64,000 nt of DNA from Marinactinospora thermotolerans DSM 45154. Lineage in GTDB: Bacteria > Actinomycetota > Actinomycetes > Streptosporangiales > Streptosporangiaceae. The stretch covers positions 1 to 64,000 of the forward strand of contig NZ_FUWS01000009.1 of NCBI RefSeq assembly GCF_900167435.1, read 5' to 3'. Position 1 is the stretch's first letter. Each line of letters begins with the position of its first letter. Position numbers and translations under genes: made by a program. The notes under the pieces were generated by a model, which was not told the DNA's origin, made no database searches, and was given only the letters and a program-made list of their open reading frames with translations. Of this stretch, positions 1 to 64,000 are shown piece by piece.

Positions 1-6
1 GTCCGG

Positions 7-222
7 GTGAACGGGCGTCACCTTCCCATCGCGCAGACACCCGCCGTGGGGTGGCCGGAGTTGTTGACCACGATCGAGGTCGCCGATCTGTGCCGGGTGG
101 CCCCCAGCACCGTCGGCCGATGGCTACAAGAAGGACGGTTGCGCGGACAGCGGACGTTGGGGGGTCATTGGCGGATTCCCGCCGACCAGATCCGCGCACT
201 CCTGGAAGGAGACCAGGGATGA
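7..222 (+). CDS. BldC-like small helix-turn-helix regulator
   Basis: Small DNA-binding protein of the BldC / excisionase-like MerR fold. Residues about 20-68 hold a helix-turn-helix (TTIEVADLCRVAPSTVGRW) followed by a wing, RTLGGHWRIP, very close to the RTLGGHRRY wing of actinobacterial BldC. At 71 residues it has the usual length of this group. GTG at 7 is the first possible start, but the frame is open to the window edge, so the true start may lie upstream; GTG at 46 is an alternative. It overlaps the next gene by 4 bases (ATGA), so the two are probably co-translated. Inference: it could regulate the RiPP-like cluster that follows. Confidence 0.8.
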   Translation: MNGRHLPIAQTPAVGWPELLTTIEVADLCRVAPSTVGRWLQEGRLRGQRTLGGHWRIPADQIRALLEGDQG

Positions 223-545
223 GGCGGCCCTGCCTTCCCGGCCACGCCGTCGCGCGTGATCTGTCCCGCCGAAGCGGCGTGCTGGTGTGGCACGGGGAAA
301 CCTCACGCGGCTATCTCGCTCTGGTCGGTCATGAACTGCTCATCGCGGCCACTCCCGAGGAGATGTGGATGAGGCTCGCCGCGCGCGGTCTCATCCCGAC
401 ACGGGAGGAATCTTCCCCGCGTTCCATGGTTCTGCCCGGGCGCGATCACCTGGCCGGCGCCGACACGACCAACACCACCTGGACCCAGGTCAGAGCGGTC
501 AGACCAGCCGGCCCGGTCTCGTGGGGGCGTCCCGCCTCCGCATAG
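219..545 (+). CDS. Hypothetical protein, 108 aa
   Basis: I do not recognise this family. The ATG at 219 overlaps the TGA of the BldC-like gene (ATGA), which fixes the start; longer readings of the same frame run back inside that gene and are unlikely. Visible features are a compact central part (VLVWHGETSRGYLALVGHEL, then TPEEMWMRLAARGLIP) that could form a small beta-alpha domain, and a charged C-terminus without membrane segments. Translational coupling to the regulator suggests a shared function, perhaps an adaptor or co-regulator. No catalytic motif is visible. Confidence 0.6.
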   Translation: MRRPCLPGHAVARDLSRRSGVLVWHGETSRGYLALVGHELLIAATPEEMWMRLAARGLIPTREESSPRSMVLPGRDHLAGADTTNTTWTQVRAVRPAGPVSWGRPASA

Positions 546-804
546 GCGGCCGCGTCGGGGTGAGCGTCCTGCTCACCGGAAACCCCGGCGTTGGCCGGCC
601 GGCCGTCCGTCTCGGGCGCGGGGCGGGCGGCCCGAGCTCCCGCGCGTCGTCCTCAGAGCCCGGCGCGCGGGACCCCGGGGAACCGATGAGGGGTGTTCCC
701 CGGTCCGGGACGGTAGAGGGACCGTCCCGGACCACCCTCTGTCCGTCACGGAGCCGGCTTCAGGCATCGGTCCGCCCATTCCGAGCAGCGAATGGAGTCC
801 GCCC
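546..804. other. Intergenic stretch without a convincing gene
   Basis: Together with 907-1135 this separates the regulator pair from the peptide/methyltransferase pair. Only overlapping low-quality frames are present here. A run of GGGACGGTAGAGGGACCGTCCC near 708-729 forms an inverted repeat that could act as a weak terminator. No promoter stood out. Confidence 0.5.
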
Positions 805-906
805 ATGGAACGCACCGACTCCGAGACATGCGGCATCCGCAACGGACAGGACATCGACCACAACGGTGATGCGTGCACATGCTGCAAGCGCCAGGGAACG
901 CAGTGA
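805..906 (+). CDS. Candidate small Cys-containing peptide, 33 aa
   Basis: A short frame starting ATG at 805 with a GGAG ribosome-binding site at 794-797 (7-base spacing). The 33-residue product is hydrophilic. It has four cysteines, one at residue 9 and three near the C-terminus (ACTCCKR), and two Asn-Gly pairs (RNGQ, HNGD). Third codon positions are about 78 percent G/C, compatible with coding here. It lies between the regulator pair and the 40-residue peptide ORF of the methyltransferase operon. It may be a second precursor-like peptide or simply a chance ORF; nothing else supports it. Confidence 0.35.
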   Translation: MERTDSETCGIRNGQDIDHNGDACTCCKRQGTQ

Positions 907-1135
907 CCTGCCTCCCGCGCCGTGTGCTGATCTTGTCCGCCTCAGACCAGCAGCCCCAGAACGCAACGAACCCCCTCACCGGGCAGAGGCAAGGGAGTGG
1001 CGTTCTTCCCGATGGTCCGTGTTCGTAGAGTCACCGACGTGCCGCATTCGGTCACCCTGTTCTCGTTTCCGAGGTTCCAAGGCCGGGGACCGGTGAACAC
1101 GTCCGGTCGTTCCCCCTGGCCCCGGAGGTGCCGCA

Positions 1136-1258
1136 GTGAGCAAGCACGACGACCCGTCCCGCTGGGATGGCCAGAAGGACAAGCCGATTCCTCCGCCGAC
1201 CCCCGACGGCGGAGGAAGTAGCGGCGGGAAGCACGAGAGGGACGAAAACGACAAGTGA
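1136..1258 (+). CDS. Putative imiditide-type RiPP precursor peptide, 40 aa
   Basis: A 40-residue ORF from GTG at 1136 with a strong ribosome-binding site GGAGGT at 1123-1128. Its TGA overlaps the GTG of the methyltransferase gene (GTGA at 1255-1258), so the two are translationally coupled. The product is extremely hydrophilic: charged ends (MSKHDDPSRW, GGKHERDENDK), a central Pro run (KPIPPPTP) and two Asp-Gly pairs (WDGQ, PDGGG). Asp-Gly is the preferred site for aspartimide formation. In the imiditide family, as I recall it, a stand-alone PIMT homologue converts an Asp of such a short precursor into an aspartimide. No leader/core boundary or other tailoring gene is visible. Confidence 0.6.
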   Translation: MSKHDDPSRWDGQKDKPIPPPTPDGGGSSGGKHERDENDK

Positions 1259-2379
1259 GTCCTGATGAGCTTCAGGCCCGCTTGGCCCGGAAGATTCCCC
1301 CGGCGTGGCGGGCCGCGTTCATGGCTGTCCCCCGGCACCTGTTCATCCCGGACACGGTCTGGGTTCGTGAGGAAGGCCGTCCCGTCCCGCTGCGCAGAGC
1401 CGACTCACCGGAGCGGTGGTTGGAGGCTTGCTACAGCGACGAGCCCATCGCTGTGCAGCTCGACGACGGCGATGGCAGTGGGCGCGGCTACGTGACGTCG
1501 TCAGCGTCCATGCCCAGCGTCGTCGCGCTCATGCTGGAAGCGGCAGAGCTGCGCTTCGGGCACCGGGTACTGGAAATCGGCACCGGGACCGGATTCAACG
1601 CCGCCCTGATCGCCTGCCGTGTGGGGATCGACAACACGACCACGGTCGAAATCGACGCCGACTTGGCCGAGCAGGCCCGCGAAGCGTTGAAGAATGCCGG
1701 ATGGCCGGTGGAGACCGTGGCCGCAGACGGGACCCAGGGGTACCCGCCGGGCGCCCCCTACGACCGGATCCTGTCCACGGCGTCGGTCTACAAGGTCCCC
1801 TACCCGTGGATCGAGCAGGCCGCCCCCGGAGGGAAGGTGGTCACCCCCTGGGGAACCGCCTTCCACAGCGGCGCCCTGCTCCGCCTGTACGTCAACGGCG
1901 ACGGGACCGCATCGGGCCACTTCGAAGGCGACACCGGATTCATGTGGGTCCGCGGCCAGCGCCCCCCGCACGGCGCGGTGGAAGACCGGGTGAGCCCCGA
2001 GCACGACTACGCCGAGACGGTCACCGATCTCCACCCCTACGAGCCCGTCGGGGACTTCTCCGCCTCATTCGCGATCGGTGCCCTGGTCCCAGGGATGACA
2101 TCGACCCTGGTCTATGACCGGGACGACCCCGCTTCCCAGCGTTACACCGTCTATCTCATGGACCCCGGGTCCGGGTCGTGGGCTTCATGGCGCATCCAGC
2201 CGGGTCCTCACGAGTACGTGGTGAAGCAGCATGGCCCTCGTAGCCTCTTCGACGAACTGGCTCGCGCCTACCAGTGGTGGAAGGAGGCGGGGAAGCCCGA
2301 CCACACCAGGTTCGGCCTCACTGTCACCCCGGACCGGCAAATCGTGTGGCTGGACGACCCGGCGCACCCGGTTGCCTAG
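1255..2379 (+). CDS. Protein-L-isoaspartate O-methyltransferase homologue, RiPP-associated type
   Basis: SAM-dependent methyltransferase of the PIMT superfamily. The N-terminal part has the substrate segment around VPRHLFIPDTVW and DDGDGSGRGYVTSSASMPSV. The SAM-binding motif I is VLEIGTGTGFNAALIA at about residues 105-120, then TVEIDADLAEQA for the acidic ribose-binding residue. At 374 residues it is far longer than housekeeping PIMT (about 210-220). It carries an extra C-terminal domain of about 150 residues, as seen in PIMTs that act on peptide natural products. Start GTG overlaps the stop of the 40-residue peptide gene. No ATP-grasp, lanthipeptide or lasso enzyme is nearby. Proposed role: aspartyl O-methylation leading to an aspartimide in the upstream peptide. 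Confidence 0.85.
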   Translation: MSPDELQARLARKIPPAWRAAFMAVPRHLFIPDTVWVREEGRPVPLRRADSPERWLEACYSDEPIAVQLDDGDGSGRGYVTSSASMPSVVALMLEAAELRFGHRVLEIGTGTGFNAALIACRVGIDNTTTVEIDADLAEQAREALKNAGWPVETVAADGTQGYPPGAPYDRILSTASVYKVPYPWIEQAAPGGKVVTPWGTAFHSGALLRLYVNGDGTASGHFEGDTGFMWVRGQRPPHGAVEDRVSPEHDYAETVTDLHPYEPVGDFSASFAIGALVPGMTSTLVYDRDDPASQRYTVYLMDPGSGSWASWRIQPGPHEYVVKQHGPRSLFDELARAYQWWKEAGKPDHTRFGLTVTPDRQIVWLDDPAHPVA

Positions 2380-2707
2380 CACGGGACGGGACATCCCCTT
2401 CTGTATGGTGACCCGGCCCGCTCGCCCTTATGGCCCCGCAACCTGCCCGGCGCTGGAAACCACGACGGGGTGGGGGATGAGAAGTCCAGGCGCCCACCAG
2501 CGGGACCGCTATCGAGAGTCGTCGGAGCTCGTAATCCAGATAGCGGCCCTGGATCAGGGCCGCAGCATCGATCACCGAGGGCCGCGTGCCGGGGTGCGTA
2601 GGAGCGGATCCGGGAGTGGCCGGACCGCTGCGCGGCGGGACAGACGGGGCGTGCGGAAGGGCGCGTGGAACGTTCGAGGGGAACGTGTCATGTGAGAGGG
2701 CGGTTCT
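2380..2707. other. Gap between methyltransferase gene and CRISPR leader
   Basis: No gene recognised. A minus-strand frame here contains a protein-like patch (SVIDAAALIQGRYLDYELRR), but the frame continues into low-complexity sequence, has no ribosome-binding site and matches no family I know. It may be a gene remnant or noise. Confidence 0.4.
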
Positions 2708-2797
2708 CCGGCAGAATGGCTGTCGCCGCCCACTCCGGTGGGCTTCCGGATTTGGTAAAGCGGAGATAACGGCCCGCAAAGCCGCAGGTCATCTTCT
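2708..2797 (+). promoter_or_regulatory. CRISPR leader of array 1
   Basis: The bases immediately before the first repeat, 2757-2797, are identical to those before array 2 (14325-14365), from AAAGCGGAGATAACGG to AGGTCATCTTCT. Similarity extends up to a shared CCGGCAGAATG element at 2708. The leader lies opposite the degenerate terminal repeat, so transcription and spacer acquisition should run left to right. Confidence 0.8.
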
Positions 2798-3313
2798 GTA
2801 AGCCCCGCGCACGCGGGGATGGACCGGCAGTACTCAGCGACCACACCGCAGGTACGGCGTAAGCCCCGCGCACGCGGGGATGGACCGCCAGTGGGGGATA
2901 CCGCGCTACGCGCGGCGACGTAAGCCCCGCGCACGCGGGGATGGACCGAGCCTGCGCGTAGACCACGGCGGCGCACAGTGGTAAGCCCCGCGCACGCGGG
3001 GATGGACCGAGGTTGGAGTTGCGGCAAAACGACCTGCTCGTGTAAGCCCCGCGCACGCGGGGATGGACCGTCCGGCGCGACTATCACACGGCTTTTCGAC
3101 GTGTAAGCCCCGCGCACGCGGGGATGGACCGGAGCTGGCCGCCGCCGAGGCGGAGCAGGAGGAGTAAGCCCCGCGCACGCGGGGATGGACCGGAACAGCT
3201 CGGCATCCCCGAGCGCGGCCTGTGGTAAGCCCCGCGCACGCGGGGATGGGCCGGTCGGCAGTAGCCGGTCCTTCTCGGGGAAGGGGTGAGCCCGCGCAAG
3301 CCGGGACGAACCG
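2798..3313 (+). CRISPR. Type I-E CRISPR array 1, 9 repeats and 8 spacers
   Basis: Repeats of 29 bases begin at 2798, 2859, 2920, 2981, 3042, 3103, 3164, 3225 and 3286, an exact 61-base period giving 32-base spacers. The repeat starts GTAAGCCCCGCG and ends CGCGGGGATGGACCG, with a CCCCGC/GCGGGG stem typical of type I-E. Repeats 1-7 are identical. Repeat 8 has one change (GATGGGCCG). Repeat 9 (3286-3313) is degenerate, marking the trailer end. All eight spacers differ. No cas gene is in the window, so Cascade must be encoded elsewhere. The array ends 3 bases before the stop codon of the convergent response regulator gene. Confidence 0.97.
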
Positions 3314-3315
3314 GG

Positions 3316-3999
3316 CTAGTCCCCGAGTCCGGCCTTCTGGGCGTACAGGGCGGCCTCCATCCGCGTGTGCAGCTGGAGCTTGTCGAGGATGTTGCGGACG
3401 TGGTTCTTGACGGTGTTCTCGGAGATGTAGAGGCGCTGGCCGATGTCCCGGTTCTTCAGCCCGCGCGCCACCAGGCGCAGGACCTCCGTCTCGCGCTCGG
3501 TCAACCTCGGCGCGGACTCCGCCGGGGAGCGTGAGGAGCCCTTCTTCGCCAGCGCGGCGAACTCCCCGATCAGCTTCGCCGCCATCGACGGGTTGATGAA
3601 CGACTGGCCGTCGGAGACCGCGCGCACCGCCGCCGGCACCTCGTCGACCGGGATCTCCTTCAACAGGTAACCGGTGGCCCCCGCCTTGATCGCCTCGAAC
3701 AGGTCCTCCTCCTCGTCGCTGACCGTCAGCATGAGGATCTTCGCCATCGGGGCGATCGCCTTCACCCCGGCGCAGGCGTCGATCCCGCTGCTGCGCGGCA
3801 TGCGGATGTCCATGAGCACGACATCGGGCGACAGGTCGCCGGCCTGCCGGACGGCCTCTTCGCCGTCACCGGCCTCGCCGACCACGTCGATGTCCGGCTC
3901 CACTTCGAGGACCGACACCAGACCGCGCCGGAACAGGGCGTGATCGTCGACGACCAGGACCCTGATGGGTTCGTAGCGACGGGTGGGGGGCGTGCTCAT
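3316..3999 (-). CDS. Orphan NarL/FixJ-type response regulator
   Basis: DNA-binding response regulator of 227 residues. The receiver domain (about residues 12-130) has the acidic pocket VVDDH, phospho-acceptor Asp in VVLMDIRMPRSSG and the conserved Lys in YLLKEIP. The C-terminal LuxR-type helix-turn-helix (about 165-220) reads LTERETEVLRLVARGLKNRD and ISENTVKNHVRNIL. No histidine kinase gene is adjacent, so its partner is unlinked or absent. The gene ends 3 bases from CRISPR array 1, which runs toward it. Confidence 0.92.
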   Translation of the reverse strand: MSTPPTRRYEPIRVLVVDDHALFRRGLVSVLEVEPDIDVVGEAGDGEEAVRQAGDLSPDVVLMDIRMPRSSGIDACAGVKAIAPMAKILMLTVSDEEEDLFEAIKAGATGYLLKEIPVDEVPAAVRAVSDGQSFINPSMAAKLIGEFAALAKKGSSRSPAESAPRLTERETEVLRLVARGLKNRDIGQRLYISENTVKNHVRNILDKLQLHTRMEAALYAQKAGLGD

Positions 4000-4231
4000 A
4001 GCAGGTCCTCCGGCGGCGGACGGGGGGGACCCCTAGTTTTTCACAGACAGTGAGTGGAAGACGGCGGGCATCCGTGCCGGGCGTCCGCCGCTCACCGGGC
4101 CGTCTCCAGCGGGGCGCCGCGGCCCGCGCGGCCAGGCGCGGCGCCGGAATCCTCCGCCCTGGTCCCGCCGTGGATCCGGGGGAGGTGTTCTACGCTCTAC
4201 GGACCACCCGCCGGCGCCGAGAGGGGATCGT

Positions 4232-4819
4232 ATGGCCGACGACCAGGACGCCCGTACCGTGGACTTCCTCTACGAGATGGGACTGCTGAAGCGGCTCCCC
4301 CGCACCGGTTGGGTCATCGCCGGCGTCTCCGACCCCGAGAGCGTCGCCGACCATTCCCACCGCACCGCGATCATCGCGGCGGTCATCGCCTCGTCGGAGG
4401 GCGCGGACCCGCAGCGCGCCGCGTTCCTCGCGCTGTTCCACGACACGCAGGAGACCCGGACCACCGACATCCCCCACCTGGGCAAGCGCTACCTGAAGGC
4501 GGTGCCGAACGGCGAGGTGACCGGCGACCAGGTCGCCGGCCTGCCCGGGGAACTGGCCGGCGTGATCGCCGATGCGGTCGCCGAGTACGAGGGGCGGGAG
4601 TCCGTCGAGGCGGTGTGCGCCCGTGACGCCGACAAGCTGGAATGCCTGCTCCAGGCCGTGGAGTACCGGGAACAGGGCAACAGGCATACCCGGGCGTGGA
4701 TCGACACCTCGCTGGCGTCGCTGACGACGGAATCGGCCAAGCGCCTGGCGGACCTCGCGTTGGCCCGCGGGCCTCTCGACTGGATGCACCGCGCGCGGAA
4801 GGGGAGGCCGCCGTTGTAG
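4232..4819 (+). CDS. HD-domain hydrolase, YfbR/HDDC2 (5'-nucleotidase) type
   Basis: Metal-dependent phosphohydrolase of 195 residues. The HD metal site is visible as ESVADHSHRT, then ALFHDTQETRTTDIPH, and a later Asp in ARDADKLECLLQA. The relatives YfbR and HDDC2 hydrolyse deoxynucleoside 5'-monophosphates in the cytoplasm. The length is normal for the family. The start ATG at 4232 has a GAGAGGGGA site just upstream. It stands alone, divergent from the response regulator gene. Substrate cannot be read from sequence. Confidence 0.85.
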   Translation: MADDQDARTVDFLYEMGLLKRLPRTGWVIAGVSDPESVADHSHRTAIIAAVIASSEGADPQRAAFLALFHDTQETRTTDIPHLGKRYLKAVPNGEVTGDQVAGLPGELAGVIADAVAEYEGRESVEAVCARDADKLECLLQAVEYREQGNRHTRAWIDTSLASLTTESAKRLADLALARGPLDWMHRARKGRPPL

Positions 4820-5060
4820 GGACGGGGCCGCCGCCCAGGTCCCGCGGAGTCCCGCGCGGCCGCCGCCCGGTTTTCCGGACGGCCGTGGCCCTGCCCCGCC
4901 CGCGCCACCGGGCATCTCCGCGCCGGGGAGGAAGCGTTGCCGTCCCCGCGAAACGGAGGCTCCACGGCCACAAGTGGCCTTCTTTCCGATTCGGACGTGT
5001 GGTAGATCCGAGGCCGCTCTAGGATCTCTCGTGCCCCTCGCAATGACGGCCGGAGTCAGC

Positions 5061-6521
5061 ATGAGCCCCGAACACCGACGTCCCCTCGCGACCGCGCTGT
5101 CCCTGGCGGCCCTGCTGGCCGTGGGCGGGTGTTCCACGCCGGCGGAGGACGCTCCCTCCCCGAAGCCTTCGGAGAGCGGCGCCGCGCAGCCTCCCGCCGA
5201 GCCGATCGTCCCGGCGACCCGGTTCGACACCGACGCCTCCGTGACGCTCCAGCGCGACTTCCTGGGGGAGGGGGCCGAACGGCTCCCCGTGGCGTTGCGC
5301 GGTGGCGTCGCCTACTACACCTCCGGCGACAGGCTCATCGCGCACGACACCATCCGGGACGAGTCCCTGTGGACGCTGAGCACCGAGGAGACGTTCGACG
5401 CCGAGAACCCGGGCCACAGCGCGGTGCTCGTCGAGACGGACGACGGTCCCGTCGTCTTCGGGGCCTTCCGCACCCACACCACCGCGTCCGGGACCACGCG
5501 GGCCTCGTCGAAGGTGGAGGTCATCGCGGCCGACGCCGACAGCGGCGACCTGCTGTGGCACGCCGTGCACGACCACGAGGAGTACGAGGAGTACACGCCC
5601 CGCGTCGTCGGGGTCAGCGGTGACAGCGTCATCCTCAACGCGGGCACGACGCTCGCCCTTGACCTCGCCGGCGGCGAGGTGACCTGGAGCGACGAGTCCG
5701 AGCCACGCCTGGTCATGGGGTCGACCGTCATCGGGACGGTCAGCCACTTCGACCGCTCCACCTGGATGCGGGCCGTGGACGCGGCCACCGGTGAGGAGCT
5801 GTGGACCGCCTGGGAGGACTACGCCGAGGACCTCGCCTCCGACCAGCGCCTCGACCTCCTCGCCGAGTTCCAGGAGGGCGGGGCCGAACCGGGCGAGGTC
5901 GCCGACGCCGCGGCCGAGTACTACGGGTACTTCGTCCACAGCCAGCGGCAGGGCGCCCCCGTGCGCGAGGAGTTCTTCCCGGCGGGGCCGGGACGGTTCG
6001 CCGTCGTGGCCTTCAACTACCTCAACACGAACCTCCACATGCAGGTCGCCGGAGGCAAGGAGCCCACCCAGGTCTTCGGAACCGTCCTGCTCGTGAGCGC
6101 GGAGACGGGGCGGATCGAGTACAGCTTCGCCTTCGACCCCGAGATCCGGGAGCGGATGGACAACGACTGGGGCGGATGGGTGGACGGCAGATGCCGCCAC
6201 GACGGCGAACGCACGCTGGCCTGCTGGGGATGGGCGCCGCAGATCCGCTCCACCGTGGTCTTCGCCCTGGACACCGAGGAGGGCGCGCTCCGCTGGGTCG
6301 AGGAGTTCGGGGGCGAGGCGGAACGCGCCGACATCGACCCCACGGGGGCGTGGAGGGGCGCCCTCTACGGCGAGGCCGGCGGCGGAGCGGTGGTGCTCGA
6401 CCTCGACGACGGCGCCGACTTGGAGACCCTGGCGGAGATGGCGCCGGCCACCACCAACGGTGTCGTCGCGGTCGAGTACGGCGAGAACGGGGAGTTCACG
6501 GTCGCGCCCGTGACGGGCTGA
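5061..6521 (+). CDS. PQQ-like beta-propeller lipoprotein
   Basis: Secreted lipoprotein of 486 residues. Starting at ATG 5061 (GGAG at 5051-5054) the signal peptide is MSPEHRRPLATALSLAALL with lipobox AVGGC, so it should be lipidated and held on the outer face of the membrane. Earlier starts (5043, 4974) add an unlikely N-terminal tail. The mature part has repeated blades ending in a Trp strand: DESLWTLS, GDLLWHAV, GGEVTWSDE, GEELWTAWED, GALRWVEEF. These are typical of PQQ_2/BamB-like propellers, which are often protein-binding rather than enzymatic. No operon partner is evident. Confidence 0.82.
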   Translation: MSPEHRRPLATALSLAALLAVGGCSTPAEDAPSPKPSESGAAQPPAEPIVPATRFDTDASVTLQRDFLGEGAERLPVALRGGVAYYTSGDRLIAHDTIRDESLWTLSTEETFDAENPGHSAVLVETDDGPVVFGAFRTHTTASGTTRASSKVEVIAADADSGDLLWHAVHDHEEYEEYTPRVVGVSGDSVILNAGTTLALDLAGGEVTWSDESEPRLVMGSTVIGTVSHFDRSTWMRAVDAATGEELWTAWEDYAEDLASDQRLDLLAEFQEGGAEPGEVADAAAEYYGYFVHSQRQGAPVREEFFPAGPGRFAVVAFNYLNTNLHMQVAGGKEPTQVFGTVLLVSAETGRIEYSFAFDPEIRERMDNDWGGWVDGRCRHDGERTLACWGWAPQIRSTVVFALDTEEGALRWVEEFGGEAERADIDPTGAWRGALYGEAGGGAVVLDLDDGADLETLAEMAPATTNGVVAVEYGENGEFTVAPVTG

Positions 6522-7357
6522 GGCGGGCGGGGAGGCCTCGCGGGGGTGTGGGGCGGAGGGCCGCGCGCCGCGGGGCCGGTGGACGGAGCCCTGACCGCCG
6601 GGCCGGGGAAGGCGAGGACCGTCCGCCTCCCCGGAGCCGGCCGGGTCCGGACCGCGTGGCCGAGGCGGCGCCACGGGGCCGGCAGCGGGGTGGACCAGCG
6701 GTTTCGCGCTCCCATCGGATCAGCGAGCGCGGTGGGGGTGGAGCCGACTGTGGGGGAGCCCCCAACGGTGTCTCCAGCCGAGCGGCCGCCCCTCGCCCAG
6801 GGGGCGGCTGGAACCGATCGGCGGGGGCATGCCCACGCGGGGATGGGCCGTACCCGCCCGCCGGTGTTCACTCCACCCCTCCACCCGCCGTTCGTGCGGT
6901 GCCTCGGCCGGACGCAGGTGTGCTGAGGGGGACATCCGGCCAGGGGTTCCCGTCCTGGTGCGCCCGCGTGCGGGCGTCAGGCTCGCGGGAGGGCTCTTCG
7001 TATCACGGATTTCCCGCTGTGACTTCAACCTGCAATTAGTTCACCTTTCTTACCTGCTGCTATATGGCGCGCAGTGGCCTACCTTGGTCAAAAGATGGAC
7101 TGTGCGTAGAAATCTGGAATGCTGCTTCCCGGTAACCGGAGACATGCGGCCTTCTGTGACGAGTCCTCCTCGCATTTCCCGGCCAGAGCGGGCTTGGAAA
7201 ACGCTTCTGCTTTCTCCGGGTATCCCTGAACACGCCGGGCGATCCAGGTCCATCGGTCTGCCTGAGAAGAAACAGACATGACGGCTAAGCCGTCTGCTCT
7301 TCCGGAACAGGGCCGGAATGGGCAGGCGGTTCAGCAGTTTTATAGGAGTCTTCGAAC
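6522..7357. other. 836-base gap, gene-poor, with less GC-rich 3' half
   Basis: No frame looks coding: the candidates are Arg/Pro-rich and lack ribosome-binding sites. The left half is extremely GC-rich and holds an I-E-like repeat relic (6822-6850). From about 7010 to 7350 the base composition becomes distinctly more AT-rich, and there is a GACGGCTAAGCCGTC inverted repeat at about 7279-7293. This probably includes the promoter and leader of the VanZ-like gene. Confidence 0.5.
6822..6850 (+). repeat. Isolated degenerate type I-E CRISPR repeat
   Basis: The 29 bases ending GATGGGCCG at 6850 match the array repeat at 20 of 29 positions. In the 3' part, 16 of 17 positions match (CACGCGGGGATGG.CCG), including the same A-to-G change seen in repeat 8 of array 1. 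No second copy lies 61 bases to either side. It looks like the relic of a lost array, although chance similarity in GC-rich DNA is possible. Confidence 0.4.
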
Positions 7358-8212
7358 ATGTGGCAGGTCCTGCTCTACACCACACCGTTGACGGTGGGGA
7401 TCACCCTCGCGGTGCTGGCGGTGGCGGCGGTGGTGGTGGCCCGCCTGCTACGGAACAACCCGGGAACCTTCCCCCGTGAGGCGAAATGGATCCTGGCCGC
7501 GGCCACACCGGTCTACCTGCTCATCCTGGCCGCGCCCATCCTGAGCTGGGACCAGATCGGGGAGGGCGATCGCGAGATCATCTGGAATCCCGTCGCCTAC
7601 TACAAGGCTGACAACGCCCCGACCGAGGGCGTCTCCATCTCTTATCCCGCAGACAGATCCCAGACGGTGAGCCTGCGGGTCATCCCCGTCTCACCGGAAC
7701 GGCTGGAGGAGGTCCAGGCCGAGATCGAACGAGAGGGAGAGGACTACTATCTGGCGGCCGACTACCACCGGTACCCGCTCACCACCGGCGAAGTCGCCTA
7801 CTTCGACGCGGAGGGCGAGGAGCTCGCGCCTGACGTGGCCGCCCAGCTCGACGAGCTCTACGAGGAACACGCCGCCGGCGTCGACGACAACGTCGCTCCC
7901 AGCCTGCTGGTGCAGGAGAAGACGGTCAACACCCTGCTGTTCATCCCCATTGGCATCGTGGCCTTTGCCGCCTTCTCCTCGTGGGCCGCGCGCCTGGCCT
8001 TCGGCCCAGGGTTGTCCTTCACCATCGAGTTCCTGCAATGGGCCATGGCGGCCACCCGCAGCAGCGAACTCGCCGACTTCGTCGTGAACTCCGCCGGCCA
8101 CCTCATCGGCCTGGCCATGGCCGTGGCCGCCTTCCGGTTCGCTGCCAGGTCTCGGCGTCGCTCTCACCACCATCAAGACCCCGCGAAGACACCCGAGCAC
8201 CTCACCGTCTGA
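7358..8212 (+). CDS. VanZ-like membrane protein
   Basis: Integral membrane protein of 284 residues with about five membrane segments. Two lie near the N-terminus (residues 4-28 and 45-63) and three in the C-terminal VanZ-like domain. That domain shows NTLLFIPIGIVAFAAF, TIEFLQWAMAATRSSELADF and VNSAGHLIG, the conserved order of the VanZ family. VanZ confers low-level teicoplanin resistance; most homologues have no known role. Between the two parts is a hydrophilic insert of about 120 residues, probably extracytoplasmic and unusual in length. The ATG at 7358 follows an AGGAG at about 7341. Confidence 0.75.
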   Translation: MWQVLLYTTPLTVGITLAVLAVAAVVVARLLRNNPGTFPREAKWILAAATPVYLLILAAPILSWDQIGEGDREIIWNPVAYYKADNAPTEGVSISYPADRSQTVSLRVIPVSPERLEEVQAEIEREGEDYYLAADYHRYPLTTGEVAYFDAEGEELAPDVAAQLDELYEEHAAGVDDNVAPSLLVQEKTVNTLLFIPIGIVAFAAFSSWAARLAFGPGLSFTIEFLQWAMAATRSSELADFVVNSAGHLIGLAMAVAAFRFAARSRRRSHHHQDPAKTPEHLTV

Positions 8213-8270
8213 CCGACACTGATCCCCGGCTCGCCCAATCGCGCCGAGGGCGACTTTCTCGACACGCCGC

Positions 8271-8314
8271 GAGCCCGCATACGCGGAGAGGTCCTTCGGT
8301 TATCTCCGTAGAGA
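8271..8314 (+). repeat. Relic of a type I-E terminal repeat plus trailer
   Basis: Aligns without gaps to 14613-14656, the degenerate last repeat of array 2 and the bases after it. The shared trailer is TTCGGYTRTCTCCGTRRAGA (8295-8314 and 14637-14656). The repeat part is heavily decayed. No other I-E repeat stands here, so this appears to be the end of an array whose body has been deleted. Confidence 0.5.
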
Positions 8315-8349
8315 GGGGAACCGCTTCTCGCTGATGAAGCGATAAGTTA

Positions 8350-8499
8350 TTTGAGAACGGTTCCTGAGGATACTCGTCTTTATCCGTTTCCATCTGTACT
8401 GATGAATCGCTAACGGGTCGCTGTGGAAACGGGGTTCCAAGAGGACGGCAAGATACGGACTTCCCCTCGCTCGCTGATCATCCCTGGAGGGATTTCAGC
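8350..8499 (+). CRISPR. Solitary repeat and leader of a second CRISPR family
   Basis: A single 30-base repeat at 8470-8499 (core TCGCTGATCATCCCTGGAGG) matches the two repeats at 14830 and 14896. The roughly 120 bases before it align with the bases before 14830. Shared stretches include CTGATG about 70 bases upstream and a GCTG...GGGGT...AGA...AAGA.ACGG block. No second repeat or spacer follows, so the array has been reduced to leader plus one repeat. Confidence 0.5.
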
Positions 8500-8590
8500 G
8501 AACGGTCTGTTCTTCGACCGCGAGTCGGTGCAGACGAGTCCCCTGCGCGCGGGAACGGAGCGGTCGGCATGCCCATCGGGTCGCCCACCG

Positions 8591-9190
8591 TCAACCGCTC
8601 CGCCCCGGCGTGCCCACGGCGCGTGCGACGCGCGGCCCGACCAGCCGTTCGGCCATCGGGAGCGAGTACCAGCCCGCACCTGTGACCTCGGCCTCCTGGA
8701 CGCGCCCGATCTCGGCGCGGACCGTCGTGAACGCGAACCCGATGTCGAGGTGATGGTGCTCCGGCTCGCCCTTGTCCGGCCGCGCCGGAACCCGGCCGTA
8801 CTCGATGTAGGCGGGGGAGTACGAGACGGGGAGCACGGCGTCGGTGTCGACACCGGTCTCCTCCGCCAGCTCGCGGACGGCCGCGCCGATCAGCGTCGTG
8901 TCGGCGGGTTCGAGATGTCCACCAGGCTGCAACAGCAGCCCGTATGCGCGGTGTTCGACCAGAAGGATCTCGGCCTCACCGCGTACCAGGAGCGCGCCGA
9001 CGGTCACGTGCATGGGGAAGGTCCACCGCGAAGCGAAATCCCGGCCCTGCCGCAGCAACAGCGCCGGCTCGGCGAGCCCCGCGGCCTCTTCGGGAAACCG
9101 CTCCAGGTAGGCGGCCAGCGTGGCCGAAATGTGCGCGTCAGCGATCGCCACCCGCCACCTCCACCCCGGTCTGGAAGCAACCCCCTCCAT
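8591..9190 (-). CDS. Nudix hydrolase
   Basis: Nudix-fold pyrophosphohydrolase of 199 residues. The Nudix box is GGHLEPADTTLIGAAVREL followed by AEETG. The REL-AEETG metal-binding half is intact. The first half differs from the consensus GX5E, with Asp in place of Glu and one extra residue. A His-rich segment (EPEHHHLDIGFAF) follows. Substrate is unknown. A related protein is encoded at 54539-55087. The gene is convergent with the VanZ-like gene across the CRISPR relic region. Confidence 0.85.
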   Translation of the reverse strand: MEGVASRPGWRWRVAIADAHISATLAAYLERFPEEAAGLAEPALLLRQGRDFASRWTFPMHVTVGALLVRGEAEILLVEHRAYGLLLQPGGHLEPADTTLIGAAVRELAEETGVDTDAVLPVSYSPAYIEYGRVPARPDKGEPEHHHLDIGFAFTTVRAEIGRVQEAEVTGAGWYSLPMAERLVGPRVARAVGTPGRSG

Positions 9191-9868
9191 GGCCGACCGC
9201 GCGCAGGCGGGAGACGGGAGAAGCCGCAGGCCGGCTCACCGATGGCGTTCGAGCCTACAAGGCGGTGGCCGGCCGGTGGGCGTGTACCACGCAGAGGGGC
9301 CTCGCGCGTGTGGGGTGGGCCGGCTGTCCCCCTGACCTGGGGTGGGCGGGACGCCGTTCCTTCGAGTCACGACCAGGGGCGCCCACCGCGGGGTGAAGCC
9401 GGTCCGTGGAGCATCGCGCCGGGGCCGTCTCCGCCGGTGCCCGGTCCGTCTTCGTCCTCAACCCGCGCACAGGAGTCGCCGATCCACCGTTGGGCGTTCG
9501 CGTCTCCCCGATTCCGCCACTCGATCCCCGGATCACGTGTTCGATCTTGTCGGCGTCCTCAGCGGGCCTCTGGGGCCGCGTACGCCGGCCGTCCACCGGC
9601 CGGTGCGACGCTGCCTCCCCGACGCCGCGGCCTCGAAGCGGCCCCGGGGCGGCCGTCCCCGAGCAGCCTCCTGATCTCGGTGTGCCGTGGCCGGGCGGAA
9701 GGCGTCCAGAACGCCGCCGGGCTTTCGACGCGCCCGCGTCGATGTGCCGGTGTCATCCAACGGAGGCAAGGGCGCCATCGCCCCCACACCCTCCCCGTCG
9801 GCCCGCCACGGTGGACGGCGGGTTCCGTGATCGGACACCTCCTCGCCCTCCCGGCGGGCCAGGCGCGC
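9191..9868. other. 678-base gap without a convincing gene
   Basis: Lies between the start of the Nudix gene and the end of the Fsr-like exporter gene, both on the minus strand, so it must hold the Nudix promoter. Long frames on both strands are Arg/Pro/Gly-rich and look like noise. The only recognisable element is a tRNA-Leu-like D-arm at 9500-9520 on the minus strand. Confidence 0.5.
9500..9520 (-). other. tRNA-Leu-like D-arm fragment
   Basis: The minus strand reads GTGGCGGAATCGG then GGAGACGC, matching the D-arm region of bacterial tRNA-Leu (GTGGCGGAATCGGTAGACGC) except for one extra or changed base. A proper anticodon arm and T-arm do not follow, so this is not a working tRNA. It could be a tRNA gene fragment left by an integrated element, or chance. 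Confidence 0.25.
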
Positions 9869-11071
9869 TCACCGGTCCGCGCGGGGCTCCCCGTCCTGCC
9901 GTGCCGGCGCGGCGGCCTGGGGCGGGCGGGCGGCGGGTTCGGGGAGGGTGCGGAAGAGCAGCCAGCTCAGGGCGGGCATGGCGATCAGGGGGAGGAGAGC
10001 CGTCCGCAGGGAGGTGGCGTCGGCCAGGTACCCCAGCAGGGGGCTGACGAGGCCGCCGACGCTGACGGTGAGGCCGAGGGTGACGCCGCTGGCGGTGCCG
10101 ACACGGGAGGGCAGGTAGTCCTGGCCGAGGGTGACCTGGAGGGAGAAGGGGACGTACAGGCCGGCGGAGGTGAGGGCCACGAAGAGGAACATCGCCGGGC
10201 CAGGCAGGTAGATCACCCCGGTGACGGCGGCGATCGAGAGCAGGTAGGACCAGCGGGAGACACGGACCCGGTCGTAGCGGTTGGCCAGCGATCCGCCCAG
10301 GAGCGAGCCGACGGCGCCCCCCAGGAACAGCAGGAACAGGGCGACGGTTCCCGCGGTGGCGCTGCCCTGCATGCGCTGCTGGGCGTAGAGGAAGATGAAG
10401 GTGCTCAGGCCGGTGAAGACGATGGAGCGGAAGACCACCGCCAGGGACAGCTTCACGAAGGAGGCCACGTCGTCGGCGCCCGCGGGCACCGGCGTCTTCG
10501 ACGGGCCGGCCTGAGACCGGGCGAGCATCCGGAGCACGGGCACGCACAGGGCGGCGCCGACGAGCGCGGGCAGCACCAGGACCGGCGTCCAGCGCAGTGA
10601 GCCGTTTCCGATCACGGCCGACACCAGGAGCGGGGCGAGGGCGAAGCCGATGTTGCCGCCGAGGGAGAACCAGCTCATAGCGCTGTGGCTGCCCCGGCTG
10701 GCCAGCCGGGCCACGCGGGCGGACTCCGGGTGGTAGGCGGCCACCCCGATCCCGGAGACCGCGACGAAGACCAAGGTCAGCCCATAGGAGCCGCTCAGGC
10801 CGCTCAGCGCGATCCCCAGGCCGCCCAGCAGGGTGCTGACCGGCAGTAGCCACGGCATCGGCCATCGGTCGGTGAGCGCGCCGAACAGCGGCTGGGCCAC
10901 CGACGACAGCAGCGACGCGGCCAGCACGATTCCGGAGGCCACCGCGTAGCCGTAGTCCCGTTCGGCCACGAAGAACGGGATCAGCGCCGCGACGGAGCCC
11001 TGGTAGACATCGACGCAGGCGTGCCCCACGGCCAGCAGGGAGATCGGGATGTTCCTTCGCACCCGTCCCAT
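9869..11071 (-). CDS. MFS exporter, fosmidomycin-resistance (Fsr) type
   Basis: Twelve-segment major facilitator protein of 400 residues. The N-terminal HACVDVYQGSVAALIPFF and the loop GIGVAAYHPESARVA are signatures of the Fsr subgroup, whose E. coli member exports fosmidomycin. The motif-A-like loop is LFGALTDRW between segments 2 and 3. I chose ATG at 11071 (MGRVRRNIPIS). The longer reading from 11137 would run over the start of the divergent AraC gene. The divergent regulator at 11115 probably controls it. Exported substrate is unknown. Confidence 0.85.
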   Translation of the reverse strand: MGRVRRNIPISLLAVGHACVDVYQGSVAALIPFFVAERDYGYAVASGIVLAASLLSSVAQPLFGALTDRWPMPWLLPVSTLLGGLGIALSGLSGSYGLTLVFVAVSGIGVAAYHPESARVARLASRGSHSAMSWFSLGGNIGFALAPLLVSAVIGNGSLRWTPVLVLPALVGAALCVPVLRMLARSQAGPSKTPVPAGADDVASFVKLSLAVVFRSIVFTGLSTFIFLYAQQRMQGSATAGTVALFLLFLGGAVGSLLGGSLANRYDRVRVSRWSYLLSIAAVTGVIYLPGPAMFLFVALTSAGLYVPFSLQVTLGQDYLPSRVGTASGVTLGLTVSVGGLVSPLLGYLADATSLRTALLPLIAMPALSWLLFRTLPEPAARPPQAAAPARQDGEPRADR

Positions 11072-11114
11072 GCTGGAAGACCCACCCGCTGGCCCGCTTT
11101 CGATAGATTGCCAG

Positions 11115-11861
11115 GTGTTGCAGAAAATCCGCCACACGCCTGTCGCGCCGACCCGGACCCAGCGCCTCGCCTCCGGCGGCGAGATCGACGCGCACCGCCA
11201 TGACGACCACCAGATCGCCTACGCCAGCCGGGGCGCCATCGCGGTGACGACCGACGCCGGCTCCTGGGTCGCCCCCGCCACCCGCGCGATCTGGATCCCC
11301 GCCGGCACCGTCCACCAGCATCAGGCCCACGGCGAACTCGTCCTCCACCTCGTCGGTCTGCCCGTCACGGAGAACCCGCTCGGCCTCGACAAACCGGCCG
11401 TCCTCGCCGTCAGCCCCCTCCTGCGCGAACTCATCGTCGCCTACACGCGCGCCCCCGAGGACGACAGCCCGCCCCGCCTGCGCCTGCGCGCCGTCATGCT
11501 CGACCAGCTCACCGTCTCCCCCGAGCAGCCCCTGCACCTGCCGGTTCCCACCAGCCCCCTGCTGCGGGAACTGCACGACATCCTGCGCGCCGACCCGGCG
11601 GACAACCGCTCCCTCGACGAACTCGGACGGCAGATCGGCGCCAGCGCCCGCACCCTCTCCCGCCGTCTCCGCGCCGACCTCGGCCTCACCTATCCCCAAT
11701 GGCGCACCCAGATCAGGCTCCACCACGCCCTGATCCTCCTGGCCGACGACACCCCCGTCACCACCGTCGCCCACCGATGCGGCTGGTCGTCCGCCAGCAC
11801 CTTCATCGACGTCTTCCGCCGAGCCTTCGGCCACACCCCCGGCTCCCGCCCCGCCGCCTGA
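11115..11861 (+). CDS. AraC-family regulator, probably of the adjacent exporter
   Basis: Two-domain regulator of 248 residues. The N-terminal cupin sensor (about residues 15-80) has EIDAHRHDDHQIAYAS and IPAGTVHQHQAHGE, with metal-type His residues. The C-terminal AraC helix-turn-helix pair (about 160-245) has LDELGRQIGASARTLSRRL and VAHRCGWSSASTFIDVFRR, then AFGHTPG. GTG 11115 leaves only 43 bases to the divergent exporter start, so the promoters overlap; ATG 11049 is a longer alternative. There is no clear ribosome-binding site, and leaderless translation is possible. Confidence 0.85.
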   Translation: MLQKIRHTPVAPTRTQRLASGGEIDAHRHDDHQIAYASRGAIAVTTDAGSWVAPATRAIWIPAGTVHQHQAHGELVLHLVGLPVTENPLGLDKPAVLAVSPLLRELIVAYTRAPEDDSPPRLRLRAVMLDQLTVSPEQPLHLPVPTSPLLRELHDILRADPADNRSLDELGRQIGASARTLSRRLRADLGLTYPQWRTQIRLHHALILLADDTPVTTVAHRCGWSSASTFIDVFRRAFGHTPGSRPAA

Positions 11862-12114
11862 CGCGGGACCGGCCGGCGCGGGGGCGGACGGGGGAACGCC
11901 GGTGGGCGAATGGGGGCGGAACCCGCCACGGAGGAGTCCGGTCACGGTCCACGGACCCGCCCCACCGAGAGGGATCGTCTTCACGCGCGTGGAGACGGCC
12001 GGCCGCCCCACCCGCGGTTTCCGCCGTGTGGAGTCCACGGCCGGCCGGGTCGTGGATCTTCCGAGATTCAGGCGTTCATAGGCCGGGATGAACATGTGAC
12101 AGACTTCTCACCTC

Positions 12115-12882
12115 ATGGACAGACGCCAGGAATTTCGCGAATCCGCCCTCGAAATGGGGATCCCCGAACACACCGTCGACTGGGCGCTCCAGTTCGCGCT
12201 GCCGCAGATCGAACTGCGGCCGGAGGGGCAGAGCGACGGTCCCGTCGTCGGACGCTACGGGGGTCTGCCCGCCCTCCCGGCCGACGTCGAATGGTCCGGC
12301 TACCCGCATTTCTTCGCCTCGGTCGACTGCGCGGCCCTGCCCGCCGGCGCGCTCGACCTTCCAATGCCCACGGACGGCCACCTCCTGTTCTTCGCCAGCA
12401 AGGACGACCCGACGTGGGCGGACGACTCCGAGGACATCGAGGGTCGGGTGGTGTACGTCCCGGCGGGGACACCGACCGCCGAGCGGCGGCCCGAGGAGAA
12501 GTACGCCGGCTACCTCGACGAGCCGTTCCCGCTCCACGGGCACGTCGCCTGGAACCTGCCGGGTCCCGGCCACGACGTCATCGACTCGGACGAGGAACGC
12601 GCGCAGATCTGGGAGGAGTTCGGCGACCTCGGCTACGACAACTCCTCCGCCGGCGAACTCACCCTGGGCGGGCACGCCTCCCCCATCTGGGACGATCCGT
12701 GCCTTCCTCCCTATCCGGGCGGTGACGACACGCCGTGGCGGCTGCTGGCCCAGGCCCATCGCCCGGCAAGGGAGGGATCCTCGAACAGCGGCACGGTCTT
12801 CTGGCTGATACGTCCCGAGGACCTGGCCGAGGGAAGGTTCGACAGGGCCAAGGTGCGGCTGGAGATGTACCCGCCCGAGTGA
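12115..12882 (+). CDS. DUF1963 (YwqG-like) protein
   Basis: Cytoplasmic protein of 255 residues with the DUF1963 pattern: RYGGLPALPADVEW, FFASVDCAALPAG, HLLFFASKDD, and near the end LGGHASPIWDD followed by LLAQAH. YwqG-type proteins have no proven activity. They are common in actinomycetes and often lie near toxin or accessory genes. Start ATG 12115. It stands alone after the AraC gene on the same strand. Confidence 0.8.
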   Translation: MDRRQEFRESALEMGIPEHTVDWALQFALPQIELRPEGQSDGPVVGRYGGLPALPADVEWSGYPHFFASVDCAALPAGALDLPMPTDGHLLFFASKDDPTWADDSEDIEGRVVYVPAGTPTAERRPEEKYAGYLDEPFPLHGHVAWNLPGPGHDVIDSDEERAQIWEEFGDLGYDNSSAGELTLGGHASPIWDDPCLPPYPGGDDTPWRLLAQAHRPAREGSSNSGTVFWLIRPEDLAEGRFDRAKVRLEMYPPE

Positions 12883-13041
12883 CCAGGCCCGTGGGAAGGG
12901 CCATGTGCGCGGGGACGGGCCGATCCGCCGGAACGGCCCAGGGCGAGGGCTCCCTCCGCCGCAGGTGCCGTGTGGCCCACGGGGAGCGGTGCTCGGCCGG
13001 AGAGGCTTCGCGCGGCGGGGGCGCCGTGCGAGCCTCGGACC

Positions 13042-13458
13042 ATGAGACTGACACCGCACGACGCCCGGGAGCGGTTCGCCGCGAGCCGGGTCGCCCGCCT
13101 GGCGACCGCCGACGGGCGGGGACGCCCCCACCTCGTGCCGGTCACGTTCGCCGTCCACGGCGACACGGTCGCGATCGGTATCGACCACAAGCCGAAGAGC
13201 GGCCACAACCTGAAACGGCTCGCCAACATCGCGGAGAACCCGCTGGTGTGTCTCCTCGCCGACGAGTACGACGAGGACTGGGAACGGCTGTGGTGGGCGC
13301 GGGCGGACGGGAGGGCGCGCGTCGTCCGCGACGGCCGGCCGTGGACGGAGGCCCGATCCCGGCTGATTGCCCGATACCGGCAATACCGTGACATACCTCC
13401 CGAGGGGCCGATGATCCTGGTCGACGTGCTGCGCTGGTCGGGATGGTCGTTCACCTGA
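13042..13458 (+). CDS. PPOX-class F420-dependent oxidoreductase, Rv0121 type
   Basis: Split-barrel flavin/F420-binding protein of 138 residues. Recognisable family segments are RFAASRVARLATADGRGRPH, LVPVTFAVHGDTVAIGIDHK, LKRLANIAENP and DEYDEDWERLWWARADGRAR. The HKPK and YDEDW.RLWW pattern is characteristic of the Rv0121 subgroup. It should bind deazaflavin F420 and act in the cytoplasm on an unknown substrate. ATG 13042 gives the family's usual length. It is preceded by a DUF1963 gene, with no evident operon link. Confidence 0.85.
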   Translation: MRLTPHDARERFAASRVARLATADGRGRPHLVPVTFAVHGDTVAIGIDHKPKSGHNLKRLANIAENPLVCLLADEYDEDWERLWWARADGRARVVRDGRPWTEARSRLIARYRQYRDIPPEGPMILVDVLRWSGWSFT

Positions 13459-13547
13459 GACACGTTCCGGAGCCCGGTTCGTCCAGAAAGGTCCTACCGC
13501 TGCGGCAGGATCTCCTCGACACCTGAAAACCGGGAGGTGGCGCCCGC

Positions 13548-14147
13548 ATGCGTCAAATACGGGACGAACTCGTGCTACGGCCCGATCGCCGGTCGGGACG
13601 GACGAAGCTGGCCGTCTCGGCGGTGATCGCCGTGGTCATGACGGTGAGCATCGCGTTCCGCGTCGGCTGGGAGGTCGCCCTGGCCTCGGTCGTCTTCTGG
13701 ATCGTGCTGTTCGCGGTGGTCATCGGGCATCTGCGCCACGCCCGGATCGTCCTGACACCGTACGAGATCGCCGTGGAGGGGATGGTCTTCCGGCAGCGCC
13801 GGCCACGCTCCCAGGCCGTGCGGGTGGTTCGCGCGACCGTCGTCCCATCACGGGGATGGGCCTCTGACACCCTGTTCCTGCTCGACGCCCACGACAACGT
13901 GCTTTTCCGGGTGTACGGCCTCAACTACGCGACCGAGGACATCAACCGGCTGGTGGGCGCGCTCGGACTGCCCTGCGAAGGCCCCGGCCGTCCCGTCAGC
14001 GCCGGAGAACTGGCCAAGATCTACCCGGGCATCGTCCCGTGGTACGAGCGGCACCCCTACCTGCTGGGTCTCCTGACGACCGGTGTCGTGGCGCTGGTCG
14101 TGCTGGCCGTCGTCCTGATCGCCATCTCCATGGGAGCAGGGTCGTAG
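13548..14147 (+). CDS. Small membrane protein with PH-like region, 199 aa
   Basis: I do not recognise a named family. Two membrane segments lie close together near the N-terminus (about residues 21-42 and 45-63) and one at the C-terminus (about 172-194). Between them is a soluble beta-rich part (ARIVLTPYEIAVEGMVFRQR ... DTLFLLDAHDNVLFRVYG) that resembles bacterial PH-like domains attached to membrane anchors. The ATG at 13548 follows a GGGAGGTGG site. It stands just upstream of CRISPR array 2 with no functional link visible. Confidence 0.6.
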   Translation: MRQIRDELVLRPDRRSGRTKLAVSAVIAVVMTVSIAFRVGWEVALASVVFWIVLFAVVIGHLRHARIVLTPYEIAVEGMVFRQRRPRSQAVRVVRATVVPSRGWASDTLFLLDAHDNVLFRVYGLNYATEDINRLVGALGLPCEGPGRPVSAGELAKIYPGIVPWYERHPYLLGLLTTGVVALVVLAVVLIAISMGAGS

Positions 14148-14262
14148 CGTCCTCGCCCGGCGGGGCCGCCCGCGCCCCTCTCGGCGGTCATCGCGTCCCG
14201 GAAACGGGAACCGGCCGCACACGTGACCTTTTCCGGCTCATGCCCCCGGACGGGGCGACCGT

Positions 14263-14365
14263 CCGGCAGAATGACGGCCACCGGCGCCGGTCCGCCGACC
14301 GGTCCGGCAGGTCCCGGGATTTATAAAGCGGAGATAACGGCCCGCAAAGCCGCAGGTCATCTTCT
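14263..14365 (+). promoter_or_regulatory. CRISPR leader of array 2
   Basis: The bases at 14325-14365 are identical to those before array 1, and both leaders share CCGGCAGAATG further upstream (14263-14273), with small insertions between. This argues that one adaptation machinery serves both arrays and that transcription runs left to right. Confidence 0.8.
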
Positions 14366-14639
14366 GTAAGCCCCGCGCACGCGGGGATGGACCGGCGTTG
14401 AGGTGCACACCTCCCCCTCCCCCATCCGTAAGCCCCGCGCACGCGGGGATGGACCGCGACGTACATCGGACCGCCACACACGTCGCACGTAAGCCCCGCG
14501 CACGCGGGGATGGACCGCGGCCGTCAGCGGCGACGTGTTCGAGTCCGCGGTAAGCCCCGCGCAGGCGGGGATGGACCGGCTCGCCCGATGACACGCAGGC
14601 GAGTTCCTTCGTAAGCCCTGGGCGCGCGGGGGAGTCTTC
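14366..14639 (+). CRISPR. Type I-E CRISPR array 2, 5 repeats and 4 spacers
   Basis: The 29-base repeats start at 14366, 14428, 14489, 14550 and 14611. The first three equal the array 1 repeat, the fourth has one change (GCAGGCGGGG), and the fifth is degenerate (GTAAGCCCTGGGCGC). Spacers are 33, 32, 32 and 32 bases. None matches a spacer of array 1 by eye. No cas genes are nearby. Confidence 0.95.
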
Positions 14640-14829
14640 GGCTGTCTCCGTGAAGATGTTCGCGGGGCGCCTGCTGCCCTCTCATGACGGAAAAGGCCTT
14701 TGAAAGCACCGCCCTGAAAAGGACCATCGCAGCCTTTCTACCTGCGCTGATGCATTACCGGCGGACCGCTGCAAAAATGGGGTCTGGAGAGACCAGTAAG
14801 ACGGCTTTGACCTGCGACTTTACTCTTGG

Positions 14830-14925
14830 GTCGCTGATCATCCCTAGAGGGATCGCAACAGGGGGAGCGCGTCCGGCCGCTGCCGGATGTGGGACGTCGC
14901 TGATCATCCCTGGAGGGACCGCGGC
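14830..14925 (+). CRISPR. One-spacer mini-array of a second CRISPR family
   Basis: Two 30-base repeats at 14830-14859 and 14896-14925 flank a 36-base spacer. The repeat begins GTCGCTGATCATCCCT and the first copy ends AGAGGGATCGCAAC. The second diverges at its 3' end (GGGACCGCGGC), as expected for a terminal repeat. Arms ATCCCT/AGGGAT form a small palindrome. Length, spacer size and the GCAAC end differ from the I-E arrays and fit a different type (I or III). A third copy stands alone at 8470. Confidence 0.6.
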
Positions 14926-15000
14926 TCCGGTCGTGGGACGGTGCGGGTGGGGCCCGAGTGCGGGAGGTCTCCTGTGCCGTGGTCGGCGGGAGGCATGGTG

Positions 15001-15027
15001 AAGGGGCCGGGGGTTTCCCGGCCCCTT
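15001..15027 (-). terminator. Terminator of the cytosine deaminase-permease operon
   Basis: Perfect 11-base stem AAGGGGCCGGG / CCCGGCCCCTT around a 5-base loop, 23 bases beyond the permease stop. No clear T-run follows, as is usual in high-GC actinomycetes. Confidence 0.7.
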
Positions 15028-15050
15028 CGCATGTGATGGGAGGAGCGGCC

Positions 15051-16322
15051 TCAGCCGGTCCGGCGGCGGGACAGGGCGCTGAGGGCCAGGGCGCCGCCCG
15101 TGGCGACGAGGATGCCGACCACCGGCGGCACGAACCAGCCGGCCTCGTTGCTCCACCAGGCCGCCAGCGACGCGACCGCGTAGACCGCGATGACGTCCCA
15201 GCGCGCCACCGGCAGGGTGGCGGCGTCGGGCAGCTCGCCGCGCCGGCGCAGCAGGAAGTCGCCGATGATGACACCGCCCAGCGGCGGGATGAGGATGCCC
15301 AGCCAGGTGAGGTAGGCGGTGAGGTGGTCGTAGATGCCGGTCACCGCCAGCAGGGTTCCCAGCACGACGCACACGAGCACCCAGGGCTTGCGGGAGCGGG
15401 TGTTGAAGATCTCCGCCCCCGCGACTCCCACGGCGTACGCGGCGTTGTCATTCGTGGTCCAGATGTTCGCGACCAGGAAGACGACCCCCCAGACCACCAG
15501 CCCCATCTGGAACAGCACGAGAACGAAGTCGCCCTCGCCGAAGGCGAGGGCGCCGATCGCCCCGCAGAACAGCATGAGGAACTGCCCGCCGAAGAACGCG
15601 ACGACGCAGGCCCAGAACCCCGCGGAGGGGGTCCGCGCGAAACGCGACCAGTTGGGGGCCTGGGTGCCGCCGGAGGCGAACGTGCCGACGATGACGGTGA
15701 TCGCCGCCGTGAGGGTCATGCCCTGCGTGGGCTCGACCGCGTTGAGCCCGGCCAGGCCGCCCGTCTCCGCGAACGCCCGCCACGTCACCCAGCCCGCGAG
15801 GATCAGCAGCAGCGGCACCGACACGACCGACAGCCAGTACATGCCCTTGTAGCCGATGTAGGCGGTGACGCCCATGACCGCGCCGGCCGCCACCATGACG
15901 AGCTGTCCGGGCAGGTCGCCCTCCCAGCCCGCGGCCTGGGCCGTCAGCAGGCCGACCGTGGCGATGGAGACGCCGTACCAGCCGATCTGGGTTCCGCCGA
16001 GCAGCAGCGACGCCAGCTTCGCGCCGCCGGTGCCCAGCGAGTAGCGCGACATCATGACGGTGGTCAGGTTGGTGCGCGCCCCGATCCAGCCGATCACGCC
16101 GACGTAGAGCCCCAGCACGAGCGAGCCGAGCAGGAGCACGCCCACGAGCGGGCCGAACCGGAAGGCCGCGCCCACCTGCGCGCCCGCCAGCATCGTCGGC
16201 GTGAACAGGGTGAACCCGACCAGGACGACGCTGAGCGACAACAGCGACTTGCGCGCGTGGACGGGGACCGGCTCGACCGGGTAGTCGGGGTCGACGGTCT
16301 CCTCCGGCGCGGTGGCGGTCAT
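15051..16322 (-). CDS. codB: Cytosine permease (NCS1 family)
   Basis: Twelve-segment NCS1 transporter of 423 residues that should import cytosine by cation symport. CodB-like segments are VVLVGFTLFTPTMLAGAQVG in the first helix, TQIGWYGVSIATVGLL, and FASGGTQAPNWSRFARTP in the substrate-binding region; later ANIWTTNDNAAYAVG matches the conserved asparagine-rich motif. Its ATG overlaps the stop of the deaminase gene (ATGA at 16319-16322), so uptake and deamination are translationally coupled. A terminator follows. Confidence 0.93.
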   Translation of the reverse strand: MTATAPEETVDPDYPVEPVPVHARKSLLSLSVVLVGFTLFTPTMLAGAQVGAAFRFGPLVGVLLLGSLVLGLYVGVIGWIGARTNLTTVMMSRYSLGTGGAKLASLLLGGTQIGWYGVSIATVGLLTAQAAGWEGDLPGQLVMVAAGAVMGVTAYIGYKGMYWLSVVSVPLLLILAGWVTWRAFAETGGLAGLNAVEPTQGMTLTAAITVIVGTFASGGTQAPNWSRFARTPSAGFWACVVAFFGGQFLMLFCGAIGALAFGEGDFVLVLFQMGLVVWGVVFLVANIWTTNDNAAYAVGVAGAEIFNTRSRKPWVLVCVVLGTLLAVTGIYDHLTAYLTWLGILIPPLGGVIIGDFLLRRRGELPDAATLPVARWDVIAVYAVASLAAWWSNEAGWFVPPVVGILVATGGALALSALSRRRTG

Positions 16323-16780
16323 TCGCCGTCCTCGCCGATGTCCTCATTCCACAGGGCCGGGTTGGCGGCGATGAAGTCCGACATCATCCGCACGCAGCCC
16401 GGGTCGTCCAGCAGCACGACCTCGACGCCGTTCTCGGCGAGCCATTCGTGGCCGCCGCTGAAGGTGCGGGCCTCGCCGATGACCAGGCGGGAGATCCCGA
16501 ACTGGCGGACCAGGCCGCTGCAGTACCAGCACGGCGACAGGGTGGTGACCATGGTGGTGCCGGCGTAGGAGCGCTGCCGTCCGGCGTTGCGGAACGCGGC
16601 GGTCTCGCCGTGCACGGACGGGTCGTCGTCCTGCACCCTGCGGTTGTGGCCGCGGCCGAGGACCTCGCCGTCGCGGCCGATGAGCGCCGCGCCGATGGGG
16701 ATGCCCCCGCCGGCCAGGCCCGCCTCGGCCTCCTCGACGGCGATCTGCAACCACTGCGCGTACCGCGCGGAATCGGACAT
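16319..16780 (-). CDS. Cytosine deaminase, yeast (CDA-fold) type
   Basis: Zinc deaminase of 153 residues converting cytosine to uracil. The zinc site is HGETAAFRNAGR (His and catalytic Glu) and TLSPCWYCSGLVRQFGI (two Cys). The C-terminus PALWNEDIGE and the segment GVEVVLLDD closely resemble yeast Fcy1, not the TIM-barrel CodA of E. coli. The ATG at 16780 (MSDSARYAQWLQ) gives the right length; the frame continues upstream without support. It is the first gene of an operon with the cytosine permease, a pyrimidine salvage unit. Confidence 0.92.
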   Translation of the reverse strand: MSDSARYAQWLQIAVEEAEAGLAGGGIPIGAALIGRDGEVLGRGHNRRVQDDDPSVHGETAAFRNAGRQRSYAGTTMVTTLSPCWYCSGLVRQFGISRLVIGEARTFSGGHEWLAENGVEVVLLDDPGCVRMMSDFIAANPALWNEDIGEDGE

Positions 16781-16950
16781 GGAAGCCCCCATTCGACGGT
16801 GGGATGGAAGAACGTGTGGCCTCCGTGCGACGAGGAGACCACCCCGCCGGCGCGAGGGCAACAGGGCGAATCGGGCGCGAGTCCCGAACGGCCTCGAAGA
16901 CTCTATACGTATGTCCAGGTCAGATGGACGGTCGGGGGTGTGTTCCCGGA

Positions 16951-16994
16951 CACGCGCGAGGCCGTCACCCACAGCGGTGACGGCCTCGCGCGTG
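16951..16994 (-). terminator. Strong hairpin terminator after mrp
   Basis: Perfect 19-base-pair stem (16951-16969 with 16976-16994) and a 6-base loop, 9 bases beyond the mrp stop codon. It lies just upstream of the deaminase operon's promoter region and would insulate it. Confidence 0.8.
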
Positions 16995-17003
16995 AAGAAC
17001 GGT

Positions 17004-18143
17004 CTAGCGGCGGGCGGGGCTGATCCCCAGCTGCAGGCCCGACAGGCCGCGCGGCTTGCCCACCAGCTCGCCGGCGATCGTGCGCAGCACCTTGGCCGCC
17101 TCGGAGTCGGGCTGGTCCAGCACCAGCGGCTTCCCCTCGTCGCCGCCCTCGCGCAGCGCCATCTCCAGCGGCACCTGGCCCAGCAGCGGGACGTTGGCGC
17201 CCAACGCCTTGGTGAGGCCGTCGGCCACGGCCTGGCCGCCGCCCTCGCCGAACAGGTAGGTGCGCTCCTGGCTGCCGGGGGCGACGAAGTAGGACATGTT
17301 CTCGATGACGCCGGCCACCCGCTGGTGGGTCTGCGCGGAGATGGCGCCGGCGCGCTCGGCGACCTCGGCCGCGGCGAGCTGCGGGGTGGTCACCACGAGG
17401 ATCTCGGCGCCCGGCAGGAGCTGGGCGACGGAGATGGCGATGTCGCCGGTGCCCGGGGGCAGGTCCATCAGCAGCACGTCGAGGTCGCCCCAGAAGACGT
17501 CGGCGAGGAACTGCTGCAACGCGCGGTGCAGCATGGGGCCGCGCCACACGACGGGCTGGTTGCCCTGGGTGAACATCCCGACGGAGATGACCTTGATGTC
17601 GTGCGCGGTCGGGGGCAGGATCATGTCCTCGACCTTGGTGGGACGGTCGGAGACGCCCAGCATCCGCGGCACGGAGTGGCCGTAGATGTCGGCGTCGACG
17701 ACGCCGACCTTGTGGCCCTGGGCGGCCATGGCCGCGGCGAGGTTCACCGTCACCGACGACTTGCCGACCCCGCCCTTGCCGGACGCGACCGCGAACACCT
17801 TGGTCAGCGAGCTCGGCTTGGCGAAGGGGATCTCCTTCTCGGCCTGCCCGCCGCGCAGCTTGGTCTGGAGGGCCTTGCGCTGCTCGTCGCTCATGACGTC
17901 GAGCTCCACCGCGACCCGGGAGACACCGGGGACCTTGGCGACGGCCTCGGACACGTCCTTTTCGATGCGTCCCCGCATGGGACAACCGGCCACCGTCAGG
18001 AAGACGCCGACCTTCACGACGCCGTCGTCGCCGATCTCGACGCTCTTGACCATGTCGAGGTCGGTGATGGGACGGCGGATCTCGGGGTCCTGGACCGTTG
18101 CCAGGGCCGCGTTCACCTGCTCGGTGGTGGGTGTGGAGGACAT
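17004..18143 (-). CDS. mrp: Mrp/ApbC-type Fe-S cluster carrier ATPase
   Basis: P-loop NTPase of 379 residues that delivers Fe-S clusters. An N-terminal MIP18-like domain (residues about 1-90, GCPMRGRIEKDV) precedes the ATPase domain with deviant Walker A GKGGVGKSS, switch region VVDADIYGHS and LLMDLPPGTGD. The C-terminal IENMSYF is followed by APGSQERTYLFGEGGG, without the CxxC pair found in E. coli ApbC; mycobacterial Mrp also lacks it, as I recall. ATG 18143 (MSSTPTTEQV) is preferred over longer readings. It is followed by a strong terminator. Confidence 0.92.
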   Translation of the reverse strand: MSSTPTTEQVNAALATVQDPEIRRPITDLDMVKSVEIGDDGVVKVGVFLTVAGCPMRGRIEKDVSEAVAKVPGVSRVAVELDVMSDEQRKALQTKLRGGQAEKEIPFAKPSSLTKVFAVASGKGGVGKSSVTVNLAAAMAAQGHKVGVVDADIYGHSVPRMLGVSDRPTKVEDMILPPTAHDIKVISVGMFTQGNQPVVWRGPMLHRALQQFLADVFWGDLDVLLMDLPPGTGDIAISVAQLLPGAEILVVTTPQLAAAEVAERAGAISAQTHQRVAGVIENMSYFVAPGSQERTYLFGEGGGQAVADGLTKALGANVPLLGQVPLEMALREGGDEGKPLVLDQPDSEAAKVLRTIAGELVGKPRGLSGLQLGISPARR

Positions 18144-18374
18144 GTACTCAATGGTACGAAAGTCGGGGCGGCCCGTGGGCCGCAGACCCGCGCGCGAGGG
18201 CGCGTTCCCGCGCGCAACAGGCGTATTCCCGATGGGGCACCGGGGAAGGTCCACAGTTCCCGCCCTGCTCCGGGGCAGGTGGGAGCGCTGCCGGGGCGGT
18301 GTGCCACGTGGCGGCCCGTTGCGTCCGGCGCCTTAACACGGTCGATACACCACCGGCTAGTAACCTCGGCAGCG

Positions 18375-19598
18375 ATGGGAAACGTGTCACCACCGCCGGG
18401 TTCGTCCTGGGCGTCCGGAGCCGAAGGGCCCGATCGTCCGGAGTTCGAGCCGTCCTCCCCGGCCTGGGCGTGGCCGCCCGGAGCCGAGGGGGACCCGGTG
18501 TGGGCGTGGCCGCCCCCGCCGGCCGCGCGGGTGCGCCGTTCCCGGGTGGTGTCCGTGCCGCCCGGCACCCCGTACCACCGTCTCGCCCGCACCGCCCGCT
18601 TCCGCTGGTGGGTGCCGCCGCTGGCCGTCGTCGCGGCGGTCGCGCTGTATCTCCTCGTCCAGATCCCGCTGGTGCTCGCGGCCAAACTGGTCGCGGTCGT
18701 CGCCGGGGCGCCGTTGGACGTGACGGTCTTCTTCGGCTCGGAGGTCCCCGACCTCGCCGTCGAACTCGTCCTGCTGGCGGCCATGATCCCGGTGGTCATG
18801 TTCATCGCCCGGTTCGTCCAGTGGCGCCCGGTCGGGACGCTGTCCTCGGTCGAGGGCAGGCTGCGGGTGAGGTGGCTGCTGACGTGTTCGCTGGTGGCGC
18901 TCCTCGTCGTCGGGGTGATGGTGCCCGCCCGCTTCGGGCTGTACCTGGCGACCGGTGTCAGCGGCCCGCTGGTCGGCGAGTGGGTGGGACCGCGGCTGTT
19001 CCTCGGCGCGCTGCTGGTGGTCGTGCTTCTGGTGCCCTTCCAGGCGGCGGCCGAGGAGTACGCGCTGCGCGGTTTCGTGATGCAGGCGGTCGGCTCCTAC
19101 GGGGCTCCCGGACCCGGGGGAGGCCCCCTCACCCGCCTGCTGCGGTCCCCGCTGCCCGCGATCCTGGTCAGCGGCGGGGTGTTCGCCCTGTTGCACACCT
19201 ACAGCGCCTGGGCGCTGGCCGAGGTGCTGTGCTTCGGCGTCGCCATGGCCTGGCTGGCCTGGTACACCGGGGGGCTGGAGGCGCCGATCGCGCTGCACGT
19301 GCTGCACAATCTCGCGGCCATGGGCATCTCGGCTTATGAGGGCACGCTCGGCGCCAGCGGCGGCTCGGGGAGCTGGCAGAGCCTGGCCGGCACCGTGGCC
19401 CAGCTCGTCGTGTACTGCCTGGTGGTGGTGTGGCTGGCCCGCCGCGCCGGGCTGCGGCGCGTGGTTCCCGGTTCCGCCCCCGCGCCCGACCCCGCCTGTT
19501 CGCCCGCCCCCGACCCCGGATCGCCCGGCTGGGCGCTGCGCCCGGCCGCCTCCGAGACCGAGGAGCGGCGGGACCACCGGCACCGTTACGGCGGCTGA
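18375..19598 (+). CDS. CPBP-family intramembrane protease
   Basis: Membrane protein of 407 residues with a Pro-rich cytoplasmic N-terminus (about 75 residues) and about eight membrane segments. The glutamate-type protease signatures are AAEEYALRGFVMQ (EExxxR), the His-containing VFALLHTYSAWAL and HVLHNLAAMG. The family covers Rce1-like CAAX prenyl proteases and bacteriocin-immunity proteins; substrate unknown. The ATG at 18375 is the only sensible start, since the frame runs open far upstream over mrp in antisense. The C-terminal tail is Pro/Asp-rich and of low complexity. Confidence 0.85.
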   Translation: MGNVSPPPGSSWASGAEGPDRPEFEPSSPAWAWPPGAEGDPVWAWPPPPAARVRRSRVVSVPPGTPYHRLARTARFRWWVPPLAVVAAVALYLLVQIPLVLAAKLVAVVAGAPLDVTVFFGSEVPDLAVELVLLAAMIPVVMFIARFVQWRPVGTLSSVEGRLRVRWLLTCSLVALLVVGVMVPARFGLYLATGVSGPLVGEWVGPRLFLGALLVVVLLVPFQAAAEEYALRGFVMQAVGSYGAPGPGGGPLTRLLRSPLPAILVSGGVFALLHTYSAWALAEVLCFGVAMAWLAWYTGGLEAPIALHVLHNLAAMGISAYEGTLGASGGSGSWQSLAGTVAQLVVYCLVVVWLARRAGLRRVVPGSAPAPDPACSPAPDPGSPGWALRPAASETEERRDHRHRYGG

Positions 19599-19651
19599 CC
19601 GGCGGGGACGTGTTTTCCCGTCGGACCGTCCGGGTATCACCTCCCTCGATC

Positions 19652-20311
19652 ATGAAGGCTGACCCGTCGTGTCCCCGATGTGGCCACGCCGTACACCCGC
19701 CCAGCGTGTGGACGAGCGCGTGGCACTGTCCCCTGCACGGCCCCGTGGCGCCGTTGCAGCCCGTTCGCCGGCCCGGGGCCGAGTCGCTGGAACTCGTCCT
19801 GTCGGCCGCGCAGGTTCCCGTGTGGGTGCCGTGGCCGCTGCCCAGCGGCTGGGTCATCACCGGTTTCGCCGAGGCCGGTGACGAGCGCAGCGGTTCGCTG
19901 GCCGTCGCGGTCGCGTTGTCCGGCCCCGCTCCGTTGGGCGGGGTGGGCGAGCTCCTGATCGTCGCCGAGGACCCCGGTATCGGGCTGGGCGCCCGGCTGG
20001 CCGGGCTGGAGGGCCCCGATCCCGGCGACGGGTTCGACTCCGGTCCTCCCCACGATCACGTCCGCCACGACGGGCACGAGATCGCCCTGTGGAGCGTCGA
20101 CGCGGGCAAGGAGTGCGCGGTCTACGTCGGCGAGGCCATGGCCAGCTGGATGTGGTTCCTGCTCGCCCCCTCCGACACCGGGCTCATGATGTGCGAGCTG
20201 TCCACGGTGCGCGACCTGCGCGACCGGCGTGACGGGGGAGCGGCGCTCGAACCCCCCTTCGGCGCCCTGTCGCCCTTCCTCGACGGACGGCTGCGCCCGA
20301 TGAATCCCTGA
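19652..20311 (+). CDS. DUF6758-like protein with N-terminal zinc-ribbon
   Basis: Actinobacterial protein of 219 residues, function unknown. The N-terminus has a short zinc-ribbon-like pair (CPRCGH ... WHCPLHGPV), then a globular domain with PVWVPWPLPSGWVITGFAEA and MASWMWFLLAPSD. I believe this is the family now labelled DUF6758, which in Streptomyces also lies beside a PHP phosphoesterase gene. The ATG at 19652 is placed just before the ribbon. It is 47 bases upstream of the PHP gene on the same strand. Confidence 0.7.
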   Translation: MKADPSCPRCGHAVHPPSVWTSAWHCPLHGPVAPLQPVRRPGAESLELVLSAAQVPVWVPWPLPSGWVITGFAEAGDERSGSLAVAVALSGPAPLGGVGELLIVAEDPGIGLGARLAGLEGPDPGDGFDSGPPHDHVRHDGHEIALWSVDAGKECAVYVGEAMASWMWFLLAPSDTGLMMCELSTVRDLRDRRDGGAALEPPFGALSPFLDGRLRPMNP

Positions 20312-20358
20312 AATCCGGCCCCTCCCCGCGGCCGCGCCCCCTCCCTACAATCGTTGCG

Positions 20359-21219
20359 ATGCGCATCGATCTGCACTCCCACAGTTCCGTCTCCGACGGC
20401 ACCGACGCGCCGGCCGAGGTCATCGAGTACGCCGTCGCGGCCGGCCTGGACGTCCTCGCCCTCACCGACCACGACACCGTGGCCGGGATCCCCGACGCCG
20501 CAGGGAACCTGCCCCCGGGGTTCACGCTCGTCCCCGGCATGGAGCTGTCCTGCGCCCACCAGGGCTCCTCGGTCCACCTGCTGGCCTACCTCTTCGACGC
20601 CCGCCACCCCGGGCTGGCCGCCGAACTCGTCCGCATCCGCGACGATCGGGTGAGCCGCGCGCGCGGCATGGTGGAGCTGCTGCGGGAGGCCGGGGTCGGG
20701 GTCACCTGGGAACGGGTGCGCGAGATCGCCGGCGACATCGACGGCGACGACGTCGTCGGCCGGCCGCACATCGCCCGCGCCATCGTCGAGGCCGGCGCCG
20801 CCGACAGCGTCCAGGACGCCTTCGACCGCTGGATCGGCTCCGGAGGCCCCGCCTACGTCGCGCGTTACGCCCTGGACCCCGTGCGAGCCGTGCGGCTGGT
20901 GCGCGAGGCCGGAGGCGTGTGCGCGCTCGCCCACCCCGCCCGCGGCGAGGGCGCCTTGACCGGGGCCGTCCCCGACGACCTGGTGGAGCGCATGGCCGCG
21001 GCCGGGCTCGGCGCGATCGAGGCCGACCACCCCTCCCACGACGAGGCCGAGCGCGCCCGCTGGCGGGCCCGCGCGGCGGAGCTGGGGCTCGTGGTCACCG
21101 GGTCCAGCGACGACCATGGCGACCTGACCGGGCACCGGCTGGGGCGGTGCACCACCGACCCGGACGCCTACGCCGAGCTGATCGCGCCGGCCACCGGCGC
21201 CACGCCCGTCGTGGGCTGA
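20359..21219 (+). CDS. PHP-domain phosphoesterase (RNase AM / TrpH-like)
   Basis: Metal-dependent phosphoesterase of 286 residues. The PHP metal ligands are visible in order: RIDLHSHSSVSDG, ALTDHDTVAG, PGMELSC, VGRPHIARA, CALAHPARG, IEADHPSHD and GSSDDHGD. This is the complete set for the YciV/TrpH group, which removes 3'-phosphate from nucleoside 3',5'-bisphosphates and trims RNA 5' ends. The length is normal. It follows DUF6758 in a probable operon. Confidence 0.9.
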   Translation: MRIDLHSHSSVSDGTDAPAEVIEYAVAAGLDVLALTDHDTVAGIPDAAGNLPPGFTLVPGMELSCAHQGSSVHLLAYLFDARHPGLAAELVRIRDDRVSRARGMVELLREAGVGVTWERVREIAGDIDGDDVVGRPHIARAIVEAGAADSVQDAFDRWIGSGGPAYVARYALDPVRAVRLVREAGGVCALAHPARGEGALTGAVPDDLVERMAAAGLGAIEADHPSHDEAERARWRARAAELGLVVTGSSDDHGDLTGHRLGRCTTDPDAYAELIAPATGATPVVG

Positions 21220-21392
21220 TCCGCGGCCCCGGTCCCGACGCCCGCGGTCGGCGATTCAGTGACTTATCCGGACTTTACGAAACGGGCACGACGCTGATGT
21301 GCCGCGAACCGGACGGTACACATCTACACAGCGGGGCCGCGACAATAGGCCCGCACAACGTCATAGTCAGACGGAATCGAAGGGTCGGCACC

Positions 21393-22193
21393 GTGTTCTG
21401 GAAGCGGAAGGACAAGAAGAAGGCCGAGCAGGCTGAGGAGGTCACCGGCACGGGCGGCACCGAGACGGAGACCGTCGAGGAGGCGGGCGACGAGGAGAAG
21501 ACCCCCGACACCGCCGCAACGGCCGACTCCACCGACAGCGCGAAGGAGACGGCGGAGAAGGACGCCCCCGCCATCCAGCGCGTCGAGATCCCCGGAAAGC
21601 TGGAGGTGGACGGCGAGGAGCACGACGTCCTCACCAACACCTGGATCGTCCCGGCCGACGACGAGGGCGTCATCGTGATCGACCCGGCCGACGACGCCGA
21701 GGCGATCCTCGAAGCCGTCGGTGACCGCGAGATCTACCTCGTGGCCTGCACCAACGGCTACGCCCCGCACATCGCCGGCGCCGTGGCCGTCGCCGAACGC
21801 GACGAGGCCCCCATCGCCCTGCACGCCCGCGAACTGCGCGCGTGGCGCAAGCTCCACGGGATCGAGCGCAAGCCCGACTGGGAGGTCGAGGGCGGCGGCG
21901 TGCTCGACGTCGGCGACCTGGAGGTGGAGATCCTGCCGACCCCGGGCACCGCGCCCGGATCGGTCTCCTACTACATCGCCTCGCTCGGCGTCGTCTTCAG
22001 CGGCGACACCCTGGTCGCGGGCAACCTGGGCACCGTGGGCGGCGGCTACGTCGACTACACCCGCCAGCTCGCCTCGGTGGGCGAGATCCTGCTGTCACTC
22101 CCCCCGAAGACCCGCGTGCTGCCCTCCAGCGGCGAGGAGACCACGGTCGCGGCCGAGTCGGAGAACTTCGACAGCTGGGTCGCCGGCGACTGA
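21393..22193 (+). CDS. Degenerate metallo-beta-lactamase-fold protein with acidic N-terminal linker
   Basis: Protein of 266 residues. The first 70 are a Lys-rich start (FWKRKDKKKAEQ) and a long Glu/Thr/Asp linker. The rest has the MBL fold: TNTWIVPADDEGVIVIDPAD, LPTPGTAPGSVSYY, VVFSGDTLVAGNLG. However, the usual HxHxDH metal motif is replaced by CTNGYAPHIAG and the later His loop by PSSGEETT. It therefore probably lacks the normal two-zinc site. GTG 21393 is favoured by the GAAGGG upstream; ATG 21298 is a longer alternative. Confidence 0.72.
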   Translation: MFWKRKDKKKAEQAEEVTGTGGTETETVEEAGDEEKTPDTAATADSTDSAKETAEKDAPAIQRVEIPGKLEVDGEEHDVLTNTWIVPADDEGVIVIDPADDAEAILEAVGDREIYLVACTNGYAPHIAGAVAVAERDEAPIALHARELRAWRKLHGIERKPDWEVEGGGVLDVGDLEVEILPTPGTAPGSVSYYIASLGVVFSGDTLVAGNLGTVGGGYVDYTRQLASVGEILLSLPPKTRVLPSSGEETTVAAESENFDSWVAGD

Positions 22194-22198
22194 CGGCC

Positions 22199-22231
22199 CC
22201 ACGGCCGTCCCAGGGCGAGGGGCGGCCGTGG
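22199..22231. terminator. Bidirectional hairpin between convergent genes
   Basis: CCACGGCCG (22199-22207) pairs with CGGCCGTGG (22223-22231) around a 15-base loop, between the MBL-like gene and the convergent hydrolase gene. Confidence 0.55.
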
Positions 22232-22240
22232 CGGGCCGGG

Positions 22241-23122
22241 TCACGGCTTGCGGGTCTTCTCCACCGAGTTCCAGAAGTCGGTCAGGGCGCTCGCGGTCGT
22301 CTCGGGCGCCTCGACGTTGGGGGAGTGCGCGGCCCCGGGCACGACGACGCGCTGGGCCTTCAGACGCTCGGCCATGTCCGACTGGACCTGCGGCGGCCAG
22401 GCGTCGTCGTTCTCGCCGTAGAGCACGAGCTTGGGCAGGTCGACGGCGGCGAGCTCGCCCGTGCGGTCGGCCGCGCTGGTCACCTCGTGCGCCATGCGCA
22501 CCAGGCCGATCGGGGAGTTGGCGAGCATGCGGTCGCGCAGGAAGGCGTACAGCTCCTCGGTGGGGACGCTGGAACGCGCCTGGCTGTCGAAGTGCTCCCA
22601 CCATATGGCGGCGAGCACCTCCGAGGTGGGGGAGTCGCCGAGCAGCGCCATGAGCGCCCGCGCGTTGGCCGCGGAGGTGCCGGCGATCCCGCTGGGCCCC
22701 GACCCCATCGCGGTGTAGGAGAGCAGCGGGACCTCGCCCGAGAGCACGGTCTCGCGGGTCACCAGGCCGCCGAAGGAGTGCCCGAGGAGGTGGACCGGGC
22801 CCTCGTCCAGGGCCCGGATCAGATCGGTGACGCACCGCCCCAGCGCCGCGCAGGTGTAGGCGGCGGGGTCCTCGGGGCCGGGCGACTCGTACTGGCCGGG
22901 CAGGTCGATCGCGTACACCCGCCGCCCGGCCTGGGCGAGCGTCTGCAGCAGCGCGATGAAGTCCTCTTTGCTGCCGGTGAACCCCGGGACGAGGACGGCG
23001 GCCTGGAACTCACAGCCGCCGGCGGCCGGGACCGCCGCCAGGGCAGCGATCGGGCCGTCCGGGGTCGCGACGTCCATCCGCCGCACTCCGGGCGGCAGGT
23101 CCAGAAACCGAGGCGTACTCAC
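22241..23122 (-). CDS. Alpha/beta hydrolase
   Basis: Alpha/beta-hydrolase-fold enzyme of 293 residues. Oxyanion-hole region LVPGFTGSKEDF, nucleophile elbow GHSFGG, acid residue region LVLYGENDDAWP, and catalytic His in PGAAHSPNVEAPE are all present, so it should be an active esterase-like enzyme of unknown substrate. No signal peptide is seen. It is convergent with the MBL-like gene. Confidence 0.88.
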   Translation of the reverse strand: MSTPRFLDLPPGVRRMDVATPDGPIAALAAVPAAGGCEFQAAVLVPGFTGSKEDFIALLQTLAQAGRRVYAIDLPGQYESPGPEDPAAYTCAALGRCVTDLIRALDEGPVHLLGHSFGGLVTRETVLSGEVPLLSYTAMGSGPSGIAGTSAANARALMALLGDSPTSEVLAAIWWEHFDSQARSSVPTEELYAFLRDRMLANSPIGLVRMAHEVTSAADRTGELAAVDLPKLVLYGENDDAWPPQVQSDMAERLKAQRVVVPGAAHSPNVEAPETTASALTDFWNSVEKTRKP

Positions 23123-23206
23123 GACGATTCACCCTAGACGATCGATGGCCACGGGGGGCCGTGGGCGACCGGGGGAAGAACCTCCGGCCGTCCCGCCCGT
23201 CCGGGG

Positions 23207-24721
23207 TCAGTCCTGGTCGTTGCGGACCTCGACGCCGCTGCGGGTGCGCCGGCGGCGCCGGACCCGACGCGGACGTTCGGCCTCGTTGTCCCCTGGGGTG
23301 GGCTCGGCCGCCGCGGGGGAGTCGGCGGGACGCTCCGCGCCGGAGCCGCCACGGGTGCGCCGCCGGTTACGGGAGCGGCCCCGGCGCGGGGACTCCTCCG
23401 CGCGGTCGCGGCGGGGACGCCCGGTGTCGCCGATGTCCTCGACCTCCTCGGCCTCCAGCCCCGCGCGCTCGCGCCGCTCCTTGGCCAGCGTCCCCTTGGT
23501 CCCGGCGGGGATGCGCAGGTCCGAGAAGAAGTGGTCGGAGGTGGAGTAGGTCTCGGCCGGATCGCCGAAGGACAGCCCCAGGGCGTTGTTGATCAGCTTC
23601 CAGCGCGCGATCTCGCGCCAGTCGATGAACGACACCGCGGTCCCCGAGCGGCCGGCGCGGCCGGTGCGGCCGATCCGGTGGGTGTAGGTCTTCTCGTCGT
23701 CGGGACACTCGTAGTTGACCACGTGGGTGACGTCGTCGACGTCCAGCCCGCGCGCCGCGACGTCGGTGGCGACCAGGACGTCGATCTTGCCGTTGCGGAA
23801 CGCGCGCAACGCCCGCTCGCGCTGGCTCTGCCCGAGGTCGCCGTGGACGGCCGCGGCGGCGAACCCGCGTTCCTTCAGCGTCGAGGCGACCTGGTCGCAC
23901 ACGCGCTTGGTCTGGCAGAACACCATGGTCAGGCCGCGGCCCTCGGCCTGGAGCAGCCGGGCGAGCATCTCCGGCTTGTCCATCTGGTGGGTGCGGTAGA
24001 CGTACTGGTCGATGCCGCCGGTGCGGCGCCCCTCGGGCTCGTCGTCGTCGCCCGCGCGCACGTGGGTGGGGCGGCGCAGGTACTTGCGCGACAGGGCGAC
24101 GATCTCGCTGGGCATGGTCGCCGAGAACAGCATGATCTGCCGTTCCTGCGGCACCTTGTTCAGGATGCGCTCGATGTCGGGCAGGAAGCCGAGGTCGAGC
24201 ATCTTGTCGGCCTCGTCGAGCACCAGCGCCGCGGTGCCGTCCAGCACCAGGTGGCCCTGGCCCTCCAGGTCGAGCAGCCGTCCCGGGGTGCCGACGACGA
24301 CGTCCACGCCGCTCTTGAGACCGGAGATCTGGGGCTCGTAGGCGCGACCGCCGTAGACGGTGACGATGCGGGCGCCGGTGCGCTTGCCGGCGGTGGCGAG
24401 GTCGGCGGCGACCTGGATGGCGAGCTCGCGGGTGGGGACCACGACGAGCGCGCGGGGACGCTTGGACGTCCCGGGCGTCTCCTGGCAGCGCTGGAGCAGC
24501 GGGATGCCGAAGGCGAACGTCTTGCCGGTGCCGGTGCGGGCCTGGCCGATGATGTCGGTACCGGTCAGCGCCAGGGGGAGGGCGAGGGACTGGATGGGGA
24601 AGGGCTCGACGATGCCCTCGGCCTCAAGGGCGTCGGCGATGTCGTCGGCGACGCCGAGATCACGGAATGTCCGCTTGGTCTGTGTGGTGTTCTGTGTGCT
24701 GGTCAGGGCTCGTGCCTCCAT
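23207..24721 (-). CDS. DEAD-box RNA helicase, RhlE type
   Basis: ATP-dependent RNA helicase of 504 residues. Motifs in order: Q motif region (TFRDLGVADDIADAL ... PFPIQSLAL), I ARTGTGKT, Ia PTRELAIQ, II VLDEADKML, III SATMP, IV MVFCQTKR, V ATDVAARGLDVDDV, VI HRIGRTGRAG. The C-terminal 80 residues are a basic/acidic low-complexity tail (RRRRRTRSG) likely to bind RNA. It corresponds in position to mycobacterial rhlE (Rv3211), beside the MiaE-like gene Rv3210c. Start ATG 24721 is used. Confidence 0.93.
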   Translation of the reverse strand: MEARALTSTQNTTQTKRTFRDLGVADDIADALEAEGIVEPFPIQSLALPLALTGTDIIGQARTGTGKTFAFGIPLLQRCQETPGTSKRPRALVVVPTRELAIQVAADLATAGKRTGARIVTVYGGRAYEPQISGLKSGVDVVVGTPGRLLDLEGQGHLVLDGTAALVLDEADKMLDLGFLPDIERILNKVPQERQIMLFSATMPSEIVALSRKYLRRPTHVRAGDDDEPEGRRTGGIDQYVYRTHQMDKPEMLARLLQAEGRGLTMVFCQTKRVCDQVASTLKERGFAAAAVHGDLGQSQRERALRAFRNGKIDVLVATDVAARGLDVDDVTHVVNYECPDDEKTYTHRIGRTGRAGRSGTAVSFIDWREIARWKLINNALGLSFGDPAETYSTSDHFFSDLRIPAGTKGTLAKERRERAGLEAEEVEDIGDTGRPRRDRAEESPRRGRSRNRRRTRGGSGAERPADSPAAAEPTPGDNEAERPRRVRRRRRTRSGVEVRNDQD

Positions 24722-25262
24722 CTTGGGCGGGCCGCACAGGGTGCTGAATGGCCTGAAACGTGCGCGGACCGTCCCGCCGGCGAGCCGGGCGCCTGGTGTG
24801 GACCCCTCAGAAGGGAGGTACGGCGCTGCTCACGCATTCCGGGCCAGCCGGAAGGCGGTGGCGCGGCCTCACGTCCACGGGCGCCGCAGGTGGTGGTCTG
24901 CGATCAGCATGCGGGGTCGTCCGCTGGGTTGTCGTCGTGCGCGGCGGCACGCCGCGCTGTGGGTCCCGGGTGTCGGGGGCACCGCGGGGTCGGCCCCGTG
25001 CCGGGTTCCGCGACCTTCGCGTGCTCGTGTGCAGCGGGGGACTCCGCGCGGTGACCAGCCGGTGCCGGTCACAGGGCTGAGTCTATCCTGAGGGCTCTGC
25101 CGCTGGATATGCCGCTTTTACCGCGAGTCCGGGACGGCCCCCGCGGTCTCATGACAGGCAACGACGCGGCGGCCCCGATTAGTCCCGCCCGCAGGGCTGG
25201 ACGTCCAGGTGCCCGTGAGCTCCCGGCCGAGGGCGGTGTCGGCCGGCCGATAGGCTGCACCC
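24722..25262. other. 541-base region between divergent genes
   Basis: Separates the divergently transcribed RNA helicase and ferritin-fold genes and must contain both promoters. Frames here lack ribosome-binding sites and family resemblance. A long 5' leader for the helicase mRNA is possible, as seen for other DEAD-box genes, but no defined structure was found. Confidence 0.45.
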
Positions 25263-25967
25263 ATGACCAACGGTTCCGCGTCCGGTTCTCCGGCTCCCAC
25301 CGACGGCTCCCGCGCCAGCGGCGCGGTCCTCGACCTGCTCGGCCTGCTGGCCTACGCCGAGCTCGTGGCCTTCTTCCGGTTGACCGACGACGCCGAACTG
25401 GCCCCCACGCTCGTCGACAAGGGCGAGCTCGCCGGGCTCGCCGCCACCGAGTACGGCCACTACCGGATGCTGCGCGACCGGCTGAGGGAACTGGGGGCCG
25501 ACCCCGAGGAGGCCATGCGCCCCTTCGTCGCCCCGCTGGACGCCTGGCACGCCCGGACCGAGCCGCAGGACTGGCTGGAGAGCCTGGTGAAGGCCTACGT
25601 CGGCGACGGCATCGCCGGCGACTTCTACCGCCAGGTCGCCGAGCTCACCGACGCCCAGACCCGCGACCTCGTGCACGGCGTCCTGTCGGAGGCCGGCCGC
25701 GCGGAGTTCGTCGCCGCGAAGGTCCGCGCCGCCGTCGCCGACGACCCCAAGCTGGCCGGCCGGCTCGCGCTGTGGGCCAGGCGCCTGGTGGGCGAGGCGC
25801 TCAGCCAGGCCCAGCGCGTCGCCACCGAGCGGCCCGAACTGGCCGCGCTGCTGGCGGCCGAGGACGAGACGGACTCGCACAGCGACCTGGCGTCGGTCAG
25901 CAGGGTCTTCGCCCGGATCACCGACGCCCACGCCGCGCGGGTCAAGGCGATGGGCCTGTCCGCCTGA
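25263..25967 (+). CDS. Ferritin-like (MiaE-type) protein
   Basis: Alpha-helical protein of 234 residues in the ferritin-like/tRNA hydroxylase family. Metal-binding candidates are the Glu in LLAYAELVAFFRL, the EYGHYRML pair (ExxH), and later Glu residues (LSEAGRAEF). Relatives of MiaE hydroxylate a modified adenosine in tRNA, but actinobacterial members have no proven substrate. The genetic position beside the RNA helicase matches Rv3210c-Rv3211. The first 20 residues are a Ser/Gly/Pro-rich extension. Confidence 0.75.
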   Translation: MTNGSASGSPAPTDGSRASGAVLDLLGLLAYAELVAFFRLTDDAELAPTLVDKGELAGLAATEYGHYRMLRDRLRELGADPEEAMRPFVAPLDAWHARTEPQDWLESLVKAYVGDGIAGDFYRQVAELTDAQTRDLVHGVLSEAGRAEFVAAKVRAAVADDPKLAGRLALWARRLVGEALSQAQRVATERPELAALLAAEDETDSHSDLASVSRVFARITDAHAARVKAMGLSA

Positions 25968-26714
25968 GACGGGCCGGCGGGAATTCCAGCACCCCCGGCG
26001 GTGTTGACCCCTTCAGAGGCCGCGAGGCGCCACGGACGGGACGGCCCCGCGCGGTACCCGCACCCGGTGCTGTCCGATCCGTCACACCGCCCTTGGCACC
26101 ACGGGTTCCGATATATAGTCGGCTCCGTTCCCTCCGGCCACGTCCGCTTCGAGGTTCCTCACAATGTCTTGTGGGTCCGTCGCCGAGCGTCCGCCGCTTC
26201 GGCCTCCGCGGGAATCCGGTCCGGCGACCGGCTTTCCGGCCCTCAGGACCGACATCGGTCCCCCGCCGCGCCTCGCGGTCCGGTGCCGCGCCCCGCGTCG
26301 CCGCCCCGCCGCCCGAGGCGGCCACGGCCCTCTCCCCCGACCCGGGGGACACCCGGGTCCACCGTTTCGGCCCGCCCTCCCCTCAAGGACCGAGGCCGGC
26401 GGACGGACGGGCCCGCCCACGTTCGCCGATCCCCGAGTGGCGGGGGAACGGGGATTCGTCCGCTAAGTTGGTTGCGCTCTCGGCGGGACCGCCGAGTGCC
26501 GCGTTTTCGGCGATCCGCGAGGTGATCACGGGGACCCGCCCGCCGGGCGTACTCTGAGCCGTATCTGGAGTGTGCCCGCCGCGTGTCCCCGCGTGAGTGC
26601 AGCGGAGCACATCGGGCGGCGCGATCGACGCGCCCGACCCGTTCGAACGAATCAGGGGACCCGCCCCGTGACCAAAAACGCGGCCGTCAAGGTGCCGCGA
26701 GAAAGGAAGAGCAC
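25968..26714. other. 747-base gap, no clear gene
   Basis: Only Pro/Arg-rich frames without ribosome-binding sites. One possible promoter is TTGGCA at about 26094 followed by TATATAGT near 26110, unusually AT-rich for the surroundings, although the spacing is short (about 15 bases). Its product, if any, would be an untranslated RNA or a long leader of the small membrane protein gene at 26715. Confidence 0.4.
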
Positions 26715-26957
26715 ATGAGGAGCGGCCGGCATGGGGCGGCGCGTCCACCGCTCAGCGTCGTGATCTACCAGGATCGCGTCGACTTCTCCCTCTTCGCCGT
26801 GCTGGCGGTCATCACTCTGGTCGTCATGATCCTCAGTGGTGTGACCAGCCTGGCCTTCTGGTTGTCCTTCCTCGGACTGCTCACGCTCATCGTGCTCGTG
26901 GTCCGACGCATCGACCGGCTGTCCCGGGACGAGGTCAACGCCGAGGAGTTCCTGTAG
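26715..26957 (+). CDS. Small membrane protein, 80 aa
   Basis: An 80-residue protein starting at ATG 26715 with a good site AAGGAAGA at 26703-26710. A basic N-terminus is followed by two membrane segments (VDFSLFAVLAVITLVVMIL and LAFWLSFLGLLTLIVLVV) and a charged tail (RRIDRLSRDEVNAEEFL). Family not recognised. The mycobacterial locus has a small membrane protein gene (Rv3209) at the equivalent place, but I cannot say it is the same family. Confidence 0.65.
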   Translation: MRSGRHGAARPPLSVVIYQDRVDFSLFAVLAVITLVVMILSGVTSLAFWLSFLGLLTLIVLVVRRIDRLSRDEVNAEEFL

Positions 26958-27061
26958 GCCCCCACCACGCCCTCCCGGGGACATAAGCCGAGGGCGGAGC
27001 CCCTGGCCCCGCCCTCATCGATCTCGCGCCCTCGACGCGGTCGCCCCGACCGTCCGGGCCG

Positions 27062-27691
27062 TCACTCCCGGGTGAGGTCCCAGCCGCTGATCCCCCGCCA
27101 CGCCAGCCGGGCGATGAGCTGCTCGGCCGCCTCCTTGGGGATCGTTCCGTACTTGCTCAGCCAGTAGCGGGCGCTGGTCTCGGCCAGGCCGACCAGACCG
27201 ACGCTGAGCAGGTGCGCCTCGTCGTCGGAGATGCTGGTGTCCTGCCGGATGACGGCGCCGATCAGGTCCGCGCACTGCAAGAGCGTCTGCTCGGTCTTCT
27301 CCCGGACCGCGGGCAGGTTGCGCAGGTCCGACTCGAACACGAGCCGGAACGCCTCGCCCTCGCCCGCGACGAAGTCGAAGTAGGCCCGGAAACTGGCGAT
27401 GACGCGCTGGCGGTTGTCGTCGGTGGACTCCAACGCCTCGCGCTGCTTCTCCACGAGCGCCTCGGAGTGCTGCTCCAAAAGGGCGAGGTAGAGTTCCAGC
27501 TTGCCCGGGAAGTGCTGGTAGAGGACCGGCTTGCTCACTCCGGCGCGCTCGGCGATCTCGTCCATCGCCGCGGCGTGGTAGCCCTGGGCGACGAAGACCT
27601 CTTGGGCCGCGGCCAGCAACTGGCGGCGGCGCGCGACCCGAGGCAGCCGGGTTCCCCTCGGACGGGCGTCTGAAGGAGCTGTCACACCCAC
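27062..27691 (-). CDS. TetR-family transcriptional regulator
   Basis: Regulator of 209 residues. The N-terminal helix-turn-helix (about 20-66) is typical: ARRRQLLAAAQEVFVAQGYH ... MDEIAERAGVSKPVLYQHFP. The C-terminal ligand domain has AFRAYFDFVAGEGEAFRLVF and ends near SGWDLTRE. It corresponds in position to Rv3208 of mycobacteria. It is downstream of, and probably in one transcript with, the acidic 75-residue gene. Effector unknown. Confidence 0.9.
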   Translation of the reverse strand: MGVTAPSDARPRGTRLPRVARRRQLLAAAQEVFVAQGYHAAAMDEIAERAGVSKPVLYQHFPGKLELYLALLEQHSEALVEKQREALESTDDNRQRVIASFRAYFDFVAGEGEAFRLVFESDLRNLPAVREKTEQTLLQCADLIGAVIRQDTSISDDEAHLLSVGLVGLAETSARYWLSKYGTIPKEAAEQLIARLAWRGISGWDLTRE

Positions 27692-27858
27692 ACTCTCCGA
27701 ACTGGTCGCACGGCGCGGGCCGGGCCGCGCACGCTCCTGTCGAACATGGCCGGGTACGGGACGGGACGTCGCGAACCAGGCGCATATCGCACCATCCTAC
27801 TCGGCCGTAGGTTCCGCTGGAGTCGCGGAACCCACGGCCTTCGGGACGCAACCCCTGG

Positions 27859-28086
27859 TCAGCGGTAGTCGTCCTCGTCGAGCTGGACCTCGATGGCCTG
27901 CTCCACGGCGTCCCCCTCGGAGACCTCGCGGTCGGCCTCGGCCGAGGCCCGGTCGAGCCAGTCGCCCTCCTCGTCGCCGAGGGAGGCGCGCTGTTCGGCG
28001 GCGTCGGCCTCGGGGGCCTCGACCGAGGACTCCTCGAGGGGTTCGTCGGGGCGAGAGGCGGGCGTCCGCTGCGGATCAGACGTCAC
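27859..28086 (-). CDS. Acidic small protein, 75 aa
   Basis: A highly acidic, probably disordered protein of 75 residues with Glu/Asp/Ala-rich sequence (LEESSVEAPEADAAEQ, ending EVQLDEDDYR) and no cysteine, membrane segment or known motif. Similar acidic proteins occur upstream of TetR genes in Streptomyces, but I do not know a function. It is divergent from moeZ and followed by the TetR gene on the same strand. Confidence 0.65.
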   Translation of the reverse strand: MTSDPQRTPASRPDEPLEESSVEAPEADAAEQRASLGDEEGDWLDRASAEADREVSEGDAVEQAIEVQLDEDDYR

Positions 28087-28329
28087 AAGAGGCTCCCTGG
28101 TCGATTACTGAACGTCCCTCCTACGCTACTCCGCCCCTCCCCGGCCCATGTCAAGGGTGGGTGGGGGTTCGGTCGGAGGTGAGCAAGGAAGCACTTCACG
28201 GGCCGACCGGGTGGGGATCCCGGGGCGGGAATGCGAAACCCCACCGCGTAGGTTGGGTAAGGAAAGACCGATCGCGTCCCCCGCGCGTCGCCGGGGGCCG
28301 TGGCGACATCACCATTTTGAGGAGCTACC

Positions 28330-29508
28330 GTGTCGCTGCCGCCGCTGGTCGAACCAGCCGACGAGCTCACCGTCGAGGAGGTGCGCCGCTACTCTCGCCA
28401 TCTGATCATCCCCGACGTTGGCATGGACGGCCAGAAGCGTCTGAAGAACGCCAAGGTCCTGGTCGTGGGCGCCGGCGGGCTGGGTTCCCCCGCGCTGCTC
28501 TACCTCGCCGCCGCGGGTGTGGGCACCCTCGGCATCATCGACTTCGACGTCGTGGACGAGTCCAACCTCCAGCGTCAGGTCATCCACGGCCAAAGCGACG
28601 TGGGCCGGTCCAAGGCGGAGTCGGCCCGTGACTCCATCCGGGAGATCAACCCGCTCGTCGAGGTCGTGCTGCACGAGGAGCGCCTGGACACCGACAACGT
28701 CTTCCGGATCTTCGAGCCCTACGACCTCATCGTCGACGGTACGGACAACTTCGCGACCCGCTACCTGGTCAACGACGCCTGCGTCCTGCTCGGCAAGCCC
28801 TACGTGTGGGGCTCCATCTACCGCTTCGACGGCCAGGCGTCGGTGTTCTGGGCCGAGCACGGTCCCTGCTACCGCTGCCTGTACCCCGAGCCGCCGCCGC
28901 CGGGCATGGTCCCCTCCTGCGCCGAGGGCGGCGTGCTGGGCGTGCTGTGCGCCTCGATCGGCTCCATCCAGGTCAACGAGGCCATCAAGCTGCTCGCCGG
29001 ATTCGGCGACCCGCTCGTGGGCCGGCTGATGATCTATGACGCCCTGGAGATGAACTACCGCTCGGTGAAGGTCCGCAAGGACCCCGAGTGCCCGCTGTGC
29101 GGCAAGAACCCGACGATCACCGAGCTGATCGACTACGAGGCGTTCTGCGGCACGATCTCGCAGGAGGCGCAGGACGCCGCCGCGGGCTCCACCATCACCG
29201 CGGGCGAGCTCAAGGAGATGATGGACCGGGGCGAGGACTTCTACCTCGTGGACGTCCGCGAGAAGAACGAGTACGAGATCGTCAACATCCCCGGCGCCGT
29301 CCTCATCCCCAAGGGGGAGTTCCTCAACGGCGAGGCGTTCGCCAAGCTCCCGCAGGACAAGAAGATCGTCCTGCACTGCAAGTCCGGCGCGCGTTCCGCC
29401 GAGGCGCTGGCCGCGCTGAAGGGGGCCGGCTTCGCCAACGCGGTGCACGTCGGGGGCGGCGTGCTGGCCTGGGTGAACCAGATCGACCCCAGCCTGCCGA
29501 CCTACTGA
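28330..29508 (+). CDS. moeZ: Adenylyltransferase/sulfurtransferase MoeZ
   Basis: Two-domain protein of 392 residues that activates sulfur-carrier proteins (MoaD-, ThiS- and CysO-like) by adenylation and then transfers sulfur. The N-terminal E1/ThiF domain has VLVVGAGGLGSPALLYLAAA, the ATP-binding DNLQ-type segment ESNLQRQVIHG, VDGTDNFATRYL and zinc cysteine pairs (CYRCLYPE is only part; CPLCGKNP). The C-terminal rhodanese domain (about 285-390) has LVDVREKNEY and the active Cys in LHCKSGARS. GTG 28330 has GAGGAG upstream. Matches Rv3206c in context. Confidence 0.95.
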   Translation: MSLPPLVEPADELTVEEVRRYSRHLIIPDVGMDGQKRLKNAKVLVVGAGGLGSPALLYLAAAGVGTLGIIDFDVVDESNLQRQVIHGQSDVGRSKAESARDSIREINPLVEVVLHEERLDTDNVFRIFEPYDLIVDGTDNFATRYLVNDACVLLGKPYVWGSIYRFDGQASVFWAEHGPCYRCLYPEPPPPGMVPSCAEGGVLGVLCASIGSIQVNEAIKLLAGFGDPLVGRLMIYDALEMNYRSVKVRKDPECPLCGKNPTITELIDYEAFCGTISQEAQDAAAGSTITAGELKEMMDRGEDFYLVDVREKNEYEIVNIPGAVLIPKGEFLNGEAFAKLPQDKKIVLHCKSGARSAEALAALKGAGFANAVHVGGGVLAWVNQIDPSLPTY

Positions 29509-29539
29509 CCGGATCGGGAGGGCCTTTCGGCCGTCCTCG

Positions 29540-29573
29540 ACGGGGCCGTCACGCTAGCGCGTGGCGGCCCCGT
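29540..29573 (+). terminator. Terminator after moeZ
   Basis: A 15-base stem (29540-29554 with 29559-29573, including one G-T pair) with loop TAGC, 31 bases beyond the moeZ stop. Confidence 0.75.
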
Positions 29574-29659
29574 CGCGTTCCCGGTCCGCGCCGGTTGGGA
29601 CCCCGCCCGCGCGGGGTAGGTCCGTCGAGAGAGACCGGTACCGACCGGGGAGGTGCGAC

Positions 29660-30013
29660 ATGAGGACGAAGGGACGCTGGGAGGACTGGGTCTCCCTGGT
29701 CGCGGGGCTGGCCGCGGCCGTCAGCTGGCTCTGGCACGGCATGACCGGGGTGGGCACGGCGGCGATGTTCGTGATCGGCGTGCTCGTCGTCTTGGCCTCG
29801 GTCATGTCCATCACCCGCCCGGGCGTCATCGCGACCGAGGGCGCGACCTTGCTGCTGGGGGCGCTGTTGTTCATCACCCCGTGGGGGCTGGGCTTCACCG
29901 ACGTGCCCGCCGCGGCGTGGACCGCCTGGCTGGCGGGGGCGGTGATCGCCGTCGTCGGCCTGGTCGGCCTGCCCCTGAGCACCACGGCGCACCACCGCGC
30001 GATCCCGCACTGA
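29660..30013 (+). CDS. SPW-repeat-like membrane protein, 117 aa
   Basis: Small membrane protein with four predicted segments. The pattern WVSLVAGLAAAVSWLW and LLLGALLFITPWGLGF has the [S/T]PW.LGF signature of SPW-repeat proteins, which are common in actinomycetes and of unknown function. ATG 29660 follows GGAGG at 29648-29652. It stands between moeZ and the alkyltransferase-like gene. Confidence 0.75.
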   Translation: MRTKGRWEDWVSLVAGLAAAVSWLWHGMTGVGTAAMFVIGVLVVLASVMSITRPGVIATEGATLLLGALLFITPWGLGFTDVPAAAWTAWLAGAVIAVVGLVGLPLSTTAHHRAIPH

Positions 30014-30102
30014 GCGCGACGGTCGGAGACGAGACGCCCCCTCCGCGGGCCGGGTCCGCCCGCGCGGAGCCGGTCCCGGGGGCGGGCCGCTAGGGTGGGC
30101 CC

Positions 30103-30420
30103 ATGGCCCGGCCCCCCTCCCACCCCGACGACTACGCCGAGCGCGTCCTCGACCTGGTCGAACGCATCCCGTCAGGGCGGGTCATGTCCTACGGCGACGT
30201 GGCCGAGTACCTCGGCCAGGGAGGGCCACGCCAGGTGGGGGCGGTCATGTCCGCCTGGGGCGGGGCCGTCCCGTGGTGGCGGGTCATCCGCGCCGACGGC
30301 AGCCCGCCGCCCGGGCACGAGGTCCGGGCGCGCGAGCACTACGCGGCCGAGGCCACGCCCCTGCGCCCGAACGGGCGGGTGGACATGCGACGGGCCAGAT
30401 GGGACGGCGGTGAGCCGTGA
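30103..30420 (+). CDS. Alkyltransferase-like (ATL) protein, MGMT family
   Basis: DNA-binding protein of 105 residues related to O6-alkylguanine-DNA alkyltransferase. The DNA-binding part reads IPSGRVMSYGDVAEYLGQGG and RQVGAVMS. In place of the catalytic PCHRV motif it has VPWWRVI, so it cannot take up alkyl groups. ATL proteins instead flag alkylated guanine for nucleotide excision repair. Neighbouring AdnAB genes make a DNA-repair group; Rv3204 is the counterpart as I recall. Confidence 0.88.
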   Translation: MARPPSHPDDYAERVLDLVERIPSGRVMSYGDVAEYLGQGGPRQVGAVMSAWGGAVPWWRVIRADGSPPPGHEVRAREHYAAEATPLRPNGRVDMRRARWDGGEP

Positions 30421-30460
30421 CGTGCCCGCTTCGTCCTGATCATCTGGTGAACTAGGTGGA

Positions 30461-33400
30461 GTGAGTTCCTCCCCGTACCGTCTCGTCCGGCGGGCGCGCC
30501 CCCCCGCGGCCCCGCCCCCGCTCGACGACGACCAGCGCCGCGTGGTCGACCACCCCTCGGGTCCGCTGCTCGTGCTCGCCGGCCCCGGCACGGGCAAGAC
30601 GACCACGATCGTCGAGGCCGTCGTCGACCGGATCGAGCGGCGCGCCGTCGACCCCGCGCGGATCCTGGTGCTGACCTTCGGCCGCAAGGCGGCCCAGGAG
30701 CTCCGGGAGCGCATCACCGCCCGCCTGGGCCGGACGACGCGCGAACCCCTCGCGATGACCTTCCACGGCTACGCCTACGCGCTGATCCGCCGGGAGTTCC
30801 GTCTCGCCGGCGACCAGCCGCCGCGCCTGCTGTCGGGACCCGAACAGCTCATGGAGGTGCGCGAGCTGCTGTCCGGCGAGGTGCTGGACGGCGCCGGGGC
30901 GTGGCCCGAACGCCTCCGCCCGGCCCTGGAGACCCGCGGGTTCGCCGAGGAGCTGCGCGACTTCCTCATGCGCGCCGAGGAGCGCGGCCTGGACGCGGAC
31001 CGCCTCGGTGGGCTCGGCCAGGACCTCCGCCGCGACGACTGGACCGCGGCGGGCGGCTTCCTGGCCCGCTACACCGGCCGCTTCGACGTCGCCCCCGTGC
31101 CCACCCTCAACTACGCCGAACTGGTGCGGATCGCCGCCAACCTGCTCACCGACCCGGAGGTACAGGCCAGGGAGCGGGCCGCCCGCGAGATCGTCTTCGT
31201 CGACGAGTACCAGGACACCGACCCGGCGCAGGAGGCCCTGCTCCAGGCCCTGGCCGGCGGCGGACGGGACCTGGTGGCGGTGGGCGATCCCGACCAGTCC
31301 ATCTACGGGTTCCGCGGCGCCGACGTGCGCAACATCCTGGACTTCCCCCGCCGCTTCCCGACGGTCACGGGCGACCCCGCCCCCGTGGTGGCGCTGCGTG
31401 TCGGCCGGCGCGGGGGCGCGGCACTGCTCGCCGCCTCGCGCGGCGTCGCCCGCAGGCTCCCCGCCGCGCCCAGCCCCGGAGGCGGACCGGTCAACGCCCA
31501 CCGCGCCCTCGTCCCGGCGCCGGAGGCGCCCAACGGCGACGTGTCGGTGCTGGTCGCCGAGAGCCCGGCCCAGGAGGCCGCGATCGTCGCCGACACCCTA
31601 CGCAGGGCCCATCTCGTCGACGGCGTCCCGTGGTCGCGCATGGCCGTCCTGGTGCGTTCGGCCACCCGGCAGGTCCCGACCCTGCGCCGGGCGCTCATGG
31701 CCGCGGGCGTGCCGGTCGCCGTCGCGGGGGACGACCTGCCGCTGGCCGTCGAACCCCTGGTCCGGCCGATGCTCCTGCTCATCCGCTGCGCGCTGCGTCC
31801 GGCCAGCCTCGACGAGGCGTCCGCCCACGAGCTGCTGAGCAGCGCGTTCGGTGACGCCGACAGTATCGCGCTGCGCAGACTCGGCCGCGCGCTGCGCCAG
31901 CTCGAACTCGACTCCGGGGGCCAGCGGCCCGCCGCGGTGCTGCTCGCCGACGCGCTGCGCGACCCCCGTGACCTCGCGACGATCGCCCCCGAGGTGCGCG
32001 CGCCGGCCGAGCGCGTCGCCGCCCTGCTCGAACTCGTCCGGGGCCGCACCGCCGCCGGGGCCTCCGCCGAGGAGGTGCTGTGGGCGGTGTGGGAGGCCAG
32101 CGGCCTGGCCGACCGGCTGTCACGTGCCAGCCAGGCCGGGGGCCGGCGCGGGGCCGCCGCCGACCGCGACCTCGACTCCGTCGTCGCGCTGTTCGAGAGC
32201 GCGGCCCGCTACTGCGACCGACTGCCGCCCGGCACGCCCGAGGGGTTCCTCGACGACCTGGAGGCCCAGGAGATCCCCGCGGACACCCTCGCCGAACAGG
32301 CGCCGACCGGCGAGGCCGTGCGCGTCCTCACCGCCCACCGCGCCAAGGGCCTGGAGTGGGACGTCGTGGTCGTCGCCGGGGTGCAGGAGGGCGACTGGCC
32401 GGACCTGCGCCTGCGCGGTTCGCTGCTCGGGGTGGAACAGCTCGTCGACACGGTCGCGGGCTTCCCCGAGAACAGCGGCGCGGCCGTCGCCTCGCGGCTG
32501 TTGGACGAGGAGCGGCGGCTGTTCTACGTCGCCGTCACCCGGGCCCGCCGCCGTCTCGTCGTCACCGCCGTGGGCGGACAGGACACCGACGAGCGGCCCT
32601 CCCGCTTCCTCGCCGAGCTGGGGGCGGGCGAACCTGAACGGGTGACCACGGGCCGGCGCTGGCTGTCGCTGCCCGCGCTCGTCGCCGACCTGCGTTCCGT
32701 CGTCACCGACCCCGCGAGCCCCCTGCCGCTGCGCCGGGCCGCGGCCGCGCACCTGGCCCGGCTCGCCGACGAGGGGATACGCGGCGCCGATCCCGGCGGC
32801 TGGCACGCCCTCACGGAGTGGTCCGACGACCGCCCCCTCGTCGACGAGGGGTCCACCATCCGCGTCTCCCCGTCCCAGGTCGAGGGGTTCGCCACCTGCG
32901 AGCTGCGCTGGCTGCTGGAGAACGCGGTGGGCGCCTCGGCCGCCGAGACCTCCTCGGCGCTGGGCAAGGTCGTGCACGCGGTCGCCGTCCTCGTCGCCGA
33001 GGGCGCCGGCCTGGAGGACGTGCACCGCCGCATGGACGCGATCTGGGCCGACCTGGACTTCGGCGGTCCCTGGTACGCGGACAAGATGCGCGAACGCGCC
33101 GACGGCATGGTCGCCAAGCTCCTGGCCTGGCACGAGACCAACCCCAGGGAACTCGTCGCGACCGAGGAGGGGTTCAAGGTCGACATCGGCGGCATCGAGA
33201 TCACCGGCCGCGTCGACCGCCTGGAACGCGACGAGCGGGGACGCGCCGTCATCGTGGACATCAAGACCGGCGGCGGCCGGCCCAAGGACGACGAGCTGGC
33301 CCGCCACCCCCAGCTCGGCGTCTACCAGCTCGCCGTGCTCAGGTCGGCGTTCGCCCGGCTCGGCCTGACCGAACCGGGCGGCGCCGAACTCGTCCAGGTC

Positions 33401-33607
33401 GGTAAGGCGGGCTACGGTGACCGGGTACGCGAACAGCCCCAACGCCCCCTGGACGAGGACCCCGACCCGGCCTGGCCGGAGAAGATGGTGCGCGGCGTCG
33501 CCGACGGAATGTCCGGTTCGCGGTTCCAGGCCATCCCCAACCTCAACTGCGACTCTTGCGCGGTGCGGGCCAGCTGCCCGGCGCACAACGAGGGGCGGCG
33601 GACCTGA
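30461..33607 (+). CDS. adnA: Helicase-nuclease subunit AdnA
   Basis: UvrD-like motor fused to a RecB-like nuclease, 1048 residues, one half of the AdnAB double-strand-break resection machine of actinobacteria. Motor motifs: Walker A GPGTGKTTT near residue 42, Ia LTFGRKAAQELR, II VFVDEYQDTDPAQ, III VGDPDQSIYGFRGAD, V/VI TAHRAKGLEWDVV and LFYVAVTRARRRL. The nuclease active site is AVIVDIKTGGG near residue 930. A Cys in GFATCELRW plus CDSCAVRASC near the C-terminus form a four-Cys iron-sulfur clamp as in AddB. Start is GTG; it is followed by adnB in an operon. Confidence 0.92.
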   Translation: MSSSPYRLVRRARPPAAPPPLDDDQRRVVDHPSGPLLVLAGPGTGKTTTIVEAVVDRIERRAVDPARILVLTFGRKAAQELRERITARLGRTTREPLAMTFHGYAYALIRREFRLAGDQPPRLLSGPEQLMEVRELLSGEVLDGAGAWPERLRPALETRGFAEELRDFLMRAEERGLDADRLGGLGQDLRRDDWTAAGGFLARYTGRFDVAPVPTLNYAELVRIAANLLTDPEVQARERAAREIVFVDEYQDTDPAQEALLQALAGGGRDLVAVGDPDQSIYGFRGADVRNILDFPRRFPTVTGDPAPVVALRVGRRGGAALLAASRGVARRLPAAPSPGGGPVNAHRALVPAPEAPNGDVSVLVAESPAQEAAIVADTLRRAHLVDGVPWSRMAVLVRSATRQVPTLRRALMAAGVPVAVAGDDLPLAVEPLVRPMLLLIRCALRPASLDEASAHELLSSAFGDADSIALRRLGRALRQLELDSGGQRPAAVLLADALRDPRDLATIAPEVRAPAERVAALLELVRGRTAAGASAEEVLWAVWEASGLADRLSRASQAGGRRGAAADRDLDSVVALFESAARYCDRLPPGTPEGFLDDLEAQEIPADTLAEQAPTGEAVRVLTAHRAKGLEWDVVVVAGVQEGDWPDLRLRGSLLGVEQLVDTVAGFPENSGAAVASRLLDEERRLFYVAVTRARRRLVVTAVGGQDTDERPSRFLAELGAGEPERVTTGRRWLSLPALVADLRSVVTDPASPLPLRRAAAAHLARLADEGIRGADPGGWHALTEWSDDRPLVDEGSTIRVSPSQVEGFATCELRWLLENAVGASAAETSSALGKVVHAVAVLVAEGAGLEDVHRRMDAIWADLDFGGPWYADKMRERADGMVAKLLAWHETNPRELVATEEGFKVDIGGIEITGRVDRLERDERGRAVIVDIKTGGGRPKDDELARHPQLGVYQLAVLRSAFARLGLTEPGGAELVQVGKAGYGDRVREQPQRPLDEDPDPAWPEKMVRGVADGMSGSRFQAIPNLNCDSCAVRASCPAHNEGRRT

Positions 33608-33672
33608 ACCCGCGCCACCGCCCCGCCCCCGAACCCCTCGCCCCCACACCCCCGACCACGGACCGGGAGACG

Positions 33673-36600
33673 ATGTCCGACAACGAGACCGAGCCGACCA
33701 CGGCCCCACGCGGCCGTGACCTCACCCCCGCCGAGCTCGCCCGGCTGCTCGGCCAGCCCGAGCCGACCGCCGAGCAGGCCGCCGTCATCGCCGCGCCGCT
33801 CGGCCCCGGCGTCGTCGTCGCCGGCGCGGGCTCCGGCAAGAGCGAGACGATGGCCGCGCGGGTGGTGTGGCTGGTCGCCAACGGCCGGGTCCGCCCCGAG
33901 AACGTCCTCGGTCTCACCTTCACCCGCAAGGCCGCCGCGGAACTCGCCGAACGTGTCCGTAAACGGCTGGAACAGCTGCGCGCCACCGAGCAGGTGCCCG
34001 CCGAGCTCCTCGACGGCGAGCCCACCGTCTCCACCTACAACGCCTACGCCGCGCGGCTGGTCGGCGACCACGCGCTGCGCGAGGCCGTCGAACCCTCGAC
34101 GCGGCTCATCAGCCAGGCCCAGACATGGCAGCTCGCCTCGCGCATCGTGTCCTCCTACAACGGGCCGATGGACGCCATCGACGCGACGCCGGCGACGGTC
34201 ACCGAACGGATGCTGGCCCTGGCCGGCGAGCTCTCCGAGCACCTGCGCGCCCCCGACGACGTGCGTGGCGTCGGCGAGTGGCTGCACGGCCGCGCCGAGA
34301 CGCTGAAGAGGATCACGGCCAAGACACGTAACGTGCTCGCGACGCAGCGCCGCCGCGAGCAGCTGCTGCCCCTGGTGGAACGCTACGCCCGCGAGAAGGC
34401 CGCCCGCGAGGTCATGGACTACGGCGACCAGGTCGCCCTCGCCGCCCGCATCGCCCAGCGCCACGCCGAGGTCGGCATGATCGAGCGCAGCCGCTACCAC
34501 GTGGTCCTGCTCGACGAGTACCAGGACACCAGCCACGCCCAGCTCGTCCTGTTGCGCGCGCTGTTCGGCGACGGGCACCCGGTGACCGCGGTGGGCGACC
34601 CCTGCCAGTCCATCTACGGTTGGCGTGGGGCCAGCTCCGGCAACCTCACCGGCTTTCCCACCGACTTTCCCGAGTCCCCCGGCCGCCCCGCGCCGGTCCG
34701 CCAGCTCGCCACCAGCTTCCGCAACGGGGAGCGGGTCCTGGAGGTCGCCAAACGGATCTCCGCCGACCTGCGCGCCGAGGCGTCCTACGTGCCGGTGCTG
34801 CACCCGGGACCCGCCCGGCGCGGCCGGGGCGCGGTCACCTGCGCGCTGCTGCCGACCGAGTCCGACGAGGCCGAGTGGATCGCCCGTACCCTCCAGGCCG
34901 CCCTGGAGACGCCCGAACGGTTCGCCCCCGACGGGCGGGAGTGGCCCGAGGGGGAGGGACCCCGGCGCGTTAGCCCGGGGGACATCGCGGTCCTGTGCCG
35001 CAAACGGTCACAGTTCCCGCTGCTGCGCGAGACGCTGGAGCGGCACGGCATCCCCGTCGAGGTGGTCGGCCTGGGCGGGCTCATGACGGTGCCCGAGGTG
35101 CGCGACATCGTCGCGACCCTGCGGGTCCTGCACGATCCGGCCGCGGGCAACGAGCTCGCCCGGCTGCTCACCGGCCCGCGCTGGCGGATCGGCCCCCGCG
35201 ACCTGGTGGCCCTGGGCGAACGCGCGGCCCGGCTCGCCAGGGAGACCCGGCGCGACCTGCGCGACGGGGAGGACGGGGCCGAGCCGCCGCGCACCGACCT
35301 GCTGCGCCAGACCGTCGTGGACCTGACCGCCGAGAGCGGCAGCCTCGTCGACGCCCTGGACGACCTCGGCCCCGCCGACGCCTACTCCGCGACGGGCCAC
35401 GCCCGGTTGACGGAGCTGGCCGCCGAACTCGCCGCCCTGCGCCGCCTGGTCGCCCAGCCGCTGCCCGACCTCATCGGCGAGGTCGAGCGGGTCCTCGGCC
35501 TGGACATCGAGGTCGCCGCGCGGCCGGGGCGCGACCCGATCGCCGCGCGTGCCGACCTGGACGCCTTCATCGACGCCGCGGTCCGGTTCGTCGGCAACAG
35601 CGACGATCCGACACTCGGCGCCTTCCTGGCCTTCCTGCGCTCCGCCGAGGACGCCGAGAACGGCCTGGAGCCGGGCGAGCGGGTCGGCGGCGCCGACACG
35701 GTCAAGCTCATGACCATGCACGCGGCCAAGGGACTGCAGTGGCCGATCGTGGTCGTCCCCGGTCTGTGCGGGGGCAAGCACCCCCTGTTCCCCGGGAAGC
35801 CGCGGGGCAAGGGCGCGTGGATCAACAACGAGCGGCAGCTCCCCTTCCCGCTGCGCGGGGACGCCGCGGGACTGCCCAAGCTCCACGATGTCGACCCCAA
35901 GAGCATCACCGCCTTCGTCGAGGCCGACGAGGCGCGCCATCTCATGGAGGAGCGGCGGCTGGCCTATGTCGCGGTCACCCGCGCCTCCTACGCGCTGCTG
36001 TGCACCGGACACTGGTGGGGCAGCAGCGGCACCACGCCGCGCGGCCCCTCGATCTTCCTGGAGGAGGTCCGCGCGGTGTGCGAGGCGGGCGCCGGCCGCG
36101 TCGCCGAATGGGCGCCGCCGCCCGAGGAGGACGAGACCAACCCCAACCTGGCCGAGGTCGTCCCGGTGTCCTGGCCGCAGACCCCCGCCGACTACGACGG
36201 CGCGAGCGCCGAACGCCACCGCGGCATCGTCGCCGGCGCCGAACTCGTCCGGCGGGCCGGGGAGGGCGAGGGGGCCAGGTGGCTGGAGAGCCTGGACCGC
36301 GCCCAACTGCCACCGGCCATACGACGCCGCCTGGAGGGGTGGGCGCGTGACACCGAGCTGCTGTTGGCCGAGCACGCCGCGAACGAGCCCTCCGACGGCA
36401 CCATCCCGGTCGAGCTGCCCGCGCACCTGTCGGTGTCCTCCCTGGTGACCCTCGCCCGCGACCCGGCCGCGCTGGCGCGCCGGATCCGCCGCCCGATGCC
36501 CCGCCCGCCCGCCCCGCACACCCGCCGCGGCACCGCGTTCCACGCCTGGTTGGAGCAGCGGTTCGGCCAGGACAGCCTGATCGGCCCCGAGGAGCTGCCG

Positions 36601-37023
36601 GGCGCCGCTGACGAGACCGCCGGGGGCGACGAGGAGCTGGCGGAGCTGCGTCGATTGTTCGAGGAGAGCGAGTGGGCCGGCCGGGTCCCCCTCGACGTCG
36701 AGGTGAGGTTCGAGACGGTCATCGGTGACCGGCTCATCCGGGGCCGGATGGACGCGGTCTTCCACGACAGCGAACGCGACCACTACGACGTCGTGGACTG
36801 GAAGACCGGACGCCCGCCCGGCACCGAGCGGGAGCGGCGGGCGGTGGCGGTGCAGCTCGCCGCCTACCGTCTCGCCTGGTCGCGCATTCGCGACGTCCCA
36901 TTGGAGAACGTGCGCGCCGCGTTCCACTACGTGCGCGCCGGCCTGACGGTCCGGCCCGCCGACCTCCTCGACGCCGAGGGGCTGGCCGCGCTCATCGAGC
37001 GGGTCCCCGACGTGGACGCCTGA
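33673..37023 (+). CDS. adnB: Helicase-nuclease subunit AdnB
   Basis: Second subunit of AdnAB, 1116 residues from ATG 33673 (GGGAGA site; upstream frame overlaps adnA). Motor: GAGSGKSETMAARV, LTFTRKAAAELAERV, LLDEYQDTSHAQ, VGDPCQSIYGWRGAS, MTMHAAKGLQWPIVV, LAYVAVTRASYAL. The C-terminal RecB nuclease shows HTRRGTAFHAWLEQRF, a metal-binding region and YDVVDWKTGRPPG. Unlike AdnA it has no C-terminal Cys cluster. In mycobacteria the AdnB motor is the main translocase. Gene order ATL-adnA-adnB mirrors Rv3204-Rv3202c-Rv3201c. Confidence 0.93.
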   Translation: MSDNETEPTTAPRGRDLTPAELARLLGQPEPTAEQAAVIAAPLGPGVVVAGAGSGKSETMAARVVWLVANGRVRPENVLGLTFTRKAAAELAERVRKRLEQLRATEQVPAELLDGEPTVSTYNAYAARLVGDHALREAVEPSTRLISQAQTWQLASRIVSSYNGPMDAIDATPATVTERMLALAGELSEHLRAPDDVRGVGEWLHGRAETLKRITAKTRNVLATQRRREQLLPLVERYAREKAAREVMDYGDQVALAARIAQRHAEVGMIERSRYHVVLLDEYQDTSHAQLVLLRALFGDGHPVTAVGDPCQSIYGWRGASSGNLTGFPTDFPESPGRPAPVRQLATSFRNGERVLEVAKRISADLRAEASYVPVLHPGPARRGRGAVTCALLPTESDEAEWIARTLQAALETPERFAPDGREWPEGEGPRRVSPGDIAVLCRKRSQFPLLRETLERHGIPVEVVGLGGLMTVPEVRDIVATLRVLHDPAAGNELARLLTGPRWRIGPRDLVALGERAARLARETRRDLRDGEDGAEPPRTDLLRQTVVDLTAESGSLVDALDDLGPADAYSATGHARLTELAAELAALRRLVAQPLPDLIGEVERVLGLDIEVAARPGRDPIAARADLDAFIDAAVRFVGNSDDPTLGAFLAFLRSAEDAENGLEPGERVGGADTVKLMTMHAAKGLQWPIVVVPGLCGGKHPLFPGKPRGKGAWINNERQLPFPLRGDAAGLPKLHDVDPKSITAFVEADEARHLMEERRLAYVAVTRASYALLCTGHWWGSSGTTPRGPSIFLEEVRAVCEAGAGRVAEWAPPPEEDETNPNLAEVVPVSWPQTPADYDGASAERHRGIVAGAELVRRAGEGEGARWLESLDRAQLPPAIRRRLEGWARDTELLLAEHAANEPSDGTIPVELPAHLSVSSLVTLARDPAALARRIRRPMPRPPAPHTRRGTAFHAWLEQRFGQDSLIGPEELPGAADETAGGDEELAELRRLFEESEWAGRVPLDVEVRFETVIGDRLIRGRMDAVFHDSERDHYDVVDWKTGRPPGTERERRAVAVQLAAYRLAWSRIRDVPLENVRAAFHYVRAGLTVRPADLLDAEGLAALIERVPDVDA

Positions 37024-37042
37024 CCCGTGCCCGCCCGACCGC

Positions 37043-38338
37043 TCAGATCACCACCAGGGCGAACGCCGTGAACCCCACGGCGGCCAGCGCCACCACCGCG
37101 CGCGGCCCGGCCCGGCCCAGGACGGTGCGCTCCCACGGCCCCTCGAACCGGCGCGCGGCCACCGTCACCGCCACCAGCAGCGCGGCCAGCACCGGCAGCC
37201 ACGACAGGCGGGCCGCGATCCACTCCGGCCCCGACGGCGTGGAGGTCAGCCCCGGTACCACGCCGACGCCCGACGCCGCGGTCGCCGTCAGCACCAGCAC
37301 GCCCTGGTGCCAGCAGAACACCGTCATCGCCGCCAGGTTGAGCGCGGCCACGGCGGCCCACAGCGGCGGACGGCGCAGCAGCCGCTCCAGCCGTTCGCGC
37401 GCGAGCACCGCCACCCCGATCTGCGCCGCGGCCAGCGAGGGGACGAACAGCGACGGCGGGTTGGCGTTGCCGCGTTCGGCGCCGGGAACCCCCACCGCGC
37501 TCACCGGGTAGTCCAGCGGCCCCACCAGCACCACCAGGCCGGCCGCGCCGACCACCAGCAGCGTCCACGCCGCGCGGCGGCCCACCCCGCCCCGCGCCCA
37601 CGCCACGCCGACCTGGTAGGAGAACAGCCAGGCCGGCAGGATCGTGAGGAGACCCACCCAGGCGGGGACGGCCTCCCGCCAGGGACCGAAACGGGCGAGG
37701 TCGACCGCCGCCACGACCGCGAGCGGCGCCACGACGGCGGCGAGCCCCCAACGCCGGTCCGCGGCCACGACCACGGAGGTCGACGCGGTGATCGCCGCGT
37801 ACACCACGATGAACCACATCGGCTGCACGACGAGCAGGGCCGCGGTGCGCAGCGTCTGGTCCGCGACGCCGGCCGCGGCGAACAGCCCGGTGAGCACCCC
37901 CCACACCGCCGCCGTGAACACCAGCGGACGGGTCAGCCGCACCACCCGGGCCCGCACCCAGGCGCCGGTGGTGCTCCCACGCTCCCGCGCCCGGGCCAGG
38001 CCGCGCGCCGACACGTAGCCGCCCACCAGGAAGAACAGGCCCAGCGCCTGGAAGATCCAGCTCAGCGGCGCCAGGGCCGGCATGTCCCGCAGCGGGCTGG
38101 CCACCCGCAGCCCGCCGTCGGCCCACACCACCGGCGCGGTCACCAGCCAGTGGCCGGACACCACGCAGCAGACGGCGAACGCCCGTATCCCGTCGACGGC
38201 GCGTTCCCGCCCGGTCGGGGTGGCCCGCCCGATCCGCTCCACCACGCCGTGGAGGAGCGCCCGGACGCCGGAACGGGCGCCCCGGGCGCCGGTACCGCGC
38301 CGGCAGGGCATCGGCGGTTCCCCCTTCGCGGCGGTCAC
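37043..38338 (-). CDS. Acyltransferase 3-family membrane protein
   Basis: Multi-pass protein of 431 residues. After a cytoplasmic N-terminus it has RAVDGIRAFAVCCVVSGHWL, the RxxDxxR-His start of the acyltransferase 3 fold, then LGLFFLVGGYVSARGL and about ten membrane helices, including MTVFCWHQGVLVL. The family transfers acyl groups to extracytoplasmic carbohydrates, peptides or antibiotics. GTG start overlaps the stop of the hydrolase gene (GTGA at 38335-38338), so the two probably act together, perhaps on a surface glycan or ester. Confidence 0.85.
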   Translation of the reverse strand: MTAAKGEPPMPCRRGTGARGARSGVRALLHGVVERIGRATPTGRERAVDGIRAFAVCCVVSGHWLVTAPVVWADGGLRVASPLRDMPALAPLSWIFQALGLFFLVGGYVSARGLARARERGSTTGAWVRARVVRLTRPLVFTAAVWGVLTGLFAAAGVADQTLRTAALLVVQPMWFIVVYAAITASTSVVVAADRRWGLAAVVAPLAVVAAVDLARFGPWREAVPAWVGLLTILPAWLFSYQVGVAWARGGVGRRAAWTLLVVGAAGLVVLVGPLDYPVSAVGVPGAERGNANPPSLFVPSLAAAQIGVAVLARERLERLLRRPPLWAAVAALNLAAMTVFCWHQGVLVLTATAASGVGVVPGLTSTPSGPEWIAARLSWLPVLAALLVAVTVAARRFEGPWERTVLGRAGPRAVVALAAVGFTAFALVVI

Positions 38339-39174
38339 GAGCGGGCCGGGGTGACCGAGGAGAGGTCGCCGAGCACGACGCGCGCCACGTTCGCCAGCGA
38401 CTCGCTTCCCGGTTGGTAGTAGGACTCATGCCCACTGATCGGCCCCGAGGCGACCACCCGGGCCGGCGAATCCGGGGCCATCGGATCGGCGCCCAGGCCG
38501 ATCGGGCCGAGCGAGAGCGAGGGGACGAACCGGATCCAGTCGTCGGGAGCGCGCACCGACCACACCCGCGCCCGCACGTCGGCGACCGAGCCCACCCCCA
38601 GGCCGGGCGCCGCCAGGGCCACCACCTCGTCGGCGACCCCCGCCTCCCGCGCGGCCAGACCGCACACCACGGCCCCGTAGCTGTGGCAGACCAGGCTGAC
38701 CCGGGCGTCGGCGGGCAGTTCCCGGCGCAACCGGGCGAGCTCCCGCGCCCCCTCACGGGCGGGTACCAGGGTCACCGCGTCGGGGAAGGCGTCCTGGGGA
38801 GCCCGATAGCCCAGCCACGCCACCACCGCCACCTCGGCCCCGGGACGCTGCCGGCGCAGCTCCTCCCACAGGGCCCGCGCGTTGGCCAGTGGAGCGGTGC
38901 CGGGATGTTCGGGATTGTCGCGGAAGACGTCGCGGTTCTGGCCGCTGCCCGGCACGATCACGGCCACCGCGTCGGCGCCGTCGAGGTCGCCCAGCACCTC
39001 GACGATCCGCCCGCCCTCGGGGTCGTCGGCGAGCAGCAGGCGTCCCCCGACCGTCCGGGCCTCATAGCGCAGCGGTTCCACGGGGTCGGCCGGCGCGGCC
39101 GGGCGCAGCCAGGCGGCACCGCATCCCAGGAAGGCCGCCACGGCCGCCAGCAGGGTGAGCAGGCGTGTAGTCAT
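38335..39174 (-). CDS. Alpha/beta hydrolase, DUF1023-like, exported or membrane-anchored
   Basis: Hydrolase of 279 residues with an N-terminal hydrophobic segment (LLTLLAAVAAFLGCGAAWL) that may be a signal or anchor. Hallmarks of the DUF1023 group are VIVPGSGQNRDVF, WLGYRAPQD and the nucleophile elbow CHSYGAVV; His lies near SGHESYY. DUF1023 enzymes are common in mycelial actinomycetes with unknown substrates. It precedes and overlaps the acyltransferase gene. A 43-base palindrome lies upstream. Confidence 0.85.
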   Translation of the reverse strand: MTTRLLTLLAAVAAFLGCGAAWLRPAAPADPVEPLRYEARTVGGRLLLADDPEGGRIVEVLGDLDGADAVAVIVPGSGQNRDVFRDNPEHPGTAPLANARALWEELRRQRPGAEVAVVAWLGYRAPQDAFPDAVTLVPAREGARELARLRRELPADARVSLVCHSYGAVVCGLAAREAGVADEVVALAAPGLGVGSVADVRARVWSVRAPDDWIRFVPSLSLGPIGLGADPMAPDSPARVVASGPISGHESYYQPGSESLANVARVVLGDLSSVTPARS

Positions 39175-39233
39175 GGCCCCGACGCTAGGAATCGGGAGGC
39201 CGCCCGGTCGTCCCCTCGTGGAGGGGGTCGGCG

Positions 39234-39276
39234 GGTCACCCGTGAGGGTGAGGGACCCTCACCCTCACGGGTGACC
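39234..39276 (-). terminator. Perfect 43-base palindromic hairpin
   Basis: Arms 39234-39254 and 39256-39276 are perfectly complementary, 21 bases each, around a single A (in practice a shorter stem with a 3-5 base loop). It begins 5 bases after the response regulator stop, so it most likely terminates the two-component operon. It also sits 60 bases upstream of the hydrolase start and could serve as an operator there. Confidence 0.75.
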
Positions 39277-39281
39277 GAGGG

Positions 39282-39935
39282 TCAGGCGAGCCCATTCTCG
39301 TAGCAGAACACCACGGCCTGGGTGCGGTCGCGCAGCCCCAGCTTCATCAGGATCCGCCCGACGTGGGTCTTGACCGTCTGCTCCGACAGGAACAGCTCCG
39401 TGGCGATCTCGGCGTTGGACAGGCCCCGCGCGATCTGCCGCAGCACGTCCACCTCGCGTGGGGTGAGCTGGTCGAACGCCTGCGGCCGGGCGTGGATGCG
39501 CTCGCGCCGACGCCGGGCGATGTCGCCGATCAGCCGCCTGGTCACCGACGGGGCGAGCAGCGCGTCGCCGCGGGCCACGACCCGCACGGCGGTCCGCAGG
39601 TCCTCCACCGGGGCGTCCTTGAGGAGGAAGCCGCTCGCGCCGGCGCCCAGCGCCTCGTAGACGTACTCGTCCAGGTCGAACGTCGTCAGCACGAGCACCC
39701 GGGGGCCGGTCCCGTCCGCCTCGGTGATCTCGCGGGTGGCGGCCAGGCCGTCCAGCACCGGCATGCGCACGTCCATGACGACCACGTCGGGACGGTGCTC
39801 GCGGGCCAGGTCGACGGCCTCACGGCCGTCGGCGGCCTGCCCCACGACGTCGATGTCGGCGGCGGCGTCGAGCAGCGTGGCGATGCCGTCGCGCACCATG
39901 GCCTGGTCGTCGGCGACGATGACGGTGATGGGCAC
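39282..39935 (-). CDS. NarL-type response regulator of a PspC-kinase system
   Basis: Response regulator of 217 residues: receiver with IVADDQAMVRDGI, phospho-Asp in DVVVMDVRMPVLDG and Lys in FLLKDAPVEDL; LuxR-type helix-turn-helix LTPREVDVLRQIARGLSNAE and LFLSEQTVKTHVGRI. It lies 58 bases downstream of the kinase gene on the same strand and should be its partner. Confidence 0.93.
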   Translation of the reverse strand: MPITVIVADDQAMVRDGIATLLDAAADIDVVGQAADGREAVDLAREHRPDVVVMDVRMPVLDGLAATREITEADGTGPRVLVLTTFDLDEYVYEALGAGASGFLLKDAPVEDLRTAVRVVARGDALLAPSVTRRLIGDIARRRRERIHARPQAFDQLTPREVDVLRQIARGLSNAEIATELFLSEQTVKTHVGRILMKLGLRDRTQAVVFCYENGLA

Positions 39936-39993
39936 GGCGTTCAGCCTAGTGCGCGGGGTCGGGCCGCGCGGACTCCGGCGCGGACCGGCCGGC

Positions 39994-42312
39994 TCACTCC
40001 CCGCCGTCCATGGGGAGCCGCGCGACCACTTCGAACCCGCCCTCCGGCAGCGGACCGGCGCGCAGCGTCCCGCCGAGCATCGCCACCCGCTCGCGCATGC
40101 CCACGAGACCGTGTCCGCCCACGTCGGCGGCCGGCCGCGGGCCCGGTCCCCCCGCGTCGTTGACGACGCGGACCACGATCTGGCCGTCGTCCTCCTCCAC
40201 TGTGACCCGCACCGGCGCGCCGGGGGCGTGGCGGCCGGCGTTGCTCAGCGACTCCTGCACGATCCGGTACACCGACAGGCCCACGGTCTCGGAGGGTTCG
40301 GCGGACAGCCCGGACACGCGCGCCCGCACCGGCACCCCGGCCTGCCGGGCGCCCTCGACCAGGTCGCCGATGTCGGACAGGCCCGGCTGCGGCGCGCGCT
40401 CGGCGTCCTCGGCCTCCTCGCGCAGCAGCCCCACGACCCGGCGCATCTCCACCAGCGCCTCGCGCGCGGCGTCGCGGATCGTGTGGAAGGTGCCCGCGGC
40501 GGCCGGGGACAGGTCCGGGTACTTGTAGGGGGCGGCCTCCGCCTGGATGGCGATCATCGACATGTGGTGGGACACGACGTCGTGGAGTTCCCGCGCGATG
40601 CGCGAACGCTCCTCCAGCACGGCCTGGCGGGCCCGGTCCCGGCGGCGCAGCGCGCTCTCCTGGGCGAGGTCGCGCTGGGCCGCGCGCCGGCCGCGGACGT
40701 TGTGGCCGAAGGCGAGGACCCCGACGACCGCGACGGAGATCCACAGCGCCTGCGCCACCGGGGCGGCGACGAACAGGCACGCCGACAAGATGTCGGCCAC
40801 CACGGTGACGGCGCCGACCCCGACCGTGGTCCTGCCGGGATAGGCCAGCGCCACCAGGTACAGGACCGGGACCAGCGCGAGCAGGACGGCGATCGGCCAC
40901 GGCCACAGCACGGTGGGGGACATCCCCCCGGGCACGCTGGGGGGCAGGGAGGTCCCCACAAGGGCGTAGGCCACCAGGGTCGCCAGCAGGCCGCCGGCCA
41001 TGAACCTCCAGGCCAGCAGCGGCGAACGGGGGAGCAGCGCGATCGGCATCCCGGTGACCAGGCCCGACACCACCGCCACGGGAACGGGCAGGCCCAGCAT
41101 CCCCGTGGCCTGCACGGCGGCGGTCGAGGCCGTCGCGGCGCCCAGCCCGAACAGCAGGAACCAGGCGGCCGACCGGCGCGCCCACACAGCGTCCCGCCGC
41201 TCCTCGGGGTCCTCGCCCGGGGGCCGCTCCCCGGGCAGCAGCAACCACAGCAGCAGGTACAGCGGGACGCCGACGACGGCCCACAGCGGGACCGCGAACA
41301 GCGCGCGCACGGCGGTCAGCGCCCGGGGGGAGCGTCCTCCGGCCAGGGCGCGGCACACGCCGGCGACCAGGCGCCCCTCCAACGGCCGGACCGGTCCTCG
41401 GGGGAGCCGCAGCGTCACCTCCGGCCGTGGCAGGGGCCGCCACACGGCGTCGAGCACCCCGTCCCACAGGGGGACGGGGGCGCGGGGCGGCCGGTGCGCC
41501 CGGACGGTCCCCCGGGAGATGCCCGTCTCCTCGCGGCGCACCCGCATGTTGTCGCCGGCGACCAGCACACCGACCAGCACCGCCGACGTCCACACGACCG
41601 CAGCGGGCGGCGCCGCGAACAGCAGCGTGTAGCAGGGGAGGACGAGGACCAGCGTCCAGGCGCCGACGGCGACCACCACCGGACGCGGGTGGCGCGCCGC
41701 CACCGCGTAGAGCACGGGCAGGTAGGCGACGATCACCGCGACGGGGAAGGGGACGTCCACGCCGGTCGCGCCCGCCCCCCACAGCAGCAGGAGCACGGCC
41801 ACCACGCCCACGGTCATCGACCGCCAGGTCAGCAGGGCCGACCGGGGGAGGGTGAGCAGGGACGATCCCAGGAACAGGCCCGCGAGCAGCGCGCGGATCT
41901 CGGGGAGGCCGAAGTCGATGAGCTGCACCGCCGAGAAGAGGGCCAGAACGCCCGCGGCGACCGCGAGGAACAGCTGCCGGTTCGCCCGCCCCCGGCCGCC
42001 CGCCGGTGCCGGCCCGGCCGTACGCACCAGCCACGCCACCGGGTAGAGCAGCGCCGGAAGCACCAGCAGGACCGTCGCCAACCGCACCGCGCCCGGTCGC
42101 CACCCCCGGCGTTCGGCGATCCCCGCGCAGACGCCGCCGAGCACGGGGTCGGTGCCGGGCGGGTCCGGCGCGGGCAGGCACGCCACCTCCGAGGTGGGCG
42201 CCCACGCCGCCGCGCGCAGCGCGCGGATCGCCCGGCGCGCCGTGTCCACGGGCGGGGCCGACCGCCTCCCGTCCTCCCCGCCGTCCGGCGGGACCGTTCC
42301 TCCGCCCATCAC
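39994..42312 (-). CDS. Sensor histidine kinase with two PspC domains
   Basis: NarX-type membrane kinase of 772 residues. A first PspC domain lies at about residues 54-98 (DPVLGGVCAGIAERRGWRPG) followed by several membrane helices. A second PspC-like domain (about 318-365, GRLVAGVCRALAGGRSPRAL, then YLLLWLLLPGE) is followed by another set of helices, so the sensor half looks internally duplicated. The HisKA_3 dimerisation domain has EERSRIARELHDVVSHHMSM with the phospho-His near residue 555. The HATPase has VQESLSNAGRHA and GGHGLVGMRERVAML. PspC modules usually monitor envelope stress. Confidence 0.9.
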   Translation of the reverse strand: MMGGGTVPPDGGEDGRRSAPPVDTARRAIRALRAAAWAPTSEVACLPAPDPPGTDPVLGGVCAGIAERRGWRPGAVRLATVLLVLPALLYPVAWLVRTAGPAPAGGRGRANRQLFLAVAAGVLALFSAVQLIDFGLPEIRALLAGLFLGSSLLTLPRSALLTWRSMTVGVVAVLLLLWGAGATGVDVPFPVAVIVAYLPVLYAVAARHPRPVVVAVGAWTLVLVLPCYTLLFAAPPAAVVWTSAVLVGVLVAGDNMRVRREETGISRGTVRAHRPPRAPVPLWDGVLDAVWRPLPRPEVTLRLPRGPVRPLEGRLVAGVCRALAGGRSPRALTAVRALFAVPLWAVVGVPLYLLLWLLLPGERPPGEDPEERRDAVWARRSAAWFLLFGLGAATASTAAVQATGMLGLPVPVAVVSGLVTGMPIALLPRSPLLAWRFMAGGLLATLVAYALVGTSLPPSVPGGMSPTVLWPWPIAVLLALVPVLYLVALAYPGRTTVGVGAVTVVADILSACLFVAAPVAQALWISVAVVGVLAFGHNVRGRRAAQRDLAQESALRRRDRARQAVLEERSRIARELHDVVSHHMSMIAIQAEAAPYKYPDLSPAAAGTFHTIRDAAREALVEMRRVVGLLREEAEDAERAPQPGLSDIGDLVEGARQAGVPVRARVSGLSAEPSETVGLSVYRIVQESLSNAGRHAPGAPVRVTVEEDDGQIVVRVVNDAGGPGPRPAADVGGHGLVGMRERVAMLGGTLRAGPLPEGGFEVVARLPMDGGE

Positions 42313-42508
42313 CCACCCGCAGGATCGACCGTGTTACGCGCCCACCCTAGGTCGCGCGGCGCCCTTCCACGCGGATCCCCGGGGCGAGGCCCCGTTCCGG
42401 GGGCGACGTCGGGCCCGCCGTGCCGGACGCGGGGGCCGAGAATGGGACGGAACGGCATTAGGCTCATTTATGGTCAACAGAAAAGTACGGAAGGGGTCGG
42501 TCCGCCAA

Positions 42509-43891
42509 ATGGAAGCGCGCACCTACATCGAAGAACACCGCGACGAGTTCGTCGCCGCGCTCAAGGAATGGCTGTCGATCCCCTCGATCTCGGCCGACCC
42601 CGCCCACCACGGCGACGTCCGCCGCTCGGCCGCCTGGCTGGCCGACCACCTGACCGCCACCGGCTTCCCGACCGTCGAGATCTGGGAGACCGCGGGCATG
42701 CCCGCGGTCTTCGCCGAGTGGCCGGCGGCCGACCCCACGGCCCCCACCGTGGTCGTGTACGGCCACCACGACGTGCAGCCGGTCGAACCGCGGGAGGAGT
42801 GGCACACCGACCCCTTCGCCCCGGTCGAGCAGGGCGACCGCCTCGTCGGTCGCGGGGCCTCCGACGACAAGGGGCAGGTGCTCTTCCACACCCTGGGCCT
42901 GCGCGCCAACCTCGCCGCCTCCGGCGCCTCCGCGCCTCCCGTCACCATCAAGCTGCTGGTCGAGGGGGAGGAGGAGTCCGGCTCGCCGAACTTCGCCGAA
43001 CTGCTGAAGCGCCACCGCGACCGGCTCGCCTGCGACGTCGTCGTCATCTCCGACACCACCATGTGGTCCGCCGACACCCCGTCCATGTGCGTGGGCATGC
43101 GCGGCCTCACCGACTGCCAGATCGACGTGTACGGCTCGGCGACGGACCTGCACAGCGGCTCCTTCGGCGGAGCGGTGCCCAACCCCGCCCGCGAACTCGC
43201 CGCCCTCCTCGCCGGAATGCACGACGCCGACGGGCACATCGCGATCCCCGGCTTCTACGACGACGTCGTGGAGATCTCCGAGCGGGAACGGGACCTGATC
43301 GCGCGCCTCCCCTTCGACGAGGAGGAGTGGCTGCGCACGGCCGGCAGCGCCGCCGTCGCCGGCGAGGAGGGCTACTCCACCCTCGAACGCCTGTGGGTGC
43401 GTCCCACCGCCGAGATCAACGGCATGTGGAGCGGGCACACCGGCGCCGGCACCAAGACCATCGTGCCCCGCTCCGCGCACGCCAAGGTCAGCTTCCGGCT
43501 GGCCCCCGACCAGGACCCGCTGCGCGTCCAGCAGTGCGTCCGCGACTACGTCACCGCCAACCTCCCGCGGGGGCTGCGCGTCTCGATCGAGTTCGGCGGC
43601 CCCGGCGTGCGCCCCTGCGCCTCGGACCTGGACTCGGTGGGCGTGCGCGTCGCCCGCGACGCGATGAGCCGCGCGTTCGGCACCGAGGTGCTGTTCACCC
43701 GCGAGGGCGGCAGCGGCCCCGAGGCCGACATCGCCGAGATCCTGGCGGCGCCGCTGGTCTTCGTCGCGGTCGGCCTCGACGACGACCGCATCCACGCGCC
43801 CAACGAGAAGGTGGAGATCCCGCTCCTCCTCAAGGGAGCCGAGGCCATCGCCTACATGTGGGACGGCCTCGCGGCGCAGGCGCGGGCCTGA
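42509..43891 (+). CDS. M20-family dipeptidase
   Basis: Zinc metallopeptidase of 460 residues, CNDP/PepV-like. Metal ligands: VVYGHHDVQPVEP, GRGASDDKGQ, the catalytic Glu pair in LLVEGEEESGSPNF, later Asp in VVISDTTMW and His in DDRIHAPNEKVE. A dimerisation domain lies between. It should cleave dipeptides in the cytoplasm. ATG 42509 is preferred (GGAAGGGG upstream); ATG 42470 would add 13 residues. It is divergent from the kinase gene and followed by nudC. Confidence 0.9.
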   Translation: MEARTYIEEHRDEFVAALKEWLSIPSISADPAHHGDVRRSAAWLADHLTATGFPTVEIWETAGMPAVFAEWPAADPTAPTVVVYGHHDVQPVEPREEWHTDPFAPVEQGDRLVGRGASDDKGQVLFHTLGLRANLAASGASAPPVTIKLLVEGEEESGSPNFAELLKRHRDRLACDVVVISDTTMWSADTPSMCVGMRGLTDCQIDVYGSATDLHSGSFGGAVPNPARELAALLAGMHDADGHIAIPGFYDDVVEISERERDLIARLPFDEEEWLRTAGSAAVAGEEGYSTLERLWVRPTAEINGMWSGHTGAGTKTIVPRSAHAKVSFRLAPDQDPLRVQQCVRDYVTANLPRGLRVSIEFGGPGVRPCASDLDSVGVRVARDAMSRAFGTEVLFTREGGSGPEADIAEILAAPLVFVAVGLDDDRIHAPNEKVEIPLLLKGAEAIAYMWDGLAAQARA

Positions 43892-43950
43892 AACACCCCG
43901 TCCGCCGGGCGGAGCGACGCCCGGCGGGCCCCGTCCATCTGGAAGGCAGC

Positions 43951-44916
43951 ATGACATCCTCACCCGCCCCGGCCCTGTCGCGCGGCACGATCGACCTGGC
44001 GGGGCACCGCCGCACCGACGAGACCTGGCTGGCCGAGGCCTGGGCGTCGCCGGACACGCGCGTCCTCGTCCTGGAACGCGGGGAACCGCAGACCTACGGC
44101 TGGCGGGCCCTGCTCGCCAAGCAGTCCCGCGCCCTGGTCACCTCCGACGCCGAAGAACCCGAACTGGTCTTCACCACGCCGGAACTGGCCCCCGAGGGGG
44201 AGCGCTACCTCCTCGGGGTCGACGACGAGGGCCGCGCCTACTTCGCGGTCCGCGCCGAGGCGGGGGTGGAGCTGGAGGAGGCCGAGGGGACCGAGCTGAC
44301 GTCGCTGCGCGAGGTCGGCGCGCTCCTGGGGCCGCGCGACTCCGGCCTGCTCACCCACGCGGTCGCGCTCGCCAACTGGCACGCCACCCACCTCTTCTGC
44401 CCGCGCTGCGGCTCGCCCACGAGGATCGCGGCGGCCGGGCACGTGCGGATCTGCGAACGAGAGGGGGCGGAGAACTTCCCGCGGACGGACCCGGCGGTGA
44501 TCATGCTGGTCCACCGGGGGCAGGGCGAGGCGGAACAGTGCCTTCTCGCGCACAACCCGCAGTGGCCGGACGGCCGCTACTCGGTGCTCGCCGGATTCGT
44601 CGAACCCGGTGAGTCACTGGAGCAGGCGGTGGTCCGGGAGGTCGCCGAGGAGGTGGGGATCGCGGTCGCCGAGCCCCGCTACCTGGCGTCGCAGCCCTGG
44701 CCGTTCCCGCGCAGCCTGATGCTGGGGTACACGGCCCGCGCGGTGGGACAGGCCCTGCGCACCGACCACGAGGAGATCGAGCAGGTCCGCTGGTTCACCC
44801 GCGAGGAGCTGTACGCCGCGGCCGACAGCGGCGAGGTGGTGCTCCCGGGACCGGTGTCGATCGCGCGCGGGCTCATCGAGCACTGGTACGGCGGTGAGCT
44901 GCCCGGCGCCTGGTGA
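43951..44916 (+). CDS. nudC: NAD(+)/NADH diphosphatase NudC
   Basis: Nudix enzyme of 321 residues that hydrolyses NADH/NAD and can remove NAD caps from RNA. The Nudix box is AGFVEPGESLEQAVVRE then VAEEVGI, and the NudC-specific SQPWPFPRSLM follows. The zinc ribbon is only half kept: CPRCGSPT is present, but the second pair reads ICEREGAEN, with a single Cys. Start ATG 43951; the frame is open for over 4 kb upstream in antisense to the kinase, which is not coding. Corresponds to Rv3199c. Confidence 0.92.
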   Translation: MTSSPAPALSRGTIDLAGHRRTDETWLAEAWASPDTRVLVLERGEPQTYGWRALLAKQSRALVTSDAEEPELVFTTPELAPEGERYLLGVDDEGRAYFAVRAEAGVELEEAEGTELTSLREVGALLGPRDSGLLTHAVALANWHATHLFCPRCGSPTRIAAAGHVRICEREGAENFPRTDPAVIMLVHRGQGEAEQCLLAHNPQWPDGRYSVLAGFVEPGESLEQAVVREVAEEVGIAVAEPRYLASQPWPFPRSLMLGYTARAVGQALRTDHEEIEQVRWFTREELYAAADSGEVVLPGPVSIARGLIEHWYGGELPGAW

Positions 44917-44937
44917 CCGCTCCCGCCACGGGAGCGG
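44917..44937. terminator. Hairpin between convergent nudC and ANTAR genes
   Basis: CCGCTCCC (44917-44924) pairs with GGGAGCGG (44930-44937) around GCCAC, immediately after the nudC stop. Confidence 0.7.
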
Positions 44938-44951
44938 ACGGCAGGCGCCGC

Positions 44952-45437
44952 TCAGCCACGTCGTCGCCGGGAGCCGCCGCGGACCGCGCCGCCCTCGCGG
45001 GCCAGCTCGGCGGGCAGCGGGATGAGCGGGTCGGCGCTGCTGGCGACGACCTCGCGGGCCAGGTCGGCCACCTTGCGCCCACGCGAGCGCGCGGCCTGAC
45101 GCAGGCGTTCGAAGGCCACGCGGGGCGAGAGCCGGTGCCGTTCGGCCAGGACGCCGATGGCCTGCTCGATGACGACGCGGGTGCCCAGGGCGTGTTCGAG
45201 CTGGGCCACGGTGACCCGGAGCCGTTCGGTCTCCGACGCCTGGACCGCGGCCTTGGGCGGGGCGGGGGGAGGGGACAGCCGTGGCCCCTCCTCGGCGTAG
45301 AGGAGGTCGGCCAGCACCATCGCGCCGAGCAGGTCGGGTAGCTCCTCACCGCTGTGGACCCGCCACCCGGTGGGCGTGCGGCGGATCGTGTCGACGGCGA
45401 TATCGCCCCCGTTGTCGACCGGGCTCTCAGGCGTCAC
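44952..45437 (-). CDS. ANTAR-domain protein
   Basis: RNA-binding antiterminator-type protein of about 161 residues. The C-terminal ANTAR helix bundle (about residues 85-140) reads TRVVIEQAIGVLAERHRLSP then AFERLRQAARSRGRKVADLA, the usual three-helix pattern with conserved Ala/Gly. No receiver or GAF sensor is attached; the N-terminal 80 residues are unrecognised. I use GTG 45437; TTG 45464 would give 170 residues. ANTAR proteins bind paired hairpins to prevent termination. Target unknown. Confidence 0.8.
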   Translation of the reverse strand: MTPESPVDNGGDIAVDTIRRTPTGWRVHSGEELPDLLGAMVLADLLYAEEGPRLSPPPAPPKAAVQASETERLRVTVAQLEHALGTRVVIEQAIGVLAERHRLSPRVAFERLRQAARSRGRKVADLAREVVASSADPLIPLPAELAREGGAVRGGSRRRRG

Positions 45438-45513
45438 GTCTTCCCCCAAGTTCCTCGCCCCCAAGGCTGGTAGGACGGGGCCGCCGCCCGGTGGTGCCGA
45501 GCGGCGGGTCCGT

Positions 45514-45771
45514 CTACTGCGCGGCCAGTTTCTCCTTGACCTGTGACAGCGATGGGTTCGTCAATGCCGTACCGTCGGCGAACAGGACCGTGGGAACGGT
45601 CTGGTTTCCGCCGTTGACCTGCATCACGTACTCGGCGGCCTGGGGGTCCTGTTCGATGTTGATCTCATTGATCTCGATGCCCTCGCGGGCGAGCTGGCTC
45701 TTCAGCCGCTTGCAGAAACCGCACCAGGGGGTGGAGTACATGGTGATCTGCGCGGTCGTGGGGGTGGTCAT
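45514..45771 (-). CDS. mrx1: Mycoredoxin
   Basis: Glutaredoxin-like protein of 85 residues. Active site STPWCGFCKRL, cis-Pro in NQTVPTVLF, and GTALTNPSLSQV match mycoredoxin-1, which uses mycothiol to reduce mixed disulfides in actinobacteria. ATG 45771 is preferred to the upstream ATG because it gives the family N-terminus (MTTPTTAQITMY). It lies beside uvrD2, as Rv3198A does beside Rv3198c. Confidence 0.92.
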   Translation of the reverse strand: MTTPTTAQITMYSTPWCGFCKRLKSQLAREGIEINEINIEQDPQAAEYVMQVNGGNQTVPTVLFADGTALTNPSLSQVKEKLAAQ

Positions 45772-45920
45772 GGGCGGTCTCCTTCTCACGGGTCTGGCGT
45801 TCGCCGCCTACTACCAACACCGGCAACCGTACTGAGCTTCCCCGATGTGATCAGGTCGGAGGGTGGGACGCTGCCGGGTGTGTCCCGGTTCCCGCTTTGT
45901 TCCCCGCTGTCCCGGTGGGG

Positions 45921-45929
45921 TTGTCCACA
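45921..45929 (+). promoter_or_regulatory. Single DnaA-box-like nonamer upstream of uvrD2
   Basis: TTGTCCACA equals the actinobacterial DnaA box consensus. It lies 113 bases before the uvrD2 start, in the space between divergent mrx1 and uvrD2. Only one box is seen, so this is not an origin; it could link expression to DnaA, or be chance. Confidence 0.35.
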
Positions 45930-46042
45930 GCCCCTGACTCCGGTGCCGTCGCTGTTCACCGCCTCGCCGATACTTGAGAGACTGACCGGGCAGGAGTAGC
46001 CGCCGGGGCCTAAGTGGCCGGGGGGATTGGAGACGACCGCAC

Positions 46043-48130
46043 ATGGACGCTGACCGCCTGCTGGAAGGGCTCGACCCCGAACAGAAGGAGGTTGCGCGCT
46101 CGGTGCGTGGTCCCGTCTGCGTCCTGGCGGGGGCGGGCACCGGAAAGACCCGCGCCATCACCCATCGCATCGCCTACGCCGTGGCCAGCGGCGTCGTCGC
46201 CGAACAGCAGATCCTCGCCGTGACCTTCACCGTCCGCGCGGCCGGCGAGATGCGCGGACGGCTCCGCTCGCTGGGCGCTCCCCGGGTGCAGGCCCGCACC
46301 TTCCACGCCGCGGCGTTGCGCCAGCTCTCCTACTTCTGGCCACAAGCGGTCGGCGGCCCCAAACCGCGGCTCATCGAGAGCAAGCTGGGCGTGGTGGCCG
46401 AGGCGGCGCACGCCTGCGGACTCCAGCTCGACCGGCTGGGCCTGCGCGACGTCGCCGGTGAGATCGAGTGGTCGAAGGTCACCCAGACCCGCCCCGCCGA
46501 CTACGAGGCCATCGTCGACAAGGCCGGGCGCACGCCCCCGATCCAGGCGCGCGACATCGCCCGCGTCTACGACGCCTACGAGGAGATCCGGCGCGAGCGC
46601 AACCTCCTCGACTTCGAGTCGATGCTCGAACTCACGGCCGCGATGCTGACCGACTCCCCCAAGATCGCCGAGGAGATCCGCGCCCAGTACCGCTATTTCG
46701 TCGTCGACGAGTTCCAGGACGTCAACCCGCTCCAAAAGCTTCTGCTCGACGCCTGGCTGGGCGACCGCGACGACGTGTGCGTGGTCGGCGACCCCAACCA
46801 GACCATCTACTCCTTCGCCGGGGCGACCCCCGGCTACCTCACCGGGTTCCCCGCGGCCTACCCGCACGCCACGGTGGTGCGGCTGGTCCGCGACTACCGG
46901 TCCACCCCGCAGGTCGTGCGGGTCGCCAACGCCTCGCTCGAACACGCCAGCGGACCCGCCGCGGCCCAGCGGCTCCAGCTCGTCGCGCAGCGCCCCGACG
47001 GCCCCGACCCCTCCTACACCGAATACGACGACGAACCCGCCGAGGCCACGTCGGTCGCGCGTAAAATCGCCGCCCTGATCGAGTCCGGGACACCGGCCCG
47101 CGAGATCGCCGTGCTGTTTCGGACCAACTCCCAGTCCGCCACCTACGAGCAGGCCCTCTCCGACCTCGGGGTCCCCTACACGGTCCGGGGGAGCGCCCAG
47201 TTCTTCGACCGTCCCGAGGTCCGAGGCGCCGTCCACACCCTGCGCGGCGCCAGCCGGGCCGACGACCACGCCCCGCTGGTCGAGACCGTCCGGGCCATCC
47301 TCGCCCCGCTCGGTCTCACCCCGCAGCCCCCCGAGGGACGCCAGGCGCGCGAGAAGTGGGAGGCGTTGGCGGCCCTCGCCCAACTCGCCGAGGACGTCGT
47401 GGCCGAGCGCGCCGACGCCACCATGGCCGACTTCGTCACCGAGTTGGAGAACCGCGTCGCCACCGAGCACGCCCCCGAGATCGAGGGGGTGACGCTGGCC
47501 TCGCTGCACTCGGCCAAGGGGCTCGAATGGGACGCGGTGTTCCTGGTCGGGTTGACCGAGGGCATGCTGCCGATCATCTACGCCGAATCGGCCGAACAGG
47601 TCGAGGAGGAGCGCCGGCTCTTCTACGTCGGTGTCACCCGCGCGCGCGAGTACCTGGCCATGTCGTGGTCCCTCGCGCGTTCCCCCGGCGGGCGTAAGAC
47701 CCGCAAACCCTCCCGCTTCCTCGACGGCCTGCGCCCGGCCTCGCCGTCGCTGGCCGGCCGGCGTGCCGAACGCGCGTCGGCGAAGATCGTGCGCTGCCGG
47801 ATCTGCGGCGCGACGCTCACCGAGGCCGTCGAACGCAAGATCGGCCGCTGCGCCGGCTGTCCGGCCGACTACGACGAGGAACTCCTCGAACGGCTGCGCG
47901 AGTGGCGGCGCGCCATCTCGTCCGAGCAGAAGGTCCCGGCCTACGTCGTCTTCACCGACGCCACCCTCCAGGCGATCGCCGAACACGTGCCCACCAGTTC
48001 CGCCCAGCTCTCCCGCATATCCGGTGTGGGCGCGGTCAAGCTCGACCGTTACGGTGAGGCCGTGCTGGCGCTGTGCGCGGGCGAGGAGCCGGCGCGCGCC
48101 GGCGCGGCGGGACATGAGGAGGAGCAGTGA
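46043..48130 (+). CDS. uvrD2: ATP-dependent DNA helicase UvrD2
   Basis: Superfamily 1 helicase of 695 residues. Motifs: Walker A AGAGTGKTRA near residue 30, Ia VTFTVRAAGEM, II FVVDEFQDVNPLQ, III VGDPNQTIYSFAGAT, IV AVLFRTNSQSA, V SLHSAKGLEWDAVF, VI LFYVGVTRAREYL. After the motor come two Cys pairs (CRICGATL ... CAGCPADY, near 587-610) and a HRDC domain (about 615-680), exactly the architecture of mycobacterial UvrD2. The stop overlaps tesB (GTGA). A clear start ATG follows CGACCGCAC with a weak site GGGGGGATTGGAG. Confidence 0.95.
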   Translation: MDADRLLEGLDPEQKEVARSVRGPVCVLAGAGTGKTRAITHRIAYAVASGVVAEQQILAVTFTVRAAGEMRGRLRSLGAPRVQARTFHAAALRQLSYFWPQAVGGPKPRLIESKLGVVAEAAHACGLQLDRLGLRDVAGEIEWSKVTQTRPADYEAIVDKAGRTPPIQARDIARVYDAYEEIRRERNLLDFESMLELTAAMLTDSPKIAEEIRAQYRYFVVDEFQDVNPLQKLLLDAWLGDRDDVCVVGDPNQTIYSFAGATPGYLTGFPAAYPHATVVRLVRDYRSTPQVVRVANASLEHASGPAAAQRLQLVAQRPDGPDPSYTEYDDEPAEATSVARKIAALIESGTPAREIAVLFRTNSQSATYEQALSDLGVPYTVRGSAQFFDRPEVRGAVHTLRGASRADDHAPLVETVRAILAPLGLTPQPPEGRQAREKWEALAALAQLAEDVVAERADATMADFVTELENRVATEHAPEIEGVTLASLHSAKGLEWDAVFLVGLTEGMLPIIYAESAEQVEEERRLFYVGVTRAREYLAMSWSLARSPGGRKTRKPSRFLDGLRPASPSLAGRRAERASAKIVRCRICGATLTEAVERKIGRCAGCPADYDEELLERLREWRRAISSEQKVPAYVVFTDATLQAIAEHVPTSSAQLSRISGVGAVKLDRYGEAVLALCAGEEPARAGAAGHEEEQ

Positions 48131-49044
48131 CCGGGCCGACGACGCCGGGGGACGGCGAGGACAACCCGCCGGTCCCCGAGGGAGGACAGACCCTTCAGGG
48201 GCTGCTCTCCATCCTCGACCTCGAACCGATCGAGGTGAACATCTTCCGCGGGCGCAGCCCCGACGGCGGACCGCAACGGGTCTTCGGCGGACAGGTGGCC
48301 GGCCAGGCCCTGGTGGCGGCCGGTCGCACGGTTCCCGCCGACCGTCACGTCCACTCGCTGCACGCCTACTTCATCCGTCCCGGCGACCCCGCGGTGCCGA
48401 TCGTCTACACCGTCGACCGCGTGCGCGACGGTCGTTCCTTCACCACCCGCAGGGTCACCGCGGTCCAGCACGGCAAGGCCATCTTCGCGCTGTCGGCGTC
48501 GTTCCACCACGTCGAACCCGGCCTGGAGCACCAGGTGCCGATGCCCGACGTCCCGCCGCCCGAAGAGCTGCCGACCATGCACGACCGGCTCTTCGAGGTG
48601 TTCGGCCGGGTTCCCCGCTTCGCCACCTGGCATCCGATCGAACTGCGTCCGGCGGGTCCCCTGTCGTTCGAGGTCGAACACGACCCACAGTTGCGGACCA
48701 CGCGCAACCTGGTCTGGCTGAAGGCCGACGGCCGGTTGCCCGACGATCCACTGCTGCACGTCTGCCTCATGACCTACGCCTCGGACATGACCCTGCTCGA
48801 CACGGTGCTGCTGGCCCACGGGCGTTCCTTCTCGGGGATCTCCATGGCCAGCCTCGACCACGCCATGTGGTTCCACCGGCCGTTCCGGGCCGACGACTGG
48901 CTGCTCTACGCCCAGGAGACACCGGTGGCCGGTGGGGCCCGGGGGCTGGCGCGCGGCCTCGTCTACACCCGCGCCGGCGATCTGGTGTGCTCGGTGGTCC
49001 AGGAGGGGCTGATCCGCGTGGTCGAGGACGCCCCGCGGGGGTGA
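48127..49044 (+). CDS. tesB: Acyl-CoA thioesterase II
   Basis: Double-hotdog thioesterase of 305 residues that hydrolyses medium/long-chain acyl-CoA. Family segments are QRVFGGQVAGQALVAAGRTV, SLHAYFIRPGDP, GRSFTTRRVTAVQ and, in the C-terminal hotdog, ISMASLDHAMWFHRPFRADDW with the catalytic Asp, then SVVQEGLIRVV. GTG 48127 overlaps the uvrD2 stop. Confidence 0.93.
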   Translation: MTGPTTPGDGEDNPPVPEGGQTLQGLLSILDLEPIEVNIFRGRSPDGGPQRVFGGQVAGQALVAAGRTVPADRHVHSLHAYFIRPGDPAVPIVYTVDRVRDGRSFTTRRVTAVQHGKAIFALSASFHHVEPGLEHQVPMPDVPPPEELPTMHDRLFEVFGRVPRFATWHPIELRPAGPLSFEVEHDPQLRTTRNLVWLKADGRLPDDPLLHVCLMTYASDMTLLDTVLLAHGRSFSGISMASLDHAMWFHRPFRADDWLLYAQETPVAGGARGLARGLVYTRAGDLVCSVVQEGLIRVVEDAPRG

Positions 49045-49121
49045 TCCCCTCCCTCGGCCGTGGCGCCCGACGTTGCGCCGGCCGCTCAGGTTCCGGCCGG
49101 TAACGGACAAAACACCAGGTC

Positions 49122-49160
49122 AAAAATAGGTTGCCGGTTCTCGTTCGACCCCTCTAGGGT
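49122..49160 (+). promoter_or_regulatory. Predicted WhiB7-autoactivated promoter
   Basis: A -35 TTGCCG at 49131-49136 and a -10 TAGGGT at 49155-49160 are spaced by 18 bases. The AT-rich AAAAATA at about 49122-49128 sits just upstream of the -35, the position where the WhiB7 AT-hook contacts DNA at its target promoters. Transcription would start near 49167. Confidence 0.65.
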
Positions 49161-49233
49161 TGTCCCATCAAGTTCGCGCCCGCCGCGGGAGAAGATCCCT
49201 GCGGCCGATTGAAGAAGGAGGTGCTCCGATCAA

Positions 49234-49464
49234 ATGACCACGATAACTCTCGCTTTCGAGCTGTCCGCGTCTGTTCGGGGCATCACCCGGCGCGGCAATG
49301 GTGTGTGCGGATATGGCGCTGATCTCTCCAAGACCTTCCAGGGCTTCGGCGGTGGTCTGCCTTCTCGCGAATCCTCGCACCAGCTCGACGGAGTCACGCT
49401 CGCACGATCCCCGCGCCCTTGGGGCGCCGTGGGGTTGACGTGTCCACGGAGCACACCGGCCTGA
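49234..49464 (+). CDS. Candidate whiB7 upstream ORF (leader peptide), 76 aa
   Basis: Starts ATG 49234 behind AAGGAGG (49215-49221, 12-base gap) and ends 27 bases before the leader terminator. The peptide (MTTITLAFELSASVRG ...) resembles no family. Its expected role is regulatory: translation rate across it would decide whether the terminator hairpin forms. A shorter peptide in another frame is also possible, so the exact ORF is uncertain. Confidence 0.45.
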   Translation: MTTITLAFELSASVRGITRRGNGVCGYGADLSKTFQGFGGGLPSRESSHQLDGVTLARSPRPWGAVGLTCPRSTPA

Positions 49465-49490
49465 TCCACTAGGGCCGGGAACTCCTCCCG

Positions 49491-49527
49491 TGGCCGCGGA
49501 ACCCCACACAGGGGCCGCGGCCATTTT
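49491..49527 (+). terminator. Intrinsic terminator in the whiB7 leader (attenuator)
   Basis: TGGCCGCGG (49491-49499) pairs with CCGCGGCCA (49515-49523). Inside it CCCC (49502-49505) pairs with GGGG (49511-49514), and TTTT follows at once. A canonical intrinsic terminator is rare in this GC-rich window and lies 144 bases before the whiB7 start. Confidence 0.8.
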
Positions 49528-49671
49528 GGTGTCCCGCACCGGGTCTTCTCTTTGCCAGAGGAGCCGGTCGCCGGGGCTTACCGCAGGTCAACGCCCCCTC
49601 ATCGGATCGGGAAACCGATCCGGTCGACGTTGTCACCTACCGCGTAACACCAAGAATCAGGGAGGACACCG

Positions 49672-49950
49672 ATGCTCGCGTCGGTCCTGGAAACCCCGTG
49701 GCTCGCAGAGGCCGAGGTCCCCTGCCGTCGGGAACCAGACCTCTTCTTTGCGGAAGCGCCGGCCGATGTCGAGGCGGCCAAGGCCGTCTGCTCGGACTGC
49801 CCGGTACGCGAACAGTGCCTGGCCGACGCGCTGGAGCGGCGGGAGCCGTGGGGCGTGTGGGGCGGACAGCTCCTCGTCGCCGGGCAGGTCGTGGCGCGCA
49901 AGCGTCCGCGCGGCCGTCCGCGCAAGGACGCCCAGCCTGTCGCCGCCTAG
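49672..49950 (+). CDS. whiB7: WhiB7 transcriptional activator of intrinsic antibiotic resistance
   Basis: Iron-sulfur WhiB protein of 92 residues. Four cluster cysteines: one in EVPCRREP and three in VCSDCPVREQC. The conserved GVWGG turn follows, and the C-terminal AT-hook RPRGRPRKD distinguishes WhiB7 from other WhiB proteins. It binds the housekeeping sigma factor and activates resistance genes and its own promoter. GGGAGGACACCG precedes ATG 49672. Position next to uvrD2 matches Rv3197A. Confidence 0.95.
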   Translation: MLASVLETPWLAEAEVPCRREPDLFFAEAPADVEAAKAVCSDCPVREQCLADALERREPWGVWGGQLLVAGQVVARKRPRGRPRKDAQPVAA

Positions 49951-50017
49951 CCGGCCTTCCGGCCCCTTCGGGCCACCGATCCATCCGCTCGTCCCTACCC
50001 CCAGGTGAGGAAGTCCC

Positions 50018-50176
50018 ATGCTGTTCCACGAACTCGTCAACCTGCAGAAGACCGTCGATGACAAGCGCGAACGCCGCCGCCAGCGGCTCACCGCGCGAGG
50101 ACTCCGCGTCCAACTGCGCGAGCAGCGTCGTGCCGAGCGGGCCCTCATGGAAATGAGGTTCTCGCGATTGTGTTGA
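50018..50176 (+). CDS. Small basic protein downstream of whiB7, 52 aa
   Basis: ATG 50018 with GAGGAAG just upstream, 67 bases after whiB7 and before a terminator, so co-transcribed with it. The product is Arg/Gln-rich and helical in appearance (ELVNLQKTVDDKRERRRQ, then LREQRRAERALMEMRFSRL), with pI clearly basic. Family not recognised. It would be induced with WhiB7 if real. Confidence 0.6.
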   Translation: MLFHELVNLQKTVDDKRERRRQRLTARGLRVQLREQRRAERALMEMRFSRLC

Positions 50177-50189
50177 CGCGGGTGTGACA

Positions 50190-50216
50190 CGGGCCGGTGC
50201 CTTGGGCGCCGGCCCG
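50190..50216 (+). terminator. Terminator of the whiB7 transcript
   Basis: Twelve-base-pair stem (50190-50201 with 50205-50216, one T-G pair) and a 3-base loop, 13 bases after the 52-residue ORF. Confidence 0.7.
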
Positions 50217-50582
50217 TCCGGTTTCGGGGACATCGCGACCGGGAGCGTGCAAGGCGCTCTTCCGGGAGGGCGGGCGTGGCCCGAGCGGTGGCGACGACAC
50301 GGTCTGCTCCGTCGATGGTCCGGAGCGCGGACCCGCCGGACGGGGACAGGCCGGTCGTGCGATCGGCGGTGTGACGTTCCCCTCGTCCGGCGCTCGGGAC
50401 CGTCGCGCGCGGTGGCCGGAAGCGGTCGTCATCGTGTTCGGGTCCTTTGCCCAGGTCATGTGGTGGGGACGGGGTGCCCGCGGACCCTTCGGGAACGTGA
50501 ATAGGTACTTAAGTGTCTTTTGTTGACAAAAACCGTCATAGGTTCTCTGTGGCCTGTCCTAGCCCTGAGCTACGTTGAAAAC
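50217..50582. other. 366-base gap with an AT-rich palindrome
   Basis: No gene. At 50518-50531 the AT-rich TTTTGTTGACAAAA is a perfect inverted repeat (arms TTTTGT/ACAAAA), striking in this GC-rich DNA, and includes TTGACA. It lies 52 bases before the start of the M48-like gene and may be an operator or promoter element. Confidence 0.5.
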
Positions 50583-51155
50583 GTGCCTCCCACGACCAAA
50601 GTCGAGGTGCGCCGCAGTTCCCGCCGCCGGCGGACCGTGTCCGCCTATCGAGACGGGGACAAGACGGTCGTCCTCGTTCCCGCGACGTTCTCCCGCGCCG
50701 AAGAGAAGCGCTGGGTGGAGCGGATGCTGGAACGGCTCCAAGCACGCGAGGAGCGCCGCCGACCCGACGACGACGCGCTACGGGCTCGCGCGGTGGAGCT
50801 CTCGCAGCGTTACCTCGACGGCAGGGCCGAGCCACGCAGCGTCCGCTGGGTCGACAACCAGAACACGCGCTGGGGGTCGTGCACACCCGAGAACGGGTCC
50901 ATCCGCCTATCGCGACGCCTGGTGGGGATGCCGTCCTGGGTCGTCGACTACGTGCTCGTCCACGAGCTCGCCCACCTCGTCATCCCCGGACACGGCCGCG
51001 ACTTCTGGGAGCTGGTGGGGCGCTACCCCCGGACCGAACGCGCTCGCGGATACCTGGAGGGCATCGCCGCCGCACCGAGGCTCGGCCACGGCCCCGAGGG
51101 GGATCCCCTCGAACTCGGGGACGATCCCGGCGAGAACCGCGAGGCGCGGACGTGA
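50583..51155 (+). CDS. M48/YgjP-like zinc metallopeptidase
   Basis: Protein of 190 residues of the DUF45/YgjP (WLM/SprT-like) group. Zinc site HELAH in VLVHELAHLVIPGHGRDFWE, preceded by NTRWGSCTPENGSIRLS, the RWGSC and RLS motifs of the family. Cytoplasmic, substrate unknown. GTG 50583 gives the family N-terminus; a longer reading from 50520 crosses the promoter-like palindrome. Confidence 0.85.
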   Translation: MPPTTKVEVRRSSRRRRTVSAYRDGDKTVVLVPATFSRAEEKRWVERMLERLQAREERRRPDDDALRARAVELSQRYLDGRAEPRSVRWVDNQNTRWGSCTPENGSIRLSRRLVGMPSWVVDYVLVHELAHLVIPGHGRDFWELVGRYPRTERARGYLEGIAAAPRLGHGPEGDPLELGDDPGENREART

Positions 51156-51200
51156 GGAACGCGCCCCCTGCCATCCCCGCGGCCGCCTAGCATCGGCACC

Positions 51201-51857
51201 GTGGACAACGCCCCCCGCCCCGCTCCCGTCCGTGTCGCCGCTGTCCTGGTCACTCCCGACACCGGCGCCCTGCCACCCCCCGGAATCGATCCGGACGTCT
51301 ACGCGCTCGCCCTCGTCGAGGACACCTACGAGGTCGCCGCGGGACTCACGGGGTGCGAACCCGTCGTCGTCGTGTGGCGCAGACCACGGATCACCGACCG
51401 AGTGGCCGAGCTGACCTGGCCGGGGACGACCGTGGCCGACGTCGACGGCCCGCAGCCGCTGCGCGCCGCGCTGGAGGCGGTGGAGGGCCGGGGCGCCGAG
51501 CAGGCCGTCATCGTCGCCGCCGACGCCCCGGACCTGCCGCCGCTCCTGATCGGCAAGCTCCTTCGTGGGCTGGGGTCCGCCGAACTCGCGGTCTGCCCGG
51601 CCGAGGGCGGTGGTCTCGTGGCCTTGGCCTGCCGGTTGCCGCCGCCGCCGTGGCAGCAGGGCGCCGACCTGGACGCCCCCGACGCGCTCGCCACCCTGGC
51701 CCGGGCCCGGCCGACCCGCAGGGCGCTGTCCGTCGCCCCGGGCTGGCACCGGCTACGCGCCCCCGCCGACATCGACCGTCTCGACCAGGGCCTGGAGGGA
51801 TGGGAGTCGACCCGGGCCGTACTGGCATCCGGGACGGTCAACCGACCGCCCGGCTGA
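51201..51857 (+). CDS. Nucleotidyltransferase/glycosyltransferase-like (DUF2064-type) protein
   Basis: Protein of 218 residues with a GT-A-like fold pattern: variable N-terminus, then AVIVAADAPDLPPLLIGKLL, where the DxPDLP stretch resembles the metal-binding region of CofC/MobA/DUF2064 proteins, and VCPAEGGGLVALACRLP. The usual N-terminal KxPxxGxxKTRL motif is missing, so activity is doubtful. It follows the M48-like gene at 45 bases. Confidence 0.6.
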   Translation: MDNAPRPAPVRVAAVLVTPDTGALPPPGIDPDVYALALVEDTYEVAAGLTGCEPVVVVWRRPRITDRVAELTWPGTTVADVDGPQPLRAALEAVEGRGAEQAVIVAADAPDLPPLLIGKLLRGLGSAELAVCPAEGGGLVALACRLPPPPWQQGADLDAPDALATLARARPTRRALSVAPGWHRLRAPADIDRLDQGLEGWESTRAVLASGTVNRPPG

Positions 51858-51894
51858 ACCCGAGGGGAACGCGGACCGGCGGTCCGCGGGGAGC

Positions 51895-52776
51895 TCACCA
51901 GTGCGCGGGACGGGACAGGGAGGCCGGCAGGAGGGTCGTGTCGTCCCCCTTGGCCGAGGTGACCTGGGGGCCGGTCAGGAAGACGCCGCCGGTGAGGTCG
52001 GCCCCGCGCAGATCGGCGTCGCGCAGGTCGGCCCCCAGCAGGTCGGCCCCCCGCAGATCGGCGTCGCGCAGATCGGCCGCGATGAGGTAGGAGCCGCGCA
52101 GATCCGCCCCGCGCAGATCGGCTCCCCGCAGCCGGGCCCCGATGAGGTCGGCCCCCCTGTGGTCGGCCCGCGGCCCCGGCAGCGCGGCCCGGGCCTGCGC
52201 GCTGCTCTGGGAGAGCAGGTCGCCCACTTCCCGGTGGAGCGCCGCCAGGTCCAGGGCGAGCAGGGTTCCGGCGTCCTCGAGGGAGAGCCGTTCGACCTTC
52301 GCCGCGGCCCGGCCGAGTCCGTCGCGCAGGGCGGGATCGACGGGCAGCGACAGCGCCTCGTCGAGGTGACGGAGCAGCTCGTGGAGCAGCCGCATGACCG
52401 GGAAGACCGCGAACATCTGCTTCGCCGTCCGTCGGTCCCGGCGCCAGTCACGCCCCTCGAAGGTGATCTGGGAGACCTTCTGGCCCGCGCCGAAACAGTC
52501 GAAGACCGTGCAGCCGGAGAACCCCTTCTCGCGCAGGTGGGAGTGGATGCCGCAGCGGGAGTCCTCGCGCAGGTTCGGGCAGGGGCGGCCGGCCTCCTTG
52601 TCCAGCGCGAAGTCGGCGGAGGCGGCGAAGGGGAGCGCGACGCAGCACAGCCCGAAACAGGAGGCGCAGTCGGCGCGCAGGGCGGAGCGACGGTCGGGGC
52701 CGGACGGTGGCAAGGCGAACGGTTCTCCTCGGGACGTGTGCGGGGTCTCCTCCCCATCCTCCCCCATGTCCGCCAC
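51895..52776 (-). CDS. Pentapeptide-repeat protein with N-terminal cysteine cluster
   Basis: Protein of 293 residues. The N-terminal 100 residues have a cysteine cluster (DCASCFGLCCVALPF, RPCPNL, SRCGIHSHL, GCTVFDCFG) like YkgJ-type metal-binding clusters. The C-terminal third is a run of about ten A(D/N)LxG pentapeptides (DLRGADLRGADLRGSYL ...), which form a quadrilateral beta-helix. The pairing is found in other actinomycetes; function unknown. Not closely similar to the gyrase-protecting Qnr/MfpA proteins because of the extra domain. Confidence 0.85.
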   Translation of the reverse strand: MADMGEDGEETPHTSRGEPFALPPSGPDRRSALRADCASCFGLCCVALPFAASADFALDKEAGRPCPNLREDSRCGIHSHLREKGFSGCTVFDCFGAGQKVSQITFEGRDWRRDRRTAKQMFAVFPVMRLLHELLRHLDEALSLPVDPALRDGLGRAAAKVERLSLEDAGTLLALDLAALHREVGDLLSQSSAQARAALPGPRADHRGADLIGARLRGADLRGADLRGSYLIAADLRDADLRGADLLGADLRDADLRGADLTGGVFLTGPQVTSAKGDDTTLLPASLSRPAHW

Positions 52777-53550
52777 CCCTCCGGTCTGGTGGGGGAGGGC
52801 AGCGGGTGGGGAAAAGCGGTGGTCACGGCAGGGGGCGCAGCACCATCCCCGCCGTTTCGAGGGGGGACGCCGTACGTGGACACCGCCGGGAACGTCTCAC
52901 GGGAGTGCCGCGGGGGAGGGAGATCCGGCCGGACCGGTACCCCGGCCCGCCACGGCCGGCCGCCGTGGTCGCCGGCGCGGATCCGCGCGACCTCGGGAGC
53001 CGGTCGCCGTGGACGTTCTCGGGCCGGTGCGGGGCGGCTCGCGCGAGACGCCGCCGAGACGGGCCAGGCCGGACAGGACACCCGGTCCCGGGCCGCCAAA
53101 AGAGCGCGGTCCTTGGCGCGCCGCGAGCGTCGGAGGCCGGGGACGGGCCTGCCCGGTCGCCGTGAAGCGCTTCGGCGCGGCCGGCGCAGCGGCCTGGGCG
53201 GGCCGCGGCGCCCCGACCCGCTCGCCGGCGGCGGGCTCGCGCGGCCTTCGGTCCTGAGCCGCGGGGTGGGAGGCGGGGTCTTCCAGGCGGACGCCGGCGC
53301 GCCCGCGCCATCGCGGCCGCTCGCGGAGGGCGTCCCTGGCGGGGGGCGGGCCGCCACCGCGTTCGCGCGGCGACCTCGGGGGAGAGCGGCGCGTTCCTGC
53401 GGTACAGGACCCGGGAGGGCCATGGGCGCGGAGGACTCGGGGCAACGGCGTGACGGTCGTGGCCGCGCGGCGCTCCTCGACGGCGGATGTTCCCGATAAC
53501 GCCGGTGACCTGCGAGGTTAGCTCCCAGCGCATCGGGTATCGCCCGCTGT
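52777..53550. other. 774-base gap between divergent genes
   Basis: Very GC-rich with only Arg/Gly/Pro-rich frames on both strands and no ribosome-binding sites. Nothing recognisable. It separates the divergent pentapeptide-repeat and TudS-like genes. Confidence 0.45.
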
Positions 53551-54525
53551 ATGAGCACCGAGCAACCCGAACCGGACGAACGCCCTCGGATCGGGGTATC
53601 CAGTTGCCTATTGGGGGCGCCCGTCCGCTACAACGGGGGACACTCCCGACACCGATTCCTCACCGACGAACTCGACCGCCACGTCGTGTGGGTCCCGGTC
53701 TGTCCCGAGGCCGAGATCGGGCTGGGCACCCCACGCGAGACCCTCCGCCTCGACCGCTCCGCGGACCAGCGCACGCGCATCGTCACGGCCAGGACCGGGA
53801 CCGACCACACCGACGCCATCGCCGCCGTCGCCGACCGGCACGAAGCCCAGCTTCGCCGCCTGGACGGCTACGTGCTGAAGAACCGGTCGCCGAGCTGCGG
53901 ACTGTACGGCATGCCGGTGTTCGAGAACGGCCGGCGCGTCGACGGAAAGGGCCGCGGCGTGTTCGCCGAACGCCTGGTCGTCCAGCACCCGGGACTCCCC
54001 GTGGAGGAGCAGGGCCGCCTCTGCGACCCGGGCCTGCGCGAACACTGGGTGGAGAGGGTCTTCGCGCACGCCCGGCTGCGCGCGCTGTTCGAGTCCGACT
54101 GGCGTCCACGCGACCTTGTGGCCTTCCACGCCCGGCACAAGCTCCAACTCATGGCGCACGATCCCGAGGGGTACCGTCGTACCGGGCGGATCGTCGCCGC
54201 GGCCGGCCGAAACGATCCGGAGACGACCGAGGAGGACTACACCCGGGAGTTCCACACCACGATGGCCCGACGCGCCACCCCGGGGAAGCAGACCAACGCG
54301 CTCCAACACGCGTTCGGGATGATCAGCCCGCTCCTCGACGACGTGCGCCGCCACGACCTGCTGGCCACCGTGGACGCCTACCGGGCGGGACGGCTCCCCC
54401 TGAGCCTGCCGATCGCGCTGCTCCGCCACCACTGCACCGCCGAGCGGGTCGAGTGGGCGTGCGAGCAGACCTATCTGGCGCCGTTCCCCGAGGATCTGAG
54501 GTTGCGCAACACGGTCGGGGTCTGA
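53551..54525 (+). CDS. TudS-like thiouracil desulfidase (DUF523) fused to DUF1722
   Basis: Two-domain protein of 324 residues, YbgA-like. The DUF523 half (about 1-150) has the three Cys sites of TudS Fe-S enzymes: VSSCLLG, PVCPEAEIGLGTPRE and KNRSPSCGLYG. TudS removes sulfur from thiouracil/thiouridine using a [4Fe-5S] cluster. The DUF1722 half (about 190-315) has LVAFHARHKLQLMAHDP and the C-terminal AFPED-like ending (LAPFPEDLRLRNTV). Often near photolyase genes; none is seen here. Confidence 0.9.
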   Translation: MSTEQPEPDERPRIGVSSCLLGAPVRYNGGHSRHRFLTDELDRHVVWVPVCPEAEIGLGTPRETLRLDRSADQRTRIVTARTGTDHTDAIAAVADRHEAQLRRLDGYVLKNRSPSCGLYGMPVFENGRRVDGKGRGVFAERLVVQHPGLPVEEQGRLCDPGLREHWVERVFAHARLRALFESDWRPRDLVAFHARHKLQLMAHDPEGYRRTGRIVAAAGRNDPETTEEDYTREFHTTMARRATPGKQTNALQHAFGMISPLLDDVRRHDLLATVDAYRAGRLPLSLPIALLRHHCTAERVEWACEQTYLAPFPEDLRLRNTVGV

Positions 54526-54538
54526 GGGAAGGCGGGGA

Positions 54539-55087
54539 TCAGGCCCGTCGCGCCGCCTCGGCCGCCGCCGACACCAGGGAGCGGCAGGCGGTGTCGGTCG
54601 GCTCGGGCAGGTCCGCCACCGGGAACCAGCCGAGGTCGTCGGACTCGTCCACGAGCCGGGACAGCGTGGCACCGGCGGGCGCGACCACCGCGTACTGCAC
54701 GTCGAGGTGGACCGAACCACCGCCGCAGGGGACGGCGTGGCGGTCCAGGCGGATCGGGCCCGGCAACAGACGCAACCCCGGGATCCCGGACTCCTCGGTC
54801 GCCTCGCGCAGCGCGACGTCGGCCAGGGTGGCGTCGTCGGCCTCGCAGTGACCACCGAGCTGGAGCCACAGCCGGATGGAACGGTGCAGCGTGAGGACGG
54901 TGGCGGTACCCGAGGGATCGACGATCGCGGCGCTGGCGGTGAGGTGGCCGGGACGGCAGGAACGCCACATCGCGTCCTCGTGCCGGTCGAGGTGGGCGAG
55001 ATAGTCGCGGCGCAGTTCCTCCTGCTCGGAGCTGGGCGCCTCCCACGACTCCAGGACGGCCCGCGCGTCGGCGAGCAGACCGCTCAC
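54539..55087 (-). CDS. Nudix hydrolase, 182 aa
   Basis: Nudix protein with box GGHCEADDATLADVALREA then TEESG. The REATEESG half is intact, and the upstream Glu is replaced by Asp, with the same one-residue expansion as the Nudix protein at 8591-9190. HAVPCGGGSVHLDVQYAVV resembles that protein's His-rich strand, so the two are paralogues. GTG 55087 overlaps the stop of the zincin-like gene (GTGA), so they form an operon. Longer readings of this frame are shadows. Confidence 0.85.
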   Translation of the reverse strand: MSGLLADARAVLESWEAPSSEQEELRRDYLAHLDRHEDAMWRSCRPGHLTASAAIVDPSGTATVLTLHRSIRLWLQLGGHCEADDATLADVALREATEESGIPGLRLLPGPIRLDRHAVPCGGGSVHLDVQYAVVAPAGATLSRLVDESDDLGWFPVADLPEPTDTACRSLVSAAAEAARRA

Positions 55088-56475
55088 TCGCGTTCCCCGT
55101 CGTCGCCGTCCTTGCCGTCCTCGTCGCCGGGCCGCTCCCGAGGGCCGGCCTCGGGGTCGGTGAGCTGGGACAGGTCGAACGGGTCGGAACCGGCCCGGCC
55201 GGAGACGAACGACTCGGGGTCGTCCAGGTCCGAGCCCGAGGGCATGAGGTCGGGGTGCTCCCACACCGCGTCGCGGCCCTCGACGCCCCGGGCCTCCTCC
55301 AGCGCCCGCCACAGCGCGGCGGCCTCGCGCAGTCGGCGCGGGCGCAGCTCCAGCCCCACCAGCGTCGCGAAGGTGTGCTCCGCCGGACCGCCCGAGGCGC
55401 GCCGACGGCGGATGGCCTCGGCCAGCGCAGCGGCCTGGGGCAGCCGCGTCGAGACCGCGGAGTCGACGACGACCGACACCCACCCCTCGACCAGCGCCAG
55501 TGTCGTCTCCAACCGGGCCAGCGACGCCTTCTGCTGCGGGGTGTCCTGCGGCTGGAACAGCCCCTCGCCCTCGGTGCCCGACAGCGCCTCCTGTAGCGCG
55601 TCGGGGTTGGAGATGTCGATGCGGCCGAGCTTCTCCTCCAGGCCGCTCATGTCGAACGACATACCGCGCGCGTACTCCTCGACCAGGCCGAAGACGTGCG
55701 AGCGCAGCCACGGGACGTGGCCGAACAGCCGGTGGTGGGCGACCTCGCGAGCCGCGAGGTAGAGACGCACCTCGTCCAGGGGGACGCCCAATCCCTCGCC
55801 GAAGGCCGAGACACCGGCCGGCAGCAGCGCCGCCCGGCCCTCGCCGGCCAGCGGAAGGCCGACGTCGGTGGACCCCACGACCTCGCGCGCGAGCTCGCCG
55901 ATGGCCTGGCCGGCCTGCTGGCCGACCAGCATGCCGCCCATCTGGCGCACCATGCCCAGCAGCGGGCCGGCCATGCCCTGCATCTCCTCGGGGATGTTGT
56001 GCCCCATGGACTCCACGACGCGGGCGGTCAACGGGTCGCACAGCGTGGTCCAGGTCGACATGGTGCGCTCGATCCACTCCGACCGGCTCCACGCCTGGGC
56101 CGTGGTGACGCCGGAGGGCAGCACCGTGGACTCGTTCACCCACAGGTCGGCGAGCCGCAACGCCTCCTGGACGTGGGCGTACTCGGCGGCGCCGACGCTG
56201 GAGTCGCCGCGCTCGGAGACGACGTGCCGGGCGATGTTCTTGGCCATGTCCCAGTTGATGCCCGACGCCGAGGCGCCGGAGGAGGACTGGGCCGCCATCA
56301 TGTCGGCGAACTGGCGCAGCATCTGGGCCATCTGCTGCGGGTCGCCCATGGGGAAGCCGGGCGGCATGTTGGGGAAGTCCCCGCCTGGGCCGCCGCTGCC
56401 GGACCCGCCGGATCCGCGTCCGGACTCGTCGTCGGGGTCGTTCGGCATGCTGAAACCGAAAGGATGGTCACTCAC
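55084..56475 (-). CDS. Zincin-like hydrolase (Rv3195 type, DUF2342)
   Basis: Protein of 463 residues. A Gly/Ser/Pro-rich, Met-rich N-terminal linker precedes the conserved domain: INWDMAKNIARHVVSERGD, LWVNESTVLPSGVTTAQAWS, GQAIGELAREVVGSTDVGLP, and the zinc-like site REVAHHRLFGHVPWL (ExxHH). The family is called putative hydrolase or zinc-dependent metalloprotease and has no proven activity. Position next to a PDZ-Lon protease and an SDR matches Rv3194c-Rv3195. Confidence 0.88.
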   Translation of the reverse strand: MSDHPFGFSMPNDPDDESGRGSGGSGSGGPGGDFPNMPPGFPMGDPQQMAQMLRQFADMMAAQSSSGASASGINWDMAKNIARHVVSERGDSSVGAAEYAHVQEALRLADLWVNESTVLPSGVTTAQAWSRSEWIERTMSTWTTLCDPLTARVVESMGHNIPEEMQGMAGPLLGMVRQMGGMLVGQQAGQAIGELAREVVGSTDVGLPLAGEGRAALLPAGVSAFGEGLGVPLDEVRLYLAAREVAHHRLFGHVPWLRSHVFGLVEEYARGMSFDMSGLEEKLGRIDISNPDALQEALSGTEGEGLFQPQDTPQQKASLARLETTLALVEGWVSVVVDSAVSTRLPQAAALAEAIRRRRASGGPAEHTFATLVGLELRPRRLREAAALWRALEEARGVEGRDAVWEHPDLMPSGSDLDDPESFVSGRAGSDPFDLSQLTDPEAGPRERPGDEDGKDGDDGERE

Positions 56476-56536
56476 GATTAGACCTCAGGCAGGATAGGAA
56501 CGTCTCCACTGTCACGTTAGCTGGGAGCCGCCCGGA

Positions 56537-57658
56537 GTGAGTACTCGATCTGGCCAGGTTCGCCCACAGCACAGCCGCGACACCGAAGGGCCGGTCGTCG
56601 CGGTCACGGGAGCGGCCAACGGCGTCGGGCGGATACTCGTGGAACGACTGTTGACCTCCAGAGGTTCCGGGGAGATCTCCGAGGTGGTCGCCATCGACGG
56701 GCGGTGGGGAGACACCGAAGGGGTCACCTGGCGCGTCGCCGACGTCTGCGACCCCCGGTTGGCCGCCCGGCTCCACGGCGTGGACGTCCTCGTGCACACC
56801 GCCGACGACCGTTCCCCCGAGACCCCCCAACGCGAGCGGCACGCCCACAACATCCGCGCCGCCCAGACCGTCCTCACCGCCGCGGCGGCCGAGCGCGTCT
56901 CCCGCGTGGTGCTGCTCACCGGGACGATGGTCTACGGCGCCGACCCGGCCAACCCGGTGCCCATGGACGAGGACGCGCCGCTCAGCCCGGCGAGCGGGCC
57001 CGGCCTGGCGGGTGACTTCACCGAGATCGAGGAGCTGGCCCGGCTGGCCCGGCGCGCCCATCCCGGCCTGTCCGTCACCGTCGTCCGCCCGGCCCCCCTC
57101 GTCGGCCCGGGGCTCGACACGTTGGTGACCCGCCACTTCGCGGCGCCCCGTCTCCTCGGGGTCAAGGGGTGCGAACAGGCCTGGCAGTTCTGCCATGTCG
57201 ACGACCTCGCCGACGCGCTCGACTTCGTCGTGCGCAACGAGGTCACCGGGCCCGACGGGGCTCTCGCGGTGGGATGCGAGGGGGCGCTGTCCCACGACGT
57301 CGCCCAGGAGGTCGCCGGACTGCGCGGTTTCGAACTGCCCGCGCACCTGGCCTTCGGCACCGCGCGCCGGCTGCACCAGGTCGGGCTGACCCCCGAGGGG
57401 GTCGACGACCTGCGTTTCCTGGTCTACCCGTGCGTGGTCGACTGCGCCACGCTGCGCCGGGCGGGGTGGCGGCCGGCCTACGACAACGAGACCGCCCTGC
57501 GCGTCCTGTTGGAGGCGCGGGCCGGACACGCCCTGGTGGGACGCAACCTCGGCCGCAAGGAGGCCACGATCACGGCGGCCGGCGCGGCCGGCGCCGCGGT
57601 CGCGGCCATCGGCACCGCGGCCGCCGTACGCCATCTGCGCAAGCGCCGCCGGGGGTGA
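56537..57658 (+). CDS. Extended SDR / NAD-dependent epimerase-like protein
   Basis: Rossmann-fold protein of 373 residues. NAD-binding VAVTGAANGVGRILVE (GxxGxxG-like), VADVCDP, and LLTGTMVYGADPANPVPMDE are typical of NAD-dependent epimerases. The catalytic YxxxK is not found where expected (DFTEIEELA instead), so it may be a binding protein or use another mechanism. The C-terminus ends with an Ala-rich membrane-like helix and KRRRG. GTG start at 56537, divergent from the zincin-like gene. Confidence 0.8.
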   Translation: MSTRSGQVRPQHSRDTEGPVVAVTGAANGVGRILVERLLTSRGSGEISEVVAIDGRWGDTEGVTWRVADVCDPRLAARLHGVDVLVHTADDRSPETPQRERHAHNIRAAQTVLTAAAAERVSRVVLLTGTMVYGADPANPVPMDEDAPLSPASGPGLAGDFTEIEELARLARRAHPGLSVTVVRPAPLVGPGLDTLVTRHFAAPRLLGVKGCEQAWQFCHVDDLADALDFVVRNEVTGPDGALAVGCEGALSHDVAQEVAGLRGFELPAHLAFGTARRLHQVGLTPEGVDDLRFLVYPCVVDCATLRRAGWRPAYDNETALRVLLEARAGHALVGRNLGRKEATITAAGAAGAAVAAIGTAAAVRHLRKRRRG

Positions 57659-57774
57659 GGCCGGCCGGTGGCGCACCTGCCGGGCGGCGGTTCGGGAGAG
57701 GCGTCCCAGGGGCCGGTCGCGCGCCGCGCCCCGGACGTCGCTTCGTCCGTCCGTGATGCCCAGTTGATACCGTC

Positions 57775-58218
57775 GTGACCGTGGAACAGATCACGCTGTT
57801 GGGGCTGCGCGACACCCCCCTCTCCATCGACGAGGTCGTCTCCGCGGTCCAGGACGACCATGCCGGCGGGACCGCCTTCTTCGTCGGCACGGTCCGCGAC
57901 CACGACCACGGACGCCAGGTGACCGATCTCTCCTACTCCGCCCACCCGACCGCCGAGGCGCAGATGCGCCGGGTGATGGAGAAGGTCGTGGCCGACACCT
58001 CGCGGGACGGACGTCCGGTGTGGCGGGTGGCGGCGCTGCACCGTGTCGGCGACCTGCGTGTCGGCGACATCGCGGTCGTCGTGGCCGCGGCGGCGGCCCA
58101 CCGCGAGGAGGCGTTCGCGGCCTGCCGCCGGCTCATCGACGACATCAAGGCCGAGGTCCCCATCTGGAAGCACCAGACGTTCACCGACGGCGACGCCGAG
58201 TGGGTCGGCGCCTGCTGA
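57775..58218 (+). CDS. moaE: Molybdopterin synthase catalytic subunit
   Basis: MoaE of 147 residues, which inserts the dithiolene sulfurs into precursor Z with MoaD. Conserved segments: AGGTAFFVGTVRDHDHG, VTDLSYSAHPTAEAQM, AALHRVGDLRVGDIAVVV, AAHREEAFAACRRLIDDIK and VPIWKHQTF with the catalytic Lys. Functionally linked to moeZ at 28330. Confidence 0.95.
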   Translation: MTVEQITLLGLRDTPLSIDEVVSAVQDDHAGGTAFFVGTVRDHDHGRQVTDLSYSAHPTAEAQMRRVMEKVVADTSRDGRPVWRVAALHRVGDLRVGDIAVVVAAAAAHREEAFAACRRLIDDIKAEVPIWKHQTFTDGDAEWVGAC

Positions 58219-58275
58219 CCCAGCGGGACGGGAGCGGCGGAACGGGGCCACGGCGCGCCACGTAGGCTTGCCACC

Positions 58276-59325
58276 ATGTTGCGTCGTGCCCGGACCCTCA
58301 TCGTCGCGCTCCTGCTGTTGGTGGCACTCGCGGTCGGCGCGAGCCTCCTGCCGGTGCCCTACCTCGTCGCCTCCCCGGGGGTCGCCCTGAACACCCTCGG
58401 CGAGCACGAGGGCGAGGAGGTCATCCGGATCGAGGGGCGCCGAAGCTACGACCACGAGGGCGGCCTGGCCATGGTGACCGTGCAGTACGCGGGCGGGCCG
58501 GGCGCGCGCATGGACCTGTTCACCGCGCTGGGGGCGTGGCTGTCCCCGACCAACGCGGTGCTGCCGGAGGAGGCGGTCTTCCCGCCGGACCGCAGCCTCG
58601 ACGAGATCACCGAGAGCCAGTCGATGCAGATGGACGACTCCCAGCAGGCCGCCGTGGCCGCCGCGCTCACCGAGCTGGGGATCGACTACGACACCAGCGC
58701 GATCGTCGCGGGGGTCAACGAGGGGGGACCGGCCGAAGGCCGGGTCGAGGTCGGTGACGTCATCGCGAAGGTGGACGGCGAACCCGTCTCCGACAAGGAG
58801 GAGGCCGTCGAGCTCGTCCGCGATCGCGAGGTGGGCGACGAGGTCGCGCTCACCGTCGAGCGGGACGGCCGTACCCGCGAGGTGACGGTGACCTCGACGG
58901 AGTCGGAGGAGGGCGAACCGCTCATCGGCGTCATGGTCGGCAACGACATGGACTTCCCCGTCGAGGTCGACATCAGCGTCGGCGACATCGGCGGGCCCAG
59001 CGCCGGCATGATGTTCGCGCTGGGCATCATGGACCGGCTCAGCCCCGAGGGGCTGACCGGCGGGCACGTCATCGCGGGCAGCGGCACGATCACCCCCGAG
59101 GGCGAGGTCGGCGGTGTGAGCGGCGTGCAGCAGAAGATGGTGAGCGCCCAGCGACAGGGCGCCGAGTACTTCTTCGTCGCGGCCGAGAGCTGCTCCCAGA
59201 CGTTGGACTCCGCGGCGACCGGCGAGATCGAGGTCGTGCGGATCGAGCGGCTCTCCGAGGCGGTCGACGCGCTCGAGGCCATCCGCACCGGCGAAGGGCT
59301 CCAGGACCTGCCCCGCTGCGAGTGA
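58276..59325 (+). CDS. Membrane-anchored PDZ-Lon protease, YlbL type
   Basis: Protein of 349 residues: an N-terminal membrane anchor (LIVALLLLVALAVGASLLP), a PDZ domain (about 145-215, GRVEVGDVIAKVDGEPV) and a C-terminal Lon-type serine protease domain with catalytic Ser in GDIGGPSAGMMFALG and Lys in GVQQKMVSAQ. YlbL-like proteases act outside the membrane, in Bacillus on a cell-division checkpoint protein. Matches Rv3194c. Confidence 0.92.
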   Translation: MLRRARTLIVALLLLVALAVGASLLPVPYLVASPGVALNTLGEHEGEEVIRIEGRRSYDHEGGLAMVTVQYAGGPGARMDLFTALGAWLSPTNAVLPEEAVFPPDRSLDEITESQSMQMDDSQQAAVAAALTELGIDYDTSAIVAGVNEGGPAEGRVEVGDVIAKVDGEPVSDKEEAVELVRDREVGDEVALTVERDGRTREVTVTSTESEEGEPLIGVMVGNDMDFPVEVDISVGDIGGPSAGMMFALGIMDRLSPEGLTGGHVIAGSGTITPEGEVGGVSGVQQKMVSAQRQGAEYFFVAAESCSQTLDSAATGEIEVVRIERLSEAVDALEAIRTGEGLQDLPRCE

Positions 59326-59335
59326 CCCCGGACGG

Positions 59336-59365
59336 CCCCGCCTCCCTGGGAAGCGGGAGGCGGGG
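59336..59365. terminator. Hairpin between convergent genes
   Basis: CCCCGCCTCCC (59336-59346) pairs with GGGAGGCGGGG (59355-59365), loop of 8, between the PDZ-Lon and PPA1309-like genes. Confidence 0.75.
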
Positions 59366-59377
59366 ACGGGGCCGGTC

Positions 59378-59896
59378 TCATTCCTCCAGGGTGAGGGCGA
59401 GCGCCGAGGTCAGCGCCGGGACCAGGTCCTGGCCGTTGAGAACCTGGTCGGGACTGTCGTGGCTGCGCATGCGCAGCGCCGAGTGGCGGCTGCCGTCACG
59501 CAGCACGCCGGCGACCATGCGGATCTCCTCGCTGCCCGGCTGTTCGGCGGCCCAGGCCGCGGCATCGGCGCCACGGGGCGGATCGAGGGTCTCGTCCGAG
59601 CCCTTCACGACCAGGCGCTCCATGACCAGCGCGCAGCCGGCGACGGCCTCGGGCCAGGCCATGCGGCCCAGGGCCTCCTCGATGGGCACCCCCTCGGGGA
59701 GGGGCTCCTGCTCGATGGGGGTCAGGTCGGCGGCGTCCACGGGCTCACTGACGCCCAAGAGGCCGGCCAGGTGCGGCTCCTGGGCGATCAGGTCGGCGGT
59801 GGGCACCAGCGCGTAGACACGTACCGGCTGGTCCCACCCCTGGTCCGCGGCGTGCCGCTCCAGGTCCAAGACGACTTCGCGAATGTTGAAAGACAC
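59378..59896 (-). CDS. PPA1309-family protein
   Basis: Actinobacterial protein of 172 residues, function unknown. Family pattern: DQPVRVYALVPTADLIAQEP, GRMAWPEAVAGCALVMERLV, and near the end RDGSRHSALRMRSHDSPDQV then LVPALTSALALTLEE. GTG 59896 is the best start, but its SD-like AGAGGGG is directly adjacent, so a leaderless or slightly later start is possible. Usually beside the UPF0182 gene, as here. Confidence 0.82.
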   Translation of the reverse strand: MSFNIREVVLDLERHAADQGWDQPVRVYALVPTADLIAQEPHLAGLLGVSEPVDAADLTPIEQEPLPEGVPIEEALGRMAWPEAVAGCALVMERLVVKGSDETLDPPRGADAAAWAAEQPGSEEIRMVAGVLRDGSRHSALRMRSHDSPDQVLNGQDLVPALTSALALTLEE

Positions 59897-60105
59897 CCCT
59901 CTATGGTGGCCGATCGTCCGCGCGGTTTCGCTGGCCCCGGCGAGTAAGGTCAAAGTGGCGGCAGCGGCGATCGGATCGATGCGGGTTCGAGACCTCGTAA
60001 CGGGGGGTTCACGGGAACCCCGAGCGGTCGTGGCGAGTTGCCAAGGCGGGGACATCCCCGTGTTCCGACACCCGACCCGACAACAGCCATGAACGAGGGG
60101 GAGGC

Positions 60106-63100
60106 GTGAGCTTCCGACCGCCCGGCGCACCGAATGCGCGCATGCCCCGTCGATCTCGACTTCTCGCGCCCGTCGCGGCAGCCGTGGTCGTCATCGTCGC
60201 GGGCATCATGCTGGCCGCGAACTTCTGGACCGACTACAAGTGGTTCGACTCGGTCGGCTACACCTCGGTCTTCTTGACCGAACTCCGTACCAGGGCGCTG
60301 TTGTTCCTCGGTGGGGCCCTGGTGATGGCCCTGATCGTCGGGTCCAGCATCTACTTCGCCTACCGAACCCGTCCCGCCTACCGTCCGTTCAGCCTCGAAC
60401 AGCAGGGCCTGGACCGTTACCGGGCCTCGGTCGACCCCCACCGCAAGATGTTCTTCTGGGCGATCGTCGGCGGTCTGGGCCTGCTCACGGGGGCCTCGGC
60501 GAGCGCGGAGTGGCAGACCTACCTGGAGTTCGCCAACGCCGCCGAGTTCGGGGTCAGCGACCCGCAGTTCGGCATCGACGTCTCGTTCTTCACGTTCGTC
60601 TACCCGTTCCTGCGGGTGATCCTGGGCTACCTGTTCGCCGCGGTCGTCATCGCCTTCATCGCGGCGGTGGTCGTCCACTACCTGTACGGCGGGGTCCGCC
60701 TGCAGTCGCAGGGACAGCGCGCCACCCCGGCCGCGCGGGTCCACCTGTCGGTGCTGCTCGGCTTCTTCGTGCTGCTCAAGGCCGCCGCCTACTGGCTGGA
60801 CCAGTACGGCCTGGTGTTCTCCGAGCGCGGTTACACCAGCGGCGCGTCCTACACCGACGTCAACGCGGTGCTCTACGCCAAGATCATCCTGTTCATCATC
60901 GCGCTGGTGTGCGCCGCCCTGTTCTTCGCCAACATCTACTTCAAGAACGCCATGGTGCCGATGGTCAGCCTCGGCCTGCTGGTGCTCTCGGCGGTCCTGG
61001 TCGGCGGCGTCTACCCCACCATCGTCCAGCAGTTCACCGTCGACCCCAACGAGCAGCGTCTGGAGCGGCCCTACATCCAGCGCAACATCGACGCCACCCG
61101 GGCCGCCTACGGTCTCGGTGACGCCGAGGTCCAGACCTACGACGCGCAGACCGAACTGACCCCGGCGCAGCTCGCCGAGGAGGCCTCGACCATCCCCAGC
61201 GTCCGCCTGGTCGACCCCTCGGTGGTCTCCCAGACCTTCCAGCAGATGCAGCAGGTGCGCGGGTTCTACCAGTTCTCCGAGGTGCTGGACGTCGACCGCT
61301 ACCAGACCCCCGAGGGCGACACCGTCGACACGGTCATCGCCGCCCGCGAGCTGAGCGGCCCGCCCGAGGACCAGGACAACTGGCTGACCCGCCACCTCGT
61401 CTACACCCACGGCTTCGGCATCGTCGCGGCGGCCGGCAACCAGGTCGACGCCGAGGGTCGCCCGGTGTTCACCGAGTACAACATCCCGCCGAAGGGCGAG
61501 CTGTCGGAGACGGCCGGCGCCTATGAGCCGCGCATCTACTTCGGCAGCGAGGGCGCCGAGTACGTCATCGTCAACGCCGAGCCCGAGTACGACTACCCGC
61601 TCGACGCGACGACCGAGGAGGTCCCCACCACCGAGGACGCGGTGACCCCCACGGCCGAGCCCTCGCCCGAGGCCGACAACGCCCAGGCGCCGGCCAGCAC
61701 CGAGGAGTCCCCCGCGGCCGAGGAGAGCCCGGCTGCGCAGGAGAGTCCCGAGGCGCAGGAGAGCCCGGCGCCCGAGGAGTCCCCCGCGGCCGGCGAGGCC
61801 AACGACTCCGGCCAGGCCACCAACCACTACGACGGCGAGGGGGGTGTCCAGCTCAGCAACTTCTTCGACCGCATCCTGTACGCGGTGAAGTACCAGGAGC
61901 CGGCCATCCTGCTCAACAACGCCATCAACAGCGACTCGCAGATCATCTACGAGCGCGACCCGGCCCAGCGGGTGGAGAAGGTCGCCCCCTTCCTCACGGT
62001 CGACGGCAACCCCTACCCCGCGGTGGTCGACGGCAAGATCGTCTGGGTCATCGACGCCTACACCACCTCGCGCGGCTACCCCTACGCCACGCCGATCGAC
62101 CTGGCCGACGCCACCGAGGACACCTTCACCCAGAGCACCACCTCGGTCGACACCCTGCCGGGCAACCAGGTCAACTACATCCGCAACTCGGTGAAGGCCA
62201 CCGTCGACGCCTACGACGGCACGGTCACGGTCTACGGCTGGGACGAGAGCGACCCGGTGCTGAAGACCTGGTCGCAGGCGTTCCCCGACCTGGTCACCGA
62301 GCGCGATGAGATCAGCGACGAGCTCATCTCGCACATGCGCTACCCCGACGACCTCTACAAGGTGCAGCGCGAGATCCTCAAGCGCTACCACGTCACCGAC
62401 GCCAACGCGTTCTACGGCGGTCAGGACTTCTGGAACGTCCCCGACGACCCCACCAAGGAGGGCGACAGCCCCGAGCCGCCCTACCGTCAGACGCTGCGCT
62501 TCCCCGGTGACGAGCAGGCGAGCTTCTCGCTGACCTCCACCTTCGTGCCGCGGGGACGTGAGAACCTGGCCGCCTTCATGGCGGTGGACAGCGATCCCAC
62601 GTCGGACAACTACGGCAAGGTGCGCATCCTGGAGCTGCCGCGCAGCACCGTGATCCTCGGTCCGGGACAGGTGCAGGCCCAATACGAGGCCGACGCCGAC
62701 GTCCGTAGCGTGCTGCTGCCCCTGGAACAGAGCGACTCCTCGCGGGTCATCTACGGCAACCTGCTCACGCTGCCCTTCGCCGGCGGTCTGCTCTACGTCG
62801 AGCCGCTGTACGTCCAGTCGGAGAGCAGCGCGTCCTCCTACCCGCTGCTCCAGCAGGTCCTCGTGGGCTTCGGCGAGGAGGTCGCGATCGGCCGCAACCT
62901 CCAAGACGCCCTGAACAACCTGTTCGAGGGCGGGGAGCAGCCGCTGCCCGAGGAGGGGACCGAGGAGCAGCCCGAGTCCGGTGGCGAGGGCGGCGACCCG
63001 CCCGCCGGCGATCTCGCCGCCGCGCTCCAGGACGCCACGCAGGCCTACGAGGACGGGCAGGAGGCCCTTCGCGACGGTGACTTCGCGGCCTACGGCGAGG

Positions 63101-63156
63101 CCAACGAGCGCCTGGAGGAGGCGCTGCGTCGCGCCGAGGAGGCCGGCGGGTCCTGA
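60106..63156 (+). CDS. UPF0182-family membrane protein
   Basis: Protein of 1016 residues. Seven membrane helices fill the first 320 residues (AAAVVVIVAGIMLAANFW ... LLVLSAVLVGGVYPTIVQQF), then a large extracytoplasmic domain (NPYPAVVDGKIVWVIDAYTT, DLVTERDEISDELISHMRYP, LLPLEQSDSSRVIYGN). A low-complexity insert of about 60 residues (repeats of EESPAA/QESPEA) sits near residues 500-565. A Glu-rich tail ends the protein. Essential-looking in actinobacteria but of unknown function; counterpart Rv3193c. GTG 60106 behind AGGGGGAGGC. Confidence 0.93.
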   Translation: MSFRPPGAPNARMPRRSRLLAPVAAAVVVIVAGIMLAANFWTDYKWFDSVGYTSVFLTELRTRALLFLGGALVMALIVGSSIYFAYRTRPAYRPFSLEQQGLDRYRASVDPHRKMFFWAIVGGLGLLTGASASAEWQTYLEFANAAEFGVSDPQFGIDVSFFTFVYPFLRVILGYLFAAVVIAFIAAVVVHYLYGGVRLQSQGQRATPAARVHLSVLLGFFVLLKAAAYWLDQYGLVFSERGYTSGASYTDVNAVLYAKIILFIIALVCAALFFANIYFKNAMVPMVSLGLLVLSAVLVGGVYPTIVQQFTVDPNEQRLERPYIQRNIDATRAAYGLGDAEVQTYDAQTELTPAQLAEEASTIPSVRLVDPSVVSQTFQQMQQVRGFYQFSEVLDVDRYQTPEGDTVDTVIAARELSGPPEDQDNWLTRHLVYTHGFGIVAAAGNQVDAEGRPVFTEYNIPPKGELSETAGAYEPRIYFGSEGAEYVIVNAEPEYDYPLDATTEEVPTTEDAVTPTAEPSPEADNAQAPASTEESPAAEESPAAQESPEAQESPAPEESPAAGEANDSGQATNHYDGEGGVQLSNFFDRILYAVKYQEPAILLNNAINSDSQIIYERDPAQRVEKVAPFLTVDGNPYPAVVDGKIVWVIDAYTTSRGYPYATPIDLADATEDTFTQSTTSVDTLPGNQVNYIRNSVKATVDAYDGTVTVYGWDESDPVLKTWSQAFPDLVTERDEISDELISHMRYPDDLYKVQREILKRYHVTDANAFYGGQDFWNVPDDPTKEGDSPEPPYRQTLRFPGDEQASFSLTSTFVPRGRENLAAFMAVDSDPTSDNYGKVRILELPRSTVILGPGQVQAQYEADADVRSVLLPLEQSDSSRVIYGNLLTLPFAGGLLYVEPLYVQSESSASSYPLLQQVLVGFGEEVAIGRNLQDALNNLFEGGEQPLPEEGTEEQPESGGEGGDPPAGDLAAALQDATQAYEDGQEALRDGDFAAYGEANERLEEALRRAEEAGGS

Positions 63157-63282
63157 CCCGGGTCCGGTCTCCCGGTGGGGTCGTCGTCCGCGCGCCGCGC
63201 GGGTGGCGGCCCCACCGCCGTTGTGGCCGGGGCAAACGATTTGGCCTGTTCCGCCGACTGCGCTACTGTGGTGGAACACCGA

Positions 63283-63359
63283 CGCGGGGTGGAGCAGTTC
63301 GGTAGCTCGCTGGGCTCATAACCCAGAGGTCGCAGGTTCAAATCCTGTCCCCGCTACCA
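63283..63359 (+). tRNA. Initiator tRNA-fMet (anticodon CAT), copy 1
   Basis: Seventy-seven bases with encoded CCA. Cloverleaf: acceptor CGCGGGG/CCCCGCT with the first position unpaired (C1 opposite T72), D-arm GAGCAGTTCGGTAGCTC, anticodon arm CTGGGCTCATAACCCAG with three G-C pairs, T-arm GCAGGTTCAAATCCTGT. The mismatched end and the three G-C pairs are initiator hallmarks. Confidence 0.97.
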
Positions 63360-63366
63360 CGTGGTA

Positions 63367-63395
63367 CGGCCCGGATCTCATCGAGATCCGGGCCG
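63367..63395 (+). terminator. tRNA terminator, copy 1
   Basis: Thirteen-base perfect stem CGGCCCGGATCTC / GAGATCCGGGCCG with a 3-base loop, 7 bases after the tRNA. Confidence 0.85.
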
Positions 63396-63588
63396 TCGCA
63401 GTTCCGGGACCCTCCCGGCACCACCGGACCGCCCGGTCGAGGCGATCGCGCGGTCCATCCCGTGGCGAGGGGCGGCGCTGCCCACCGCGCGGCCGTCCGG
63501 CGGTCTCCGCGGGTTCGGTCGGCGCTCGCCCGCCCGTCAATCCGAGTTGGTACTGGGCCGTCTTCGCGATAGTGTGGGGACACATCGA

Positions 63589-63665
63589 CGCGGGGTGGAG
63601 CAGTTCGGTAGCTCGCTGGGCTCATAACCCAGAGGTCGCAGGTTCAAATCCTGTCCCCGCTACCA
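63589..63665 (+). tRNA. Initiator tRNA-fMet (anticodon CAT), copy 2
   Basis: Base-for-base identical to copy 1, including CCA, C1-T72 mismatch and the three G-C pairs in the anticodon stem. Confidence 0.97.
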
Positions 63666-63672
63666 CGTGGCG

Positions 63673-63701
63673 CGGCCCGGATCTCATCGAGATCCGGGCC
63701 G
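63673..63701 (+). terminator. tRNA terminator, copy 2
   Basis: Identical 13-base stem to copy 1. It also ends 18 bases from the stop codon of the convergent permease gene and may serve both. Confidence 0.85.
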
Positions 63702-63719
63702 TCGCAGTTCCGGGGCCGG

Positions 63720-64000
63720 CTACACCAGCAGCCAGAGCAGGCCCGCCATCGCGAAGCCCACCACCGACAGGATGGTCTCCAAGACGGTCCAGGTCTTCAG
63801 GGTGTCCTTGACACTCATGTTGAAGTACTTGGCGATGATCCAGAAGCCGCCGTCGTTGACGTGGCTGGCGATGATCGAGCCGGCCGCGATCGCGACCGCG
63901 AGCAGGGCCAGCTGGACCTGGCTGTAGTCGCCGCCCGCGACCAGCGGGCTGACGATACCGCCGGTCGTCACGATCGCCACGGTCGCCGACCCCTGGGCGA
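63720..64000 (-). CDS. GntP-family gluconate permease, C-terminal part (runs off the window)
   Basis: The last 93 codons of a permease. AQGSATVAIVTTGGIVSPLV, then IIASHVNDGGFWIIAKYFNM and DTLKTWTVLETILSVVGFAM are conserved in GntP gluconate/H+ symporters; two membrane helices are visible. The start lies beyond base 64000. Confidence 0.88.
   Translation of the reverse strand, partial: AQGSATVAIVTTGGIVSPLVAGGDYSQVQLALLAVAIAAGSIIASHVNDGGFWIIAKYFNMSVKDTLKTWTVLETILSVVGFAMAGLLWLLV

What the first reader, a model, noticed from the sequence alone, without database searches (positions are those of the whole stretch)
1136..2379. Imiditide-like RiPP locus: 40-residue hydrophilic peptide coupled to a stand-alone PIMT homologue
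Seen: a short ORF with a strong ribosome-binding site whose stop overlaps the start of a 374-residue PIMT homologue with an extra C-terminal domain. The peptide is charged and has two Asp-Gly pairs. Known: imiditides are RiPPs made by a PIMT alone, forming an aspartimide. Inference: this pair is a new member, with WDGQ or PDGG as candidate modification site. The short size and unusual Pro run make it different from the graspetide-, lasso- or lanthipeptide-linked PIMTs.
Basis: partly seen in the sequence, partly recalled or inferred. Interest (0 to 1): 0.85.

Follow-up and report, generated by a model that had tools for sequence, protein, structure and literature searches.

The report
Two-gene imiditide (pamtide) peptide cassette
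A tiny gene for a 40-residue peptide is paired with an enzyme that very probably turns one of its aspartates into an unusual kinked bond; this is a new example of a recently described peptide class, and relatives of the pair often sit beside genes resembling regulators of bacterial development, a clue to the class's unknown job.

Summary
A 40-residue ORF (1136-1258, good ribosome-binding site) overlaps by GTGA a 374-residue PIMT homologue (1255-2379) with an extra C-terminal domain. The pair fits the type I pamtide/imiditide class published in 2023. Of 101 related methyltransferase loci, 65 have a comparable short hydrophilic ORF just upstream, against 3 of 598 control genes. Among 21 loci with at least 55% enzyme identity, 16 keep it. 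Asp11 (WDGQ) followed by Gly occurs in 24 of 24 aligned precursors, Asp24 (PDGG) in 11 of 24, so Asp11 is the likely modified residue. The chemistry is inferred.

Not found in the papers I saw: these enzymes often lie beside WhiJ-type XRE-DUF5753 regulators. There are 41 DUF5753 hits within 3 kb but 2 in as much sequence at 4-8 kb; in a second family 21 versus 0. A similar link is published for graspetides. This locus shows no such neighbour: its contig starts 1.25 kb before the enzyme, and no DUF5753 or DUF397 was found in the 64 kb window.

Verdict: new member of a known kind, with a lead on function.

The parts
1124..1128 (+). Shine-Dalgarno GGAGG of the peptide ORF
   Evidence: read; 7-nt spacer to the GTG at 1136
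1136..1258 (+). imiditide / type I pamtide precursor peptide, 40 aa
   Evidence: similar ORF at 65 of 101 related loci vs 3 of 598 controls; purifying selection
1166..1168 (+). Asp11 codon (WDGQ), most likely modified residue
   Evidence: Asp-Gly in 24 of 24 aligned precursors
1205..1207 (+). Asp24 codon (PDGG), alternative site
   Evidence: Asp in this column in 11 of 24 aligned precursors
1229..1255 (+). charged C-terminal arm KHERDENDK, presumed enzyme-recognition arm
   Evidence: similar [KR]HE[RK] ends in many aligned precursors; role inferred from the SpaA and NmaA experiments described in PMC10787088 and PMC13001092
1255..1258 (+). GTGA start-stop overlap (translational coupling, inferred)
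   Evidence: read
1255..2379 (+). PIMT homologue (PAMT), 374 aa, presumed Asp O-methyltransferase
   Evidence: PF01135 and TIGR04188; best fold match 1DL5
1573..1593 (+). SAM-binding motif EIGTGTG (residues 107-113)
   Evidence: E107, G109, T110, T112 and G113 invariant in 7 aligned enzymes
2011..2376 (+). [quoted passage not shown]
   Evidence: predicted structure
2116..2127 (+). acidic loop DRDD (residues 288-291), candidate counterpart of the NmaM DEDGD loop
   Evidence: alignment and loop position; role inferred
2278..2298 (+). WKEAGKP = WXXXGXP motif (residues 342-348)
   Evidence: motif present in 90 of 101 homologues
7..222 (+). small HTH_17 / BldC-like or excisionase-type DNA-binding protein, part of a module also found near another imiditide pair of this genome
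   Evidence: link to the cassette uncertain

Best explanation
This is a two-gene imiditide (type I pamtide) cassette. The 40-residue precursor and the enzyme are made from coupled reading frames. The enzyme, a PIMT homologue with the RiPP-type C-terminal domain, binds the linear peptide through its conserved charged ends (MxKH[DE][DE]... and ...[KR]HERD) and transfers a methyl group from SAM to the side chain of Asp11. The backbone NH of Gly12 then displaces methanol to give an aspartimide, which slowly opens to a mixture of isoaspartate and aspartate. No protease, transporter or other RiPP enzyme was recognised close beside it, so the product may stay inside the cell. Shown here: gene structure, conservation, enzyme family and domain, invariant Asp-Gly, paired divergence of peptide and enzyme. 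Inferred from characterised relatives (NmaA/NmaM, SpaA/SpaM): the reaction, its order and the use of the peptide ends. Inferred only: Asp11 as the site in this peptide, and an intracellular role.
For: Enzyme: PF01135 (105.1 bits); TIGR04188 E 1.5e-95 but below that family's cut-off, so close to yet outside the graspetide-linked subfamily; WXXXGXP at residue 342; AlphaFold model (mean pLDDT 76, pTM 0.76) whose best PDB match is 1DL5, the T. maritima PIMT with a C-terminal domain (E 1.3e-16, 379 alignment columns; TM 0.54, rmsd 7.7, so domain placement differs); [quoted passage not shown] Peptide: fixed-rule ORF in 65 of 101 loci vs 3 of 598 controls; in a second family 30 of 40 loci; dN/dS 0.05-0.27 in 9 of 10 pairs; Asp11-Gly12 in 24 of 24; peptide and enzyme similarity matrices correlate (Mantel rho 0.43, n=64, 0 of 1000 shuffles as high). 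Context: ten proteins scanned between 3316 and 16322 of the window carry no RiPP-enzyme domain. Graspetide ATP-grasp genes occur in only 4 of 101 stretches and 0 of 40 in the second family. Class definition read in PMC13001092 and PMC10787088.
Against: No biochemistry. 5 of 21 near loci lack an intact precursor: no ORF (L046, L065), frameshifted (L047), truncated (L056), degenerate with the Asp-Gly lost (L062), so the pair is not indispensable. One near locus (L056) has a graspetide ATP-grasp gene 1.7 kb upstream, with a methyltransferase of its own between. The review calls imiditides strongly positively charged; this peptide is net -2, the mean of 64 precursors is -0.3, and precursor charge does not track enzyme C-domain charge (rho -0.11, p 0.37). 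Some more distant precursors have Asp-Gly only in the PDG position (L127, L128), so Asp24 is not excluded. The 1.25 kb upstream limit leaves a hidden class enzyme formally possible.
Confidence: 0.82

Rival explanations
1. Same cassette, but the modified residue is Asp24 (PDGG), or both Asp-Gly pairs are modified.
For: PDGG is a favourable aspartimide sequence (general chemistry, recalled); distant precursors such as L127 and L128 have an Asp-Gly only in this region.
Against: Asp in this column in only 11 of 24 aligned precursors, against 24 of 24 for Asp11; several clade members (L058, L061, L063) lack any Asp-Gly there.
Confidence: 0.15
2. The enzyme is an ordinary isoaspartate repair PIMT and the short ORF is a translated leader that only controls its translation.
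For: PIMT catalytic fold; GTGA overlap allows coupling.
Against: Extra C-terminal domain with WXXXGXP; below the cut-offs of all four repair-PIMT models it hit in NCBIfam; peptide kept at the amino-acid level with dN/dS well below 1 and an invariant Asp-Gly.
Confidence: 0.04
3. The peptide is the precursor of another RiPP class (such as a graspetide) whose main enzyme lies beyond the contig start; the PIMT is only the tailoring step.
For: The enzyme's best NCBIfam hit is the ATP-grasp-system methyltransferase TIGR04188; only about 1.1 kb upstream of the peptide is visible; one of 21 near loci (L056) has an ATP-grasp maturase (TIGR04187) 1.7 kb upstream.
Against: TIGR04188 score 320.6 is below the cut-off of 380; the peptide has only five Ser/Thr and no long leader; ATP-grasp genes in 4 of 101 stretches (L056, L089, L097, L145) and 0 of 40, and in L056 and L097 another methyltransferase follows the ATP-grasp gene. 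Other RiPP enzymes (LanB/C, lasso, YcaO) were not searched by profile in the relatives.
Confidence: 0.05
4. The pair is one component of a WhiJ/BldB-type regulatory module: the modified peptide acts inside the cell on the neighbouring XRE-DUF5753 / DUF397 regulator (or is its output) rather than being a secreted natural product. Compatible with the best explanation; it concerns function.
For: DUF5753 hits around 101 enzyme loci: 41 within 3 kb in about 589 kb of sequence, 5 at 3-4 kb, 2 at 4-8 kb in about 588 kb; background 88 matches in three whole genomes of about 20 Mb. Second family: 21 within 3 kb, 6 at 3-4 kb, 0 at 4-8 kb; 15 of 40 loci within 3 kb. All four placements and orientations occur, suggesting repeated association. 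Published for graspetide groups 11 and 13 too (PMC13097080 passages).
Against: This locus shows no DUF5753 or DUF397 in the window; the nearest DUF5753 listed on the contig starts at 99773. 69 of 101 loci have none within 3 kb. In the second family DUF397 and HATPase genes are not clearly clustered at the enzyme (5 of 13 and 6 of 13 hits within 3 kb). Simple transcriptional control of the cassette, or shared variable islands, would give the same neighbourhood.
Confidence: 0.25

Closest known systems
Imiditides / type I pamtides (NmaA-NmaM of Nonomuraea maritima; SpaA-SpaM of Streptomyces sparsogenes)
   Same: Two-gene layout; short Gly/Pro/Asp/Lys-rich precursor of about 40-45 aa; PIMT homologue with extra C-terminal domain and WXXXGXP; charged termini; conserved Asp (features read in PMC13001092 and PMC10787088; tested).
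   Different: Net charge -2 rather than strongly positive; conserved Asp is followed by Gly (His in NmaA). NmaA and SpaA letters were not available here, so no direct alignment.
Group 13 graspetides (graspimiditides: fuscimiditide, amycolimiditide) and their TIGR04188 methyltransferases
   Same: Homologous enzyme; Asp-Gly modification site; published co-occurrence with DUF397/DUF5753 genes (PMC13097080, passages).
   Different: Need an ATP-grasp enzyme and a cross-linked peptide; none found in the proteins scanned here; enzyme scores below the TIGR04188 cut-off.
Cysimiditides / type II pamtides
   Same: PIMT homologue plus short precursor; also present in a relative (L102) and, with an in-frame stop, in this genome (L087).
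   Different: Precursor with two CXXCXGXG zinc motifs; the window peptide has no cysteine.
Thermotoga maritima PIMT (PDB 1DL5) and repair PIMTs
   Same: Catalytic fold; 1DL5 also has the C-terminal domain.
   Different: Repair enzymes act on isoAsp; no dedicated peptide gene is known for them (recalled).
WhiJ-BldB-AbaA / Scr1-Scr2 (XRE-DUF5753 + DUF397) modules
   Same: Frequent neighbours of relatives of this cassette.
   Different: Not seen at this locus; no functional link demonstrated.

Membership tests
Imiditide / type I pamtide | PIMT homologue (PAMT) with C-terminal extension over 100 aa | tested here: met
Imiditide / type I pamtide | WXXXGXP motif near the C-terminus | tested here: met
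   WKEAGKP at residues 342-348
Imiditide / type I pamtide | adjacent short precursor rich in Gly, Pro, Asp, Lys with a highly conserved Asp near Gly/Pro | tested here: met
   40 aa, G 15, P 15, D 17.5, K 12.5%; Asp11-Gly in 24 of 24
Imiditide / type I pamtide | no primary modifying enzyme of another RiPP class in the cluster | tested here: inconclusive
   none in the ten window proteins scanned between 3316 and 16322; only about 1.1 kb upstream of the peptide is sequenced; in relatives only ATP-grasp was searched by profile (4 of 101 and 0 of 40 stretches)
Imiditide / type I pamtide | charged residues conserved at N- and C-termini | tested here: met
   the C-terminal arm is missing or different in some clade members (L058, L060, L061, L063)
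Imiditide / type I pamtide | strong positive charge (review's description) | tested here: not met
   net -2; mean -0.3 over 64 precursors; a general remark in the review, not a defining criterion
Imiditide / type I pamtide | enzyme converts Asp of the precursor to aspartimide/isoAsp | not testable with these tools
   needs expression and mass spectrometry
Group 13 graspetide (TIGR04188 methyltransferase) | methyltransferase above the TIGR04188 cut-off, with ATP-grasp enzyme | tested here: not met
   320.6 bits vs 380; no ATP-grasp among the ten window proteins scanned
FxLD lanthipeptide methyltransferase (TIGR04364) | score above cut-off | tested here: not met
   141.1 bits vs 320
Repair PIMT | score above an equivalog cut-off | tested here: not met
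   best is NF010549, 113.4 bits vs 282
Cysimiditide / type II pamtide | CXXCXGXG...CXXCXGXG precursor | tested here: not met
   no Cys in the peptide
WhiJ/BldB-type regulatory module | XRE-DUF5753 and/or DUF397 gene beside the cassette | tested here: not met
   none in the 64 kb window; upstream beyond the contig start not visible

The most novel reading that the evidence does not exclude
Stand-alone imiditide cassettes such as this one are effector parts of WhiJ/BldB-type developmental regulatory modules: the aspartimide or isoAsp peptide is an intracellular ligand or partner that switches an XRE-DUF5753/DUF397 regulator, so the class is a post-translationally modified signalling peptide system rather than a family of secreted antibiotics.
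Probability: 0.2. Interest if true: 0.78.

Novelty: new member of a known kind. Interest (0 to 1): 0.42.

Why it matters
The 2026 review (PMC13001092) says that connecting aspartimidylated peptides to a biological function is the bigger open challenge. The locus adds a conserved subfamily (MGKHDD...WDGQ...KHERDD) in Nocardiopsis and its relatives with a sharp prediction of the modified residue. The neighbourhood statistics turn the open question 'what are these peptides for' into a test: does the modified peptide act on the adjoining WhiJ-type regulator?

Tried and rejected
Tried: (1) Charge complementarity between precursor and enzyme C-domain: no correlation (rho -0.11, p 0.37; C-terminal ten residues rho 0.04). 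(2) DUF397 ORF replacing the precursor directly upstream of the enzyme: seemed so for L033 and L038, but that script had not flipped minus-strand loci, in the right orientation on the larger stretches of the same places, removed both. Only L056/L027 is real, a DUF397 ORF ending next to a leftover precursor C-terminus. (3) A first XRE cluster (36 of 61 loci) mixed DUF5753 proteins with other XRE proteins; replaced by a DUF5753-only profile (32 of 101 loci within 3 kb), and six of its hits checked in Pfam, all six DUF5753. (4) Defence reading: only a methyltransferase-region match to MAD2 (64.3 bits, residues 87-197), not followed. (5) Downstream stretch 2380-2480: folds no better than shuffles (z 0.84). 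(6) CRISPR arrays beside the enzyme: 7 within 650 bp over 101 loci in the first family (three of the seven in this genome), none detected in 40 loci of the second; left unexplained. One repeat flagged at L065 (1,959 bp away) did not look like CRISPR.

Sampling limits: the 101 loci are the window plus 100 fetched in rough score order from the list; at least three rows in that range (G150:C7:363212, G075:C1:5210576, G037:C25:666) were not fetched, by oversight, and six of the 100 are other places in the window's own genome. The second-family set is 40 of the 65 rows listed; one row with an internal stop was skipped. The 24-row precursor alignment is 16 loci at 55% identity or more plus 8 near relatives chosen by eye for similar ends. 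The DUF5753 profile was seeded from hits in the first 61 loci at any distance; E-value limits differed between (1e-8; 1e-6). The whole-genome background was measured in three genomes of the first family only. One of the three control ORFs that passed (MGKHSDPDKPQDQ...) itself resembles a precursor.

Full report
The observation. The 40-codon ORF (1136-1258) has GGAGG seven bases before its GTG start and ends in a GTGA overlap with the 374-codon ORF 1255-2379. The larger protein matches PF01135 and, more strongly, TIGR04188, the methyltransferase of ATP-grasp peptide systems (320.6 bits, cut-off 380). It falls below the cut-offs of the four repair-PIMT models it hit and of the FxLD lanthipeptide enzyme.

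Is the small ORF real? I gathered the window plus 100 loci from genomes of the same family by similarity to the enzyme. With one fixed rule (26-55 aa, ending within 60 nt of the estimated enzyme start, SD match, at least 82% hydrophilic residues, at least 15% D+E+K), 65 of 101 loci have such an ORF against 3 of 598 other genes in the stretches of the first 61 loci; one of those three resembles a true precursor. In a second family 30 of 40 loci pass. Among the 21 loci with at least 55% enzyme identity, 16 pass; the other five have no ORF (L046, L065), a frameshift (L047), a truncated remnant (L056) or a degenerate version without Asp-Gly (L062). Among five close loci dN/dS is 0.05-0.27 in 9 of 10 pairs, the tenth being saturated. 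Peptide and enzyme similarities rise and fall together (Mantel rho 0.43, n=64, 0 of 1000 shuffles as high).

Which residue? In an alignment of 16 clade members and 8 near relatives chosen by eye, Asp11 followed by Gly is present in 24 of 24 rows; Asp24 in 11 of 24. The first Asp-Gly (WDGQ) is therefore the likely site. More distant precursors show several layouts, some with the only Asp-Gly in a PDG context (L127, L128), so the second is not excluded.

The enzyme. [quoted passage not shown] the first seven elements match what Lee et al. describe for PAMTs. The best PDB match is 1DL5, the T. maritima PIMT that also carries this domain (379 alignment columns, E 1.3e-16; TM 0.54 and rmsd 7.7, so the relative placement of domains is not matched). 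WXXXGXP is present (WKEAGKP, residues 342-348) and in 90 of 101 homologues; W342, G346 and P348 are invariant in seven aligned enzymes. An acidic loop DRDD (residues 288-291) sits between two strands of the domain and could correspond to the DEDGD loop of NmaM that the review says matters for modification; that correspondence is inference.

Comparison with the known class. I read the text of Zhu and Link 2026 (PMC13001092, parts 1-3 of 5) and Lee et al. 2023 (PMC10787088, parts 1-4 of 5). They describe imiditides / type I pamtides as two-gene clusters of a short Gly/Pro/Asp/Lys-rich precursor and a PIMT homologue with the C-terminal domain. The window pair meets these sequence features. It differs in net charge (-2) from the review's description of strongly positive molecules; over 64 precursors the mean is -0.3 and charge does not track the enzyme. 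The JACS 2023 imiditide paper was not among the listed papers of my searches (nothing of it seen), and supplements could not be opened, so this very peptide may already be on the list of Lee et al. (1,539 clusters).

Other RiPP enzymes nearby. Ten proteins scanned between 3316 and 16322 of the window have no RiPP-enzyme domain. In relatives, an ATP-grasp maturase (TIGR04187) lies in 4 of 101 stretches (L056, L089, L097, L145) and 0 of 40 in the second family. L089 and L145 are graspetide loci, where it directly precedes the enzyme; in L056 and L097 another methyltransferase stands after it. L056 is one of the 21 near loci and has lost most of its precursor. Lanthipeptide, lasso and azole enzymes were not searched by profile in the relatives.

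Neighbourhood. Genes recurring near the enzyme in relatives include XRE-DUF5753 (PF19054), DUF397 (PF04149), HATPase_c_2 and DUF6879 proteins; the first three are the makings of WhiJ-BldB-AbaA loci (passages of PMC10294661, PMC4255298 and PMC10364602). With a DUF5753-only profile, 32 of 101 loci have one within 3 kb: 41 hits in about 589 kb of sequence within 3 kb, 5 at 3-4 kb, 2 hits in about 588 kb between 4 and 8 kb. Whole-genome background is 88 matches in three genomes of about 20 Mb. In the second family 15 of 40 loci have one within 3 kb, with 21 hits within 3 kb, 6 at 3-4 kb and none at 4-8 kb. DUF397 follows in the first family (30 of 101 loci within 3 kb) but weakly in the second (4 of 40), and HATPase genes are not clearly clustered there. 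Loci passing the precursor rule with a DUF5753 within 3 kb: 24 of 65; not passing: 8 of 36.

Is that known? The main texts of the two imiditide papers do not contain the words DUF397, XRE or helix-turn-helix. For graspetides the link has been noted: groups 11 and 13 'may co-occur' with DUF397 and DUF5753 genes (PMC13097080, passages), and HTH-DUF5753 genes are listed among ATP-grasp neighbours (PMC8939145, passages). Of the four listed papers with 'imiditide' (five found), the two with 'pamtide' and the three with 'DUF5753', none is in both groups; searches listed nothing that joins them by title or abstract start, and most of those papers were not opened.

This locus. The contig starts at window position 1, so only 1.25 kb upstream of the enzyme is visible. 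No DUF5753 or DUF397 was found in the 64 kb; the nearest DUF5753 listed on this contig starts at 99773. Window 1-337 is 98.5% identical to the last 337 bases of another contig of the same genome (C22), where an HTH_17 gene and the start of the next ORF follow a second imiditide pair (precursor MGGHEKPDSQ...) with an XRE-like gene between (HTH_31 20.6 bits, below its cut-off of 27). So two imiditide pairs of this genome share a small DNA-binding-protein module, but a link to WhiJ-type regulators at this site is not shown. The enzyme has eight matches in the genome, counting itself.

Conclusion. The chemistry is inferred from characterised relatives. The neighbourhood result is the part most worth following.

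Noticed in passing
window 2798-3253 and 14366-14578: Two short CRISPR arrays with the same 29-nt repeat GTAAGCCCCGCGCACGCGGGGATGGACCG (61-62 nt period); the genome carries many scattered arrays. Arrays lie within 650 bp of the imiditide-type enzyme in 7 of 101 loci (WIN, L069, L086, L088, L129, L133, L144; three of them in this genome) but only 2 lie at 4-8 kb; none detected in 40 loci of a second family. Unexplained.
   Followed up: partly
window 1-337 and L086 (own contig C22) 11313-11649: 98.5% identical repeat at the two contig ends, holding an HTH_17/BldC-like gene and the start of the next ORF; probably the reason for the assembly break.
   Followed up: partly
L087 (own genome, contig C34): Cysimiditide-like precursor upstream of a PIMT homologue with an in-frame stop between its two Cys motifs, with DUF5753, DUF6879 and HATPase genes nearby.
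   Followed up: no
L056 / L027: Precursor reduced to its C-terminal GGGKHERDDK with a DUF397 ORF ending just before it, suggesting recombination between a DUF397 module and the precursor slot; a graspetide ATP-grasp gene with its own methyltransferase lies upstream.
   Followed up: partly
L062: Degenerate precursor in which the Asp-Gly has become Gly-Gly, in the same gene context as intact L055.
   Followed up: no
L102: Apparent type II pamtide precursor (MGKHAKKVDCSMCGGSGE...CDPCDGTGKV) sharing the MGKH start of type I precursors.
   Followed up: no
window 805-906: 33-aa ORF with four Cys (MERTDSETCGIRNGQDIDHNGDACTCCKRQGTQ), no Pfam or NCBIfam match up to E 1.
   Followed up: no
many loci, e.g. 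L048-L064: Precursors across subfamilies begin alike (41 of 65 start MGKH, MGRH or MGSH), a shared N-terminal signature that may be an enzyme-docking motif.
   Followed up: partly
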